Source: Pseudomonadota bacterium
GTDB taxonomy: Bacteria > Pseudomonadota > Gammaproteobacteria > Steroidobacterales > Steroidobacteraceae
Assembly: GCA_021851405.1 (NCBI GenBank)
Contig: JAJZDW010000004.1
Location: 62,295 to 126,294 of the forward strand
Length of the DNA stretch: 64,000 nt
Direction: 5' to 3'
The notes below the pieces were generated by a model that did no database searches, was not told the DNA's origin, and was given only the letters and a program-made list of their open reading frames with translations. Both the position numbers and the translations under genes were made by a program. Of this stretch, positions 1 through 64,000 are shown piece by piece; position 1 is the first letter of the stretch; each line of letters opens with the position of its first letter.

Positions 1-278
1 ACACGTATGCGGCGTTACGGACCGGCTCGTTCATGACCCTGGTGGTGGATGACGCCGATGACCTCTACGCATATGGTCGCTTCGATGCGAACCACCGCAT
101 TGCCGTGGTCCTGAACGCGGGCGCCAGCCCCCAGAGCGTCTCGGTGCCGGTGGGCGAGCTCAGTATGACCAATGGGTCGACGGTACGCGACCTGCTCGCC
201 GGCGGGGTTTACACTGTCGAGCAGGGGGCCGTCACGGTGAGCGTGCCGGCCGACTCCGGAGTGATACTCGAACAATGA
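1..278 (+). CDS. C-terminal end of an alpha-amylase family glycoside hydrolase (truncated by window start)
   Basis: Frame open from base 3; beta-sandwich-like C-terminal domain (RIAVVLNAG...VPVG...VPADSGVILEQ) as in GH13 enzymes; ATGA overlap with next gene. Confidence 0.6.
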   Translation, partial: TYAALRTGSFMTLVVDDADDLYAYGRFDANHRIAVVLNAGASPQSVSVPVGELSMTNGSTVRDLLAGGVYTVEQGAVTVSVPADSGVILEQ

Positions 279-2518
279 ACGTCAAGGTGCGCGTGCTGAA
301 ATGCAATGCAGGGGCCCGAGGCGCGCGGCTCGCGCTCGCGGCGCTGATCGGGGTGGTCATGGCCGTGCCGGCGGTGGCCGGAGACTGGCACACCTCGCTC
401 ACCTGGCGGGGCCGCGAGGCGCGGGTTGCCCGGCTGCCTGGAGGCGCGTATCTGCTGCATGGCACACACCGGACTCGCAAGATCGGCCCGCAACGGTTCC
501 GCACGCACACGGCGAGTCCGATGTTTGATGCGCTGTTCGCCATGGCGCAGTCGGATCTGCGCAAGGACTCGGTGCGCGCCATCGAGGATCCGGCTTTCAA
601 TCACGGCAAGCCCATTCCCTGCCGCTGCTTCATCGCCGGCAAGGACTGGCCGTTCGCGTGGACGCGCGACCTGTCTTATTCGACCGATCTGGCGCTGTGG
701 CGGTTCGATCCGCGGCGGGCCCGGACTTCGCTGCTGTTCAAGCTCTCCTCGGTGCGCGCCGCCGGGGTGCGGCCCGGCCTGTACGTCATGCAGGACACCG
801 GCTCCGGCGGCAGTTGGCCGATCAGCACCGATCGGATCGTCTGGTTCCTCGGCGCGCAACACTTGCTCGGGGATCGCCGGTTTGCTGCCACGGTCTACCG
901 GGCGGTGCGCGATACCCTCGCGCAGGACCGCCGCTACACATTCGATCGGCACGTCGGGTTGTATCGCGGAGAAACCTCGTTCCTCGACTGGCGCCAGCAG
1001 ACCTACCCGGAATGGACCGCACACAACGTGGTGTTCATTGCCCAGTCATTCTCGCTGTCGACCAACGTGCTGCATTACGACGCGTTGCGGCTCGCCGCGT
1101 CCATGGCACGCCAGCACGCCCAGACGGCGCTCGCGCACCACTATGCCGTGCAGGCACGGCAGTTGAAGCAGGCCATCAACCGGCGGTTCTGGCAGCCCCG
1201 GGCGGGTCTGTACATGAGCTACATCGGTGGGCGCATTCGGCCGGCTCCGTATGATGCCTACGATCTGCTCGGCCTCGATCTGGCCATCACCAGTGGCGTT
1301 GCGTCGCCGGCGCGCGCGCGCCGTGTGCTCGAACGATATCCGGTCTGGCCCGCCGGCAGTCCCGTGATCTGGCCGGAGCGGCGCGATCAGCCGATCTATC
1401 ACAATCGGGCCATCTGGCCGTTCGTCAGCGATTTCACGCTGCGCGCGGCGCGGCGGGTCGAGGACGGCGCGTTGATCACTCGCGAAGTGCGCTCGCTGAT
1501 GCGCGGCGCGGCGCTCGCCGGCTCGAACATGGAAAATTTCTCCCTGCTCGAGCAATCGACCCACGTCCCCGGCAAGCTCGGCGGGCCGGTGGTCGACTCG
1601 CGCCGCCAGCTCTGGTCGGTCGCCGGGTACCTCGACATGGTCATCCGAGGGGTCTTTGGCGTTCGTGACGACGGCACCGTGCATCCTGAAGTGCCGGCGG
1701 CGCTGGTGCCGATGCTGTTCGGGGCTCGGCGCAGCATTCAGATCGATCTCGGTGCCCGGCGCATCGTGCTCGAACGGCCGGCAGATCTCGCCGGCGGCCT
1801 GCTGGTGGCAGGCTCGGTGAGGACTCACGGCCGCCTGACCCGTGTGCGTCTCGTCCGCCGCAGTACAGCGTCGATGCCGCTCAGGCTTCATGCGCCGATG
1901 GACCTCCCGCCGACGCCTGCGGCACCGAGTGTCAGAGCGGTGGGTACGCGCTGGCGCATCCGCTCGTCCGTCCCGGGCATCCTGTACCGCAACGGCCGGC
2001 GCGTCGGTCCAATCGTCGGATCAGTGCTGCTCGCGCAGCGCGGGGGCTTGGAGTGCTTCAGCGTCACCGCGCGGGCCGGTGGGCTCCAGTCACTGCACAG
2101 CCGCTCGCGTTGCGTCGGTCCGGTGAGCGCGGTGGGATCGGCCTGGCCGCGCCACTGGCGCGCCCCGGTGAGCGGCGCTTACCTCGCCTGGGTGGATTAC
2201 GATAACGCCCATGGGCCGATCAGCACCGGCATCACGGCCGCGGTACGCCAGCTGCTCGTGCAGTGCGGAGCCGCCGCCGCGCAGCGCGGTACGCTGGTCA
2301 TGCCTCAGAGCCACGGCGTGCAGGCCTCAACCGTGGTGCGCTTCGAGGCGCACGCGGGCGAGCGCTGCACGTTCCGGCTCGCCGGCGGGTTCAACATGAG
2401 CGACCTGGCGCACTTCGCGTACTACACCGGTGGGGCGGGCGGGGCGTCGGGGCCGCTCAACGCGGCGAATATCTTCACCTTGCGCATTGCGCCGCTGGCG
2501 CCGGGGCGGCCGCGTTGA
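275..2518 (+). CDS. Secreted six-hairpin glycosidase-like protein (GH63/trehalase-like)
   Basis: 747-aa ORF with N-terminal signal-like segment; motifs WPFAWTRDLSYSTDLALW, WPISTDRIVWFLGA, IYHNRAIWPFVSDF typical of (alpha/alpha)6 glycosidases; adjacent to amylase and sugar MFS. Confidence 0.6.
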   Translation: MNVKVRVLKCNAGARGARLALAALIGVVMAVPAVAGDWHTSLTWRGREARVARLPGGAYLLHGTHRTRKIGPQRFRTHTASPMFDALFAMAQSDLRKDSVRAIEDPAFNHGKPIPCRCFIAGKDWPFAWTRDLSYSTDLALWRFDPRRARTSLLFKLSSVRAAGVRPGLYVMQDTGSGGSWPISTDRIVWFLGAQHLLGDRRFAATVYRAVRDTLAQDRRYTFDRHVGLYRGETSFLDWRQQTYPEWTAHNVVFIAQSFSLSTNVLHYDALRLAASMARQHAQTALAHHYAVQARQLKQAINRRFWQPRAGLYMSYIGGRIRPAPYDAYDLLGLDLAITSGVASPARARRVLERYPVWPAGSPVIWPERRDQPIYHNRAIWPFVSDFTLRAARRVEDGALITREVRSLMRGAALAGSNMENFSLLEQSTHVPGKLGGPVVDSRRQLWSVAGYLDMVIRGVFGVRDDGTVHPEVPAALVPMLFGARRSIQIDLGARRIVLERPADLAGGLLVAGSVRTHGRLTRVRLVRRSTASMPLRLHAPMDLPPTPAAPSVRAVGTRWRIRSSVPGILYRNGRRVGPIVGSVLLAQRGGLECFSVTARAGGLQSLHSRSRCVGPVSAVGSAWPRHWRAPVSGAYLAWVDYDNAHGPISTGITAAVRQLLVQCGAAAAQRGTLVMPQSHGVQASTVVRFEAHAGERCTFRLAGGFNMSDLAHFAYYTGGAGGASGPLNAANIFTLRIAPLAPGRPR

Positions 2519-4011
2519 GCCATAAGCCGGAATTGTCCGTCCGACAGATGCTCAACATGTCGGTCGGCTTTCTGGGCATCCAGTTCGCCTTCGGACTGCA
2601 GAACGCGAACGTCAGCCGAATCTTCCAGACGCTCGGGGCGCACGTGTCGCAGATTCCGGCACTGTGGATTGCCGCGCCGCTCACCGGGCTGCTGGTCCAG
2701 CCGATCATCGGCTATGCCTCGGACCGTACCTGGGGGCGATTCGGCCGGCGCCGACCGTATTTTTTTGCCGGCGCCGTGCTGACGACAGTGGCGCTGCTGG
2801 TGATGCCCGAATCCCCGATACTGTGGTTCGCCGCGGTGATGCTCTGGGTGATGGATGCGTCCGTGAACATCTCCATGGAGCCGTTTCGCGCCTTCGTCGC
2901 CGATCAGCTGCCGAATGCGCAACGGCCACTCGGCTTTGCGCTGCAGACGCTGTTCATCGGCGTCGGGGCGGTGCTCTCCTCGGTGCTGCCCTGGGTGCTG
3001 GCGCACTTTGGGGTGTCGAATGTCGCTGCTCCGGGGGAGATTCCGACCACGGTACGCATCTCGTTTTACATCGGTGGCGCCGTCCTCATCAGTTCCGTGC
3101 TGTGGACCGTGCTGAGCACACGCGAATACCCGCCGGAGCGACTGCGCGGGTTCAGCGACTCTCCGCCGGTGCCGCCGCTCACGGATGCCTCGCGTGCCTG
3201 GCGGCCGGGCCTGATCCTGCTCGCGCTCGGCGCCGCCGGGATCGCCGTCATTCGCCGCGATGGGCTCGATGGGCAGCTGTATCTGCTGGCCAGCGGCCTG
3301 GTGGTGGCCGGAGGGCTGTTTCTGTGGCTCAGCCGCGCCCGCAGCCGCGGGATGGTCCGCCAGGTCATGGCGGATCTCTACGGCATGCCGAGCGCGATGC
3401 GCCGGCTCGCCTGGGTGCAGTTCTTTTCCTGGTTCGCGATGTTCGCGCTGTGGATCTACACCACACCGGCGGTGACCGCGGTGCAGTTCGGCAGCAGCAA
3501 CCCGCTCTCGAGTGCCTATAACGCCGGGGCCAACTGGGTGGGCGTGCTGTTCGGTGCGTACAACGGCTTTGCGGTCCTCGCCGCGCTCATCATCCCGCAG
3601 CTGGCCCGCTGGGCCGGGGTGCGCTGGACGCACGTGATCAATCTGGCCGCCGCCGCCGTCGGTCTTGCCTCCTTCCTCTGGGTCCGCGACCCGCGCTGGC
3701 TGCTGGTATCGATGCTTGGGGTGGGATTCGGGTGGGCGTCGATTCTCTCGCTGCCCTACACGCTGCTCGCCGACAACCTGCCGGCGGAGAAGATGGGCAT
3801 CTACATGGGGATCTTCAACTTTTTCGTCGTCATCCCGCAGCTGCTCGCCGCGAGCGTACTCGGGGTGCTACTGAAGACCTTCTTCGCCGGGCAGGCGGTG
3901 TTCGGCCTGGTGCTGGGCGGCGTGAGCTTGGCGCTGGCCGGCCTGTGCACGCTGCGCGTCGCCGAGCCGAGCGCCGGGGTGCTCAAGGCGGCCCCGGCCG
4001 CGCAGAGCTAG
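2515..4011 (+). CDS. MFS transporter, maltose/sugar (GPH/SLC45-like) type
   Basis: Multi-TM ORF; GYASDRTWGRFGRRRPYFFAGA motif; TTG start in frame overlapping upstream TGA. Confidence 0.75.
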   Translation: MSHKPELSVRQMLNMSVGFLGIQFAFGLQNANVSRIFQTLGAHVSQIPALWIAAPLTGLLVQPIIGYASDRTWGRFGRRRPYFFAGAVLTTVALLVMPESPILWFAAVMLWVMDASVNISMEPFRAFVADQLPNAQRPLGFALQTLFIGVGAVLSSVLPWVLAHFGVSNVAAPGEIPTTVRISFYIGGAVLISSVLWTVLSTREYPPERLRGFSDSPPVPPLTDASRAWRPGLILLALGAAGIAVIRRDGLDGQLYLLASGLVVAGGLFLWLSRARSRGMVRQVMADLYGMPSAMRRLAWVQFFSWFAMFALWIYTTPAVTAVQFGSSNPLSSAYNAGANWVGVLFGAYNGFAVLAALIIPQLARWAGVRWTHVINLAAAAVGLASFLWVRDPRWLLVSMLGVGFGWASILSLPYTLLADNLPAEKMGIYMGIFNFFVVIPQLLAASVLGVLLKTFFAGQAVFGLVLGGVSLALAGLCTLRVAEPSAGVLKAAPAAQS

Positions 4012-4059
4012 GCGTGGTCGGACCGCGGGCGGCCGCTCGGGGCGCTGATCGGGTATCCT

Positions 4060-4854
4060 GTGCGGATGCTGATCGAGCGCATCTGGACGGGCAACGCCTA
4101 CCGAAATTTTCACTACCTGGTGGCCTGCCCGCAGACCGGTGAGGCGCTCGCCATCGACCCGCTCGAGTGGCGGCTGTGCCAGGACATGGCGCAGCGCAAG
4201 GGCTGGACAATCACGCAGATCCTCAATACCCACGAGCATCGGGACCACACCGGTGGCAACGCGGCGCTCGTCGCGGCGAGCCGCGCCAAGGTGCTCGCAC
4301 ACGCCGCGGCGGCGACCCGGATCGGCGGCGTCGATCGCGGCCTCGGCGCCGGGGACGTGATCCGCGTGGGCCGGCTCGAGCTCGAATGCCTCGACACCCC
4401 GGGGCACACGCTGGCGCACCTGTGCCTGCTCGCGCACGGCGAGCAGCCGGCGCTGTTCAGCGGCGATACGCTGTTCAATGCCGGCGCGGGCAACTGCCAC
4501 AACGGCGGCGATCCGGAGCGGCTCTACGAGACTTTCAGCCGGCTGCTGGCGCGCCTACCGGAGAGGACCCGGGTGTTCCCGGGTCACGAATACCTGGTGC
4601 GCAATCTCGAGTTCACGCTCGATCGCGAGCCGGACAATGCAGTCGCCCAGGCACTGCTGGCCAATGTTCGAACCCTGGACTCGGCCGATGCGCCGGTGAC
4701 CACACTTGCCGACGAACGGCAGATCAACACCTTTCTGCGCCTGGACAGTGCCTCGCTCATCGAGCGACTGCGCGTCGGGCAGCCCGATCTGCCGGCGCAA
4801 CCGGATGCGCGTACGGTCTTCCTGCGCCTGCGCGAGCTGCGCAACCGCTGGTAG
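4060..4854 (+). CDS. gloB: Hydroxyacylglutathione hydrolase-like metallo-beta-lactamase fold protein
   Basis: THEHRDHTGGN metal motif, DTPGHTLAHLCLL, FSGDTLFNAGAGNC, FPGHEYLVRNLEF. Confidence 0.8.
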   Translation: MRMLIERIWTGNAYRNFHYLVACPQTGEALAIDPLEWRLCQDMAQRKGWTITQILNTHEHRDHTGGNAALVAASRAKVLAHAAAATRIGGVDRGLGAGDVIRVGRLELECLDTPGHTLAHLCLLAHGEQPALFSGDTLFNAGAGNCHNGGDPERLYETFSRLLARLPERTRVFPGHEYLVRNLEFTLDREPDNAVAQALLANVRTLDSADAPVTTLADERQINTFLRLDSASLIERLRVGQPDLPAQPDARTVFLRLRELRNRW

Positions 4855-4869
4855 TAGAATGCGCCGGCC

Positions 4870-7800
4870 ATGAGTCTCGACCCGATCCTCGAGCGGCTCA
4901 ATGCGGCCCAACGCGCCGCAGTGACCGCACCCCTCGGCCCGGTGCTGGTGCTGGCCGGCGCCGGCAGCGGCAAGACCCGCGTGCTCACGCATCGCATTGC
5001 CTGGCTGATCCAGGCGGAGGGGGTCTCGCCGCACTCGATCCTCGCGGTCACTTTCACCAACAAGGCCGCGGGCGAGATGCGCGCGCGCATCGAATCTCTG
5101 CTCGGCATGCCGCCCGGTGTGCTCTGGATCGGCACCTTCCACGGCATCGCCCACCGGCTGCTGCGTCGGCACTGGCACGAGGCCGGGCTCATCGAGAGCT
5201 TCCAGATCATCGACTCCGAGGACCAGCAACGCCTGATCAAGAAGATCCTTCGGGCGCAGCAGCTCGATGAAACCCGCTGGGTGCCGCGCGAGGTGCAGTG
5301 GTTCATCAATTCCAACAAGGACGAGGGCCGCCGCGCCAAGCATCTGAAGGCGAGCAACGACCCGATCCGCACGCAGATGATCCGGCTGTATGCGCTGTAC
5401 GAGGAGGCCTGTGCGCTCACCGGAGTGGTCGATTTCGCCGAGCTGCTGCTGCGAGCGTTCGAGCTGTGGCGCGATCAGCCGGCGCTGCTGGCGCATTACC
5501 GGCAGCGCTTCCGCCACGTCCTGGTCGATGAATTCCAGGATACCAACACCATCCAGTACGCATGGCTGAAGCTGATTGCCGGCGAGGGCGGTTGCCCGTT
5601 CGTAGTCGGTGATGACGATCAGTGCCTCGCTGCCGGCACCATGATCACGATGGCTGATGGCTCTCAGAAGGCTATCGAAGCAATTGAGGTGGGCGAGGAG
5701 ATCATTTCCGGCTATGGCAGTGGCGATTTCAGGCCGGCAGCGGTCACGCGAAAATTCTCCGTACGCCGCAAGGGAACAATGGTTCGCTTGCACATGCGTT
5801 CAGGGCGAGTCATCTGCAGCACTCCTGAGCATACCCATCTTGCCGGATATGTTCTCGGCGAGACGCCACCAACCAATTTTCTATACCTCATGCACAAGGA
5901 AGGCGTCGGATACCGGCTCGGCACCGCGCAGGTCTATGCGCATGGGCAAGTCAAGCCCATGGTGGGTTTTAAGCAGCGGGTGCTCGCTGAACATGCAGAT
6001 GCGGCCTGGGTAATTCGCACCCATTGCAATGAAAATGACGCGCGCCTCGATGAGACGCTGACATCACTGAAGTACGGACTGCCGACGTTGCCATTCGTTG
6101 CGCGCCAGGGGAAGGCGCGCCATGGACTGGTTCACGATCCGGAATATATCGCGCGGGTTTTTCGATCCGTAGATTCCGAGTCCGCCGCGATTCGGCTTCT
6201 CGCCGATGTTGGATTAGACCCGGAGCGTCCACACCACGTGCCTCGTAGCCGAAATTCTTGTCGGCGCAACCTTGTGATCACGTTATGCGGTGACCGCCCG
6301 GGATCAAATCCCATGCACCGTATAAGCATCGTCGGAACCAGCGAGGTCGATAAGGCCGTGCTGAAGGAGAACGGCTTCAGCCTCAAAGCGACGAAGGCGG
6401 GATCAAAGAGCTGGCGGTTTGAGGCGGTACGAAGTGATTTTGCCGAACTGATGGAGACTGCGCAGCGCATTCGCAAGGCGCTCGGCGCGCGTTACGTCCT
6501 TCAGGCAAGAATCCTGAATCGCTCGCTGCCGTTTGTTCGGGCCGCGGCCATTCGAGCCGGAATGGTCATGGCGACTCAAAATTCTGGCTTCGATATTGTG
6601 GATCGGATTGAACACCAAGAATCGGATGCTTGTGTTTTTGATCTGAACGTCGATCGCACACATAACTACATTGCGAACGGTGTTGTGACCCACAATTCCG
6701 TGTATGGGTGGCGGGGCGCGCGCGTGGAGAACCTCCAGCAGTTCGGCCGCGATTTTCCGGCAGTCAAACTGTACCGGCTCGAACAAAACTATCGCTCGAC
6801 GGGAACGATCCTTGCGGCCGCGAACGGTCTGATCAACAACAATTCGGGCCGCCTCGGCAAGACGCTCTGGACCAATGGCGATGAGGGCGAGCCGATCCGG
6901 ATCTATGCGGCGTTCAACGAGCGCGACGAAGCGGAGTTCGTCTGCCAGCGCATCCGCGAGCACGCCGCCCACGGCGGGGTTCATCGTGACATCGCGATCC
7001 TCTACCGCTCGAACGCGCAGTCGCGAGTATTCGAAGAGATGTTCCTGGCCGCGCGCATTCCCTACCGCGTGTACGGCGGTCTGCGATTCTTCGAGCGGGC
7101 CGAAATCAAGGATGCGCTCGCGTACCTGCGCCTGATCGCCAACCGGCGTGACGACGCCTCGTTCGAGCGAGTGGTGAATCTGCCGACCCGAGGCATCGGG
7201 GCGAAGAGCCTCGATACGCTGCGCGCTGCGGCTCGTGCGGCCGGCAGCCCACTCTGGGAGACGGCGCAGGCGACCGTCGCGGGCGATGCATTGGGGCCAA
7301 AGGCCTCGGTGGCGCTGCGCGGCTTTCTCGAACTCATCGAGCGCCTGAGCGCCGAGGTGCAGGGCCTCGCGCTGCACGAGCAGGTCGATCGGATGCTCGA
7401 GGTGAGTGGCCTGATCGAATTTCACAAGCGCGACAAAGCTGACCGTGGCGAGGCGCGGGTGGAGAACCTCGAGGAGCTGGTGAGCGCCGCGCGCGGCTTC
7501 CAGACCGATACGCTCGATACCGATCTGCCGCCGCTCGAGGCGTTCCTTGCCCATGTGACGCTCGAGTCCGGGGAAGGTCAGGCCGATGCCTGGGAGGACT
7601 GCGTGCAGATGATGACGCTGCATACTGCGAAGGGATTGGAGTTTCCCATCGTGTTTCTCACCGGCATGGAGGACGGACTGTTCCCGCACCAGCGCTCGAT
7701 TGGCGATCTGAACGGTCTCGAGGAAGAGCGCCGCCTGTGCTACGTCGGCATGACCCGGGCAATGAAGCAGCTGTACCTGACGTACGCCGAGCAGCGCCGG

Positions 7801-8163
7801 CTGCACGGCGTCGACAGCTACAGCCAGCCGTCGCGCTTCATCAAGGAGACCCCGCAGGAGCTCATCGAGGAGATCCGGCCGCGTCTGCAGGTGGCCCGGC
7901 CGGTGGCGAGCGGTCGATTTTCGCGCGAACCTTCCTACGAGAGCGCGCCGGTGCACCGGCCGAGCTACGGCACGCCCCGTTCGCGCACCGAGCCCTCCCT
8001 GCCCGGTATGCGGTTGGGCGCACGCGTGCGCCACGGCAAATTTGGCGAGGGTGTGATCCTCAATCTCGAGGGCAGCGGCCCGCAGGCACGCATTCAGGTC
8101 AACTTCGAGCGCCAGGGCACGAAGTGGCTGGTCATGCAGTACGCCAATCTGGAACCCCTATGA
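4870..8163 (+). CDS. uvrD: ATP-dependent DNA helicase UvrD/PcrA/Rep family, intein-containing precursor
   Basis: 1097-aa ORF; Walker A GAGSGKTRVLTHRI, DEFQDTN, GDDDQ...SVYGWRGA split by intein, LEQNYRST, TLHTAKGLEFPIVF, EERRLCYVGMTRA. Confidence 0.93.
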   Translation: MSLDPILERLNAAQRAAVTAPLGPVLVLAGAGSGKTRVLTHRIAWLIQAEGVSPHSILAVTFTNKAAGEMRARIESLLGMPPGVLWIGTFHGIAHRLLRRHWHEAGLIESFQIIDSEDQQRLIKKILRAQQLDETRWVPREVQWFINSNKDEGRRAKHLKASNDPIRTQMIRLYALYEEACALTGVVDFAELLLRAFELWRDQPALLAHYRQRFRHVLVDEFQDTNTIQYAWLKLIAGEGGCPFVVGDDDQCLAAGTMITMADGSQKAIEAIEVGEEIISGYGSGDFRPAAVTRKFSVRRKGTMVRLHMRSGRVICSTPEHTHLAGYVLGETPPTNFLYLMHKEGVGYRLGTAQVYAHGQVKPMVGFKQRVLAEHADAAWVIRTHCNENDARLDETLTSLKYGLPTLPFVARQGKARHGLVHDPEYIARVFRSVDSESAAIRLLADVGLDPERPHHVPRSRNSCRRNLVITLCGDRPGSNPMHRISIVGTSEVDKAVLKENGFSLKATKAGSKSWRFEAVRSDFAELMETAQRIRKALGARYVLQARILNRSLPFVRAAAIRAGMVMATQNSGFDIVDRIEHQESDACVFDLNVDRTHNYIANGVVTHNSVYGWRGARVENLQQFGRDFPAVKLYRLEQNYRSTGTILAAANGLINNNSGRLGKTLWTNGDEGEPIRIYAAFNERDEAEFVCQRIREHAAHGGVHRDIAILYRSNAQSRVFEEMFLAARIPYRVYGGLRFFERAEIKDALAYLRLIANRRDDASFERVVNLPTRGIGAKSLDTLRAAARAAGSPLWETAQATVAGDALGPKASVALRGFLELIERLSAEVQGLALHEQVDRMLEVSGLIEFHKRDKADRGEARVENLEELVSAARGFQTDTLDTDLPPLEAFLAHVTLESGEGQADAWEDCVQMMTLHTAKGLEFPIVFLTGMEDGLFPHQRSIGDLNGLEEERRLCYVGMTRAMKQLYLTYAEQRRLHGVDSYSQPSRFIKETPQELIEEIRPRLQVARPVASGRFSREPSYESAPVHRPSYGTPRSRTEPSLPGMRLGARVRHGKFGEGVILNLEGSGPQARIQVNFERQGTKWLVMQYANLEPL
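5623..6696 (+). other. Intein (358 aa) inside UvrD-family helicase, between Q251 and the +1 Ser of GDDDQ/SVYGWRGA
   Basis: N-terminal Cys (CLAAGTMITMADGSQKAIEAIEVGEEI, block A), block B-like STPEHTHL, block F/G DACVFDLNVDRTHNYIANGVVTHN followed by Ser; excision restores GDDDQSVYGWRGA and a 739-aa helicase. Confidence 0.95.
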
Positions 8164-9530
8164 AGATTCTCATCCTCGGTGCCGGTCAGGTCGGCCGCAC
8201 GGTCGCCCGCCACTTCTCGCGCGAGGAGGCCAATGACGTCACGGTCGTCGATAACGATGAGGACGTGCTGCGCGACCTGCAGGACCGGCTCGATGTGCAC
8301 ACGGTGGCCGGCAACGCGGCCTATCCGAGCGTGCTGCAGGCGGCCGGCGCGGGCGAGGCGGACCTGCTGGTCGCGCTGACCAATAGCGATGAAGTCAACA
8401 TGATGGCCTGCGAGGTTGCGTTTCGCCTGTTCCGCACGCCGACCAAGATCGCACGCATTCGCTCCGCGGAGTACACCTCGCGGCCGGAGCTGTTCAGCGA
8501 AACGGCGATCCCGGTCGACGTGTTCATCAGTCCCGAGCAGCTCGTCACCGAATACCTCGAGCGACTCATTCACCACCCGGGTGCATTTCAGCTGCTCGAA
8601 TTCGCCGCCGGTAAAGTGCTGCTCGTCGGAGCGCGCGCCGAACCCGGCGGACTGCTGGTCGGGCACAGCTTGCGGGAGATCCCGGAGCTTCTCGGACAGA
8701 TCCAGACGCGCGTGGTGGCGATCTATCGCGCCGGCCGGCTGGTGCCGCCGCAGGGCGACTCGGTCATCGAGGCGTGCGACGAGGTCTTCTTCCTCGCCGC
8801 GAGCGAGAACGTGCACAGCGTGATCGGTGCGCTGCGGCGTGAGGATTCGCGCGTGCGGCGAGTTCTGATTGCGGGCGGCGGCAATATCGGTCAGCGGCTG
8901 GCGCGCTCACTGGAGCGAGGCGCGCAGGTCAAGCTCATCGAACACGATCCGCGGCGTGCCCAGCTGATCTCCGAGCAGCTGGAGAACACCATCGTGTTGT
9001 CCGGCGACGCCGCCGATGAGGAGCTGCTGATCGAGGAGAACATCGACAGTACCGATGTGTTCGCAGCGATCACCAACTCCGAGGAGACCAATATTCTCTC
9101 GGCCATGCTCGCCAAGCGGCTCGGTGCACGTCGCGTCATGGCGCTGGTGAACGCCTCTTCATATGCCGATCTGATCGAGAGCGGCAGCATCGACGTCGCG
9201 GTGACTCCACAGACGATTACGATCGGAACGCTGCTGGCGCACGTGCGTCGCGGTGAGGTCGTGCGGGTGCATGCGCTGCGGCGCGGCGCTGCCGAGGCCA
9301 TCGAGGCGGTGGCGCGGGGCGAGGCGCAGAGCTCGCGCGTGATCGGCCGGACGGTGCAGGACATCGAGCTGCCGGAGGGCGCCTCGATCGGCGCCATCGT
9401 GCGCGGTGAGCAGGTGCTGATGGCGCACCATGACACGGCGATTCAGGCGAACGATCACCTCATTCTTTTTCTCGCCGACCGGCGCCACATCGACTCGGTG
9501 GAACGCCTGTTGATGCGGGCGGCGCCCTGA
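8160..9530 (+). CDS. trkA: Trk system potassium transporter TrkA
   Basis: MKILILGAGQVGRTVARHF, second NAD-binding module RRVLIAGGGNIGQRLA; ATGA overlap with uvrD; followed by trkH. Confidence 0.92.
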   Translation: MKILILGAGQVGRTVARHFSREEANDVTVVDNDEDVLRDLQDRLDVHTVAGNAAYPSVLQAAGAGEADLLVALTNSDEVNMMACEVAFRLFRTPTKIARIRSAEYTSRPELFSETAIPVDVFISPEQLVTEYLERLIHHPGAFQLLEFAAGKVLLVGARAEPGGLLVGHSLREIPELLGQIQTRVVAIYRAGRLVPPQGDSVIEACDEVFFLAASENVHSVIGALRREDSRVRRVLIAGGGNIGQRLARSLERGAQVKLIEHDPRRAQLISEQLENTIVLSGDAADEELLIEENIDSTDVFAAITNSEETNILSAMLAKRLGARRVMALVNASSYADLIESGSIDVAVTPQTITIGTLLAHVRRGEVVRVHALRRGAAEAIEAVARGEAQSSRVIGRTVQDIELPEGASIGAIVRGEQVLMAHHDTAIQANDHLILFLADRRHIDSVERLLMRAAP

Positions 9531-9540
9531 TCGCCCGCCC

Positions 9541-10995
9541 ATGCTCGGCATCATCTATTTCCTCGGACTGATCCTGGCCGCCTTCGGTCTGGTCTATGCG
9601 CTGCCGATCGGCTGTTCGCTCGCCACGGGCGACGGTCTGTGGTCGACCTTCCTAGTCTGCGCGACGTTGACCACGACAGTGGGACTCGGAGTCGCGGCCC
9701 TGACCTACAAGTATCGCCGCGAACTGAAGCCGCGCGACGGGTTCATGCTGGTGACGGTCGGCTGGATCTTGCTCGCGGCCGTCGCGACGCTGCCGTTGCT
9801 GATGGCCATGCCGGGGCTCACGTTTGCCCGAGCGCTATTTGAGACGATGTCGGGCCTGACCACCACCGGCTCGACGGTGTTCACGGGGCTCGATTCGCTC
9901 GCGCCCTCGCTGAATTTCTGGCGCTGCACGCTCATCTGGGTCGGGGGCCTGGCGGTGATCGTGGTGGCCATGGGCGTGATGCCACTGCTCGGCATCGGCG
10001 GCATGCAGCTGTACAAGGCGGATGCGCCCGGGCCGGTGAAGGACCAGAAGCTCGAACCGCGCATCACCGAGGCCGCCCGCTCGGTGTGGCTGGTGTACGT
10101 ACTGCTCACCGCTGCAGGCATTTTCGCGCTGCGGGTCAGCGGCATGACCTGGTTCGACGCAATCTGCCATGCATTCTCGGCGGTTTCGCTCGGCGGGTTC
10201 TCCACCCACGACGCCAGCATCGCGTACTTCCACTCCGCGGCCGTGGAAGTGGTGCTGATGGTGCTGATGCTCGCCGCATCGATGAATTTCACCCGCCATT
10301 TCGTGGCACTGCGACGGCTGACGCTCAAGCCCTACCGCAATGATCCGGAATTCAAGGCGATGGCGATCGTGCTGTCGCTGAGCGTCGCCGGCGTGGCGCT
10401 GCTGCTGTTCTTCGACGGGATCTACTCGAATTTCAACACCGCGCTGCGCTACTCGGCGTTCAACGTGATTTCGATGGCGACGACCACCGGCTGGGTGTCG
10501 GTGGGTCGGGGCGGATTTCACGGCTGGCCGGTGTTCGCGCCCATCTGGATGTTGTTTCTCTCCGGCATCGTGTGCAGCACCGGCACCACCGGTGGCGGCA
10601 TCAAGATGTTCCGCACGCTCGTGCTGGCCCGCCAGGCCGAGCGGGAATTGAAGTTGCTGGTGCATCCGAGTGCGGTCGCACCAGTGCGCGTCGGCCGACG
10701 GCCGATTCCGGAGCGGGCCACCGATGGCATCCTCGCGTTCATTTTTCTCTATTTCATGGCCGTGGCGCTCCTCGTGTTCGCCATGTTGCTCACCGGCATG
10801 GGCTTCGATTCGGCATTTCGCGTGACCGTCGCGTCGATGAACAATACGGCCTACGGGTTGCCCGGGCACGCGCAGTGGAACCTGCATGCGCTCACCGAGC
10901 CGCAGATCTGGATCTGCACCACCGCGATGCTGCTCGGACGGCTGGAGATCTTCAGCGTCATCGTGCTGTTCACGCGCACCTACTGGCGAAAGTGA
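9541..10995 (+). CDS. trkH: Trk potassium uptake protein TrkH
   Basis: 484-aa membrane ORF; FETMSGLTTTGSTVF, HAFSAVSLGGFSTHD, GTTGGGIKMFR. Confidence 0.92.
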   Translation: MLGIIYFLGLILAAFGLVYALPIGCSLATGDGLWSTFLVCATLTTTVGLGVAALTYKYRRELKPRDGFMLVTVGWILLAAVATLPLLMAMPGLTFARALFETMSGLTTTGSTVFTGLDSLAPSLNFWRCTLIWVGGLAVIVVAMGVMPLLGIGGMQLYKADAPGPVKDQKLEPRITEAARSVWLVYVLLTAAGIFALRVSGMTWFDAICHAFSAVSLGGFSTHDASIAYFHSAAVEVVLMVLMLAASMNFTRHFVALRRLTLKPYRNDPEFKAMAIVLSLSVAGVALLLFFDGIYSNFNTALRYSAFNVISMATTTGWVSVGRGGFHGWPVFAPIWMLFLSGIVCSTGTTGGGIKMFRTLVLARQAERELKLLVHPSAVAPVRVGRRPIPERATDGILAFIFLYFMAVALLVFAMLLTGMGFDSAFRVTVASMNNTAYGLPGHAQWNLHALTEPQIWICTTAMLLGRLEIFSVIVLFTRTYWRK

Positions 10996-11023
10996 TCGTG
11001 TGCCCGGCGCTGACCCGGGCCGC

Positions 11024-12646
11024 TCAGGGCGACGGGCCGCGCAGGCCGAGCTTGCGGCTGTAGGTGACATCCATGGGGTTGTCGTACCAGCCGGTGACTC
11101 GCGGTTTGACCAGGTGTTTGCTGACGTAGAAGTACAGCGGGATGATCGGCTGATCGTGCAGCATCAGCCGCTCGGCACGCTCGAGCAGCGCGGCGCGCTG
11201 GGTCGGATCGAGCGTCGCTTCGGCGCGATCGACCAATCGATCGTAGGCCGGATTGTCATAGTGCGGCATGTTGATGCCGAAATCGCTCTTGAAGTACTGC
11301 GCGAAGGTATACGGATCGTTGTAGTCCGCCTCCCAGCTGGAGCGGAACATCGTGGCCTCGCCGGTGCTGATGTTGTGCATCAGCGTGCTGAAGTCCTCGC
11401 GCACCAGGCGTACCCGCACCCCGAGTGCGGTGCGCCACATCGAGGCGATCGCGAGCGCCAAGTCCTGATGGATCTCCCCGGTGTTGTACTGCAGCGTGAA
11501 TCGCAGCGGATGGGTGGCGGAGTAGCCGGCCGCCGCATACAGGCGGCGCGCCTCGACGATGCGCGCCGCGAGGCTCTGCTCGCTCCAGGCCGGCGCCTGC
11601 ACCCGATAGCCGGCCGTGCCCGGGGGCACCCAGCTGTAGGCGGGCTGCTCGCCGGTGCGCAGCACGTCCCGGGTGAGGCGGTGCCGCTGGATGACCAGCG
11701 CGAGCGCGCGGCGCAGTCCTCGCTGCCCCTTGAAGGGGGCGCGCCTGAGGTTGAAGCCGTAGTAATAGGTGCCGAGCTGCGGTGCGACGTGCAGCTGGCC
11801 GCCCAAATGTGCGTGGATCCAGCCGATCTCGGCGCGTGGCACGACGTCCATGATGTCGAGCTCACCGGCCCGGTACATTTCGAGTTCGGCGTTCTCGTCG
11901 GTGGCGATCACGTAGCGCACCCCTGCGAGCCGGGTCTGACTATTGCGCCAGTAATCGGGGTTGCGAGTCAGTTCGATGTAGGACCCGTGCGCCCACTGCG
12001 TCAAGATGAACGCACCATCGGAGGGCATGTGACCGGGCTGCGCGTAGTTGTCGCCGTAGCGCTTCAGGAGTGCCGGGTCGACGGGACAGGTGGTCGGGTG
12101 GGCGAGCAGTGCAGGCAGATACTGCGCCGGCGTACGCAGCCGGATGACGACGGTATGGGCCGAAGGTGCGGACACGCCGAGAGCCTGCGGTGGCAGGCGG
12201 CCGGCGATGATGGCGGGCGCGTTGCGGATCACGCTCACCACCGCCGCGTAGGCGGATGCGGTGTGCGGATCGACCAGGCGGCGCAGTCCGTCGACGAAAT
12301 CCGCCGCGACGACCGGTGCGCCCGTCGACCAGCGCGCGTCGCGACGCAGCGTGAACGTGTACGTCTTGCCGGCGGGACTCACCGTCCAGGTCGTTGCGAT
12401 GCCGGGGGCGGGGCGGCCGTGGCGATTCAGGGTGGTCAGGCCCTCGCACAGATCGCGCAGCACGCGTTGCGCCTCGACGGATCGGGCCTTTTGTGGATCA
12501 AGGGAATCCGGTTCGAGATCCAGTCCGCGCCGCAGGATGTTCGCGTCGCCGTGCCCGGCCGCCGGGCCGCCGCGATGCGGCGCACAGCCGGCGAGGACCG
12601 CGAGCACGAGCGTAACGGTCGCACCACAGGTCCCTCGTGCGTTCAT
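11024..12646 (-). CDS. Peptide ABC transporter substrate-binding lipoprotein (family 5, OppA-like)
   Basis: Lipobox LAVLAGC; LDPQKA, YTFTLRRDARWSTGAPVVAADFVDGLRRLVDP. Confidence 0.85.
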   Translation of the reverse strand: MNARGTCGATVTLVLAVLAGCAPHRGGPAAGHGDANILRRGLDLEPDSLDPQKARSVEAQRVLRDLCEGLTTLNRHGRPAPGIATTWTVSPAGKTYTFTLRRDARWSTGAPVVAADFVDGLRRLVDPHTASAYAAVVSVIRNAPAIIAGRLPPQALGVSAPSAHTVVIRLRTPAQYLPALLAHPTTCPVDPALLKRYGDNYAQPGHMPSDGAFILTQWAHGSYIELTRNPDYWRNSQTRLAGVRYVIATDENAELEMYRAGELDIMDVVPRAEIGWIHAHLGGQLHVAPQLGTYYYGFNLRRAPFKGQRGLRRALALVIQRHRLTRDVLRTGEQPAYSWVPPGTAGYRVQAPAWSEQSLAARIVEARRLYAAAGYSATHPLRFTLQYNTGEIHQDLALAIASMWRTALGVRVRLVREDFSTLMHNISTGEATMFRSSWEADYNDPYTFAQYFKSDFGINMPHYDNPAYDRLVDRAEATLDPTQRAALLERAERLMLHDQPIIPLYFYVSKHLVKPRVTGWYDNPMDVTYSRKLGLRGPSP

Positions 12647-12652
12647 GGTCGC

Positions 12653-13489
12653 TCAGCGCGCCGGACGCAGTCGGTGTCCGTTGATCTGGCCGCGCAACTG
12701 TTCGGTCGCCATGCGCGCCGCGACCGCGAAGTCCTCGCCCCGTGATGCGTAGAGAATTCCGCGCGATGAGCTGATGAGAAGTCCGGTGCCGGCGGCCGTC
12801 TGGCCGCTGCGCACCGCGGCGGCGACATCGCCGCCCTGGGCGCCCACGCCAGGCACCAGCAGCGGCATCTCCCCGACGATGCGGCGCACTTCGGCGAGTT
12901 CCTGCGGGTAGGTGGCGCCGACCACCAAGAGGCAGTTGCCGCGGGTGTTCCAGTGGTGCGCCGCGAGGTCGGCCACCACGTGATAGAGCCGCCGTCCGCC
13001 CGCATCGACGGTGAGATCCTGCAGGTCGCGCGCCCCGGGGTTCGATGTGCGACACAGCACGATCACGCCGCGATCGGCATGGTTGAGAAACGGCTCGAGC
13101 GAGTCGCCGCCGAGGTAGGGATTGACCGTGACCGCATCGGCGCCGTAGCGCTCGAACGCCTCGTTCGCATAGCGCTCGGCGGTATTGCCGACATCGCCGC
13201 GCTTGGAATCGAGGATCACCGGGATGTCGGGATACGTCTCGTGGATGTACTCGATGGTGCGTTGCAACTGGTCCTCGGCCTCGTAGGCCGCGTAGTGCGC
13301 GAACTGCGGCTTGTAGGCGCAGACCAGATCGGCGGTGGCGTCGATGATCGCCTTGTTGAACTGGAAGATCGGCGAGGCATGCGCGGCGATGTGCTCCGGA
13401 AAGCGTTCGATCTCCGGATCGAGTCCGACGCAGACCAGTGAGTCGTTGCGCGCCCAACTGTCCTGCAGGCGGCTGATGAAGGTGCTCAT
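12653..13489 (-). CDS. pyrF: Orotidine 5'-phosphate decarboxylase
   Basis: [54 protein letters not shown]. Confidence 0.93.
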
Positions 13490-15414
13490 GCGACGCGCGC
13501 CCCGGCGGCCAGCGCGCGCTTCTTCAGGTGGACCAGCAGCAGTGTCACGGCCGCCGGCGTCACGCCCGGCAGGCGGCCGGCCTGGCCCAACGTGGCGGGC
13601 CGACCCTCGCTCAGCCGGGCGCGCACCTCGTGCGACAGTCCGCGGACCTCGGCGTAATCGATATCTTCGGGCAAACGGGTCTCCTCGTGGCGGCGCTGGC
13701 GATCGATCTCGTCCTGCTGCCGCTCGATGTAGCCGGCGTACTTGGCGAGCGCCTCGACCTGGGCGGGCAGCTGCGCGAGGATGCGCTCGTCGCGCTCGGC
13801 CTCGCAATCACCTGCCGCCGGTCCGCCGGCGATCTCGATCAGCACCGCGTAGCGCACCTCGGGGCGGCGCAGCAGCTCGAAGGCCGACACATCGCGGCTC
13901 AGCGGTGCGCCCAGCACGCGTTCGCACCATGCGCCATCGAGAGCGTGCGGATGGATGCGCAGGGCCCGCAGCCGACTGACTTCGTGCGCGACGCGCCGCT
14001 GTTTGATTTCGAACATCTGCCAGCGCGCGTCATCGACCAGGCCCAGGCGCCGCCCGATGGGCGTCAGGCGCTCATCGGCGTTGTCTTCGCGCAGCAGCAA
14101 TCGGTGCTCGGCTCGGCTGGTGAACATCCGGTACGGTTCGCGCGTGCCGCGGGTCACCAGATCATCGACCAGGACGCCGAGGTAACCCTCGCTGCGCTGG
14201 GGCTGCCAGGGGGACTCTCCGCGGACCGCGAGCGCGGCGTTGATGCCGGCGAGCAACCCCTGCGCGGCGGCCTCCTCGTAGCCGGTGGTGCCATTGATCT
14301 GCCCGGCGAAATACAGCCCTTGCAGCGGGCGCGTCTCGAGCGAGGGGCGCAGGTCCCGCGGGTCGAAATAGTCGTACTCGATCGCATAGCCGGGGCGCGT
14401 CAGGTGCGCTCGCTCGAAGCCCGGGATGCTGCGCACCAGCGCCACCTGCACATCGAACGGCAGGCTGGTGGAGATGCCGTTGGGGTAGATCTCGTGCGTG
14501 CCCAGGCCTTCCGGCTCGACGAAGATCTGGTGCGCGCTGCGGTCGGCGAAGCGCACCACCTTGTCCTCGATCGAGGGGCAGTAGCGGGGCCCGACGCCCT
14601 CGATCGCGCCGGTGAACATCGGCGAGCGGTCGGTGGCGGCGCGGATGATGTCGTGCGTCCGTTCAGTGGTGTGCGTGATGTGGCAGGACACCTGGGGCGG
14701 GTGGTCCTGCGGCCGGCCGAGGAAGGAGAACACCGGCAGCGGATCGTCGCTGTCCTGCACGCTCATCGCACCGTAATCGAGCGAACGCCCGTCCAGGCGC
14801 GGCGGGGTGCCGGTCTTCAGCCGCCCGACCCGCAGCGGCAGCTCGCGCAGCCGCGCGGCGAGCCGGTTCGAGGGTGGGTCGCCCGCTCGTCCCCCCGCGT
14901 AGTGGTCGAGCCCGACGTGGATTCGGCCACCGAGAAACGTACCCACGGTCAGCACGATGCGCGGGGCCTCGAACACGATGCCGGTCACGGTCACGACACC
15001 GCACACCCGATCGCCCTCGACCACCAGGTCGGCCACTTCCTGCTGGAACACCACGAGGTTCTGCTCGGCCTCGAGGATCGAGCGGATCGCCTGCTTGTAC
15101 AGCTGCCGGTCGGCCTGCGCCCGGGTGGCGCGTACCGCCGGACCCTTGCTGCTGTTGAGGGTGCGGAACTGGATGCCGGCGCGATCGGCCGCCCGGCCCA
15201 TCGCCCCGCCGAGCGCATCGATCTCGCGCACCAGGTGGCCCTTGCCGATGCCGCCGATCGCCGGATTGCAGCTCATCTGTCCGAGCGTTTCGATGTTCTG
15301 CGTCAGCAGCAGCGTACGTGCGCCCATGCGCGCGGCTGCCAGGGACGCCTCGGTCCCGGCATGGCCGCCACCGATCACGATGATCTCGAACGCAGGGGTG
15401 AATCGCATCCGCAT
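13486..15414 (-). CDS. mnmG: tRNA uridine-5-carboxymethylaminomethyl(34) synthesis enzyme MnmG (GidA)
   Basis: [63 protein letters not shown]. Confidence 0.95.
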
Positions 15415-15481
15415 AGTGTAGTGCAGGCCCCGGTACGGCCCAAACGGCGCAGACCCGGCCCTTGCATTATCATCCCCCACC

Positions 15482-16966
15482 GTGAGGCGACCCGCAGTCC
15501 CGATCCTGGCGCTGATGCTGCTCGCGGCGAGTCCCGCCGGCCGCGCTGCGCCTGCGGCGCGGCTGCCGCTCGCCCCCTGCGAGCTGCGATCGAGCGGCGC
15601 GCTGCAGCTGGTCAAAGCCGAGTGCGGCCACCTGGCGGTGGCGGAGAACCCGGCCGATCCGCACGGCCGGCAGATCCGCCTCGCCGTGGCCGTGGTGAAG
15701 GCGGTGAGCACCGTGGCGCGGCCCGATCCGCTGTTCGTTCTGGCCGGGGGTCCGGGCGAGGCCGCCAGCACTTTTTACGCCGGCGTGGCGGGCGCGTTCG
15801 CGTGGATTCATCGTGATCGCGACATCGTGCTGGTCGACCAGCGCGGTACGGGTGGCTCGAACGCCCTGGTCTGTCCACGGCGGCGAGGGGCGGGGCAGGG
15901 TGTGCAGGGTCCGCCCACGCCGGCGGCGATCGCCGCCGAGACCGAGCGCTGTCTGCGCCACCTGCGCACCCACGCGCACGTGCGTTTTTACACGACGGAT
16001 CTGGCGGTCGGGGACCTCGAGCGGGTGCGTGCCGCGCTCGGCTACCGCCGGATCGATCTGTACGGCTCGTCCTATGGCACCGTGGTCGCGCAGGAGTATC
16101 TGCGCCGCTTCCCGCAGCGGGTGCGCGCCGTGATTCTCGATGGGGTGGTGCCGCCGCAGCTGCCAATCGGCGCCCTCGCGGCCCTCAGCGCACAACGGGC
16201 GGTGCGGCGGATTCTCGGCGCATGCGCCGCGCAGCCGACCTGCCGCGCCCGCTTCGGCCATCCGCTCGCGGACTACCGACGCGTGCGAGCCGCGCTCGCC
16301 GCGCACCCGGTCACGCTCAGCGTGCCGGACCCGACCCGCGGCACCCCGGATCGACTGCGCATGACGGGCTACCAGTTGGGCGAGGTGCTCCGGCTCGCCA
16401 GCTACACCCCGGCCCTCGCAGCGCTGCTGCCGCTCGATCTGCACGCGGCGGCGGCGGGGAACTATGCGCCGCTCGCCGGTCAGTTCCTGCTCATCGATCG
16501 GCTCTACAGCGGTGCCGTCGCCGCGGGCATGAACAACACCGTGGTCTGCTCCGAGGACGTGCCGTTCTACCGGGTGAGCGCTCGAGAGCGCGCCGCACTG
16601 CGCCGCACCTTTCTCGGCCTCGCGCCGCTGCGGGATCTGGCGACGGTCTGCAAGCTCTGGCCCCGCGGGCCGGTCGCGGCCGATTTTCACGCGCCCCTGC
16701 ACTCGAACGTACCGGTGCTGTTGCTCTCGGGCAGCAACGATCCGATCACCCCGCCGCGCTACGCCGCCGAGGCGGCGCGCGGCTATCCGCACAGCCTCGA
16801 TCTGGTGGTGCCGGGTTTCGGGCACGGGCAGCTGCTCGATCCGTGCGTCGGTCGACTGATGGCGCGCTTCATCACGCGCGCCTCGGTCAAGGGCCTGAAC
16901 ACCCGGTGCATCGGCCGGCTGCGCCCGCCGCCGTTCTTTCTGACCTTGAACGGGCCAGGCCCATGA
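15482..16966 (+). CDS. Alpha/beta hydrolase, S33 peptidase / tripeptidyl-aminopeptidase-like
   Basis: [38 protein letters not shown]-terminal TAP-like [12 protein letters not shown]. Confidence 0.8.
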
Positions 16967-17700
16967 TCGAGGCGCGCGCGCTGGTGAAGCGCTTCGGGAC
17001 GGTGACCGCGGTCGAGCGCGTGACGTTGCGCGCCGCCGATGGACGGATCACCGGACTGCTCGGCCCGAACGGCGCGGGCAAGTCGACCACGCTGCGCATG
17101 CTCTACACGGTGCTCACCCCGGATGGTGGCGATGCCTGGGTCGATGGCATCAGCATCCTGACCGATCCTCTGCAGGCACGGCGGCGTATGGGTGTGCTGC
17201 CGCACGGTGCGGGCCTCTACCCGAACCTGACGGCGCGCGAGAACATCGAGTACTTCGGCACCCTGCACGGACTGACCCGCAGCGTGCGCCGCGCGCGCAC
17301 TGGGGAACTGATCGAGCGACTGGAGATGCAGTCGTTCGCGGATCGGCTGGCGAAGGGCTTCTCGCAGGGCCAGCGGGTCAAGACCGCGCTCGCCCGGGCG
17401 CTCGTGCACCAGCCGCGCAACGTGCTGCTCGATGAGCCCACCAATGGCCTCGATGTGATGGCGGTGCGCACATTGCGGCGGCTGCTCGCCGAGTTGCGCG
17501 CCGAGGGGCACTGCATTCTCTTCTCCAGCCATGTCATGCAGGAGGTCGCGGCGTTGTGCGATGAGCTCATCATCATCGCCGGCGGTACGGTCATCGCGCA
17601 GGCCGCGCCGCAGGAGCTGCAGGCGCGCGCCGGGACCGCCTCGCTCGAGGAGGCGTTCGTGCGCCTGACCGGCCTCGGTACGTCGGAGCCGACCGCATGA
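16963..17700 (+). CDS. ABC transporter ATP-binding protein, NatA-like
   Basis: GLLGPNGAGKSTTLRML, FSQGQRVKTALARALVHQPRNVLLDEPTNGLD; ATGA overlap with upstream gene. Confidence 0.88.
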   Translation: MIEARALVKRFGTVTAVERVTLRAADGRITGLLGPNGAGKSTTLRMLYTVLTPDGGDAWVDGISILTDPLQARRRMGVLPHGAGLYPNLTARENIEYFGTLHGLTRSVRRARTGELIERLEMQSFADRLAKGFSQGQRVKTALARALVHQPRNVLLDEPTNGLDVMAVRTLRRLLAELRAEGHCILFSSHVMQEVAALCDELIIIAGGTVIAQAAPQELQARAGTASLEEAFVRLTGLGTSEPTA

Positions 17701-18872
17701 GGGCGATCGGGCGCGTCTTTCGCAAAGAGCTGCGCGAGACGTTGCGCGATCGCCGCTCACTGTTCACGACGCTGGTGATTGGGCCGCTGCTGATGCCGGC
17801 GCTGATCAGCGTGGCGCTCTCGATGGCGATTCGCCACGGCGGCGCACCGGCGAGCCGGCCGATCGCGCTCATGGTGGCCCATGCCGAGCGCGCCCCGCAG
17901 CTGCTGCGCTTCCTGCGTCAGTACCGGGTCCACGTTCGGGCGGTGCAGGCCGATCGCGCCGCGGCGCGCGCTCTGGTCGAGCGCTCGCACGGTCCGCTGC
18001 TGTACGTTCCACGCGACTTCGGCGCGCGGCTCGCGGCCGGCAAGCCCGCATCGCTGCGGCTGTATGCCGATGAGTCCGAGCGGGCGGTGCAAAGCCGCGT
18101 GCAGCGGCTCGCAAGTCTGATCGGCCTGTACGGCGGCACCATCGCCCGACTGCGCCTCGTGGCCCGCGGTCTCGATCCGCAGCTGCTCGCACCGATTGCG
18201 TTGCACGCCATCGACATCTCCACTCCGCAGAGTCGCGCGGCGCTGGTGCTCGGTATGTTGAGTTATGCCATTCTGCTGACGATGCTGATGAGCGGACTGT
18301 ACATCGCGATCGACGCCACGGCCGGGGAGCGTGAGCGCGGCTCGCTCGAGCCGCTGCTGACCATGCCGGTCCGGCGCGAGTACCTGGTGTACGGCAAGAT
18401 GCTGGCGGCCTGCGTCATGATGACGGTGTGCCTGGTGCTGACGGTGGTGGCCTTCGCGTTCGCGCTGCACCACATCGGGCTCGATCGGCTCGGCATGAGC
18501 GCGAACTTCGGCCCGGCCGTTGCCGCGGGCATCGTGCTCGGCTGCCTGCCGCTCATTCCGACGGGGGCTGCGCTGATGACGCTCGTGGCGGCCTACACGC
18601 GCAGCTACCGCGAAGCGCAGACGTACGTCGGGCTGGTCTTGCTGATTCCGACACTGCCGTTGATTTTTGCCAATATCATGGGGCTGCGGCCGCGGCCGGC
18701 ACTCATGGCCGTCCCCTCGCTCAGCCAGCACTTCATCATCATGAGCCTGTTGCGCGCCGAGCCACTGCCGGCGATGGATCTGGTGATCTCGGCCGGCGCG
18801 ACGCTCGCTCTGGGCGCCGTGTTGATGTTTTTCGCCGGGCGGCTGTATCGGCGCGAGAAGCTGCTCGGCTGA
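17697..18872 (+). CDS. ABC transporter permease, NatB-like
   Basis: Membrane ORF overlapping the ATPase gene by 4 bp; FRKELRETLRDRRSLFTTLVIGPLLMP. Confidence 0.8.
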   Translation: MRAIGRVFRKELRETLRDRRSLFTTLVIGPLLMPALISVALSMAIRHGGAPASRPIALMVAHAERAPQLLRFLRQYRVHVRAVQADRAAARALVERSHGPLLYVPRDFGARLAAGKPASLRLYADESERAVQSRVQRLASLIGLYGGTIARLRLVARGLDPQLLAPIALHAIDISTPQSRAALVLGMLSYAILLTMLMSGLYIAIDATAGERERGSLEPLLTMPVRREYLVYGKMLAACVMMTVCLVLTVVAFAFALHHIGLDRLGMSANFGPAVAAGIVLGCLPLIPTGAALMTLVAAYTRSYREAQTYVGLVLLIPTLPLIFANIMGLRPRPALMAVPSLSQHFIIMSLLRAEPLPAMDLVISAGATLALGAVLMFFAGRLYRREKLLG

Positions 18873-18911
18873 CGGTGACGCCGGCACGGATTCGAAGGAC
18901 GATCAGGAGAC

Positions 18912-19634
18912 TTGCCCATGAAACATCTGCTCATCCTCGCACTGGCCCTCACGCCGGTGCTCGCTCAAGCCGCGGCGCCGCATGCGCTGTCCGCACCGGC
19001 GACTCTGCACGTGAGTGCGGCGGCGACGGTCGCTCCGGCGCCGGACCGCGTCTATATCGAAGTGGGCGTACGGACGCAGGCCGCTCAGCCGAAGGTCGCC
19101 GCCGTGGACAATGCCACTCGGGTCGCGACCGTGCTGGCCGCCGTGCGCAAGGCGGCCGGCCCCACGGCCGAACTGACGACCGCCAATTACTCGGTGGCGC
19201 CGCAGTACGAGTATTCGAACTCGGGCAAACCACCCGCCATCACCGGTTATGTCGTGACCAATCTCGTGCGCGTGCGGCTCGATGACCTCAAACGCATCGG
19301 GGGCGTGATCGATGCGGCCAATTCTGCCGGTGCGAACATGCAGCAGAACCTGCGCTTTGCCCTGCGTCACCCTGAAGCGGCGCGGGTTCGGGCGCTGGCA
19401 CGGGCGGCCCGTCGGGCGCGTGCGGCGGCCGGAGCGCTTGCGGCCGCACTGGACCTTCGGATCGTGCGCGTCCTCGAGGTGCGCCAGACCGGCGGGGCGG
19501 TGCGCGCGCCTTCGCCCCTGATGTTCGGGCCGGTGCTGCGCGCACAGCGCATGGCGCCGGCCACGCCCATCGAATCAGGCAGCCTCCAGGTCAGCGCGGA
19601 CGTCAGCATGACTGTGGCGGTCGTGCCCCGGTAG
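18912..19634 (+). CDS. SIMPL (DUF541) domain periplasmic protein
   Basis: Signal peptide; ATVAPAPDRVYIEVGVRTQA..TANYSVAPQYEYSNSGKPPAITGYVVTNLVRVRLDDL. Confidence 0.8.
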   Translation: MPMKHLLILALALTPVLAQAAAPHALSAPATLHVSAAATVAPAPDRVYIEVGVRTQAAQPKVAAVDNATRVATVLAAVRKAAGPTAELTTANYSVAPQYEYSNSGKPPAITGYVVTNLVRVRLDDLKRIGGVIDAANSAGANMQQNLRFALRHPEAARVRALARAARRARAAAGALAAALDLRIVRVLEVRQTGGAVRAPSPLMFGPVLRAQRMAPATPIESGSLQVSADVSMTVAVVPR

Positions 19635-19696
19635 GCGTACGCTGCGAGCACATCCACGATCGCGGCACGCCGCGGCGTGCCCGGGAGGAGGCTGAC

Positions 19697-20125
19697 ATGA
19701 CTACCGTGCGCCACCTGCTCGAGGCGAAGAAGCCCGCGCTGTACAGCATCGCAGCGGATGCGCCGGTCCTCGAGGCCGTGCGTTCCATGGCCGAACACGG
19801 CGTGGGCGCGCTGCTCGTGATGCGCGAGGGCGTGCTCACCGGCATCGTCTCCGAGCGTGACTACGCCCGCAAAATCGTGTTGCACGGGCGCGCCTCGGCA
19901 CAAACCCCCGTCGCCGACATCATGAGTTCGCCGGTGCTGACGGTGGGCCCGGATTCCACGGTCCAGCACTGCATGGTCTTGATGACCGAGCGGCGCATCC
20001 GTCACCTACCGGTGGTTCACGCCGGCCGCGTGCTCGGGGTGGTGTCGATCGGCGATCTGGTCAAGTCGGTGATGGAGGACCAGCAGCGCACCATCGACCA
20101 GCTGGAAAGCTACATCCACGGCTGA
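19697..20125 (+). CDS. CBS domain-containing protein
   Basis: Two CBS motifs: GALLVMREGVLTGIVSERDYARK and RRIRHLPVVHAGRVLGVVSIGDLVKSV. Confidence 0.88.
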   Translation: MTTVRHLLEAKKPALYSIAADAPVLEAVRSMAEHGVGALLVMREGVLTGIVSERDYARKIVLHGRASAQTPVADIMSSPVLTVGPDSTVQHCMVLMTERRIRHLPVVHAGRVLGVVSIGDLVKSVMEDQQRTIDQLESYIHG

Positions 20126-20151
20126 ACCGCGCCGCGGGTGCGGCCGGCCGC

Positions 20152-21675
20152 TCAGGCGCCGAGGAACATCCGGTACGCCGGATTGCCCGTCTCGTCGGCG
20201 TACTCGTAGTGCAGATCGTTCAGGTGCTGCAGGAACTCTTGGCGGTCCGGCGCCGGGACCTGGATACCGGCGAGCACCCGTCCATAGTCGGTGCCCTGGT
20301 TGCGGTAGTGAAAGAGACTGATGTTCCAGCGCGAGCCGACCGCATCGAGGAACTTCAGCAGCGCACCCGGGCGCTCCGGAAACTCGAACCGATACAGCAG
20401 CTCATCGCGAATGCCGCGCGCCCGCCCGCCGATCATGTAGCGCACGTGCAGCTTGGCCATCTCGTTCTCGCTCATGTCGGTGACGGTGTAACCGCCCGCA
20501 CGCAGCGCCTGTATCACGCCGTCCTTCTCGGTGCGTCCGCGCATCAGGGAGAAGCTGACGAACACGTGTGCCACCGCCTCGCTCTCGTAGCGATAATTGA
20601 ACTCGGTGATGCTGCGCCGGCCGAGGATTTCGCAGAACTGGCGGAAGCTGCCCGGCCGCTCCGGGATGCACACGGCGAGCAGCGCCTCGCGCTCCCCGCC
20701 AAGATCGGCCCGCTCGGCCACGTGGCGCAAGCGGTCGAAGTTGATGTTGGCTCCGCTCGTGATCGCCGCGAGGCGCTTGCCCTGCCAGTGTTCGCGCGCG
20801 GCCAGTTTCTTCAGCCCCGCCACGGCGAGTGCGCCAGCCGGCTCGACGATCGAGCGGGTGTCTTCGAATACGTCCTGGATCGCGGCGCAGATCTCGTCGT
20901 TGTCGAGCAGAATGACTTCATCGACGTGTTTGCGGCACAGCTCGAAAGTCTCCTCACCGATCCGCTTCACGGCGACTCCGTCGGCGAACAGGCCGACCCG
21001 CTCGAGCGTGACGCGCCGGCCGGCCTTGAGCGACTCGTACATGCCGGCGGCATCCTGCGGCTCCACGCCAATGATCCTGATGCCCGGATAGAGGTACTTC
21101 AGGTACACGGACACCCCGGCGATGAGACCGCCGCCGCCGACCGGGACGAACAGAGCATCCAGGTGGCCACCGGTCTGGCGCGCCAGTTCCACCGCAATGG
21201 TGCCCTGGCCGGCGATGACGTCCGGATCGTCAAACGGATGGACGAACACCAGATTGTGTTCGCGGGCGAGGGCGAGCGCCTGTTCGAAGGCCGAATCATA
21301 GTCATCGCCGTGCAGCGTGACCTCGCCGCCGAGCGCACTGACCGCCTGGATCTTGATCTGCGGGGTGGTCTGCGGCATCACGATGACCGCGCGGATCCCG
21401 CGTCGGCGCGCCGCGAGTGCCACACCCTGGGCGTGGTTGCCGGCTGAGGCGCACACGACGCCGCGCTGGGCGGCAGAGTCCGACAGCTTCGCGATGCGGT
21501 TGTAGGCGCCGCGCAGCTTGAATGAAAACACCGGCTGCAGGTCCTCGCGCTTCAGCAGCACCTCGTTGCCGATGCGCCCCGAGAGCCGCGGCGCCGGTTC
21601 GAGCGGCGATTCGATCGCGACGTCGTAGACGCGTGCTTTGAGGATCTGTTCAATGTAGGGGCTGACCATGAGCAC
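20152..21675 (-). CDS. ilvA: Threonine ammonia-lyase, biosynthetic
   Basis: KREDLQPVFSFKLRGAYN, CASAGNHAQGVALAA, VPVGGGGLIAG, two ACT-like C-terminal regions. Confidence 0.93.
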   Translation of the reverse strand: MLMVSPYIEQILKARVYDVAIESPLEPAPRLSGRIGNEVLLKREDLQPVFSFKLRGAYNRIAKLSDSAAQRGVVCASAGNHAQGVALAARRRGIRAVIVMPQTTPQIKIQAVSALGGEVTLHGDDYDSAFEQALALAREHNLVFVHPFDDPDVIAGQGTIAVELARQTGGHLDALFVPVGGGGLIAGVSVYLKYLYPGIRIIGVEPQDAAGMYESLKAGRRVTLERVGLFADGVAVKRIGEETFELCRKHVDEVILLDNDEICAAIQDVFEDTRSIVEPAGALAVAGLKKLAAREHWQGKRLAAITSGANINFDRLRHVAERADLGGEREALLAVCIPERPGSFRQFCEILGRRSITEFNYRYESEAVAHVFVSFSLMRGRTEKDGVIQALRAGGYTVTDMSENEMAKLHVRYMIGGRARGIRDELLYRFEFPERPGALLKFLDAVGSRWNISLFHYRNQGTDYGRVLAGIQVPAPDRQEFLQHLNDLHYEYADETGNPAYRMFLGA

Positions 21676-22479
21676 TCAGGTCGTGAGGAAGGAGTGGATC
21701 GCGCCGACGAGGGGTGCGGCACCGGCCTCGAGGGCCGCGATGCCGGCGCACGCGGCGCGCTCGGTCTGGGGCGGCAGATCGGCGGCGGTGAGCGCAAACC
21801 CGTGCGGATGCTCCGGCCCATGCAGGATCAGCAGCGGGCGGGTCACGGTGCGCAGTCGCTCGCGCAGCGGTCGGGTCTGCTCGAGCACTCCGGCCTGCGC
21901 GGCGGCCGCGGCGTGTTGCAGCCGCTCCCCGCAGGCGAAGAAGAGCGCCTCCGGCGGGGCGTCGGCACCGCAGTCGGTGCGCGCACTGGTGCACACGGCA
22001 CGCAGGAACTCATCGGTGGCTCCTGCGGTGCGCGGGGGCGGGGGGATCGCGGCCGTGGGCAGGGCGGCAATGACCAGCCGCCGCACGGCGGGGTGGGTGG
22101 CCAGCAGTTCGAGCGCGACGTGAGCACCGAGGCCGCAGCCGATCAGGTCGATCTGGCGCAGACGCATGGTGTCGAGGAAGTCGCCGAGGGCGGCGGCGAG
22201 CTCGCCGAAGGACAGGATGCCCGGGCGCTCGGATTGACCGAATCCCGGCAAGTCCGGTGCGAACGCCGATCGGTCCTCCCCGAGTGCGGCCAGCAGTGCG
22301 CCGTACAGCGCTCCGGAGTGACCGGCGGGGTGCAGCGCCAGCACGGGCGTGGCTTCCTCGAAGCCGCCCCCCCCCGGAATGGCGTGATGGACGTGCAGTT
22401 GCCCAAAACGGCACTCGAAGTAGCCGCGGCGGATACGCGCCGCGGCGCGCGGCAGCGGAGATGATTTGCGGTTCGGCAT
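21676..22479 (-). CDS. Alpha/beta hydrolase
   Basis: LALHPAGHSGALYGALLAALGEDRSAFAPDLPGFGQSERPG, LIGCGLGAHVALELL. Confidence 0.7.
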   Translation of the reverse strand: MPNRKSSPLPRAAARIRRGYFECRFGQLHVHHAIPGGGGFEEATPVLALHPAGHSGALYGALLAALGEDRSAFAPDLPGFGQSERPGILSFGELAAALGDFLDTMRLRQIDLIGCGLGAHVALELLATHPAVRRLVIAALPTAAIPPPPRTAGATDEFLRAVCTSARTDCGADAPPEALFFACGERLQHAAAAAQAGVLEQTRPLRERLRTVTRPLLILHGPEHPHGFALTAADLPPQTERAACAGIAALEAGAAPLVGAIHSFLTT

Positions 22480-22573
22480 GATCGAGCGCCATTGTGCCGC
22501 AGGCGGCAGGCGGGATTAAACGAAATGAAGCACAGTCGGGACCGGGCCGCCGCACCGAGGCGGCCCGGCCGGT

Positions 22574-23686
22574 TCAGCGGCGCGTGCGTCGGACTCGGCC
22601 TGCGGACTTCTTCGGGCGAACGTGCGCCGTGCGCGACTTGCGCTGGGTCGCGCGCGGCGCGGACGGCGGTGCGCGCCGACGGGCACCGGCCGTCGCACTC
22701 GTGCGCTTCGTCTTGCGCGTGGCCGCCGTCTGGCGCGTGGCACTGCCTCGGGCACTCGGCTTTGCCCGGCCGCGCACCGATTTTCGGGCGGCCTTTGCCG
22801 GCGCGCGCTTCACGGCCGGCTTCGCGCGCTTCGGGGTGCTCGGGGCCGCCGCCTTGCGTGGCCTGCGGGCTTTGCGCACCGCGGGGCGCACGCGCCTCTT
22901 CGGCGCGGTGGCTTGGGCCTGCGCCGGTTCGTGCAGCGCAATCGTGCCGCCCTGCGGATCCATGATGTGGGCAACGCGATCACCGCCCGGCACCACGTGC
23001 GGGCCGTTCAACACTCGCCCGCCGTGCGCCTGGACGGCCTCAAGCACCGCCTCGATGCGCGTGACGCGCACATAGCTCAACCAGCGGGGCGGCTTGGAAG
23101 GATCCTGCAGCACGTGCAGGCCGCCGATGGGCACGCCGGCATGCTCGATGACCTGATACAGGCCGCCGGCGCCCATGTCGTGCGCGGGGCCTCGGGTCCA
23201 GCCGAACAGTGGTGCATAGAACGCGAGCGCGCGGCTCGGATCCGTGGTGGCCAGTTCATGCCAGGAGAAGCGGCCCGCCGACAGGGCGGCGGCATCGAGC
23301 GGTGCGCTCATGGCCGGGGTGAAGAGCGCGAACGCTGCGCCCTGCGGATCGGACAGCACGGCGAATCGGCCAATGCCCGGGATGTCGGTCGGGACTTTCA
23401 GCAGCTTGCCGCCGAGCTGTTGCGCGGCCTCGACGGTGGCATCGACTTCGGGCGTCCCGATGTAGACCAGCCAGTTCGGCGGTGTGCCGTTGTCGCGCAC
23501 GGCCGACGGTTGGGGCATCAGGCCCGCGAGTCGCGCCGGTCCGTTCATCCACAGGATGTAACCCGGTACCGTGGACGCCTCGATCGCCCAGGGCAGCACG
23601 CTCGAATAAAAGGCGGCGGCGGCTTGAGCGTTCGGCGTCATCAACTCGTGCCAAACGAACTTGCCCCGCAGGTCGGTTTGACTCAT
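22574..23686 (-). CDS. Two-module VOC (glyoxalase/bleomycin-resistance-like) protein with a histone-H1-like Lys/Arg/Ala/Pro-rich C-terminal tail
   Basis: Repeats GKFVWHELMTPNAQAAAAFYSSVLPW and GRFSWHELATTDPSRALAFYAPLFGW; tail APKRRVRPAVRKARRPRKAAAPSTPKRAKPAVKRAPAKAARKS... Confidence 0.82.
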   Translation of the reverse strand: MSQTDLRGKFVWHELMTPNAQAAAAFYSSVLPWAIEASTVPGYILWMNGPARLAGLMPQPSAVRDNGTPPNWLVYIGTPEVDATVEAAQQLGGKLLKVPTDIPGIGRFAVLSDPQGAAFALFTPAMSAPLDAAALSAGRFSWHELATTDPSRALAFYAPLFGWTRGPAHDMGAGGLYQVIEHAGVPIGGLHVLQDPSKPPRWLSYVRVTRIEAVLEAVQAHGGRVLNGPHVVPGGDRVAHIMDPQGGTIALHEPAQAQATAPKRRVRPAVRKARRPRKAAAPSTPKRAKPAVKRAPAKAARKSVRGRAKPSARGSATRQTAATRKTKRTSATAGARRRAPPSAPRATQRKSRTAHVRPKKSAGRVRRTRR

Positions 23687-23806
23687 GGCCACGGTCCCCC
23701 ACGGTCTGACGGTCTGCCCCGATGCGTCATCGACGTGCGGTTGCGCGTCAATGAGGACCTCATTGTGCACCGTGACGTGCCGCAGTTCCATGCCGTGTTT
23801 GGCACT

Positions 23807-24286
23807 TCACGGCTCCGGCGGGTCCGGTGGCGCATGTGCCGCACCCAGCGCGACGAACTCGCCTTCGAAGCGGCCGACGGATTGCCCGGCGCAGAACAGC
23901 GTCGCCTGCAGAGGAAGGCGTGCTCGCCCGCGCCGCGCCAGGAGGCCGGTGAACCGGTCCCAGGCCTGCGGATCCTCGAGGCGGCAGTGCGCCTCGAAGT
24001 CCTCGGTCATCGGACGGTCATATTCCATGCGGCTGCGCTGGATCACCGTGCGGGCGCTGATGCACGCGGTGGCGAGCCGCAGATGCAGCAGGCTCCACGC
24101 CGCGAGAGTCGCGACGGCGGCGGCGCTGCCACCGAACACCGTGCCACTGTGGTTGATGTTGGCCGCGAGCGGTGCGCTGAGCCGCACGCGCTCGAGATTC
24201 GCCTCGGCGACGCGCACGCCGAGCGACGCAGCCAGCGGAATCCGCGCGCGCAGATAGCGCTCCAGAGCGCCGGCCGATCCGTCCAT
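23807..24286 (-). CDS. Thioesterase-like (YiiD C-terminal / hot-dog) domain protein
   Basis: LERYLRARIPLAASLGVRVAEAN..VRLSAPLAANINHSGTVFGGSAAAVATLAAW. Confidence 0.75.
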   Translation of the reverse strand: MDGSAGALERYLRARIPLAASLGVRVAEANLERVRLSAPLAANINHSGTVFGGSAAAVATLAAWSLLHLRLATACISARTVIQRSRMEYDRPMTEDFEAHCRLEDPQAWDRFTGLLARRGRARLPLQATLFCAGQSVGRFEGEFVALGAAHAPPDPPEP

Positions 24287-24303
24287 CGGCGAGGGGCCTG
24301 CGG

Positions 24304-24723
24304 TCACCAGTTCCCGGTGTTGGACATCGATGTCCACGGCTCGGCCGGCGGCAGCGGTCCGCCGCGCTGCAGCAGCTCGATGGAGATCTGATCCGGGGAG
24401 CGCACGAACGCCATGTGCCCGTCGCGCGGCGGCCGGTTGATCGTCACCCCATGGCGCTGCAGGCGCTCGCACGCGGCGTAGATGTCATCGACGGCGTAGG
24501 CGAGGTGACCGAAGTTCCGGCCCCCCGCATAGGCCTCGGGGTCCCAGTTGTGGGTCAGCTCCACCTGTGCACTCTCATCGCCCGGCGCGGCGAGGAATAC
24601 CAGCGTGTAGCGTCCCTGCGGGAAGTCCTTACGCGAGAGCTCCTTCAGGCCGAGCGCGTCACAGTAGAAACGCAGCGAGGCGTCCAGGTCCGCAACCCGG
24701 ACCATGGTGTGCAGGTACTTCAT
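24304..24723 (-). CDS. gloA: Lactoylglutathione lyase / VOC family
   Basis: HTMVRVADLDASLRFYCDALGLKELSRKDFPQGRYTLVFLAAPGDE..VELTHNWD. Confidence 0.85.
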   Translation of the reverse strand: MKYLHTMVRVADLDASLRFYCDALGLKELSRKDFPQGRYTLVFLAAPGDESAQVELTHNWDPEAYAGGRNFGHLAYAVDDIYAACERLQRHGVTINRPPRDGHMAFVRSPDQISIELLQRGGPLPPAEPWTSMSNTGNW

Positions 24724-24732
24724 GTTCTCTCC

Positions 24733-26580
24733 TCAGAACATCTCCGACGGTCCCGGCGGAGTGATGTTCACCTCGTGCCGTGAGGCGATGAACTCCCCGG
24801 TGATCATCTCCGAGTAGGTCTGTCCGGGGCCGACCATCGGGTATACGCCGGCGTCAGGGTCGATCACGACCTCGAGAAACGCCGGACCGGGAAACTTCAG
24901 GAATTCCTCGATCACGCGCGGCACGTCGGCCTTGCGCTCGAGGCGTACGGCATACCGAAAGCCATCGGCCTCGGCAGCGCGGATGAAGTCCTTCTTGTGC
25001 AGCGATCGGTCGCTCGCCGAGAGTCGGCCCTTGAAGAAGAGCTTCTGCCACTGCTTGACCATGCCGTCGCCGCAGTTGTTGAGCACTACGACCTTGATCG
25101 GCAGCTCGTACGTGGTGACGGTCTCGAGTTCCCCGATGTTCATGCGGATGCTCGAGTCTCCGTCGATATCCACCACCAGCTTGTCGGGATGGGCGAACTG
25201 AGCGCCGATCGCAGCCGGCAGACCGAAGCCCATCGTGCCCATGCTGCCGGAGGTCAGCCACAGGCGCGGCCCGCGGAAGTCGCTGTACTGCGCGGCCCAC
25301 ATCTGGTGCTGGCCGACCCCCGTGGTGATGATGGCCTCTCCGCCGGTGTGCCGGTTGATCTGCTCGATGACGTAGTACGGCTGGATGCGTTCGCTGTCGT
25401 GGTCGTAGTTCATCGCGTGGCGGCGCTTGAGTGCCTCCAGGTGCGCGTGCCATTCGGTGAGCTCGCCCCGAAACCCGCTGTGCCGTCCGTGCGCGGTCAG
25501 CGCGTGCAGCGCCTCGGGAAGCATCCCGACGTGACTCCAGTGGGCGCGCTTGACCTTGTTGATCTCGGCGCTATCGATGTCCAGGTGCGCGATGCGCCGG
25601 GCGCTGGGAGCGAATTTGGCCGGTACGCCGGCCACCCGGTCATCGAACCGCGCGCCGATCGTGATCAGGAAGTCGCAGTCTTCGACGGCGTAATTGGCGA
25701 ACGCCGCGCCGTGCATGCCGAGCATGCGCATGGCGAGCCGGTGCGTCGTGTCGATCGCACCGATGCCCATCAGCGTCGTGACGACCGGCAGCTCGAAGGC
25801 GCTCGCGAACTGCAGCAGCGCGTCTGCGGCATTGCCGTGGATGACCCCGCCGCCGGCATAGATCAGCGGACGGCGCGACTCGGCGAGAATCTCGAAGAAG
25901 CGCGCCGCGGCATGCGAGTCGAGGCGCCGCTCGGTGAGCGCCTGCATGCGCCGGCGGTATCCGGGAATCGGCAGCGTGCCCGATCCCCGGAACAGACCCT
26001 CCCAGTTCTGCACGTCCTTCGGGACATCGACCACCACCGGACCCGGACGGCCGGTGCGCGCCAGCTCGAAGGCGGTGCGCATGGTGGCCTCGAGCCGCTC
26101 CGGCTCGGTCACGAGGAAGACGTGCTTGGCCACCGAGCCCATGATGGCGGTGACCGGGGCTTCCTGGAATGCATCCGTTCCGATGGCCGCCCGCGACACC
26201 TGGCCACAGATCACGACGATGGGCACCGAGTCGGCCATGCAGTCGCGCACGGGGGTGACCGTGTTCGTCGCGCCCGGGCCCGAGGTGACCAGGCACACCC
26301 CGACCCGACCGGTGGCGCGCGCGAACCCGGCGGCCATGAAGCCTGCGCCCTGCTCATTGGCCGGCACGATCAGCGGAATCTGCCGCCCACCGGCGCGCTG
26401 CTGTTCCTCGTTATAGAGGAATACCGCGTCGTAGGTCGGCAGGATCGCCCCCCCGCTGTAGCCGAAGATCGTCTCGACCGCCTCGTCGGCCAGCACCTGC
26501 ATGATCATCCGCGCCCCGGACATTTTCTGCCCGGCGAGCGGGTGGGCGTTGTGGCTGGATTCGGGGACGGTCGTGATCAT
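24733..26580 (-). CDS. ilvI: Acetolactate synthase large subunit
   Basis: 615 aa; FGYSGGAILPTYDA, ThDP-binding GDSSIRMNIGELETVTTYELPIKVVVLNN. Confidence 0.92.
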   Translation of the reverse strand: MITTVPESSHNAHPLAGQKMSGARMIMQVLADEAVETIFGYSGGAILPTYDAVFLYNEEQQRAGGRQIPLIVPANEQGAGFMAAGFARATGRVGVCLVTSGPGATNTVTPVRDCMADSVPIVVICGQVSRAAIGTDAFQEAPVTAIMGSVAKHVFLVTEPERLEATMRTAFELARTGRPGPVVVDVPKDVQNWEGLFRGSGTLPIPGYRRRMQALTERRLDSHAAARFFEILAESRRPLIYAGGGVIHGNAADALLQFASAFELPVVTTLMGIGAIDTTHRLAMRMLGMHGAAFANYAVEDCDFLITIGARFDDRVAGVPAKFAPSARRIAHLDIDSAEINKVKRAHWSHVGMLPEALHALTAHGRHSGFRGELTEWHAHLEALKRRHAMNYDHDSERIQPYYVIEQINRHTGGEAIITTGVGQHQMWAAQYSDFRGPRLWLTSGSMGTMGFGLPAAIGAQFAHPDKLVVDIDGDSSIRMNIGELETVTTYELPIKVVVLNNCGDGMVKQWQKLFFKGRLSASDRSLHKKDFIRAAEADGFRYAVRLERKADVPRVIEEFLKFPGPAFLEVVIDPDAGVYPMVGPGQTYSEMITGEFIASRHEVNITPPGPSEMF

Positions 26581-26750
26581 GGCGGCGCTCTCATGTGGCG
26601 GCGGCTGGGTTCCGGAAAAAAGGGAGATGCTGCGAGACTAGCAGGTCGGTCTGCCGGCCGGAAGTTGCGTCCCGTGGGGGCGGGCGCATGGCCGCTGCCG
26701 GCGCGATCCATTATTCTGCTGCCGTCCCGCCCGATTTTCCCTGGAAGCCT

Positions 26751-27254
26751 ATGCGCCACATCATCGCCATCCTGCTGCAGAACGAGGCCGGTGCGCTCAG
26801 CCGCATCGCCGGCATGTTCGCCACTCGCGGCTACAACATCGAGTCGCTCTCGGTCGCCCCCACGCACGATCCGACCGTCTCGCGCCTGACGCTGGTGACC
26901 GAAGGTTCCGATGCGGTCATGCAGCAGACCGTCAATCAGCTGTACAAGCTGATCGATGTCGTGAGCATCGAGGACATGACCAAGGGCGAGCACCTGGAGC
27001 GCGAGCTCATTCTGGTCAAGGTCAAGGTGCGACCCGATCAGATCGATGCGGTGCGCGGCTACGTGGTGCGCACCGGCGGGCGGGTGCTCGACCCGGCACC
27101 GGATGGATTCATCGTGGAATTGACCGCGAGTGAGGCCGAGATCAATGCCTTCGAGGCCGAACTGGCGCGCAGCGCCGAGCTGCTCGAGGTCGTGCGCAGC
27201 GGCGCGCTCGGCATCGGGCGTAACGCGCGGCCCATGCGCATGGTGCGCGCCTGA
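26751..27254 (+). CDS. ilvH: Acetolactate synthase small (regulatory) subunit
   Basis: ACT domain MRHIIAILLQNEAGALSRIAGMFATRGYNIESLSVAPT. Confidence 0.93.
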   Translation: MRHIIAILLQNEAGALSRIAGMFATRGYNIESLSVAPTHDPTVSRLTLVTEGSDAVMQQTVNQLYKLIDVVSIEDMTKGEHLERELILVKVKVRPDQIDAVRGYVVRTGGRVLDPAPDGFIVELTASEAEINAFEAELARSAELLEVVRSGALGIGRNARPMRMVRA

Positions 27255-27257
27255 ACA

Positions 27258-27287
27258 GCGGCGGGCCCGCGTGCGCGGGTCCGCCGC
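27258..27287. terminator. GC-rich hairpin between convergent ilvH and PII genes (candidate bidirectional terminator)
   Basis: GCGGCGGGCCCGCG-TG-CGCGGGTCCGCCGC, 14-bp arms with one mismatched/wobble pair; no T tract. Confidence 0.5.
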
Positions 27288-27296
27288 CGCAGTACG

Positions 27297-27662
<366 letters not shown>

Positions 27663-27986
27663 CTAGCGTAACGTGCGGTCGCGCGGGGGATCTCCCGCGG
27701 GCCGGTCAATCTTGCCACGGCGGATTTTGCAGCTTTCGTGCCATGGGGGGAATGCCCGTAACTGCCTGAGTCTGTGAATGCGCAGAATTCAGGCGGCAAG
27801 GGGCGCGCACCATTATGGCGCGTCGCGCGCCGGGATGCGCACCATGACGGGGCGATCCGGCTCGGCCGCTGCGGGGGGTTTACCGTCGCGGTGGCGGGGC
27901 GCGCGACGGACCGGCGCCGGAGGGAGCCTGTGGGGACGTCCTCCCGGACGAGCGGCGCTGGTGAGGACGGGACCTTTACAGAGTAT

Positions 27987-28002
27987 CTGTCTATTTGTAC
28001 AG
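27987..28002 (+). promoter_or_regulatory. Candidate LexA (SOS) box CTGT-N8-ACAG
   Basis: ctgtctatttgtacag, matches the E. coli/Pseudomonas type LexA consensus, 7 bp before the ATG at 28010. Confidence 0.65.
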
Positions 28003-28009
28003 TTCCTCC

Positions 28010-29098
28010 ATGACTTCCCCCTTGCGCGACGGCACGGTGAGACGCGGACACGGCGCGCTCTCCAATCCCGCTGGCCGATTCGAGCGTCATCGCGCCGAGG
28101 CGGTGGACGATGGCGGGTTCCAGGACACCGACACTGAAGGGCCCCCGCTCACCGTGACGCCCGAGCATGCCCGCGCGCTGATCTCCACCAACGATTCCCC
28201 CGACATCCCCTTCGAGCAGTCGATCAATCCGTACCGCGGCTGCAGCCATGCCTGCGTGTACTGCTATGCCCGGCCCAGCCATGCCTACATGGGGCTCTCG
28301 GCGGGGCTGGATTTCGAGACCAAGCTCTTCTACAAAGCGGATGCGGCGGCGCTGTTGCGGCGCGAGCTGGACCGTCCGGGGTACCTCTGCAAGCCCATCA
28401 CGCTCGGCGCGAACACCGATCCGTATCAGCCCATCGAGCGTGAGCTGCGCGTCACCCGCGAGATCCTCGAGGTGCTCGCCGCCTGCCGCCACCCGGTCAC
28501 CGTCATCACCAAGAGCGCGCTCGTGCTGCGCGATCTCGATCTGCTCGGCGCGCTGGCGAAGGACAACCTGGTGCAGGTCGGGGTCAGCATCACGACGCTC
28601 GATGCCGAGCTGAAGCGGTGCATGGAGCCGCAGACGGCATCACCGGCAGCGAGGCTGCGCACGGTGCGCGAGCTCACCGCCGCCGGTATTGCGGCCGGTG
28701 TGTTGGTCGCGCCGGTGATCCCGGCGCTCACCGATCACGACCTGGAAGCCATTCTCGAGGCGGCGGCTGCGGCGGGCGCACGGTGGGCCGGATACGTGCT
28801 GCTGCGATTGCCCCATGAACTGCGAGTGCTGTTCAGCGAGTGGCTTCACGCGCACTACCCGGACCGGGCCGCGCACGTGTTGTCGTTGATCCGTCAGATG
28901 CGTCACGGGCAGGAGAACGATCCGCGCTTCGGCAGCCGCATGCGCGGCGAGGGCCCGCTTGCCGATATGCTGCGGGCCCGCTTCCAGGCGGCCTGCCGCC
29001 GGAGCGGATTGAACACCGGACGGAATGCATCGCTCGACGTCGAGCGCTTCCGGCGTCCGAGTGCGAGCGCGCAGCTGACTCTGGATTTCGAGTGCTGA
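28010..29098 (+). CDS. PA0069-family radical SAM protein (spore photoproduct lyase-like)
   Basis: GHGALSNPAGRFERH, NPYRGCSHACVYCYARPSHAYMGLSAGLDFETKLFYK. Confidence 0.85.
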   Translation: MTSPLRDGTVRRGHGALSNPAGRFERHRAEAVDDGGFQDTDTEGPPLTVTPEHARALISTNDSPDIPFEQSINPYRGCSHACVYCYARPSHAYMGLSAGLDFETKLFYKADAAALLRRELDRPGYLCKPITLGANTDPYQPIERELRVTREILEVLAACRHPVTVITKSALVLRDLDLLGALAKDNLVQVGVSITTLDAELKRCMEPQTASPAARLRTVRELTAAGIAAGVLVAPVIPALTDHDLEAILEAAAAAGARWAGYVLLRLPHELRVLFSEWLHAHYPDRAAHVLSLIRQMRHGQENDPRFGSRMRGEGPLADMLRARFQAACRRSGLNTGRNASLDVERFRRPSASAQLTLDFEC

Positions 29099-29233
29099 AC
29101 GCTTCGGGCGTGCGGCCTGGCCGGCGCCACGCACGGGCGCGGCCCCGAGATCGTGCACCGGCGGGATTCCGAGGTGCGGCACGGGGGCCGCTGCACTGAT
29201 CCGGGCCGGTAGTGGCGCTGTCCGTCGCCGTGC

Positions 29234-29986
29234 TTACAGCGGCCGGTAGCGGAAGCGCGCGACGAGCCGATGCTCGCCGCAGGGGTAGATGACCCGGACG
29301 TGGGTGATCCGCTGCGCATCGCGCCAGGTGTTGCGCTCGATTGCGAGGCAGGCCGTGTCCCGGCGAATCGCCAGCCAGCGCGCGATGTCGGCATCGGCGT
29401 TCAGGGCCCCGATCTGGTGCTCGGCCTCCGTCCACGGAATGCGCTGCAGCAGCCACCGGCCTGGTGAGATGGCCCGGAACCGTTCGGTCCGCGCTTCCGG
29501 GACGGCCCGCAGGTTGATGAGCCGCTCCTCGAGCGCATGGGGCCGGCCGGAGGCGCGATGCAGGCCGGTCAGCGCCAACACCGGTGTGCCGAGCGACACG
29601 CCCAGAGTCCCGGCGTCCCGGGCCGTGGCGCGGCGAATACGTCGTGCCAGGGACTCATACGCGTAGGGAATGCCTGCGGCGAGCAGCTCCGCCTCGATGT
29701 CGTGGATTTCGAGTACCGATTCCTGCGGGCGCGGCATGTTCACGGTGGTGCCTGCGCGCCGCCGCCGCGTGACCAGCCGCTGTTCAGCCAATGCGCCGAG
29801 CGCCTTGCCGATGGTCATGCGTGCGCAGCCGAACGCCCGCGCCAACTCGTGCTCGGACGGCAGTCGGTGACCGGCGGGCCACTCGCCGGAGACGATCTTC
29901 TGCCGCAGCGCGTCATAGATCTCGCGGGACCGGGGCACGGTGCCCGTGCGTGCCAGGGAGGATGCCGCGCCGCCTTTCATCGTCAT
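29234..29986 (-). CDS. hutC: Histidine utilization repressor, GntR/HutC family
   Basis: YDALRQKIVSGEWPAGHRLPSEHELARAFGCARMTIGKALGALAEQRLV plus UTRA domain; within hut locus. Confidence 0.9.
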   Translation of the reverse strand: MTMKGGAASSLARTGTVPRSREIYDALRQKIVSGEWPAGHRLPSEHELARAFGCARMTIGKALGALAEQRLVTRRRRAGTTVNMPRPQESVLEIHDIEAELLAAGIPYAYESLARRIRRATARDAGTLGVSLGTPVLALTGLHRASGRPHALEERLINLRAVPEARTERFRAISPGRWLLQRIPWTEAEHQIGALNADADIARWLAIRRDTACLAIERNTWRDAQRITHVRVIYPCGEHRLVARFRYRPL

Positions 29987-31353
29987 GCCGTCTGCAGGAG
30001 GCGGCTCAACGTTCGGCGATAGGCGGCGTCGATCCGGTCGCGGTCTTGGTGTCTGCCGTTCTTTACGACGTGCTCGCCGCCGGCGATGACGTCCTTGATC
30101 AGCGAGCGGCCCGAGGCAAACACCCAGGTATCGATCGCGCAGTCCGTGGTGCGTCCGGTCAGATCGGGATGCTGGGCATCCAGTCCGATGAAGTCCGCAC
30201 GGCATCCCGAGGCGATGGCGCCCACCGGCAGCGCGAGCGCCTGGGCGCCTCCGCGCAAGGCCTCTTCGAGCAGGCTCGCGCCGCTCGAGGGCTGATCGGG
30301 GCGCGCCAGCACATTGCGCGCCCGGCGCGCCAGGCGCTGTGCGTACTCCAGTTGGCGCAGTTCGCCGGCGGCATCGAGCCGGATGTGCGAGTCGGTGCCG
30401 ATCCCCCACCGGCCTGCCGCCTGCGCATAGGCGAGCGAGGGGAAGATGCCATCGCCCAGATTCGCCTCGGTCACCGGGCACAGGCCGGCCACTGCACCGC
30501 TGTGCGCCAGTTCGCTCGTCTCCGCGTCCGTCAGGTGGGTGGCGTGCACGAGGCACCAGCGCTCGTCGATGCTGGCATGGCGCAGCAGCCACTCCACCGG
30601 GCGTAAGCCCGTGAACGCCACGCAATCCTCGACCTCCTGCGTCTGCTCCGCGGCGTGAATGTGCACCGGGCCCAGCGGGTGCTGTGCCAGCAGCCGCGCC
30701 AGGTGCGCGCCGGTGACCGCCCGCAGCGAGTGCGGCGCGATGCCGACATTGCGCGCGCCGCTCGTGGGAACGGCGGTGCGTATCCGCGCGGTGATGCGCT
30801 CGAACTCCTCGAGGTCGGTAATGAAGCGCCGCTGTCCGGCGGTGGGCGCGACTGCGCCGAACTGACTCGATTCATAGAAGACGGGCAGGAGGGTCAGTCC
30901 GATGCCGGTGGTATCGGCGGCGGCCGCATGGCGTAGCGCCAGCTCCGCCGGGTCCTGATACAGGTTGCCGCGAGGATCGCGGTGCAGGTAGTGGAACTCC
31001 CCGACCGAGGTGAACCCGGCCTCGAGCAGATCGGCATAGGTGTAGGTGGCGATGACCTGAAGATCGTCGGGGTCGAGGCGCTCGAGAAAGCGGTACATGA
31101 GCTCGCGCCAGGACCAGAAGTCGTCCGTACCCCTCGGTCCGCGCCGCTCCGCGAGGCCCGCCATGGCGCGCTGGAAGGCATGACTGTGCAGGTTCGGCAC
31201 GCCCGGCAGCGCGAGTGCCAGACGCAGGTCCTCAGGGGTGGCGGCCGCGCCGCAGGCCACCTCGCAGATCAGTCCGGCGCGTACCGTCACGCGCACGTTG
31301 CGCCGCCACCCCGCGGACAGCCGTGCGGTGTCGAAGAAGAATGTCCGGTTCAT
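29983..31353 (-). CDS. hutF: Formimidoylglutamate deiminase
   Basis: Amidohydrolase: LPGVPNLHSHAFQRAMAGLAE, HIHAAEQTQEVEDC, GIGTDSHIRLDAAGELRQLEY. Confidence 0.92.
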   Translation of the reverse strand: MNRTFFFDTARLSAGWRRNVRVTVRAGLICEVACGAAATPEDLRLALALPGVPNLHSHAFQRAMAGLAERRGPRGTDDFWSWRELMYRFLERLDPDDLQVIATYTYADLLEAGFTSVGEFHYLHRDPRGNLYQDPAELALRHAAAADTTGIGLTLLPVFYESSQFGAVAPTAGQRRFITDLEEFERITARIRTAVPTSGARNVGIAPHSLRAVTGAHLARLLAQHPLGPVHIHAAEQTQEVEDCVAFTGLRPVEWLLRHASIDERWCLVHATHLTDAETSELAHSGAVAGLCPVTEANLGDGIFPSLAYAQAAGRWGIGTDSHIRLDAAGELRQLEYAQRLARRARNVLARPDQPSSGASLLEEALRGGAQALALPVGAIASGCRADFIGLDAQHPDLTGRTTDCAIDTWVFASGRSLIKDVIAGGEHVVKNGRHQDRDRIDAAYRRTLSRLLQTA

Positions 31354-31393
31354 GTTGCGCTCGGTCCGGTCGCGCCCCCGGGGGGGTTCCGCA

Positions 31394-31409
31394 ATATGTC
31401 TAGGCATAT
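31394..31409. promoter_or_regulatory. Candidate HutC operator 1 (ATATGTCTAGGCATAT)
   Basis: 16-bp near-perfect palindrome with TGnCTAGnCA core in hutF/hutI divergent intergenic region. Confidence 0.7.
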
Positions 31410-31413
31410 TATG

Positions 31414-31429
31414 ATTTGGCTAGGCAAAT
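31414..31429. promoter_or_regulatory. Candidate HutC operator 2 (ATTTGGCTAGGCAAAT)
   Basis: 16-bp near-perfect palindrome sharing the TGnCTAGnCA core, centre 20 bp from operator 1. Confidence 0.7.
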
Positions 31430-31444
31430 GAGAAGGCCCTGGCA

Positions 31445-32647
31445 GTGCAATTCGATCGTTTGTGGCGCGGTGCGACCCTGGCAACACTCTCGCCGCGGCT
31501 GCCGGGCATCGGTCTGATCGAGCGTGGCGCGCTCGGCGTCACGGCCGGACGGATCGTGTTCGCCGGTCCGGCCAACGAACTGCCCGCAGGCGCTCATGCG
31601 CGCGAGGACGTCGATCTCGACGGGCGCCTGGTAACCCCGGGTTTGATCGACTGCCACACCCACATCGTCTTTGGCGGCGAGCGCAGCGCGGAATTCGAGA
31701 TGCGTCTCGCGGGAGCCGACTACCAGAGTATCTCCCGTGCCGGCGGCGGCATTCTCTCCACCGTACGCGCCACACGCGCCGCCCCGGAGCAGACGTTGCT
31801 CAGCACGGCCGCGGAGCGGTTGCGCGTGCTGATGGGTGAGGGCGTCACCACGGTCGAGATCAAGTCCGGCTACGGTCTAGAGGCGCAGCAGGAGTTGCGC
31901 ATGCTGCGCGTGGCGCGGGCGCTCGGACGCGAATTGCCGCTCGGGGTGGTCACGACGCTGCTCGCTGCGCACGCCGTGCCGCCGGAGATGGACCGCGGCG
32001 CGTACCTGCGCAGTATCCGCGAGGACATGATTCCGCGGGCGGCGGCCGAGGGCTTGGCCGACGCCGTCGACGGCTTCTGCGAGGGCATCGCCTTCAGCGC
32101 CGCGGAGCTGCGGGAAGTGTTCACGGCGGCGCGCCATCACGGTCTGCCGGTGAAGCTGCACGCAGACCAACTCTCCGACGGCGGCGGTGCATCGCTCGCG
32201 GCGGAATTTCAGGCCCTGTCGGCCGATCACCTGGAATGGACGAGCGAGGCGGGCGTCGCGGCGATGGCGCAGGCCGGCACCGTTGCGGTGCTGCTGCCGG
32301 GCGCGTTCTATTGTCTGCGCGAGCGGCAGCGTCCGCCCCTTCAGGCGCTGCGCCGACATGGCGTGCGCATCGCGCTCGCCACCGACTGCAATCCCGGGAC
32401 CTCGCCGCTGCTCTCGATGCTCATGGCGATGAACCTCGGTGCGATTCAATTGGGTCTGACCGTCGAGGAGACACTGGCGGCGGTGACTCGCGAGGCGGCC
32501 TGCGCCCTCGGGCGCCAGAGCGACCTCGGGACGCTCGAGCCCGGCAAGACCGCTGACCTGGCGATCTGGAACGCCACCCGAGCGGCCGAACTCGTGTACT
32601 GGATCGGCCGCAATCCCCTGTATGCCCGCATTTGGAGGGGCCATTGA
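31445..32647 (+). CDS. hutI: Imidazolonepropionase
   Basis: GTG start with AGAAGG upstream; [42 protein letters not shown]. Confidence 0.94.
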
Positions 32648-34185
32648 CTTCCATCGTGATGACACCCGGCCGGGTTCCGCTGGCCGATTGGGCCGCCATT
32701 TACCGCGGCCGTCCCGTTGCCCTCGATGAGCGCTGCTATGCCTCGATCGCGCGCGGCGCAGAGGCCGTCACGCGCATCGTGGCGCGCGGGGAGCCCGTCT
32801 ACGGGATCAACACCGGATTCGGCAAGCTCGCCAGCGTGCGCATCGAGGCGGCCGATCTGGCTCGTCTGCAGCGCAATATCGTGCTGTCACACTGTGTCGG
32901 GGTGGGCGAGACCATGCCCGCATCCGTCACGCGGCTGATGTTGGCGCTGAAGATCGCCAACGTCGCGCAGGGCGCCTCGGGGGTGCGCCCGGAAACGGTT
33001 CGACACCTCTGTGCGCTGCTCGAGCGTGACCTGCTGCCGATCGTCCCGGCCCAGGGCTCCGTGGGCGCCTCGGGCGATCTGGCGCCGCTGGCGCACCTGG
33101 CCGCCGTGCTGATCGGCGTCGGGGAAATCCGCCGACCGGACGGAACGCGCGCGCCGGCCACGCAGGCGCTGCACGAGGCGGGACTGGCGCCGCTGACGCT
33201 CGCGCCCAAAGAGGGTCTGGCGCTCCTGAACGGCACGCAGTTCTCGACGGCCAACGCGCTCGCCGCCTTGTTCGACATCGAGACGGTGTTTCAATCCGCA
33301 CTGGTCACCGGCGCGCTGTCGACGGAGGCCGCCAAGGGCTCCGATACCCCCTTCGATGCACGCATCCACGCCCTGCGCGGTCATCGCGGCCAGATCGAAA
33401 CCGCCGCCGCGCTGCGCGCGCTCATGGCCGGCTCAGCGATCCGTGATTCGCACCGCACGGCCGACCCGAGAGTCCAGGACCCATACTGCCTGCGCTGCCA
33501 GCCGCAGGTGATGGGCGCGGCGCTCGATCTGTTGCGCCACGCCGCCGGCACGCTCGCGTGCGAAGCCAATGGCGTGTCGGACAACCCGCTGATCTTCCCC
33601 GAGGCCGATGAGGCGCTCTCCGGCGGGAATTTCCACGCCGAGCCGGTGGCGTTCGCGGCCGACGTCATGGCGCTGGCGCTGTGCGAGATCGGCTCGCTCT
33701 GCGAGCGACGCATCGCCATGCTGGTCGACCCGGCGCTCTCCGGGCTGCCGGCCTTTCTCACCCCGAGTCCAGGCCTGAACTCCGGGCTGATGATGCCGCA
33801 GGTGACCGCCGCGGCACTGGTGTCCGAGAACAAGCAGTGCGCGCATCCGGCCAGCGTCGACTCGATTCCAACCTCGGCCAACCAGGAAGACCATGTGTCG
33901 ATGGCCGCGCACGCGGCGCGCCGCCTGCACCAGATGACCCGCAACGCCGCGGCGATCGTCGGCATCGAGCTGATTACCGCAGCGCAGGGCTGCGACTTTC
34001 ACCGCGGTCTGCGCTCGAGCAAGGTGCTCGAAGCGGTGCGCAGCGCGGTGCGCACGCGTATCCCGCCGCTCGGCGAGGACCGCTATCTGCATACCGATCT
34101 GGAGGTCGCCGCGGAGCTGGTTCGTGAGCGGGCGCTGCCGCGGGCGGCCGCCGACGTGTCACTGCCCGCACTGGAGCCGACATGA
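32644..34185 (+). CDS. hutH: Histidine ammonia-lyase
   Basis: [27 protein letters not shown] (MIO Ala-Ser-Gly), [39 protein letters not shown] start overlapping hutI stop inferred. Confidence 0.95.
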
Positions 34186-35009
34186 CCGAGTGGCTGGAAG
34201 TCGAGCGCGGCGACGCGCCGCTCGTGGTCAGCTTTCCGCACACGGGTACGCAGCTTCCGGCGCCGATCGCCGACCGGCTCATCTCGCCCTGGCTCGCCCG
34301 CAAAGACACGGACTGGTATGTCGATCGGCTCTACGCGATGGCGCTCGCGCTCGGGGCCACCACGGTGCGCACGGCCATCAGCCGCACGGTGATCGACGTG
34401 AACCGGGACCCATCGGGCGCCTCGCTCTACCCGGGTCAGAACACCACCGAGCTGTGTCCGACCCATACCTTTGACGGGGAGCCGCTCTACCGCGAGGGCG
34501 AGGCGCCGGAGGCGGCCGACATCGTCGCACGGCGCGCGCAGTACTTCGAGCCGTATCACGCGGCACTCGCGGCTGAACTCGAACGGCTGCGCGCCGAGCA
34601 CGGCCGGGTCGTGCTGTACGACGCGCACTCGATTCGCTCGCGCGTGCCGCGACTGTTCGACGGGGAGCTGGCGCACCTGAACCTCGGCACGAACCGCGGC
34701 ACGAGCTGCGCACCGGCGCTGCGGCGGGCCCTCGAGCAGGCGTGCGAGAGTCCGAGCTTTACGCTCGTCACCGACGGCCGCTTCGTCGGCGGCTGGACCA
34801 CGCGGCACTACGGCTGCCCGCAGCGCGACGTACACGCCGTGCAGATGGAGCTCGCCTGCCGCAGCTACCTCAGCGAGCCGGCCGTCCCCGGCACCGGCAA
34901 CTGGCCGCCGCCGTTCGAACCGGCGCGCGCCGCGCCGTTGAGCCACGTGCTGCAGCGGGCCCTCAGTGCCTGTCTGGATTTCGCCCACTCTGCAACGGGA
35001 GTCGCCTGA
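34182..35009 (+). CDS. hutG: N-formylglutamate deformylase
   Basis: [47 protein letters not shown] overlap with hutH. Confidence 0.92.
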
Positions 35010-36721
35010 TGAGCGCAGATCGCAAGCCCCGGACCCGCCTCGACACCACCCGGGTCATTCACGCCCCTACCGGCACGACGCTCACGGCGAAGAGCTGGCT
35101 CACCGAGGCGCCGCTGCGCATGTTGATGAACAATCTCGACCCGGCGGTGGGCGAGCGGCCGCAGGAGCTCGTGGTGTACGGCGGGATCGGCCGCGCCGCC
35201 CGCGACTGGGAGAGCTACGACACCATCGTTGCGACGCTGCGCCGGCTCGAGGCGGACCAGACTTTGCTCATTCAGTCGGGCAAGCCGGTCGGCGTGTTCA
35301 CGACGCACGCCGACGCACCACGGGTGCTCATCGCAAATTCCAACCTCGTGCCGCGCTGGGCGACCTGGGAGCACTTCAACGAGCTCGATCGCAAGGGCTT
35401 GATGATGTACGGGCAGATGACGGCGGGCTCGTGGATCTACATCGGCAGTCAGGGGATCGTCCAGGGAACTTACGAGACATTCGTCGAGATGGGACGGCGG
35501 CATTACGACGGGACGCTCCAGGGGCGCTGGCTGCTCACGGCCGGCCTCGGTGGCATGGGCGGCGCGCAGCCGCTCGCGGCGGTGATGGCCGGTGCCTCCT
35601 GCCTGGCGATCGAATGCCAGCGCTCGCGCATCGAGATGCGCCTGCGCTCGGGCTATCTCGACCACGCCACGGAGCGTCTCGATGAGGCAGTGGAGATCGT
35701 GCAGCGTGCCTGTGCCGAGGGCAAGGCGGTGTCGGTCGGATTGCTCGGCAATGCCGCCGACGTGCTGCCGGAATTGTTCAAGCGCGGTGTGCGGCCCGAT
35801 CTGCTCACCGATCAGACCTCCGCGCACGATCCGCTGAACGGCTACCTGCCCATCGGTTGGAGTGTCGAGCACTGGCTTGAGATGCGTGAGCGCGATCCGC
35901 AGGCCGTGACGCGCGCCGCCAAGGCGTCGATGGCCGTGCACGTGCGCGCCATGCTCGAGTTTCATGCGGCCGGCGTGCCGACCGTGGACTACGGCAACAA
36001 CATTCGCCAAATGGCGCTCGAGGAGGGCGTCAAGAATGCATTCGACTTCCCCGGCTTCGTGCCGGCATACATCCGCCCGCTGTTCTGCCGCGGCGTCGGA
36101 CCGTTCCGCTGGGCCGCGCTGTCCGGCGATCCGCAGGACATCTTCAAGACCGACGCGAAGGTCAAGGAGCTGCTGCCGCAGGACAAACACCTGCACCACT
36201 GGCTCGACATGGCGCGCGAGCGCATCCACTTCCAGGGACTGCCGGCGCGCATCTGCTGGGTCGGGCTCGGCGACCGGCATCGTCTCGGTCTCGCCTTCAA
36301 CGACATGGTGGCACGCGGGGAGCTGAAGGCCCCGGTGGTGATCGGCCGCGATCACCTGGACTCCGGTTCGGTGGCCTCGCCGAACCGTGAGACTGAGGCG
36401 ATGCGCGACGGGTCCGATGCGGTGTCCGACTGGCCGCTGTTGAACGCTCTGCTCAGCACCGCCTCGGGCGCGACGTGGGTTTCTCTGCATCACGGTGGCG
36501 GTGTTGGAATGGGATTTTCCCAGCATGCCGGCCTGGTCATCGTGTGCGATGGCACGGCGGCGGCGGCACGGCGCATTGCGCGCGTGTTGTGGAACGATCC
36601 GGCGAGTGGCGTGATGCGGCATGCCGATGCCGGTTATCCGCAGGCGATGGCCTGCGCGCGCGAGCAGGGGCTCGATCTGCCGGGGATTCTCCCGGATCCG
36701 ACTCGAACACCTCCCGCGTGA
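35009..36721 (+). CDS. hutU: Urocanate hydratase
   Basis: [63 protein letters not shown]. Confidence 0.95.
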
Positions 36722-36765
36722 CATATGAGGGTGCGGACGTGACATAAATAGCGCCCGCGCCGACG

Positions 36766-36795
36766 CGCGATGCTGCGTTATGTACGCAGCACGCG
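36766..36795. other. Inverted repeat/hairpin downstream of hutU
   Basis: TGCTGCG-TTATGTA-CGCAGCA perfect 7-bp arms, extendable with a bulge; no T tract. Confidence 0.4.
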
Positions 36796-36835
36796 GCGGT
36801 GAATACGAGCTGAGAAATACGCCGCATCGCAGCGC

Positions 36836-36864
36836 TTGACTCGCGCGGCCCCTGCCTCGACACT
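36836..36864 (+). promoter_or_regulatory. Candidate sigma70-type promoter for the riboswitch transcript
   Basis: TTGACT (36836-36841), 17-nt spacer, GACACT (36859-36864), predicting a start near 36871, just 5' of the aptamer. Confidence 0.4.
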
Positions 36865-36867
36865 GCA

Positions 36868-36950
36868 CGCAGTGTAAAGGGCAAACCCGTCGAAAGACGG
36901 GGACGCAAAGCCACCGGTCTTCGGGTCAATCCCATGACGGCGGGGCCGCC
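36868..36950 (+). ncRNA. c-di-GMP-I (GEMM-I) riboswitch aptamer
   Basis: AAAGGGCAAACCCGTCGAAAGACGGGGACGCAAAGCCACCGG...ATGACGGCGGGGCCGCC: conserved GGGCAAACC, stem CCCGTC-GAAA-GACGGG, GGACGCAAAGCC and the 3' motif. Confidence 0.92.
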
Positions 36951-37039
36951 ACGATCGCGCTGCAGGCGCATCGCAAGCTTCCTCCGTCTCCAGGGAACGC
37001 ACCGTCGGCCGGGGCACCACGACCGAGCGTCCAAGAGAC

Positions 37040-38518
37040 ATGACACCAGCGGAAAATCTGGCGCCGCTCCCGGAGACCGGCGCGCCATCATCGGTCGGCC
37101 TCGCCGCCGAGGCGGGTCCGTTCGTGATCAACCTGTGCTCCTCGAGCACGCCCATGGCGCTGCCGCGCGCCGACCTGCCCGAACTGAGCCGCTTCACGTT
37201 CTTCGTGAGCCGCCGCTTCGAGGAAGGCCGCGAGCGGTTCCGTCTGCACATGGGATTCTTCACCACTCAGACCGAAGCGGAGAGCTGGCTCGGGCTGGTG
37301 CGCGAGATTTATCCGGGCGCCTGGGCCGGCGAAGCGCCCGGGAAGAAGCTGCGCGCCCGCGCCGTGGCGGATGCCGAGGCGCAGGCGGCCCATGCGGCCG
37401 GCCCGCATTCGCTCGCGCCCCAGGTCGAGCCGCCGGTCGAGGCACCGGTCGAGACACCGGCCCCGCTGGCGCTCTCGCTCGTTGAGGCTCCCGAAGCATC
37501 GCAGACGGTACCGACGCTGCATCCGCCTGCTGAGGCGAAAGCCGCACCCGCATCCGCATCCGCATCCGCATCCGCACCCGCGCCTGCGCCTGCGCCTGCG
37601 TCCGAGCCTGCGCCCGCGCCAGCCCCTCTCCGCGCGGCGGTCCCGCCGTCGCGCGCCGCCGCCGGCCCTGCGGGACGTGCCTCCGCGGAACCGACCCGCA
37701 CACCGACCGTGTTCGGGAATTCCAACATCAAGGAAGTCTTGGCGTCCCTCGATGAGCCTCTGGAGGCGACCGGCGCGACCCGCGCATTGCCGATTCCCGA
37801 GGCGGCGCTCTCCGATGCCCAGGCGCTGCAGTACCTCGAAGGGCGTACCCCCGAGGCGCTCGCCAAGCCGGCCGCTTTCGCCGTGCAGCTGAAGTGGTCG
37901 GTGCAGCCGATCGCATTTGAGAAGCTGCCGCCGCTGGCGATCTTCAGCGCCTACACGCTGTACTGCGTCGAGGGCAGCCGCGAGGGCCGCAAGTGGTACG
38001 GGCTGCGCCTGGGATTCTTCAACGATCCGATCTCCGCCAAGCAAGTTGCGGGCTACGTCCGTTCGGAATTCCCCTCGGCCGCCGTGGTGCCCGTGAGCGG
38101 CGATGAGCGCCAGCGCGTGAGCGGGGAGTCCGGCGCGCCGCCGCCGCGCTCGGCCCCGCTGGCCGCACAGACCGTGGACCACGAGTTCAAGTTGTTCGAC
38201 GAAGAGGCATCGGCTCGCGCCGGCGCGCCGCACGCGAGCGCGGCTGCGCCGCCGCCGAAGGCGCCGGTGCACGAGCTGCGGCCGGCGGCCATGGCCAAGC
38301 GAGCCTCCGGGGGCGGCAAGGTGCACGCGCGTGAGCGCCGCGCACCGCAGACGCTGGAGGAGACTTTGGAGATTCTCGGTGCGCACGAACTGACCATCGA
38401 AGATCGGCGCGACGAGGCCGGCGATGCGCGTGGTTCGGGCGGGGCCCGCAAGGTGGAGAAGAGCACGCCGTTCACGCGGCTGCTCGAGCGGTTGGGCGAG
38501 CGAGTCCGCAAGAACTGA
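37040..38518 (+). CDS. Dual SPOR-like repeat protein with Ala/Pro/Ser-rich linker, downstream of c-di-GMP riboswitch
   Basis: Two homologous segments: FTFFVSRRFEEGRERFRLHMGFFTTQTEAESWLGLVREIYPGAWA and YTLYCVEGSREGRKWYGLRLGFFNDPISAKQVAGYVRSEFPSAAV; no obvious signal peptide or TM helix. Confidence 0.75.
   Translation: MTPAENLAPLPETGAPSSVGLAAEAGPFVINLCSSSTPMALPRADLPELSRFTFFVSRRFEEGRERFRLHMGFFTTQTEAESWLGLVREIYPGAWAGEAPGKKLRARAVADAEAQAAHAAGPHSLAPQVEPPVEAPVETPAPLALSLVEAPEASQTVPTLHPPAEAKAAPASASASASAPAPAPAPASEPAPAPAPLRAAVPPSRAAAGPAGRASAEPTRTPTVFGNSNIKEVLASLDEPLEATGATRALPIPEAALSDAQALQYLEGRTPEALAKPAAFAVQLKWSVQPIAFEKLPPLAIFSAYTLYCVEGSREGRKWYGLRLGFFNDPISAKQVAGYVRSEFPSAAVVPVSGDERQRVSGESGAPPPRSAPLAAQTVDHEFKLFDEEASARAGAPHASAAAPPPKAPVHELRPAAMAKRASGGGKVHARERRAPQTLEETLEILGAHELTIEDRRDEAGDARGSGGARKVEKSTPFTRLLERLGERVRKN
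37544..37620 (+). repeat. Imperfect hexanucleotide tandem repeat (GCATCC/GCACCC/GCGCCT) encoding (AS)n(AP)n
   Basis: gcaccc gcatcc x4 gcaccc gcgcct x3 gcgtcc gagcct gcgccc. Confidence 0.85.
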
Positions 38519-38547
38519 CGGCCCAGCGGCGGCGCAGACCTCGCCGT

Positions 38548-38859
38548 TCAGCGCGGGCCGAACAGCTTGTGCAGCTCGCTCAGCGCCTGATCGCTCGCCC
38601 CGCCGTTGCCCGCCGCGTATGCGCCGGGGCGCGGGCGGAAGAAATCACAGAAGTTCGCCCCTTCCTTGTTGCGCACCTCCTCGGCGCTCTGCTCGCGGCA
38701 GGCGCCCGTGACGCGCGGATCGTACTCGCGGCACATCCGGCACGCGTGCAGCTGTGCGCGGCAGTTCGGGCACTCCTCCAGGCGGCGCAGCGGTAGCGCC
38801 AGATCCGCCAGCGAGACGCCGCACTTCCAGCAGACCAGCTCGTGGGCCATGGCGGGCAC
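38548..38859 (-). CDS. Small zinc-ribbon-like protein
   Basis: CWKCGVSLADLALPLRRLEECPNCRAQLHACRMCREYDPRVTGACRE, multiple CxxC motifs. Confidence 0.7.
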   Translation of the reverse strand: MPAMAHELVCWKCGVSLADLALPLRRLEECPNCRAQLHACRMCREYDPRVTGACREQSAEEVRNKEGANFCDFFRPRPGAYAAGNGGASDQALSELHKLFGPR

Positions 38860-38865
38860 TGTATC

Positions 38866-41800
38866 TCAATCCGCGTCGCAGCGCGTCGCGAGGAACTGCG
38901 CGAGCACCCGCCCGGTGTGCGAGTGCTTGGCGCGGCGCGCCACCGCAGCCGGAGGACCTTGCGCGACGAGCCTTCCGCCGCGCTCGCCCGCCTCCGGACC
39001 CATGTCCAGGATCCAATCCGCCTCGGCCATCACATCCAAGTTGTGCTCCACCACGACCACGGTATTGCCGGCATCGACCAGTCGGTGCAGTACGTGGAGC
39101 AGCTTCTCGACATCGGCCATGTGCAGCCCCACGGTCGGCTCATCGAGCACATAGAGTGTGTGCCGTGCCGCGCGCGCCGCGACCCCGGGGCGCTCCGGCG
39201 GCCCCGGCTCACGCACCTTGGCGAGTTCCGTGACGAGCTTGATGCGCTGCGCTTCGCCGCCGGAGAGCGTCGGGCTCTGCTGGCCGAGCGTCAGATACCC
39301 CAAGCCGACATCCTGCAGCAGCTTCAGCGCGTGGTGGATGCGCCCATGCGCGGCAAAGAACGGCACCGCTTCGTCGACATTCATCATCAACACATCGCCG
39401 ATGTTCTTGCCGCGCCAGAGCACCGAGAGCGTCTCGGCGCTGAAGCGCCGGCCGGCGCAGACATCGCAGAGCACCTTCACATCCGGCAGGAAGCTCATCT
39501 CGATGGTCTGTACGCCCTGGCCTTCACAGGCCTCGCAGCGCCCACCGGCGGTGTTGAAGGAAAAACGGCTCGCGGTGTAGCCGCGCAGGCGCGCTTCGCT
39601 GGTGGCCGCGAAGATTCGCCGGATGTCGTCCCAGAATCCGATGTAGGTCGCCGGGCAGGAGCGCGGGGTCTTGCCGATCGGCGTCTGATCCACCTCCAGC
39701 ACCCGCCCGAGGTGCTCCAGTCCGCGCACCGCGCGACAGCCGGCCAGCTCGCTGCGGCGCGGCCGGCCCGCACGCGGCGCGCTCCTGGCTCGAGCCGCCT
39801 TATCGGCCGGGCCGAGCAGGCGGCGCAGATTGGTGTAGAGCACGTCCCGCGCAACGGTCGACTTGCCCGAACCACTCACTCCCGTGATCACCACGAGTCT
39901 CTCGAGCGGGATCTGCACATCGCCCTTGACGTTGTGCAGCGAAACATCCTGCAACGTCAGGTGCGGGGTCTTCGCATTCGTTGCACGGCGCGGCTCGGCC
40001 GGATGACGCAACGGTCGGCGCAGGAAGCGCCCGGTGATGGAGCGGGGGTTGCGCATCAGTTCCTTCACCGTTCCGGCGCCGACGATCTGCCCGCCCTGAA
40101 CGCCGGCGCCGGGGCCCAGATCCAGGATGTGATCGGCGCGGCGGATCGTATCCTCGTCATGCTCCACGACCACCAGCGTGTTGCGGTGGCTGGCGAGCTC
40201 CCCGAGCGCATCGAGCAGGATCTCGTTGTCGCGCGGATGCAGGCCGATGGTCGGCTCATCGAGCACGTAGCACACGCCCTGCAGGTTCGAGCCGAGCTGC
40301 GCGGCCAGCCGGATGCGCTGGGCCTCGCCCCCGGAGAGGGTCGGTGCCGAGCGGTCGAGCTGCAGGTAACCGAGGCCGACGCGCTCGAGAAACGCCAATC
40401 GCGAGCGGATCTCGGCGAGGAGGTCGCGCGCGATCTGCCGTTCGCGCCCCGAGAGCTTCAGCCGGCGGAAGAATTCCGCGGCGCGTCCCACCGGCTCGAG
40501 GGCCAGCGCGGCGATGGAGCGTTCGCGAAATCGCACGCTGAGCGCCACCGGGTTCAGGCGCTGGCCCGTGCAGGCCGGACAGGGCTGCGGCTCGTCTTCG
40601 AGCCAGTCATTCCACCAGTGTTCCTCGCCGCTCTGCTCGGCGTCGAATCCCGCCATCGCCACACCCGTGCCGTAGCAGCTCTCGCACCAGCCGTGCTTGG
40701 AGTTGAATGAGAACAAACGCGGATCGGGTTCGGCGAAGCTGCGCCCGCACGACGGACACGCCCGCTTGGTGGAGAACACGGTGACGCGCGCGGCAGGGGG
40801 CGCGAGCACGTGCACCAGGCCTTTGCCGAAATCCAGCGCGCGCGTGAGCGCCTGGTGCAGTTCGGTGTCGGTGCGCGCACCGATCTCGATGGTGGCCACC
40901 GGCAGCTCGATCGTGTGCTCCTTGAAGCGCGAGAGCCGTGGCCACTTCGCGGTGGGCAGCGCGGTGCCGTCGACACGCAGGGTCTTGAACCCCTTCTTGT
41001 GCGCCCACTTGGCGAGGTCCGTGTAATAGCCCTTGCGCGCCACGACCAGCGGTGCGAGCAGTTCGATGCGCTTGCCACGGTACTCGCGCAGCAGCCGCGC
41101 GGCGATTGACGCCGGGCTCTGCGGTTCGATCGCGAGGTCGCATTCGGGGCAGAACTGCGTTCCGAGCTTCACGTAGAGCAGGCGCAGGAAGTGATAGATC
41201 TCCGTCAGAGTCGCCACCGTGCTCTTGCGCCCGCCGCGGCTGGTGCGCTGCTCGATGGCGACCGTCGGCGGAATGCCGAAGATCGCGTCCACGTCCGGAC
41301 GGGCCGCCGGCTGCACGAACTGACGCGCGTACGCGTTCAGAGACTCCAGGTAGCGGCGCTGACCCTCGTTGAACAGAATGTCGAAGGCGAGTGTCGATTT
41401 GCCGGAGCCGGACACCCCGGTGATCACCGTGAATCGATTGCGCGGGATGCGCGCATCGATGCTCTTGAGATTGTGCTCACGGGCATTGTGAATGACGATG
41501 TCGTGGCGCGCGGCCGGGTCAACCAGCGCTCGGCTCGGGACCGGCTCGGCGACCGTGGCGACTGACGGCACGGCCGTCGGCTCTGCGGCCAGGGAGAGCT
41601 CGTATTCCACGAGCGCCCGGGCGGTGTGCGACTCCGGGTGCGCGCGTACCTCCGCCGGCGTACCGGTGCAGACGATGGTGCCGCCTTCCTCGCCGCCTTC
41701 CGGGCCGAGGTCGATGATCCAGTCGCTCTCGCGGATCACATCGAGGTTGTGTTCGATCACGAGCAGCGAGTGGCCCGCGGCGAGCAACTTGCGAAACGCC

Positions 41801-44595
41801 ATCAGCAGCCGCGTCACATCCTGGAAATGCAACCCCGTCGTGGGTTCATCGAACAGGAACAGCTTGCCTTTGTGCGTGATGCTCGAGAGCACCGAGCCTG
41901 CCTGGGCCAGATGTCCGGCGAGCTTCAGCCGTTGTGCCTCGCCGCCGGAGAGCGTTGGCACCGGTTGACCGAGGGCCACATATTCCAGGCCGACGTCCTC
42001 GAGCGGCGCCAGTCGGGCGCAGATCTCGCGCGAATCGCGAAAGAACTCCAGCGCCTGCGTAACGGTCATCTGGAGCACTTCGGCGATATTCGCGCGCCGG
42101 CCATCGGCGCCCTCGCGACGGATCTCGAGCACCTCGTCGCGGTAGCGGCGGCCGTCGCAGTCGGGGCAGCGCAGATACACATCGGAGAGGAACTGCATCT
42201 CCACGTGCTCGAAGCCGTTGCCGCTGCAGGTCGGGCAGCGTCCGTTGCCGGAGTTGAAGCTGAAGGTACCCGCGGTGTACTTGCGCTCGAGTGCGGCGGG
42301 CTCCGCGGCGAACAGCGCCCGAATGGCGTCGAATGCGCCGACGTAGCTGGCCGGGTTGGAGCGCGTCGTGCGGCCGATCGGACTCTGGTCGACCATGACG
42401 GCATCGTCGATGAGTTCCGCGCCGGCGAGCGCTGCAAACGTCCCGGGCGCCTCGGTCGGCTTGCCGTGATATTTCAGCAACGCCGGGAAGAGCACATCCT
42501 CGATCAGCGTGGATTTGCCGGAGCCGGAAACCCCGGTGACGCATACCAGGCGTTTCAGCGGGATGCGCACCTCGAGGTTCTTCAGATTGTGCTGTGTGAC
42601 GCCGCGCAGCTCTATCCAGCGGTTCGAGCGTGCCTCCGCCACGACCTCACCCGGCGCGGCCGTGCGCGGGCTCGCACCTTCGGCCCGTTCGCTGCCGACT
42701 CGCCTGCGGCCGCTGAGGTACTCCCCGGTCACGGAGTGTGCGCTGCGGCGGATTTCGCGCGGCGTGCCGAAGAAGACGATGTCTCCGCCGCGCTCCCCGG
42801 CGCCGGGGCCCAGATCGAGGATGCGGTCGGCCTCGAGCATGATCTGCGGATCGTGCTCGACGACCAGCAGCGAGTTACCGGCGTCGCGCAGCCGCTTCAT
42901 CACCGTGATGACCCGCTGCATGTCGCGCGGGTGCAGACCGATCGACGGTTCATCGAGCACGAACAGCGTATTGACCAGCGAGGTGCCGAGCGCCGTAGTG
43001 AGGTTGATGCGTTGCACCTCGCCGCCCGAGAGCGTGCGCGACTGGCGGTCGAGCGTCAGGTACCCGAGGCCGACCTCGGCGAGGTAGTCGAAACGCGCGC
43101 GGATCTGCTCGAGTAGCAGGTCGGCCGCCTCATCGAGCGGTTTCGGCAGCCGCAGCGCGCCGAAGAATTCCCGAGCCCGGCTTACCGGCAGCAGCATCAG
43201 ATCGTGCAGCGAGAGTCCCGGCAGACTCTGGCGCGTCGCCTCGCTCCACTGCGTGCCGCGTGGCTGGAAGCGCGGCGCGGCGCCGAGGGTCGCGTTGGCC
43301 ACGTCATGGTCGCCGACGCGCCACAGCAGACCTTGCGTCTTCAAGCGCGCTCCGCCGCAGGTCTCACATGGAGTGTAGGCGCGATAGCGTGACAACAGCA
43401 CGCGCACGTGCATCTTGTAGGAGCGGCTCTCGAGCCAGGCGAAGAATCGCTTTGCGCCGTACCAGACGCCCTTGCTCCATTCGCCTTCGCCCTCGATCAC
43501 CCAGTCGCGCTGCTGCGCGGACAGATCACGCCAGGGGGTATCGAGCGGGATGGCGCGCTTGCGCGCGAATTTCTCCAGGTCCTGCTGACATTCCGCGTAG
43601 GACTTCGTCTGCCACGGCTTGATGGCGCCGCCGCGCAGCGTCTTGCCGTCATCCGGCACCACCAGGCCGTAGTCCACGCCGATCACTCGGCCGAAGCCGC
43701 GGCAGGTCTCGCAGGCGCCGAGCGGCGAGTTGAACGAAAAGAGACTGGGTGAGGGCTCCTGGTACGACAGGTCGCACTCGGCGCAGTGCAGGCCACTCGA
43801 GAAGCGCCACACGGCGAGGGTGTTGGGCGGATCGGCGTCATCGACGGCGTGGATAGTGACCTTGCCGCGGCCCACCCGCAGCGCCGTTTCGAGCGCCTCG
43901 AGCACGCGGCTGCGCTCGGTACGCCCGGCGCGCAGACGGTCCTGGATCACCTCGAAGGTCACCGCCGGGGCCGGCGCGGTCTTGCGGCGGCCCCGTGTGC
44001 CGGCGGGCGGGGGCGCGCTCGGGCGCGGCGGGGGTTCGAGGAAGCGGGTGTACCCCTGCTTCTCGAGCAGGACGCGCACCTCTTCGGTCGTGAAGTTTCC
44101 CGGCACTTCAACCGGGAACGTGACCAGCAGGCGCGGATCCCCCGCGGCCGCCGCGCGCTCGAGCAGTTGCTGACGAATGGTCTCGGCACTGTCGCGGCGC
44201 ACCGGGTGTCCGCAGTGCTGGCAGTGCAGCACCGCGGTGCGGGCGAAGAGCAGTTTGAGGTGATCGTTCAACTCGGTCATCGTGCCGACCGTGGAGCGCG
44301 AAGTGCGCACCGGGTTGGTCTGGTCGATGGCGATGGCCGGCGGAATTCCCCCGACGGTGTCGACCTGCGGCTTGTCCATGCGGTCGAGGAACTGGCGCGC
44401 GTACGGCGAGAATGTCTCCACGTAACGACGCTGGCCCTCGGCATAGAGCGTGTCGAACACCAGGGACGATTTGCCCGAACCTGACACGCCCGTCACCACG
44501 ACCAGCTCGTTGAGCGGGATATCGAGGTCGAGGTTCTTCAGGTTGTTCTGGCGTGCGCCGCGTACGCGGATGACGTCTCGAGGGGCGTCGGTCAT
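38866..44595 (-). CDS. uvrA: Tandem-duplicated (double-length) excinuclease ABC subunit UvrA, 1909 aa
   Basis: Four Walker A motifs (GVSGSGKSS/T), four LSGGEAQR/LSGGEVQR signatures, two C-terminal zinc fingers (CPTCSGNG..CPDCDGRRY and CEACEGQG..CDVCAGRRF); halves meet near 41520-41600. Confidence 0.93.
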   Translation of the reverse strand: MTDAPRDVIRVRGARQNNLKNLDLDIPLNELVVVTGVSGSGKSSLVFDTLYAEGQRRYVETFSPYARQFLDRMDKPQVDTVGGIPPAIAIDQTNPVRTSRSTVGTMTELNDHLKLLFARTAVLHCQHCGHPVRRDSAETIRQQLLERAAAAGDPRLLVTFPVEVPGNFTTEEVRVLLEKQGYTRFLEPPPRPSAPPPAGTRGRRKTAPAPAVTFEVIQDRLRAGRTERSRVLEALETALRVGRGKVTIHAVDDADPPNTLAVWRFSSGLHCAECDLSYQEPSPSLFSFNSPLGACETCRGFGRVIGVDYGLVVPDDGKTLRGGAIKPWQTKSYAECQQDLEKFARKRAIPLDTPWRDLSAQQRDWVIEGEGEWSKGVWYGAKRFFAWLESRSYKMHVRVLLSRYRAYTPCETCGGARLKTQGLLWRVGDHDVANATLGAAPRFQPRGTQWSEATRQSLPGLSLHDLMLLPVSRAREFFGALRLPKPLDEAADLLLEQIRARFDYLAEVGLGYLTLDRQSRTLSGGEVQRINLTTALGTSLVNTLFVLDEPSIGLHPRDMQRVITVMKRLRDAGNSLLVVEHDPQIMLEADRILDLGPGAGERGGDIVFFGTPREIRRSAHSVTGEYLSGRRRVGSERAEGASPRTAAPGEVVAEARSNRWIELRGVTQHNLKNLEVRIPLKRLVCVTGVSGSGKSTLIEDVLFPALLKYHGKPTEAPGTFAALAGAELIDDAVMVDQSPIGRTTRSNPASYVGAFDAIRALFAAEPAALERKYTAGTFSFNSGNGRCPTCSGNGFEHVEMQFLSDVYLRCPDCDGRRYRDEVLEIRREGADGRRANIAEVLQMTVTQALEFFRDSREICARLAPLEDVGLEYVALGQPVPTLSGGEAQRLKLAGHLAQAGSVLSSITHKGKLFLFDEPTTGLHFQDVTRLLMAFRKLLAAGHSLLVIEHNLDVIRESDWIIDLGPEGGEEGGTIVCTGTPAEVRAHPESHTARALVEYELSLAAEPTAVPSVATVAEPVPSRALVDPAARHDIVIHNAREHNLKSIDARIPRNRFTVITGVSGSGKSTLAFDILFNEGQRRYLESLNAYARQFVQPAARPDVDAIFGIPPTVAIEQRTSRGGRKSTVATLTEIYHFLRLLYVKLGTQFCPECDLAIEPQSPASIAARLLREYRGKRIELLAPLVVARKGYYTDLAKWAHKKGFKTLRVDGTALPTAKWPRLSRFKEHTIELPVATIEIGARTDTELHQALTRALDFGKGLVHVLAPPAARVTVFSTKRACPSCGRSFAEPDPRLFSFNSKHGWCESCYGTGVAMAGFDAEQSGEEHWWNDWLEDEPQPCPACTGQRLNPVALSVRFRERSIAALALEPVGRAAEFFRRLKLSGRERQIARDLLAEIRSRLAFLERVGLGYLQLDRSAPTLSGGEAQRIRLAAQLGSNLQGVCYVLDEPTIGLHPRDNEILLDALGELASHRNTLVVVEHDEDTIRRADHILDLGPGAGVQGGQIVGAGTVKELMRNPRSITGRFLRRPLRHPAEPRRATNAKTPHLTLQDVSLHNVKGDVQIPLERLVVITGVSGSGKSTVARDVLYTNLRRLLGPADKAARARSAPRAGRPRRSELAGCRAVRGLEHLGRVLEVDQTPIGKTPRSCPATYIGFWDDIRRIFAATSEARLRGYTASRFSFNTAGGRCEACEGQGVQTIEMSFLPDVKVLCDVCAGRRFSAETLSVLWRGKNIGDVLMMNVDEAVPFFAAHGRIHHALKLLQDVGLGYLTLGQQSPTLSGGEAQRIKLVTELAKVREPGPPERPGVAARAARHTLYVLDEPTVGLHMADVEKLLHVLHRLVDAGNTVVVVEHNLDVMAEADWILDMGPEAGERGGRLVAQGPPAAVARRAKHSHTGRVLAQFLATRCDAD

Positions 44596-44827
44596 TCCTT
44601 CACCTTGCGACGGATCGTGTGGGGGCTGTCGGTGCGCGGATGACGCACGTCCACGCTGATTCTACCGTAAAGCGCCCGGATCGGGCGGCCGTCCCGGTGC
44701 GCACATCGCGCGCTTTTTCCATACAGGACAGAGACATGCGCGGTGCTGGATGACGCGCGCCGACGTCGGGGTGACACGGGGTCGGGTCCGTCGGTCCGTC
44801 CCCCGCGGGTGCGGCCCCGGCGCGCAG

Positions 44828-44841
44828 GTGACAGGTGTCAC
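44828..44841. promoter_or_regulatory. Palindrome GTGACA-GG-TGTCAC in uvrA/VC0807-like divergent region
   Basis: Perfect 6-bp inverted arms in a noncoding region. Confidence 0.35.
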
Positions 44842-44989
44842 GTTCCGGTCCTGACCCTTCACACTGCCGTGATGCCTCCTCACGGGCGTACGGTTGGGCA
44901 ATCGGTGCCGATCTCTCGAGGTCGCTGACGTGCACGCGTCTGTCGACTACGACCGCGCACCGTGGCCGTCCAAACCGGGGAGTGTTGCC

Positions 44990-45733
44990 ATGACCGCCCA
45001 TGAACCTGCATCACCGATCGCATCGTCGAGCGCCGCATCGAGACCCGATGCCGAGGTCGCTGCCACCGCGAACGCTCCTCGGCCCGCGATGCTGCCGATG
45101 CTGCGAGAGATGCTCATCGATGCCGGCATCCCCTGGGTTTGTTACCAGGCGTCGATGGCCTACCTGTCTCACTCCGAGGTCGTCGCGTTGGTGATCGCGA
45201 GTGTCTTCCCGACGGTGAAGACGCTCTACGGGCTGTCTCGGCGGCGCACTCTCGATCCGGTGAGTCTGGTGATTCTCGCCGGGCTGCTGTTCGGGCTCGG
45301 CGCGTTGGCGTTCGGCGGCGGTGTGAAAATACTGCTGGTGCGTGAGTCGCTGTTCACCGGCGCATTCGGCCTCGCCTGCCTGATCTCGCTGCTCGTGCGC
45401 TCGCGCCGTCCGGTGATGTTCTATTTCGGGCGCTTCTTTGCCGCCGGCAGCGATCCGCGCCAGCGCGCGGCGTTCGATCAGAACTGGCAGTATCCGGCCT
45501 TTCGCCGCGTCCAGCGCATCATGACACTCGTCTGGGGACTGGTGTTCGTCGGGGAGTTCACGCTGCGGGTCGTATTCATCTACACCCTCTCCCCCGCGAG
45601 GGTACTCGCGGTCTCTCCGCTGGTGCTCGGCGGGGCGTCCGTGCTGACGATGCTGTGGACGTTCCGCTACGCGGCGCGTGCGAGTAAGGCCGGCGCCGCC
45701 CGTCGAGCTGCCGCCGCAGCGTTGGGGGAGTGA
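44990..45733 (+). CDS. VC0807-like conserved membrane protein
   Basis: MLREMLIDAGIPWVCYQASMAYLSHSEVVALVIASVFPTVKTLYGLSRRRTLDPVSLVILAGLL; several TM segments. Confidence 0.65.
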   Translation: MTAHEPASPIASSSAASRPDAEVAATANAPRPAMLPMLREMLIDAGIPWVCYQASMAYLSHSEVVALVIASVFPTVKTLYGLSRRRTLDPVSLVILAGLLFGLGALAFGGGVKILLVRESLFTGAFGLACLISLLVRSRRPVMFYFGRFFAAGSDPRQRAAFDQNWQYPAFRRVQRIMTLVWGLVFVGEFTLRVVFIYTLSPARVLAVSPLVLGGASVLTMLWTFRYAARASKAGAARRAAAAALGE

Positions 45734-46431
45734 GCGCGACGCCCCCCGTGCGCTATGATCCGGGTTGTTGCGCGCCGCAGATTTTTCACGAGGCGCCGTC
45801 CTGGAATCGCACTGCGGTGACCTACCACGCCCTGCTCGTCCATCCCAGCTCGCCCGCGTCTGCGGCGCTCACCCTCGTCGCACAGGCGCAGCGGCTGCGC
45901 GCGGACGCGTTGACGCTGCGGTTCGTCCTGAGCGGACCGCTGCAGCACCTGCGCGTGCCCGCAGAAACCTCCGGTGCGCGTGCCGAGGAGCTGTGGCGGC
46001 ACACCTGCTTCGAGGCCTTCGTGACGCTCGAGCACGTACCGGGGTACCTGGAATTGAACTTCTCGCCGTCACGGGCCTGGCAGGCGTATCGCTTCAGTGC
46101 GCGGCGGGTCGGGATGACGCTGGCGGAGCTGCCCGCGCCGCCAGTCCTGACGGTCGGGCACCGCGAGTGCCGAGAACCTCAAGGGCGCACGCGCCGCGCG
46201 GATGACGCCCTCGTGCTCGAGGCGCTCGTGTGTCTGCCGGCACCCTACGCCGAGGGGCGCCACGCGCTGCAGCTCGCGCTCTGCGCGGTGCTCGAGGACG
46301 AGGCCGGCGCCCTGTCGTACTGGGCGTTGCGGCACGCGGCCGGCCGGCCCGACTTTCATCATCCGGATGCGTTTGCGCTCACGCTCGATGCCACCGACGC
46401 GGACCGCCAGCCGGTGACGGACCCGGCATGA
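45730..46431 (+). CDS. DOMON-like domain protein
   Basis: ALTLRFVLSGPLQHLRVPAE..ELWRHTCFEAFVTLEHVPGYLELNFSPSRAWQAYRF; directly upstream of a DUF1343 gene. Confidence 0.65.
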   Translation: MSATPPVRYDPGCCAPQIFHEAPSWNRTAVTYHALLVHPSSPASAALTLVAQAQRLRADALTLRFVLSGPLQHLRVPAETSGARAEELWRHTCFEAFVTLEHVPGYLELNFSPSRAWQAYRFSARRVGMTLAELPAPPVLTVGHRECREPQGRTRRADDALVLEALVCLPAPYAEGRHALQLALCAVLEDEAGALSYWALRHAAGRPDFHHPDAFALTLDATDADRQPVTDPA

Positions 46432-47633
46432 AATTCGGCATCGACCGTCTGCTGGCCGATCCGGCGCTGCGCAAGCCGCTCGCCGGCCGGCGCGTGGCGC
46501 TGCTGGCGCATCCGGCCTCCCTCACCCGCGGCCTGACGCACAGCCTCGATGCGCTGGCGGCGCTCGGGGATGTGCGCCTGACGGCCGCGTTCGGTCCGCA
46601 GCACGGACTGCGCGGCGACAAGCAGGACAACATGGTGGAGTCACCGGACTTCACCGACCCCGTGCACGGCATTCCGGTGTTCAGCCTCTACGGCGAGGTG
46701 CGCCGGCCGACCGATGCGATGATGGACACGTTCGATGTCCTGTTGGTCGACCTGCAGGATCTGGGCTGCCGCGTCTACACGTTCGTCACGACGCTGCGCT
46801 ACATGCTCGAGGCGTGTGCCCGCCACCGCAAGAGCCTCTGGGTGCTCGAGCGGCCCAATCCGATCGGCCGCCCGGTCGAGGGGCTGCTGCTGCAGCCGGG
46901 TGCGGAGAGCTTCGTCGGTGCCGGCCCGATGCCGATGCGCCACGGCATGACGCTCGGGGAACTCGCGCGCTGGTTCGTGCACACCCTGAGTCTCGACGTC
47001 GACTGCCAGGTGGTGGCGCTCGAGGGCTGGAACCCCCATGCCGCCCCGGGTTACGGCTGGCCGCTCGGGGAGCGCACCTGGGTCAATCCCAGCCCGAATG
47101 CGCCCAACCTGTTCATGGCGCGCGGCTATCCGGGCACGGTGATGCTCGAGGGCACCACGCTCTCGGAGGGCCGTGGCACGACACGGCCGCTCGAGGTATT
47201 CGGTGCGCCGGATCTCGAGGTGCCGGCTCTGCTCCAGACCATGCACGCGCTGGCGCCGGCCTGGCTGCGCGGCTGCCGGCTGCGGCCGTGCTGGTTCGAG
47301 CCGACGTTCCACAAGCACGCCGGGACGCTCTGCGCCGGTGTGCAGGTGCATGTCGAGGACCCGGTCCATTACGACCATCGGGCGTTCCGTCCGTGGCGGC
47401 TGATGGCCCTGGCGTTCAAGGCGCTGCGCCGGCTGCAGCCGCAGAGGCCCCTGTGGCGGGAGTTTCCCTACGAATACGAGCGCGAGCGACTCGCGATCGA
47501 CGTGATCAACGGCGGAGAGACGCTGCGCCACTGGGTCGATGACCCGTCCGCCGCGGCCGGCGATCTCGAGGCGCTGGCGAGTGCCGATGAGGCCGCTTGG
47601 CAGGACGCGCGGCGCCCCTTTTTGATATACTGA
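46428..47633 (+). CDS. DUF1343 / NamZ-like exo-beta-N-acetylmuramidase family protein
   Basis: KFGIDRLLADP..VALLAHPASLTRGLTHSLDAL, FGPQHGLRGDKQDNMVESPDF, DLQDLGCRVYTFVTTL. Confidence 0.85.
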   Translation: MKFGIDRLLADPALRKPLAGRRVALLAHPASLTRGLTHSLDALAALGDVRLTAAFGPQHGLRGDKQDNMVESPDFTDPVHGIPVFSLYGEVRRPTDAMMDTFDVLLVDLQDLGCRVYTFVTTLRYMLEACARHRKSLWVLERPNPIGRPVEGLLLQPGAESFVGAGPMPMRHGMTLGELARWFVHTLSLDVDCQVVALEGWNPHAAPGYGWPLGERTWVNPSPNAPNLFMARGYPGTVMLEGTTLSEGRGTTRPLEVFGAPDLEVPALLQTMHALAPAWLRGCRLRPCWFEPTFHKHAGTLCAGVQVHVEDPVHYDHRAFRPWRLMALAFKALRRLQPQRPLWREFPYEYERERLAIDVINGGETLRHWVDDPSAAAGDLEALASADEAAWQDARRPFLIY

Positions 47634-47777
47634 GATTTATCAAAGAGTTGCCGGCCGGGCTCACGCTTCGGCCTGCGGCGGCGTCTCGCCCGTCGCGGCG
47701 GCACTCCGTTTCCTGTCCATTCCGGGCCGAGCCCGGTGCTTTATCCCGCCGGCGCTCGGCGCCGCAGGGCTGGTTCC

Positions 47778-49919
47778 ATGAACGCCGCACTCGACATCAC
47801 CCGCTACCGCAAGCACTGGGCCGAACGTTTCGGTACGGCGCCTTTCCTGCCCATGACCCGCGCGGAAATGGACGCGCTGGGCTGGGACAGTTGCGACATC
47901 ATCCTGGTCACGGGCGATGCCTACGTCGACCTGCCGAGCTTCGGCATGGCGGTCATCGGCCGGGTGCTCGAGGGGCAGGGCTTTCGGGTCGGCATCATCG
48001 CCCAGCCCGACTGGCACAGTGCCGAGCCGTTCGCGGCGCTCGGTCGGCCGAACCTGTTCTTCGGCATCACCGGCGGCAACATGGACTCCATGGTCAACCG
48101 CTACACCGCGGAGCGGCGGCTGCGCAGCGACGATGCGTATACGCCAGGCGGCATCGGTGGCAAGCGTCCCGACCGCTCGGTGATCGTGTATGCGCAGCGC
48201 GCGCGCGAGGCGTTCAAGGACGTGCCGATCGTGATCGGCGGCATCGAGGCATCCCTGCGGCGCATTGCGCACTTCGACTACTGGTCGGAGAAAATCCGTC
48301 GCTCCGTCCTGCTCGATGCGAAGGCCGACCTGCTCGTGTACGGTAATGGCGAGCGCCAGGTGTGCGAGATTGCGCACCGTCTGGCGGCCGGCGCGCGTAT
48401 CGATGAGCTCACCGATGTGCGCGGCACGGCGTTCGTGCGCAAGGCGCTGCCGGCGGGCTGGATCGAAATCGACTCCACACACCTCGATGAGCCCGGTGTG
48501 CTCGAGCCACCCGTGGATCCCTATGCCATGGCGGTGCAATCTGCGCCGGCGCCGGCAACGGCACAACCCGCAGAGAACGTGGTGCGGTTCGTGCGCCGCG
48601 TGAAGAACGCCGACCGGGAGCGCAGCGTGATCCGCATGCCCTCCTATGAGCAGGTCACCGCCGACCCGGTGTTGTATGCGCACGCCTCGCGCATCCTGCA
48701 CCTGGAGGCGAACCCCGGCAACGCGCGCGCGCTTGCGCAGCGGCACGGGGACTTCGACGTGTGGCTCAATCCCCCGCCGATCCCGCTCAGCACCGCGGAG
48801 ATGGACTGGGTGTACGAGCGCCCCTACCAGCGCCAGCCGCATCCGGTCTACGGCGAGGCGGCCATCCCGGCTTACAAGATGATCCGCTTCTCCGTGGCCA
48901 TTCAGCGCGGCTGTTTCGGCGGCTGCTCGTTCTGCTCGATCACCGAGCACGAGGGCCGGATCATCCAGAACCGCTCCGAGGCCTCGATTCTGCGCGAGGT
49001 CGAGGACATCCGTGATCGGGTGCCGGGCTTCACCGGCGTGATTTCCGATCTCGGTGGCCCGACCGCCAACATGTACCGCCTGGCGTGCCGCAGCCGGGAG
49101 ATCGAGAGCGCCTGCCGCCGGCCCTCGTGCGTCTTTCCGGGCATCTGCACCAACCTCGACACCAACCACGCGCCGCTGATTCAGCTGTACCGCAAGGTGC
49201 GCGAGCTGCCCGGCATCCGCAAGGTGCTCATCGCCTCGGGCGTTCGCTACGACCTCGCCGTGGAGTCCCCCGAGTACGTCAAGGAGCTCGTGCAGCACCA
49301 CACCGGCGGGTACCTGAAGATCGCCCCGGAGGCGATCTCCGACGGACCGCTCGCGATGATGATGAAGCCGGGAATCGGCGCCTACGACCGCTTCAAGGAA
49401 CTGTTCGACCGGTACTCGCGCGAGGCGGGCAAGGAGCAGTACCTGATCCCGTATTTCATCGCCGCGCATCCCGGGACCCGCGATGAGGACATGCTCGAGC
49501 TCGCCGTGTGGCTGAAGCGCAATGGCTTTCGGGCCGATCAGGTGCAGGCGTTCCTGCCCTCGCCGATGGCGAGCGCCACCGCGATGTACCACGCGGGCAA
49601 GAATCCGCTGAAGCGCGTACGGCGCAGCGGCGGGGAGGTGCACGTGCCGAAGGGACTGAAGGTGCGCCGTCTGCACAAGGCCTTCCTGCGCTACCACGAC
49701 CCGAACAATTGGCCGATGCTGCGCGAGGCGCTGCGTCGCATGGGTCGCGCCGAACTCATCGGCAGCGGCAAACACCAGCTCGTGCCGGCCTATCAGCCGC
49801 CGGGCACCGGCGAGGCGCACGAAGGACACCGCGGTGCCCGGACGGGCGAGCGTGCCGGGCCGCGTCCGCAGCCGTTTCGCACGCAGCACACCGGACTGCC
49901 GCGCACCCCGCGGCGCTGA
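47778..49919 (+). CDS. ygiQ: YgiQ family radical SAM protein
   Basis: [58 protein letters not shown]. Confidence 0.93.
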
Positions 49920-49935
49920 GCAGCCAACGGCAGTC

Positions 49936-50631
49936 ATGGCCGCCGCCCATCCCCTCGATCGCCCGGTCTGGGCGAGTCTGGCGACTCACCATGAGCCGTT
50001 CGCCGCCGGTGGACCGCTCGCACGGCGGTACCGCGCCGAATACAACGTGTTCGCCGGTCAGGTGGACGAGTCGCCCGAAGCGCTCGCGGCACTCGCCGCG
50101 CTGATCGTTCCCGGCGAGCAGGTGTGCATCGCGCAGGCGATGCCGGTGGTGGTGCCGCCCGGACTCCAGGTGCACAAGAGCCTGCAGGGGGTGCAGCTGA
50201 CGGCGCCCCCGGCACTCGACGTGCCTGACGGGGCCGAGCCGCTGCTGGCGCTGACCGAACACGATGCGCCGGAGATGTTTGCGCTCGCCCGCCTCACCGA
50301 GCCGGGGCCGTTCGCTCCGCGGACCCACGTCCTCGGTCGCTTTATCGGCATCCGTATCGACGGGCGGCTCGCGGCCATGGCCGGGGAGCGTTTTCGTTTT
50401 CCCGGCTACACCGAGGTCAGCGCCGTCTGTACGCATCCGGATTTTCGCGGCCGAGGTTTCGCGCGCCGCCTCACCGCGGCGGTCACTGCTGCGATTCACC
50501 GCCGCGGGGAGCAGGCGTTCCTGCAGGCGTGGAAGACCAACACGCCGGCGATCACGTTGTACCAGTCGCTCGGTTTTGAGCTTCGCGCCGAGATGAATGT
50601 GCGAGTGTTGGTCCGCGCGAGGCCGGATTGA
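49936..50631 (+). CDS. GNAT family N-acetyltransferase
   Basis: EVSAVCTHPDFRGRGFARRLTAAV..AFLQAWKTNTPAITLYQSLGFELRAEM. Confidence 0.8.
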   Translation: MAAAHPLDRPVWASLATHHEPFAAGGPLARRYRAEYNVFAGQVDESPEALAALAALIVPGEQVCIAQAMPVVVPPGLQVHKSLQGVQLTAPPALDVPDGAEPLLALTEHDAPEMFALARLTEPGPFAPRTHVLGRFIGIRIDGRLAAMAGERFRFPGYTEVSAVCTHPDFRGRGFARRLTAAVTAAIHRRGEQAFLQAWKTNTPAITLYQSLGFELRAEMNVRVLVRARPD

Positions 50632-50659
50632 GTCGCGTGCCGACCGCGCAGCACTGCGT

Positions 50660-51197
50660 TCAGTCCGCGGTGCGGGTGCGCATCACCGAGATCAGCGCCG
50701 TCGCCAGGTGCGGTCCGCCGACCCAGAATCTCCAGCCGAGCACCCGCCGGTCCATGAGCGTGCCGGGCTGAGCGGCGAGGAAGCGCCGATACGCCCGGGT
50801 GCGGCCGATGTCCGCGATCAGGGCCGTGCCGCCCGGCTTCAGCGCTCGCAGACTCTCCGTCAGAGCCCGTTCGCGGTTGCCCGACGGGGCCTTCGTCGAC
50901 CACAGGTCGACGCCCACGGTCTGTCCCTGCGCCAGCCGTTGCGCCGCGGTCGCACCCCGCATCGCGCCGTCGCTCATCACCCTGCAGGGCAAGTCCGTCG
51001 AGCAGCTCGGGCCCTACCGCGAACGTGCCGCGCCGGCGGGTCCACAGGCCACTGCTGCTCACCAGCGCGAAGAGGACGGTGATCGCTTCGAGCGCGGGAG
51101 TGACCGCACGGCATGCCGTCAGCATGATCACGGTCGCGATGGCGCCGCCGAACGCAAGGGCCGCGAGGCCCCGTACAGGACGTGGGGGCATCGACAC
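50660..51197 (-). pseudogene. Decayed membrane-anchored class I SAM methyltransferase (frameshift plus internal deletion)
   Basis: N-terminal TM region and AVGPELLDGLALQGDER in one frame; AQGQTVGVDLWSTKAPSGNR..SLRALKPGGTALIADIGRTRAYRRFL in another; typical central segment absent. Confidence 0.7.
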
Positions 51198-51642
51198 CGT
51201 AGTGGCCGCGACGTGTGGGCGTCATGGGAGGGGAGGTGGCGATGCGACGGTGCGGGGGGCGATTCGAGGGGGGGCGGGCGGTGCCGGCAGGCCTTGCTCA
51301 GCCGCATGCACGGCTCGGTGGTCCCGAGCCGCACGACCGGCGTGTGAACCCGCGGTGCCGTGCGCTCGCGAGTCGACATGACTGCGCTTTCCCCCGGGCG
51401 CGATGGTCGCTGAAACACCAGCCGCCTGGCGCAGACGCTCAGGCGTGACGTCCCTTGCCGCCGGTCGGACGAGCGGATGAGAATGTCCGTGCAAAAAGCG
51501 CCGTGCCCGGCGGCGACACGGGCACGATCCGGTCAATCACCCAGAGGCAAATCATGACACGCGTCAATAATGAGGGGGCCGCCGCGCCGGTACCGGCCGT
51601 CGGCGCAGGTGGGTGGCGAGTGGTCACGGTGGGCCTCCGGTC

Positions 51643-52107
51643 ATGAGTCACCTCGAGACAGTCTCGCCGCCGCAGATCCGCACCGCCGATGTGGCCGACG
51701 CCGCGGAGCTCGCACGGCTGTCTGCGCAACTCGGTTACCCTTGTCAGCCGATCGCGATGCGTCAACGCCTCGAGCGGCTCGCCGCGCGCCCCGATCACGC
51801 CGTGTTCGTGGCGAGCGTGGAGGAGCGCGCGCCGCTCGCCGGCTGGGTGCATGTCGGGGCGGGTCTGTGGCTCGAGTCCGGCGAGTGCGCGGAGATCCTC
51901 GGGCTGGTGGTCGATGCGGCGATGCGCCGCGGTGGCCTGGGCCGCAGGCTCATCGGTGCCGCGGAGCAGTGGAGTCGCGCGGCGGGATTCGAGCGGATCG
52001 TGGTGCGCTCGAACGCGGTGCGCCCCGAGGCGCATACGTTCTACCCGTCGCTTGAGTACACCCTGGAGAAGACCCAACGGGTCTACGGCAAGGCGCTCAC
52101 GCCGTGA
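51643..52107 (+). CDS. GNAT family N-acetyltransferase
   Basis: IRTADVADAAELARLSAQLGYP..ILGLVVDAAMRRGGLGRRLIGAAEQWSR. Confidence 0.82.
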   Translation: MSHLETVSPPQIRTADVADAAELARLSAQLGYPCQPIAMRQRLERLAARPDHAVFVASVEERAPLAGWVHVGAGLWLESGECAEILGLVVDAAMRRGGLGRRLIGAAEQWSRAAGFERIVVRSNAVRPEAHTFYPSLEYTLEKTQRVYGKALTP

Positions 52108-52171
52108 ACGCCGTGGCGTGCGCCTGCGGGCGCTAGGGGAAAACCACACTTTCGGGAGCGCAGCACGGCGG

Positions 52172-52201
52172 ACTACCGTAGTGAAGTCAGGTCCTGACCT
52201 G
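52172..52201. promoter_or_regulatory. Two adjacent palindromes (ACTAC-C-GTAGT; CAGGTC-CT-GACCTG) upstream of nitroreductase gene
   Basis: Perfect arms, just 5' of ATG at 52213. Confidence 0.4.
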
Positions 52202-52212
52202 CGGGGACGCCC

Positions 52213-52908
52213 ATGCACACCAGACGACCGGCGGCGCGGCCGGCGCGTGCCGCGGCCGAGCCAGCCGCGCAGCGGCTGCCGCGCCCGCGCCGCGCGGCGC
52301 GCACTCTGCTGATCCGCGCTCTGCAGCGGCGGCAGACGACTCGCGCGTTCAGCGCTCGGAAACTCTCCGCCGAGACGCTCTCGGAGCTGCTCTGGGCCGC
52401 CTTCGGGGTGAATCGCCCGCGCGGACCTCTCGGCGGGGTCGGTCGCACGGCCGCCTCGGCGAGCAACTCCCAGGAGATCGACGTCTACGTCGCACTGGCC
52501 GACGGGACCTACCGATACGATGCGCTGGCGCATCGTCTCGAGCTCGTCGTGCCGGGGGACCTGCGGGCGCTGGCCATCGGCCGACGGCAATCCAAAACGG
52601 ACCCCGGTGCCGGTGCGCCCGTGCGGCTGATCTATGTCGCGGACCTCGACCGTTTGGTGCACACGCGCGGTGTGCAGGAGCCGGGTCTGCGCGACCCGGA
52701 CATGCAGCGCGCGTACTCCTGCGTCGACATCGGCCTGATCGCGGCCAACGTCTATCTGTTCGCCGCGGCCACGGGTCTGGGGGCCTGGTTCCACAACTGC
52801 GACCGTGAGCGCCTGGCGGCGCGTCTGGCGCTGCGAGCCGAACAGCGTGTACTGTTCGCGCAGACGGTCGGACACCCACAGCGCCGTTTCCGGGGGGGGC
52901 CTCCATGA
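52213..52908 (+). CDS. Nitroreductase family protein
   Basis: LLIRALQRRQTTRAFSARKLSAETLSELLWAAFGVNRP, CVDIGLIAANVYLFAAATGLGAWF. Confidence 0.8.
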   Translation: MHTRRPAARPARAAAEPAAQRLPRPRRAARTLLIRALQRRQTTRAFSARKLSAETLSELLWAAFGVNRPRGPLGGVGRTAASASNSQEIDVYVALADGTYRYDALAHRLELVVPGDLRALAIGRRQSKTDPGAGAPVRLIYVADLDRLVHTRGVQEPGLRDPDMQRAYSCVDIGLIAANVYLFAAATGLGAWFHNCDRERLAARLALRAEQRVLFAQTVGHPQRRFRGGPP

Positions 52909-53657
52909 AACTCGACGGCAACACCGTGCTGATCACCGGTGGCGGCAGCGGCATCGGTCTGGCGCTGGCGGCGGCGTTCCTCGAGCGCGGCAACGAGGTG
53001 ATCATCTGCGGGCGCAGCGCCGACCGGCTCGCGGCCGCCAAGCGCTGGTATCCGGCGCTGCATACCAAGAGGGCGGACCTGTCCGACCTCGCGGGCTGTC
53101 AGGAGCTGTCGCTCTGGGCGGCCGATCGCTTCGAGCGGCTGAACCTCCTGATCAACAACGCCGGCGTGCAGCGCGACATCGATTTCACGCGCGGTGCGAG
53201 TGAGTTTCTCTCCGGGGAGAACGAGCTGCGCATCGATCTGGAGGCCCCGATCTTGCTCTCGGGCCTGATGGTGCCGCTGCTCGCCGGGAAGCGGCCTGCC
53301 GCCATCATCAACGTCACCTCAGGGCTGGGGTTCGTGCCCTCGGCGCGCACCCCCGTGTACAGCGCCGCGAAGGCCGGCCTGCACGCCTTCAGCATGGCGC
53401 TGCGTCACCAGCTGATGCCGCTCGGCATCCAGGTATTCGAGGTGGTGCCGCCGGCGATCAATACCGGGCTGAACCCGCAGGGCCGCGCGCGCCGGCCGCA
53501 GCTGAAGATTGACCTCGAGCCGGCCGAGTTCGCGGCCGTGGTCATGGCCGACCTCGAGAGCGACGTCGCGGAGATCGGCTATGGGTTCAGTGCCGATGCC
53601 CTGCGTGCCTCGCGGGCCGAGATCGATCGGCGCTTCGTCCAGCTGAACGCACCCTGA
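52905..53657 (+). CDS. Short-chain dehydrogenase/reductase (DltE-like)
   Basis: NTVLITGGGSGIGLALAAAFLERGNEVIICGR, NNAGVQ, YSAAKAGLHAFSMALRHQL. Confidence 0.88.
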   Translation: MKLDGNTVLITGGGSGIGLALAAAFLERGNEVIICGRSADRLAAAKRWYPALHTKRADLSDLAGCQELSLWAADRFERLNLLINNAGVQRDIDFTRGASEFLSGENELRIDLEAPILLSGLMVPLLAGKRPAAIINVTSGLGFVPSARTPVYSAAKAGLHAFSMALRHQLMPLGIQVFEVVPPAINTGLNPQGRARRPQLKIDLEPAEFAAVVMADLESDVAEIGYGFSADALRASRAEIDRRFVQLNAP

Positions 53658-53712
53658 GGAGAGGCGGCAGCGGTCTGGTTGCTGGCCGGCAGGGCGGGGG
53701 GATAATGCACCC

Positions 53713-55020
53713 ATGAGAGCCTGGCTGATCGTACTGACGGCGCTGCTGGCGGGGGCGCTCGCGGCGCGGGCGCGCGGCGCCGCACCCGCGCCGCCCGTGC
53801 CCCCGGCGATCGGGCTCGAGCTGCAGGGTGCGATCGGGCCGGCCACGGCGCACTACATCGTGCAGGGATTGCATACGGCCGCCGCGCGCGACGCCCCGTT
53901 CGTCATCCTGCGCATCGACACGCCGGGCGGCCTGGAGACCTCGATGCGGGAGATCATCGCGGCCATCCTGGCCGCACCCCTGCCGGTGATCGGCTATGTC
54001 GCGCCCGCCGGCGCCCGCGCCGCGAGCGCCGGGACCTACATCTTGTACGCCTGTTCGATCGCGGCCATGGCCCCGGCCACCCACCTCGGGGCCGCCACCC
54101 CGGTGTCGCTCGGCGGCGGGACGCCGACGCCGGCCCGCATGAGCGCCGAGCAGCGCAAGATCCTCAATGATTCCATCGCCTACATCCGCTCGCTCGCCGA
54201 GCTGCGCGGGCGTAACGTCACGTGGGCCGAGCAGGCGGTGCGCGGGGCGGCGAGCCTGCCGGCCGAGGATGCGCTGCGCCGGCACGTGATCGACCTCATC
54301 GCCCCCAGTCTCCCGAATCTGCTCACGCAGCTCGAGGGCCGCGCCGTCGAACTGCACGGCCGCACCGTCCACTTGGCGAACGCCGGGGCCGAGGTGGTGT
54401 GGCGGGCGCCGGGCTGGCGCACCCGGGTGCTCGCGGCCATCACCAACCCGATGATCGCCTACGGGTTGCTGCTGATCGGGCTGTGGGGGTTGATCTTCGA
54501 GGGCTTCCATCCGGGCGGCGTGCTGCCGGGGGTGGTGGGCGTGGTGGCGCTGCTGGTGGCGCTGTTCGCCTTCCAGATGTTGCCGACGGATTTCGCCGGT
54601 TTGGCGCTGATCGGCGTCGGATCGGCCCTGATGGCCGCGGAATTCTTCTTTCCCACCTACGGTTCGCTCGGCATCGGCGGATTGATCGCCTTCGTCATCG
54701 GATCGCTCGTGCTGTTCGACTCCGGAGTCCCGGGCATGGACATCAGCCGTGCCGTGATCGGCGCGCTCGCCACCGTCGGCGGCGGGGTCATCCTCGGGAT
54801 CGTGTATCTTGGCACCCGTGCACAGCGGCGTCCGCCCGCCGCGGGCGTGCAGGCCATGGTGGGCCAGATCGTGGAGGCGCAAGAGGACCTCGCGGCGCAC
54901 GGCCGGGTCCGCTACGGCGGGGAGGTCTGGAACGCGTTTTCCCTCTCGCCCCTGAAGCGCGGTGAGCGGGCGCGGATCGTGAAGGTCGAAGGGCTGCAGT
55001 TGTGGGTCGAGCCGCTCTGA
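53713..55020 (+). CDS. NfeD family protein (ClpP-class membrane serine protease)
   Basis: ILRIDTPGGLETSMREIIAAILAAPLPVIGYVAPAGARAASAGTYILYA; C-terminal NfeD domain. Confidence 0.88.
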   Translation: MRAWLIVLTALLAGALAARARGAAPAPPVPPAIGLELQGAIGPATAHYIVQGLHTAAARDAPFVILRIDTPGGLETSMREIIAAILAAPLPVIGYVAPAGARAASAGTYILYACSIAAMAPATHLGAATPVSLGGGTPTPARMSAEQRKILNDSIAYIRSLAELRGRNVTWAEQAVRGAASLPAEDALRRHVIDLIAPSLPNLLTQLEGRAVELHGRTVHLANAGAEVVWRAPGWRTRVLAAITNPMIAYGLLLIGLWGLIFEGFHPGGVLPGVVGVVALLVALFAFQMLPTDFAGLALIGVGSALMAAEFFFPTYGSLGIGGLIAFVIGSLVLFDSGVPGMDISRAVIGALATVGGGVILGIVYLGTRAQRRPPAAGVQAMVGQIVEAQEDLAAHGRVRYGGEVWNAFSLSPLKRGERARIVKVEGLQLWVEPL

Positions 55021-55048
55021 TGCACGGGCGCCCGGCGCGGAGGTTCAC

Positions 55049-55810
55049 ATGTCGTATTTTCTGATCGTCGTGATCGTGCTGGTCGCGCTGCTGGTGATCA
55101 GCTCCGTGCGGGTGCTGAACGAATACGAGCGGGCGGTCATGTTTACGCTCGGGCGTTTCACCGGCATCCGCGGCCCCGGCCTGATCCTGCTCTGGCCGGT
55201 GATTCAGCGCATGAACAAGGTGGACCTGCGCGTCATCGTGCTGAACGTGCCGAAGCAGGACATCATCACGCGCGACAATGTCTCGGTGAAGGTGAACGCG
55301 GTCGTCTACTTCCGCATCGTCGATCCGAGCAAGGCCATCATCCAGGTGGCCAACGCCTGGGAGGCGACCAGCCAGGTGGCGCAGACCACGCTGCGCTCGG
55401 TCCTCGGGCAGCACGAGATGGACGATCTGCTCTCCCAGCGCGACAAGCTCAACGCCGATATCCAGAGGATTCTCGACGAGAACACCGAGGCGTGGGGCAT
55501 CAAGGTGGCCAATGTCGAGCTGAAGGACGTCGATCTCGATGAGACCATGGTGCGGGCTATGGCGCGCCAGGCCGAGGCCGAGCGCAACCGGCGCGCCAAG
55601 GTCATCAATGCCGAAGGTGAGCGCCAGGCGGCACAGACTCTGGTCGAGGCCGCTCGGGCGCTCGCGCAACAACCGAGCGCGATGCAGCTGCGTTACCTGC
55701 AGACCCTGGCCGACATCGCGCACGACAAGTCGCAGCTCATCATCTTTCCGCTGCCGCTCGATCTGATCGGGCCGTTGTTGAACCGCGGCAGCACGCCGCC
55801 GACGAGCTGA
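55049..55810 (+). CDS. Slipin (stomatin/SPFH) family protein
   Basis: VLNEYERAVMFTLGRFTGIRGPGLILLWPVIQRMNKVDLR, DNVSVKVNAVVYFRI. Confidence 0.9.
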   Translation: MSYFLIVVIVLVALLVISSVRVLNEYERAVMFTLGRFTGIRGPGLILLWPVIQRMNKVDLRVIVLNVPKQDIITRDNVSVKVNAVVYFRIVDPSKAIIQVANAWEATSQVAQTTLRSVLGQHEMDDLLSQRDKLNADIQRILDENTEAWGIKVANVELKDVDLDETMVRAMARQAEAERNRRAKVINAEGERQAAQTLVEAARALAQQPSAMQLRYLQTLADIAHDKSQLIIFPLPLDLIGPLLNRGSTPPTS

Positions 55811-55816
55811 GGCGCG

Positions 55817-56236
55817 ATGCGCCAGGAGTCCTCGCTCGGGCGTCTGCCGGTGGTGGCGGGCGCGGCGCTGCTTGCCCTTGCGACGCTCGCCGGGGCCGTC
55901 GGCGCGCATGCGCTGCCGCACGATTGGACTGCGCAGCAGGGGCACATTTTCAACATCGCGGTGCGCTACCAATTCTTCCAATCACTCGGACTGCTCGCGA
56001 TGGGGGTGTGGCTCGGCACGCGCAATCTCGAGACGCTGGCGAACCCGCAGCGTCTCAGGGTGCAGCGCTGCGCGAGCGTCGCGCGCACGCTGCTCGCCGG
56101 CATCGTGCTGTTCTCCGGCAGCCTCTACGCACTGGCGCTGCACGCGCCGCGCTGGGTCGGTCTGTTCACGCCCATCGGCGGTGCACTCATGATCGTCGCC
56201 TGGGGGGTGTTCGCCGTGGAAGCCTGGCGCAGCTGA
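55817..56236 (+). CDS. DUF423 membrane protein
   Basis: LATLAGAVGAHALPHDW..FNIAVRYQFFQSLGLLAMG, LFTPIGGALMIVAW. Confidence 0.82.
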   Translation: MRQESSLGRLPVVAGAALLALATLAGAVGAHALPHDWTAQQGHIFNIAVRYQFFQSLGLLAMGVWLGTRNLETLANPQRLRVQRCASVARTLLAGIVLFSGSLYALALHAPRWVGLFTPIGGALMIVAWGVFAVEAWRS

Positions 56237-58768
56237 TTGCCCGCCGCGGTGCACGAGTCGGGTCTGCCCATTGATGCGGCGCTGCCGGCGCTGCGCACCG
56301 AGCTGGCCGCCCACGGCGCGGTCGTGCTCACCGCGCCGCCCGGTGCCGGCAAGAGCACGGTGGTGCCGCTGGTGCTGCTCGGGGAGCCCTGGGCCCGGGG
56401 CAAACGCCTGCTGATGCTCGAGCCGCGGCGGCTCGCGGCGCGCGCGGTCGCCGAGCGCATGGCGCGTACGCTCGGGGAGTCGGTCGGACGCACGGTCGGT
56501 TACCGCATGCGGCGCGACACGCGCGTCTCGAAGGAGACCCGCCTGGAGGTGCTCACCGAAGGGGTGTTGGTGCGGATGCTGCAGAGCGATCCGGCGCTCG
56601 AGGGTGTTGCGGCGGTGCTGTTCGATGAGTTTCACGAGCGCAGCCTGCAGGCCGATCTGGCCCTCGCGCTCGCGCTCGATGCGCGCGAGACGCTCGGCGC
56701 GCCGGTGAAGTTCCTGATCATGTCCGCCACGCTCGAGGCCGAGGGCATCGCCCGGCTCCTCGGCGGAGCGCCCGTGGTGCGCGCCGCCGGCCGCTCATTC
56801 CCGGTGCAGACGCGCTACGCGGGTACGGGTGCACCACCGCTGCCGGAGGCGCTCGCCCGCGGCACGGCGAGCCCCGAACAGAGTGTCGCTCGCCTGGTGC
56901 TGCGCGCACTCGGGGAAACGCACGGTGATGTGCTGGTGTTCCTGCCCGGGGCGCGGGAGATCCGCCGTGTGGCGCAGCTGCTGCAGAGCGACGGTGCCGA
57001 GGCGCGCATCCTGCCGCTGTACGGGGAGCTGTCCGCCGCGGCGCAGGATGCGGCGCTCACACCGCTCGCCGGCGTCCGTCGCGTCGTGCTCGCCACCAAC
57101 ATCGCCGAGACCAGTCTGACGCTCGAGGGGGTGCGGGTGGTGGTTGATTCCGGGCTGGTGCGCCGCCTGCGCTTCGATCCCAACACGGGGATGAGCCGCC
57201 TCGAGCTCGAGCGGATCTCGCGGGCCTCGGCCGAGCAGCGTCAGGGCCGTGCCGGACGACTCGAGGCCGGCGTGTGCTATCGGCTCTGGAGCGAGGCGGC
57301 CCACCGCTCGCTCGCGCCATTCACGCCGGCGGAGATCCTGGAGGCGGACCTTGCTGCGCTCGCGCTCGAGCTTGCCCAGTGGGGGGCGCGCGATGCGACC
57401 GCCTTGCCCTGGCTCGATCCGCCGCCGGCGGGGCTGTTGCAGAGCGCCCGCGATCTGCTCGCGCGGCTCGGCGCGCTCGATGCGCTCGGGCGTATCACCG
57501 AGCACGGCCGAGCGATGGCGCGCCTCGCCGTGCATCCGCGACTTGCGCATATGCTGCTCTGCGCCCGCGAGCTCGGCGCCGTGGCGCTCGCGGCAGATCT
57601 GGCGGCGCTGCTGGCCGAACGCGATCTGGTGCGCAGTGGCGGCCGGGACGCCGATCTGCGCACGCGCCTGGAAATCCTGCGCGGTGAGGCGCCGCTCGGG
57701 GAGACGGACCGGGCCGCGCTGACGGCGGTTCGGGCGCAGGCGCGAGAGTTCATCCGACAGCTCGGCGGGGCGGCGCAGGCTGGCCCGTACGCGCGGTCCG
57801 CCGGGGTGCTGCTCGCGCTCGCCTTTCCGGACCGCATCGGCGTGCTGCGCGCCGGCGGTGAGGGGCGATTCATGCTCGCCAACGGTCGCGGCGCACACTT
57901 CGCCGAGGCGCAGAGCCTCGCCCGCCAGCCGCTCATCGTCGCGGTGCATCTGGATGACCGCGAGCGTGATGCGCGCATCCTGCTCGCCGCGCCGCTCGAG
58001 CGCGAGGCACTCGAGGCGGTGATCCCCGGGGCGCTCCAGTGGCGCGAGACGGTTGAGTGGAACCGGCGCGAGCAGGCCGTGGTGGCGCGACGCGAGCTGC
58101 GCCTCGATCAGGTGCTGCTCGAGGCGCACCCGCTTGCGGCGGTGCCGGCCGAGCGAGCCCGCGAGGCGCTGCTCGCGGGCGTGCGCGATCTGGGCATCGG
58201 CGTGCTGCCCTGGGAGCGTGAGCTGCGCGAGCTGCAGGCGCGAGTCGCGCTGGTGCGCGGCCTCGGCGGGCCGTACACCGAGTGGCCCGACCTCGAGGAC
58301 GCGGCGCTCGCCGAATCGCTCGAGGACTGGCTGGCCCCCTGGCTCGAGGGCGTGACCCGCCGCGAGCACCTGGCGCGCCTGCCGCTGGCCGAGGCGCTGC
58401 GTGCCCGGATGGGGTGGCAGCGCCTGCGCGAGCTCGATGCGCTCGCCCCGACGCACCTCACCGTGCCGAGCGGCGCGCAGATCCGCATCGATTATCTCGA
58501 TGCGAGCGCGCCGGTCGTGGCCGTGCGCCTGCAGGAGGTGTTCGGGCTGGCCGAGACGCCCCGCCTCGTGGGCGGGCGCGTGCCGGTGACCTTCAAACTG
58601 CTCTCCCCGGCGCACCGGCCGGTGCAGGTGACGCGCGACTTGGGCAGCTTCTGGCGCCGCGGGTACGCCGAGGTGCGCAAGGATCTGCGCGGCCGCTACC
58701 CGAAGCATCACTGGCCGGAGGATCCGCTCACGGCCGAAGCGGTGCGAGGCGTGCGGCGGCGGCCCTGA
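56237..58768 (+). CDS. hrpB: ATP-dependent helicase HrpB
   Basis: LTAPPGAGKSTVVPLVLL, LFDEFHERSLQADLALAL, QRQGRAGRLEAGVCYRLWSE; C-terminal HrpB domain. Confidence 0.92.
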   Translation: MPAAVHESGLPIDAALPALRTELAAHGAVVLTAPPGAGKSTVVPLVLLGEPWARGKRLLMLEPRRLAARAVAERMARTLGESVGRTVGYRMRRDTRVSKETRLEVLTEGVLVRMLQSDPALEGVAAVLFDEFHERSLQADLALALALDARETLGAPVKFLIMSATLEAEGIARLLGGAPVVRAAGRSFPVQTRYAGTGAPPLPEALARGTASPEQSVARLVLRALGETHGDVLVFLPGAREIRRVAQLLQSDGAEARILPLYGELSAAAQDAALTPLAGVRRVVLATNIAETSLTLEGVRVVVDSGLVRRLRFDPNTGMSRLELERISRASAEQRQGRAGRLEAGVCYRLWSEAAHRSLAPFTPAEILEADLAALALELAQWGARDATALPWLDPPPAGLLQSARDLLARLGALDALGRITEHGRAMARLAVHPRLAHMLLCARELGAVALAADLAALLAERDLVRSGGRDADLRTRLEILRGEAPLGETDRAALTAVRAQAREFIRQLGGAAQAGPYARSAGVLLALAFPDRIGVLRAGGEGRFMLANGRGAHFAEAQSLARQPLIVAVHLDDRERDARILLAAPLEREALEAVIPGALQWRETVEWNRREQAVVARRELRLDQVLLEAHPLAAVPAERAREALLAGVRDLGIGVLPWERELRELQARVALVRGLGGPYTEWPDLEDAALAESLEDWLAPWLEGVTRREHLARLPLAEALRARMGWQRLRELDALAPTHLTVPSGAQIRIDYLDASAPVVAVRLQEVFGLAETPRLVGGRVPVTFKLLSPAHRPVQVTRDLGSFWRRGYAEVRKDLRGRYPKHHWPEDPLTAEAVRGVRRRP

Positions 58769-58824
58769 GCCGGTACACTTCACGCCCAACATCACCCCAG
58801 CCGCGCACCGCTCAGCAGGGAGAC

Positions 58825-59577
58825 ATGACGACACAGAGAGCCGAGGCTGCCGCCGCGCCGGCCATCGACATCCGTTTCGGACAGATGGGTCTGATCCAGG
58901 TGCTCATCTGGACGACCGATCCGGGCGCCATCCTCGATGAGCTCACGGGGCGGGTGGCCACGGCGCCGAAGTTCTTCCAGCGCACCGCGGTGGCGTTGGA
59001 CGTGGGACCGCTCGGTCGCGAGCCGTCGGCCGAGGAGATGCGTGGGGTGCTGGAGGCGGTGCGCCGGGCCGGGATGTGTCCGGTCGGGCTCGCCAGCGGC
59101 CCGGCGGCGGCGCAGGCGTTGAGCCAGCCGCTCGATCTGCCGCTGCTGCCCCCGTTCCGCGAGTTCCATCCGCCGGCCGAGGCGCTCGGGCGCGCGGGCG
59201 CGCGGCGCGTCGAGGCGGTGCCGGCGGAACTCGAGCCGGAGGGCGCCGCGGCGCAGGTGCACACGCACCCGGTGCGCTCCGGCCAGCGCACCTATGCGCG
59301 CGGGCGCGATCTGGTCGTCACGGCCATGGTCGGCGCCGGCGCGGAAGTGATTGCCGACGGTTGCGTGCATGTGTACGGCGCGCTGCGCGGACGCGCAGTG
59401 GCCGGTGCGCGCGGCGACGCGGCGGCGCGAGTGTTTTGCCAGGAATTTCACGCGGAGCTGGTGTCGATCGCCGGTGTGTTCCGCGTCTTCGAGACGTTGC
59501 CGCCGGAGCTCGCGGGCCAACCCGTGCAGGCGTGGCTGGATGGCGACGTCTTGCGTTTCGAGCGCCTGGGCGTTTGA
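58825..59577 (+). CDS. minC: Septum site-determining protein MinC
   Basis: RSGQRTYARGRDLVVTAMVGAGAEVIADGCVHVYGALRGRAVAGARGD; followed by minD and minE. Confidence 0.93.
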   Translation: MTTQRAEAAAAPAIDIRFGQMGLIQVLIWTTDPGAILDELTGRVATAPKFFQRTAVALDVGPLGREPSAEEMRGVLEAVRRAGMCPVGLASGPAAAQALSQPLDLPLLPPFREFHPPAEALGRAGARRVEAVPAELEPEGAAAQVHTHPVRSGQRTYARGRDLVVTAMVGAGAEVIADGCVHVYGALRGRAVAGARGDAAARVFCQEFHAELVSIAGVFRVFETLPPELAGQPVQAWLDGDVLRFERLGV

Positions 59578-59616
59578 GTATGCCCGGGGCAGTGAACCTC
59601 ATTCTAGGAGCGACCT

Positions 59617-60429
59617 TTGACTGAAATCATCGTGGTGACCTCTGGCAAGGGGGGGGTTGGCAAGACCACCACCTCGGCCAGCATGGCCTGCGGGCTGGCG
59701 CGGCGCGGCAAACGTGTGGCCGTCATCGACTTCGACATCGGCCTGCGCAACCTCGACCTGATCATGGGGTGCGAGCGGCGCGTGGTGTACGACTTCGTCA
59801 ACGTCATCAACGGCGACTGCACGCTCAAGCAGGCGCTGATCAAGGACAAGCGCATCGAGACGCTCTACGTGCTGGCTGCTTCCCAGACACGGGACAAGGA
59901 TGCGTTGACCGAAGAGGGCGTGCGCAAGGTGCTCGATCAGCTCATCGCCGATGGGTTCGACTACATTCTGTGCGACTCCCCGGCCGGCATCGAGAAGGGT
60001 GCGCATCTGGCGATGTATTTCGCCGATCGCGCCGTGGTCGTCGTCAACCCGGAGGTCTCCTCGGTGCGCGATTCCGACCGCATCCTCGGTCTGCTCTCGA
60101 GCAAGACCCAGCGCTCCTCCAACGGCAACGGCGGCGTGAAGGAGCACCTGCTGCTCACCCGCTACAACCCGCGGCGCGTGGCCAATGGCGAGATGATGAG
60201 CGTCGGGGACATCAAGGAGATCCTGGGACTCGATGTGATCGGCGTGGTCCCGGAATCCCCCGACGTCCTCGCCGCTTCCAATGCCGGCGTGCCCGTGATC
60301 CTCAATGACGACAGCACTGCGGCGGAAGCCTACTCCGATGCCGTGGCGCGTCTGCTCGGCGAGGAGCTGCCGCTGAGGTTCCTCGAAGAACCCAAGCGCG
60401 GCTTCTTTGCGCGCATGTTCGGAGGCTGA
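59617..60429 (+). CDS. minD: Septum site-determining protein MinD
   Basis: TTG start; [52 protein letters not shown]. Confidence 0.96.
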
Positions 60430-60431
60430 CC

Positions 60432-60689
60432 ATGGGTCTGTTGGCCATGTTTCGCAGCAAGCCCGCCACGGCGAACATCGCCAAGGAGCGCTTGCGCATC
60501 ATCGTCGCGCAGGAGCGCGGCGGCCGCGGCGGACCGGACTACCTGCCTCTGTTGCGGCGCGAGCTGCTGCAGGTGATCCACAAGTACGTCAACGTCGATC
60601 CCGAAGCGGTGCAGATCAATCTCGAGCGCGAAGCCGGGCACGAGGTGCTCGAGTTCAGTATCGCGCTGCCGGAGAAGCCCGGCGCCTGA
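60432..60689 (+). CDS. minE: Cell division topological specificity factor MinE
   Basis: 85 aa; [40 protein letters not shown]. Confidence 0.95.
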
Positions 60690-60766
60690 GTGCGGCCGGG
60701 CGTCCGCCCGGCCTGCGTCCCGCAGTGTCTGGAGGGTTCAGCCGATGACGGCTGAGGCGCGCCGCC

Positions 60767-61750
60767 GTGGGCGGTGGGATGAGCCCGTCGCGACATCCCG
60801 GTTCAAGGGCGACACCCAAGCGCCGTCACAGGTTCCGCTGGAGGGTGTGGCGGCGCCTCCGTCGTGCCCTTCGTCGGCGCGTGCGGCGCAGTGGTTCGAC
60901 GCAGCTCGGTGTGCGTGCCACGTCCAAAGGGAACCCCCCGGCCGATCCGCTGTACCAGGAGAGCCGCGGCGTGCGAGTATCGCCGAAGGACAGGAGGCAC
61001 ATCGGAATGCTGCTGAACGAACCGGACCAGGACTGGGAGAAGATCGGTCGGAAGGACCCCTACTTCGGCGTCCTCAGGCATCCTCAATACCGAACCCGCA
61101 GCCTGACCGACGAAACTCGCGAGCAGTTTTTTCAGTCCGGCGAGGCGCGCGTCCGAACGGTCATCGACACGGTCGAGCGGCACCTGGGTGTCACGTTAAA
61201 GCCCCGGCGGGCGCTTGATTTCGGCTGCGGCGTCGGTCGGTTGCTGATCCCGCTGGCGCGACGGTCGGACCACGCGATCGGTATCGACATCTCGGCATCG
61301 ATGTTGGCCGAGGCACGGCTGAACTGCGAGGCCCGGGGAGTGGGCAATGTCCGCCTGGCCCGCGATCTTTCCGCGCAGGACGGAACGTACGATTTCATAC
61401 ACTCCCACATCGTCTTCCAGCACATGAAGGCCGCGCGGGGAGAGGCGGTGTTCGCGCAGCTGCTGGGTCGTCTGGAGCCCGGAGGCATCGGCGTGGTGCA
61501 CTTCACGTACGCCAAGAGCCGGTTCAGCCAGACACTTCGCGGGATCCTCGTCTCGCGCGTTCCGTTCGGGTCGTATCTGTTCAATCTGTTCAAGGGGATG
61601 CGGCCCTCGGCGCCGCACCTGCAAATGAACAACTATCGGCTCGATCGGCTGTTCGTCGCGCTGCAGCACGAGCGCATCGCCGATCTGCACGTGGAATTCA
61701 CCGATCACGGCGGCTATCTCGGAGTCGTCCTGTATTTCAGGAAGCCCTGA
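60767..61750 (+). CDS. Class I SAM-dependent methyltransferase (start uncertain; ATG 61007 also plausible)
   Basis: ALDFGCGVGRLLIPLARRSDHAIGIDISASMLAEAR, YDFIHSHIVFQHM. Confidence 0.75.
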   Translation: MGGGMSPSRHPGSRATPKRRHRFRWRVWRRLRRALRRRVRRSGSTQLGVRATSKGNPPADPLYQESRGVRVSPKDRRHIGMLLNEPDQDWEKIGRKDPYFGVLRHPQYRTRSLTDETREQFFQSGEARVRTVIDTVERHLGVTLKPRRALDFGCGVGRLLIPLARRSDHAIGIDISASMLAEARLNCEARGVGNVRLARDLSAQDGTYDFIHSHIVFQHMKAARGEAVFAQLLGRLEPGGIGVVHFTYAKSRFSQTLRGILVSRVPFGSYLFNLFKGMRPSAPHLQMNNYRLDRLFVALQHERIADLHVEFTDHGGYLGVVLYFRKP

Positions 61751-61894
61751 GCGCTCATCGCTCGGACGCGCCCACTGAGGGGCGAGTGATGGAGCCCGGA
61801 TCGTGCCGGTCGCGGCGGGCTCGCGCTGAAGGTGCGCCGCCGGCGCAATCCTCGGGGATCCGCCGAGCGCGCAGGGCGCCTCAGCGCCGCGCCC

Positions 61895-63718
<1,824 letters not shown>

Positions 63719-63725
63719 CGGTGCG

Positions 63726-63992
63726 TCAGTCCTGCGCCGGGGGGCGGTAGCCCTCGGGCCGCTCGGCGCCGCCGCCGAAGAAGAATTTCTCCATTTCCGC
63801 GGTGAGGAACTGGCGGGCCTTCGGCTCCATCGGGCTCAGGCGGTGCTCGTTGATGAGCATGACCTGGTGCTGCACCCAGCGCGTCCAGGCTTCGCGCGAG
63901 ACGTGCTCGAAGATCCGCTGCCCGAGCGGACCGGGATACGGCGGGCGGTCGAGGCCGGGGGCCTCGCGCTTGAGCATGACACACTGCACCAT
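63726..63992 (-). CDS. yggX: Oxidative damage protection / Fe(II) trafficking protein YggX
   Basis: 88 aa; [60 protein letters not shown]. Confidence 0.93.
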
Positions 63993-64000
63993 TCGGGACA

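Follow-up and report, generated by a model that had tools for sequence, protein, structure and literature searches.

The c-di-GMP-I (GEMM-I) riboswitches, covered by the Rfam family RF01051, are a well-known class. In its type example, Vc2 from Vibrio cholerae, the ligand is contacted by nucleotides G20, A47 and C92 (PMC4744006). Known riboswitches of this class act in either direction, ON or OFF (PMC9262584). Variants specific to cGAMP exist (PMC6456294), and the G20A change is compatible with cGAMP binding (PMC6274999); such GEMM-Ib riboswitches were described in Geobacter, where pilM is among the regulated genes (PMC6456294, PMC9262584). For Bc1 from Bacillus thuringiensis, masking of the ribosome-binding site and the start codon in the presence of the ligand was described (PMC11218506). 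The receptor of the P2 tetraloop is known to vary within the class: the UAA/AU core in P3 resembles the 11-nt GAAA receptor with an adenosine platform, and Vc2 is listed with a minor-groove receptor (PMC3494683).

Here we describe an element from a 64-kb window, that is, the whole stretch of DNA that was analysed (64,000 nucleotides). It shares with Vc2 the three-helix fold, the GAAA-capped P2 and the G20/A47/C92 contacts. It differs from Vc2 and other members of RF01051 in that its transcript appears to start inside P1, the receptor core in P3 is UUC/AU, and its target gene had no earlier link to the class in the literature searched. The Geobacter GEMM-Ib riboswitches have the same fold, and siblings of the window aptamer from the same genus also precede pilM, but position 20 of the window aptamer is G rather than A. 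Bc1 also has a c-di-GMP-I aptamer; its expression platform is up to 220 bp long and contains two terminators, whereas that of the window is 86 nt long and contains none. In our preferred reading (probability about 0.87), the element is a canonical c-di-GMP-I riboswitch with a promoter just upstream, which changes ribosome access to the single gene 37040–38518. What is new is the conserved promoter–aptamer–gene cassette, its uncharacterised target and the clade-specific receptor.

Class, fold and predicted ligand of the aptamer

The cmscan search of the whole window yielded matches to one RNA only, at 36870–36954 on the forward strand. The first-pass annotation had assigned a GEMM-I riboswitch to 36868–36950; the locus stands, and the bounds have to be shifted by 2–4 nt relative to the Rfam match. 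The RF01051 model applied to the whole genome matched positions 36870–36953 with 73.7 bits (E-value 1.8e-14), far above the gathering score of 35, so the class proposed by that annotation agrees with the covariance-model search that it had suggested. The RF03167 model (c-di-GMP-I-GGC, the same clan) scored 71.2 bits in the genome, also exceeding its gathering threshold of 59. Each of the two models matched one copy in the 3.52-Mb assembly, at the same site. As the same element is found in the orthologous position in dozens of relatives, a chance match is ruled out. The element is by class a genuine, canonical c-di-GMP-I riboswitch, as judged from sequence and covariance models.

According to the sequence and the cmscan consensus structure, the 5’ strand of P1 (GUG, 36872–36874) is paired with CAC at 36950–36952. 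The P2 hairpin (36886–36901) consists of CCCGUC (36886–36891), the GAAA tetraloop (36892–36895) and GACGGG (36896–36901), and thus is the 6-bp stem with the GAAA cap reported at first pass; the other strings quoted there are likewise all in place. P3 occupies positions 36910–36946. The ligand-contact positions were assigned by helix position using published descriptions (PMC6274999, PMC4744006). They are G36880 (G20 of Vc2), A36907 (A47, also placed by the cmscan alignment) and C36949 (C92). The same canonical triplet is observed in 112 of the 117 parsed sibling aptamers.

In the cmscan output the window match (36871–36954, forward strand, 71.2 bits, E-value 7.4e-15) is reported as RF03167, since the label is given by the better E-value of two overlapping clan matches. 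Taken literally, this would place the aptamer in the I-GGC variant class, with a different ligand preference. However, the bit score is higher for RF01051 (73.7 vs 71.2), and the A47 position is occupied by A36907, whereas the RF03167 consensus has G; we infer that this G is what “GGC” in the family name refers to. Given this mismatch, the RF03167 assignment is a label artefact, and membership in the variant class is hardly credible.

The three canonical contact nucleotides predict c-di-GMP rather than cGAMP as the ligand, the cGAMP type being characterized by G20A. A cGAMP-sensing aptamer of the GEMM-Ib type, an alternative that had been left open at first pass, has some background in its favor, given the published cGAMP-specific variants and four sibling aptamers with A at position 20 in other genomes of the genus. 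Nevertheless, position 20 is G in the window aptamer and in all its parsed orthologues. The genome encodes 28 GGDEF domains, and all readable GGDEF motifs, with a few weaker or degenerate ones left unparsed, have the canonical ND (Asp) and none has the Hypr serine. The Hypr serine is also absent from the motifs read in genome G001, which contains one of the G20A siblings. Hence the cGAMP reading is disfavored and we regard it as very improbable. As for the four G20A siblings themselves, three (L114, L164, L174) are located before M23 peptidase-like genes and one (L170) before a membrane-protein gene.

The GAAA tetraloop is combined with an altered sequence at the putative receptor. In all 23 aptamers of the window’s clade P3 reads CUUCGG...CCCAUGA, with the receptor core formed by UUC (36920–36922) and AU (36934–36935) in the window. 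The UUC/AU core is present in no other parsed aptamer; other GAAA-capped siblings mostly have CUAAAG, CUAAGG or CUACGG...CCUAUGA, and their core usually is UAA/AU. Comparison of these sequences shows that the clade has replaced UAA/AU by UUC/AU, which would eliminate the adenosine platform. Since receptor variation is known in the class, we consider UUC/AU to be a variant and not a new kind of receptor. This clade-wide change, together with the near-zero leader before P1, provides natural variants for studies of riboswitch folding. In siblings with GCAA or GUAA loops in P2 (L135–L139, L175, L176, L181), P3 is largely base-paired, replacing the internal-loop receptor; these aptamers precede genes of Ig-like lipoproteins.

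Promoter, gene cassette and genus-wide distribution

A promoter pattern, TTGAC(T/A/G)-17 nt-GA(C/A/G)ACT (TTGACW-N17-GAMACT), is found in all 47 orthologous leaders, ending 4–9 nt before the aptamer. In the window it is represented by the −35 box TTGACT (36836–36841) and the −10 box GACACT (36859–36864) on the forward strand. The −10 box differs strongly from the consensus, and for this reason the generic σ70 scan missed this conserved promoter. Given its distance to the aptamer, transcription is expected, from the spacing, to start at about 36871, inside P1. We also considered whether a hairpin at the 5’ end (ACACUG-CACG-CAGUGU) could compete with P1; this was rejected, as the −10 box makes up the 5’ half of the hairpin, which probably is not transcribed. 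Upstream of the promoter, most leaders of the window’s clade contain an inverted motif GACATAA ... TTATGTA (36739–36783), possibly an operator, followed by a conserved CTGAGA block.

The aptamer lies directly before the gene 37040–38518 orthologue in all 47 readable leaders; in one further leader, there is an assembly gap inside the aptamer. In the window the two are in the same orientation and the aptamer is separated from the ATG at 37040 by 86 nt, close to the 90 nt given at first pass. Each of the 30 named loci had exactly one cmscan match; in all 30 cases it was on the coding strand and belonged to this class. The records bear the names of Gammaproteobacteria or Steroidobacteraceae MAGs. 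Relatives of the gene are encoded in 55 of the 58 genomes of the genus, including all 28 genomes with a completeness of at least 90% and a contamination of at most 5%. Outside the genus, 23 genomes of the order were searched and yielded a single weak match. The neighbors common to the window’s clade are hutU upstream and genes of a Zn-ribbon protein and UvrA downstream. In the sister group, hutU is absent upstream and the promoter–aptamer–gene unit persists, so this unit is what is conserved. In every relative that could be tested, the riboswitch and its target gene are kept together, across a genus of uncultured bacteria related to Steroidobacteraceae. Control of the hut operon was considered and rejected, since the operon lies upstream and is present only in the window’s clade.

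Two features of the neighborhood may be mentioned. A complete-looking histidine-utilisation cluster (29983–36721) is located upstream, with HutC- and HutF-like proteins encoded on the reverse strand and HutI, HutH, a HutG-like protein and HutU on the forward strand. The UvrA-like protein (38866–44595, reverse strand, 1909 aa), whose gene adjoins the SPOR-like gene in relatives too, appears to consist of two UvrA units joined within a single reading frame.

The remaining c-di-GMP-I aptamers found in the genus are located before pilM-like, M23 peptidase-like, Ig-like surface lipoprotein and membrane-protein genes, and also before a shorter SPOR-like paralogue. These genes, of which pilM was verified by PF11104 and the others were named by sequence inspection, constitute a typical c-di-GMP regulon. 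In the window’s genome and most of its clade, the present aptamer is the only c-di-GMP-I aptamer left, and pilM is kept despite the loss of the others. Many aptamers are found approximately 290–390 nt upstream of pilM in the genus and the order (19 loci, such as L117, L125 and L129). In the window’s genome pilM is located at G000:C64:11900–12922, with no aptamer at that place. The search for c-di-GMP-II riboswitches gave no match, and the controls likewise remained without a match.

Leader and level of control

The terminator scan found no intrinsic terminator on the forward strand between the aptamer and the gene, as had been noted at first pass. For this reason, the likely level of control would be translation or mRNA stability; translational control specifically is plausible.

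The aptamer is directly followed by a hairpin (CGAU-GCGC ... GCGC-AUCG, 36952–36973, forward strand), whose GCGC/GCGC core is kept in most orthologous leaders. The ribosome-binding region GCGUCCAAGAGACAUG (37027–37042, forward strand) is nearly invariant in the window’s subclade. A possible anti-Shine-Dalgarno (anti-SD) strand, GUCUC..GGGAACGC (36986–37000, forward strand), pairs with 37027–37039 and would mask the start region. Compared with shuffled sequences, this helix has a z-score of −2.1 in the window, and −3.4 and −3.8 in two relatives carrying the compensatory change of GUCUC/GAGAC to AUCUC/GAGAU. It is not kept in a sister subclade, and SD occlusion across the clade is no better than chance (mean z-scores −1.2 and −0.7). 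Thus, masking of the SD and AUG in the window’s subclade is partly supported by these comparisons.

In predicted folds of the ligand-free state, the 3’ strand of the aptamer, GACGGCGGGG, pairs with the pyrimidine-rich leader segment 36978–36990. This pairing was judged against dinucleotide shuffles and rejected as a candidate switch, as shuffled leaders pair at least as well (mean z-scores +0.67 and +0.12). Modelled ligand binding produced no trend in SD accessibility in the window’s group (0.33 to 0.32). In the sister group the mean accessibility decreased from 0.35 to 0.22, with an increase in four of the 23 leaders. These values come from free-energy models without tertiary terms and are weak. 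We lean slightly towards the ligand turning the gene OFF.

The lack of a convincing expression platform in the pairing and accessibility tests could mean that the aptamer is vestigial, i.e. that it folds and no longer controls the gene. The loss of other c-di-GMP-I aptamers from most genomes of the window’s clade, with pilM kept, and the change of the receptor from UAA to UUC point in the same direction. On the other hand, all 23 leaders of the clade retain the core nucleotides, the promoter spacing and the position, whereas the leader sequence downstream has diverged; this indicates selection on the aptamer. We consider a vestigial aptamer to be very improbable.

With the canonical riboswitch as the preferred reading, the following mechanism may be proposed. 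The promoter would start the mRNA within P1, so that the aptamer is transcribed first. Binding of c-di-GMP at G36880, A36907 and C36949 would lock P1–P3, and this would alter ribosome access at the start region of gene 37040–38518. The output would be an uncharacterised double SPOR-like protein from the single downstream gene. Here, both c-di-GMP as the ligand and the translational level of control are what we infer.

The target protein

The target gene (37040–38518, forward strand) encodes 492 aa with SPOR-like domains at residues about 25–105 and 276–362, Ala/Pro-rich linkers and conserved C-terminal helices. No signal peptide or membrane segment is predicted, and the hydropathy profile contains no 19-residue stretch at the level of a membrane segment. 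The match to the Pfam SPOR family (PF05036) is below the gathering cutoff (17.6 vs 21 bits); among relatives of the protein, 14 of 18 match at E-value ≤ 0.1. Searches of NCBIfam and PDB sequences with the protein gave nothing useful. In the AlphaFold model the overall pLDDT is 53, and residues about 280–360 are modelled well (about 80–89). Foldseek ranks the SPOR domains of RlpA, DamX and CwlC highest, and for RlpA the match of its SPOR domain to the central domain has probability 1.00 and TM-score 0.71 normalized by target; the whole low-confidence model has no match at E-value ≤ 0.001. Hence the predicted structure of the central domain agrees with the SPOR fold. The protein differs from described SPOR proteins (RlpA, DamX, DedD, CwlC) in its score below the Pfam cutoff, the presence of two copies of the domain and the lack of a predicted signal peptide or membrane segment. 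We therefore describe the product as a soluble, uncharacterised protein that carries two SPOR-like domains.

The usual site of action of SPOR domains is periplasmic peptidoglycan, and for this reason an apparently cytoplasmic pair of SPOR-like domains is worth testing. Our guess is that the role of the protein is related to the envelope or the cell surface. The strict linkage to the aptamer is the first functional lead for this protein family, and it connects c-di-GMP signalling with an uncharacterised family in an uncultured lineage. A broader proposal would be that, within the genus, c-di-GMP signalling has this one riboswitch as its sole or core riboswitch output. It would then control a genus-restricted soluble double-SPOR protein acting in the cytoplasm and not on periplasmic peptidoglycan, with the aptamer formed from the first nucleotides of the transcript and the GAAA loop docking on a non-classical UUC/AU receptor. 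Taken as a whole, this proposal is doubtful. A long paralogue (783 aa, L229:1187–3538), encoded on a contig with no c-di-GMP-I aptamer listed, also has both SPOR-like units, along with long linkers of low complexity.
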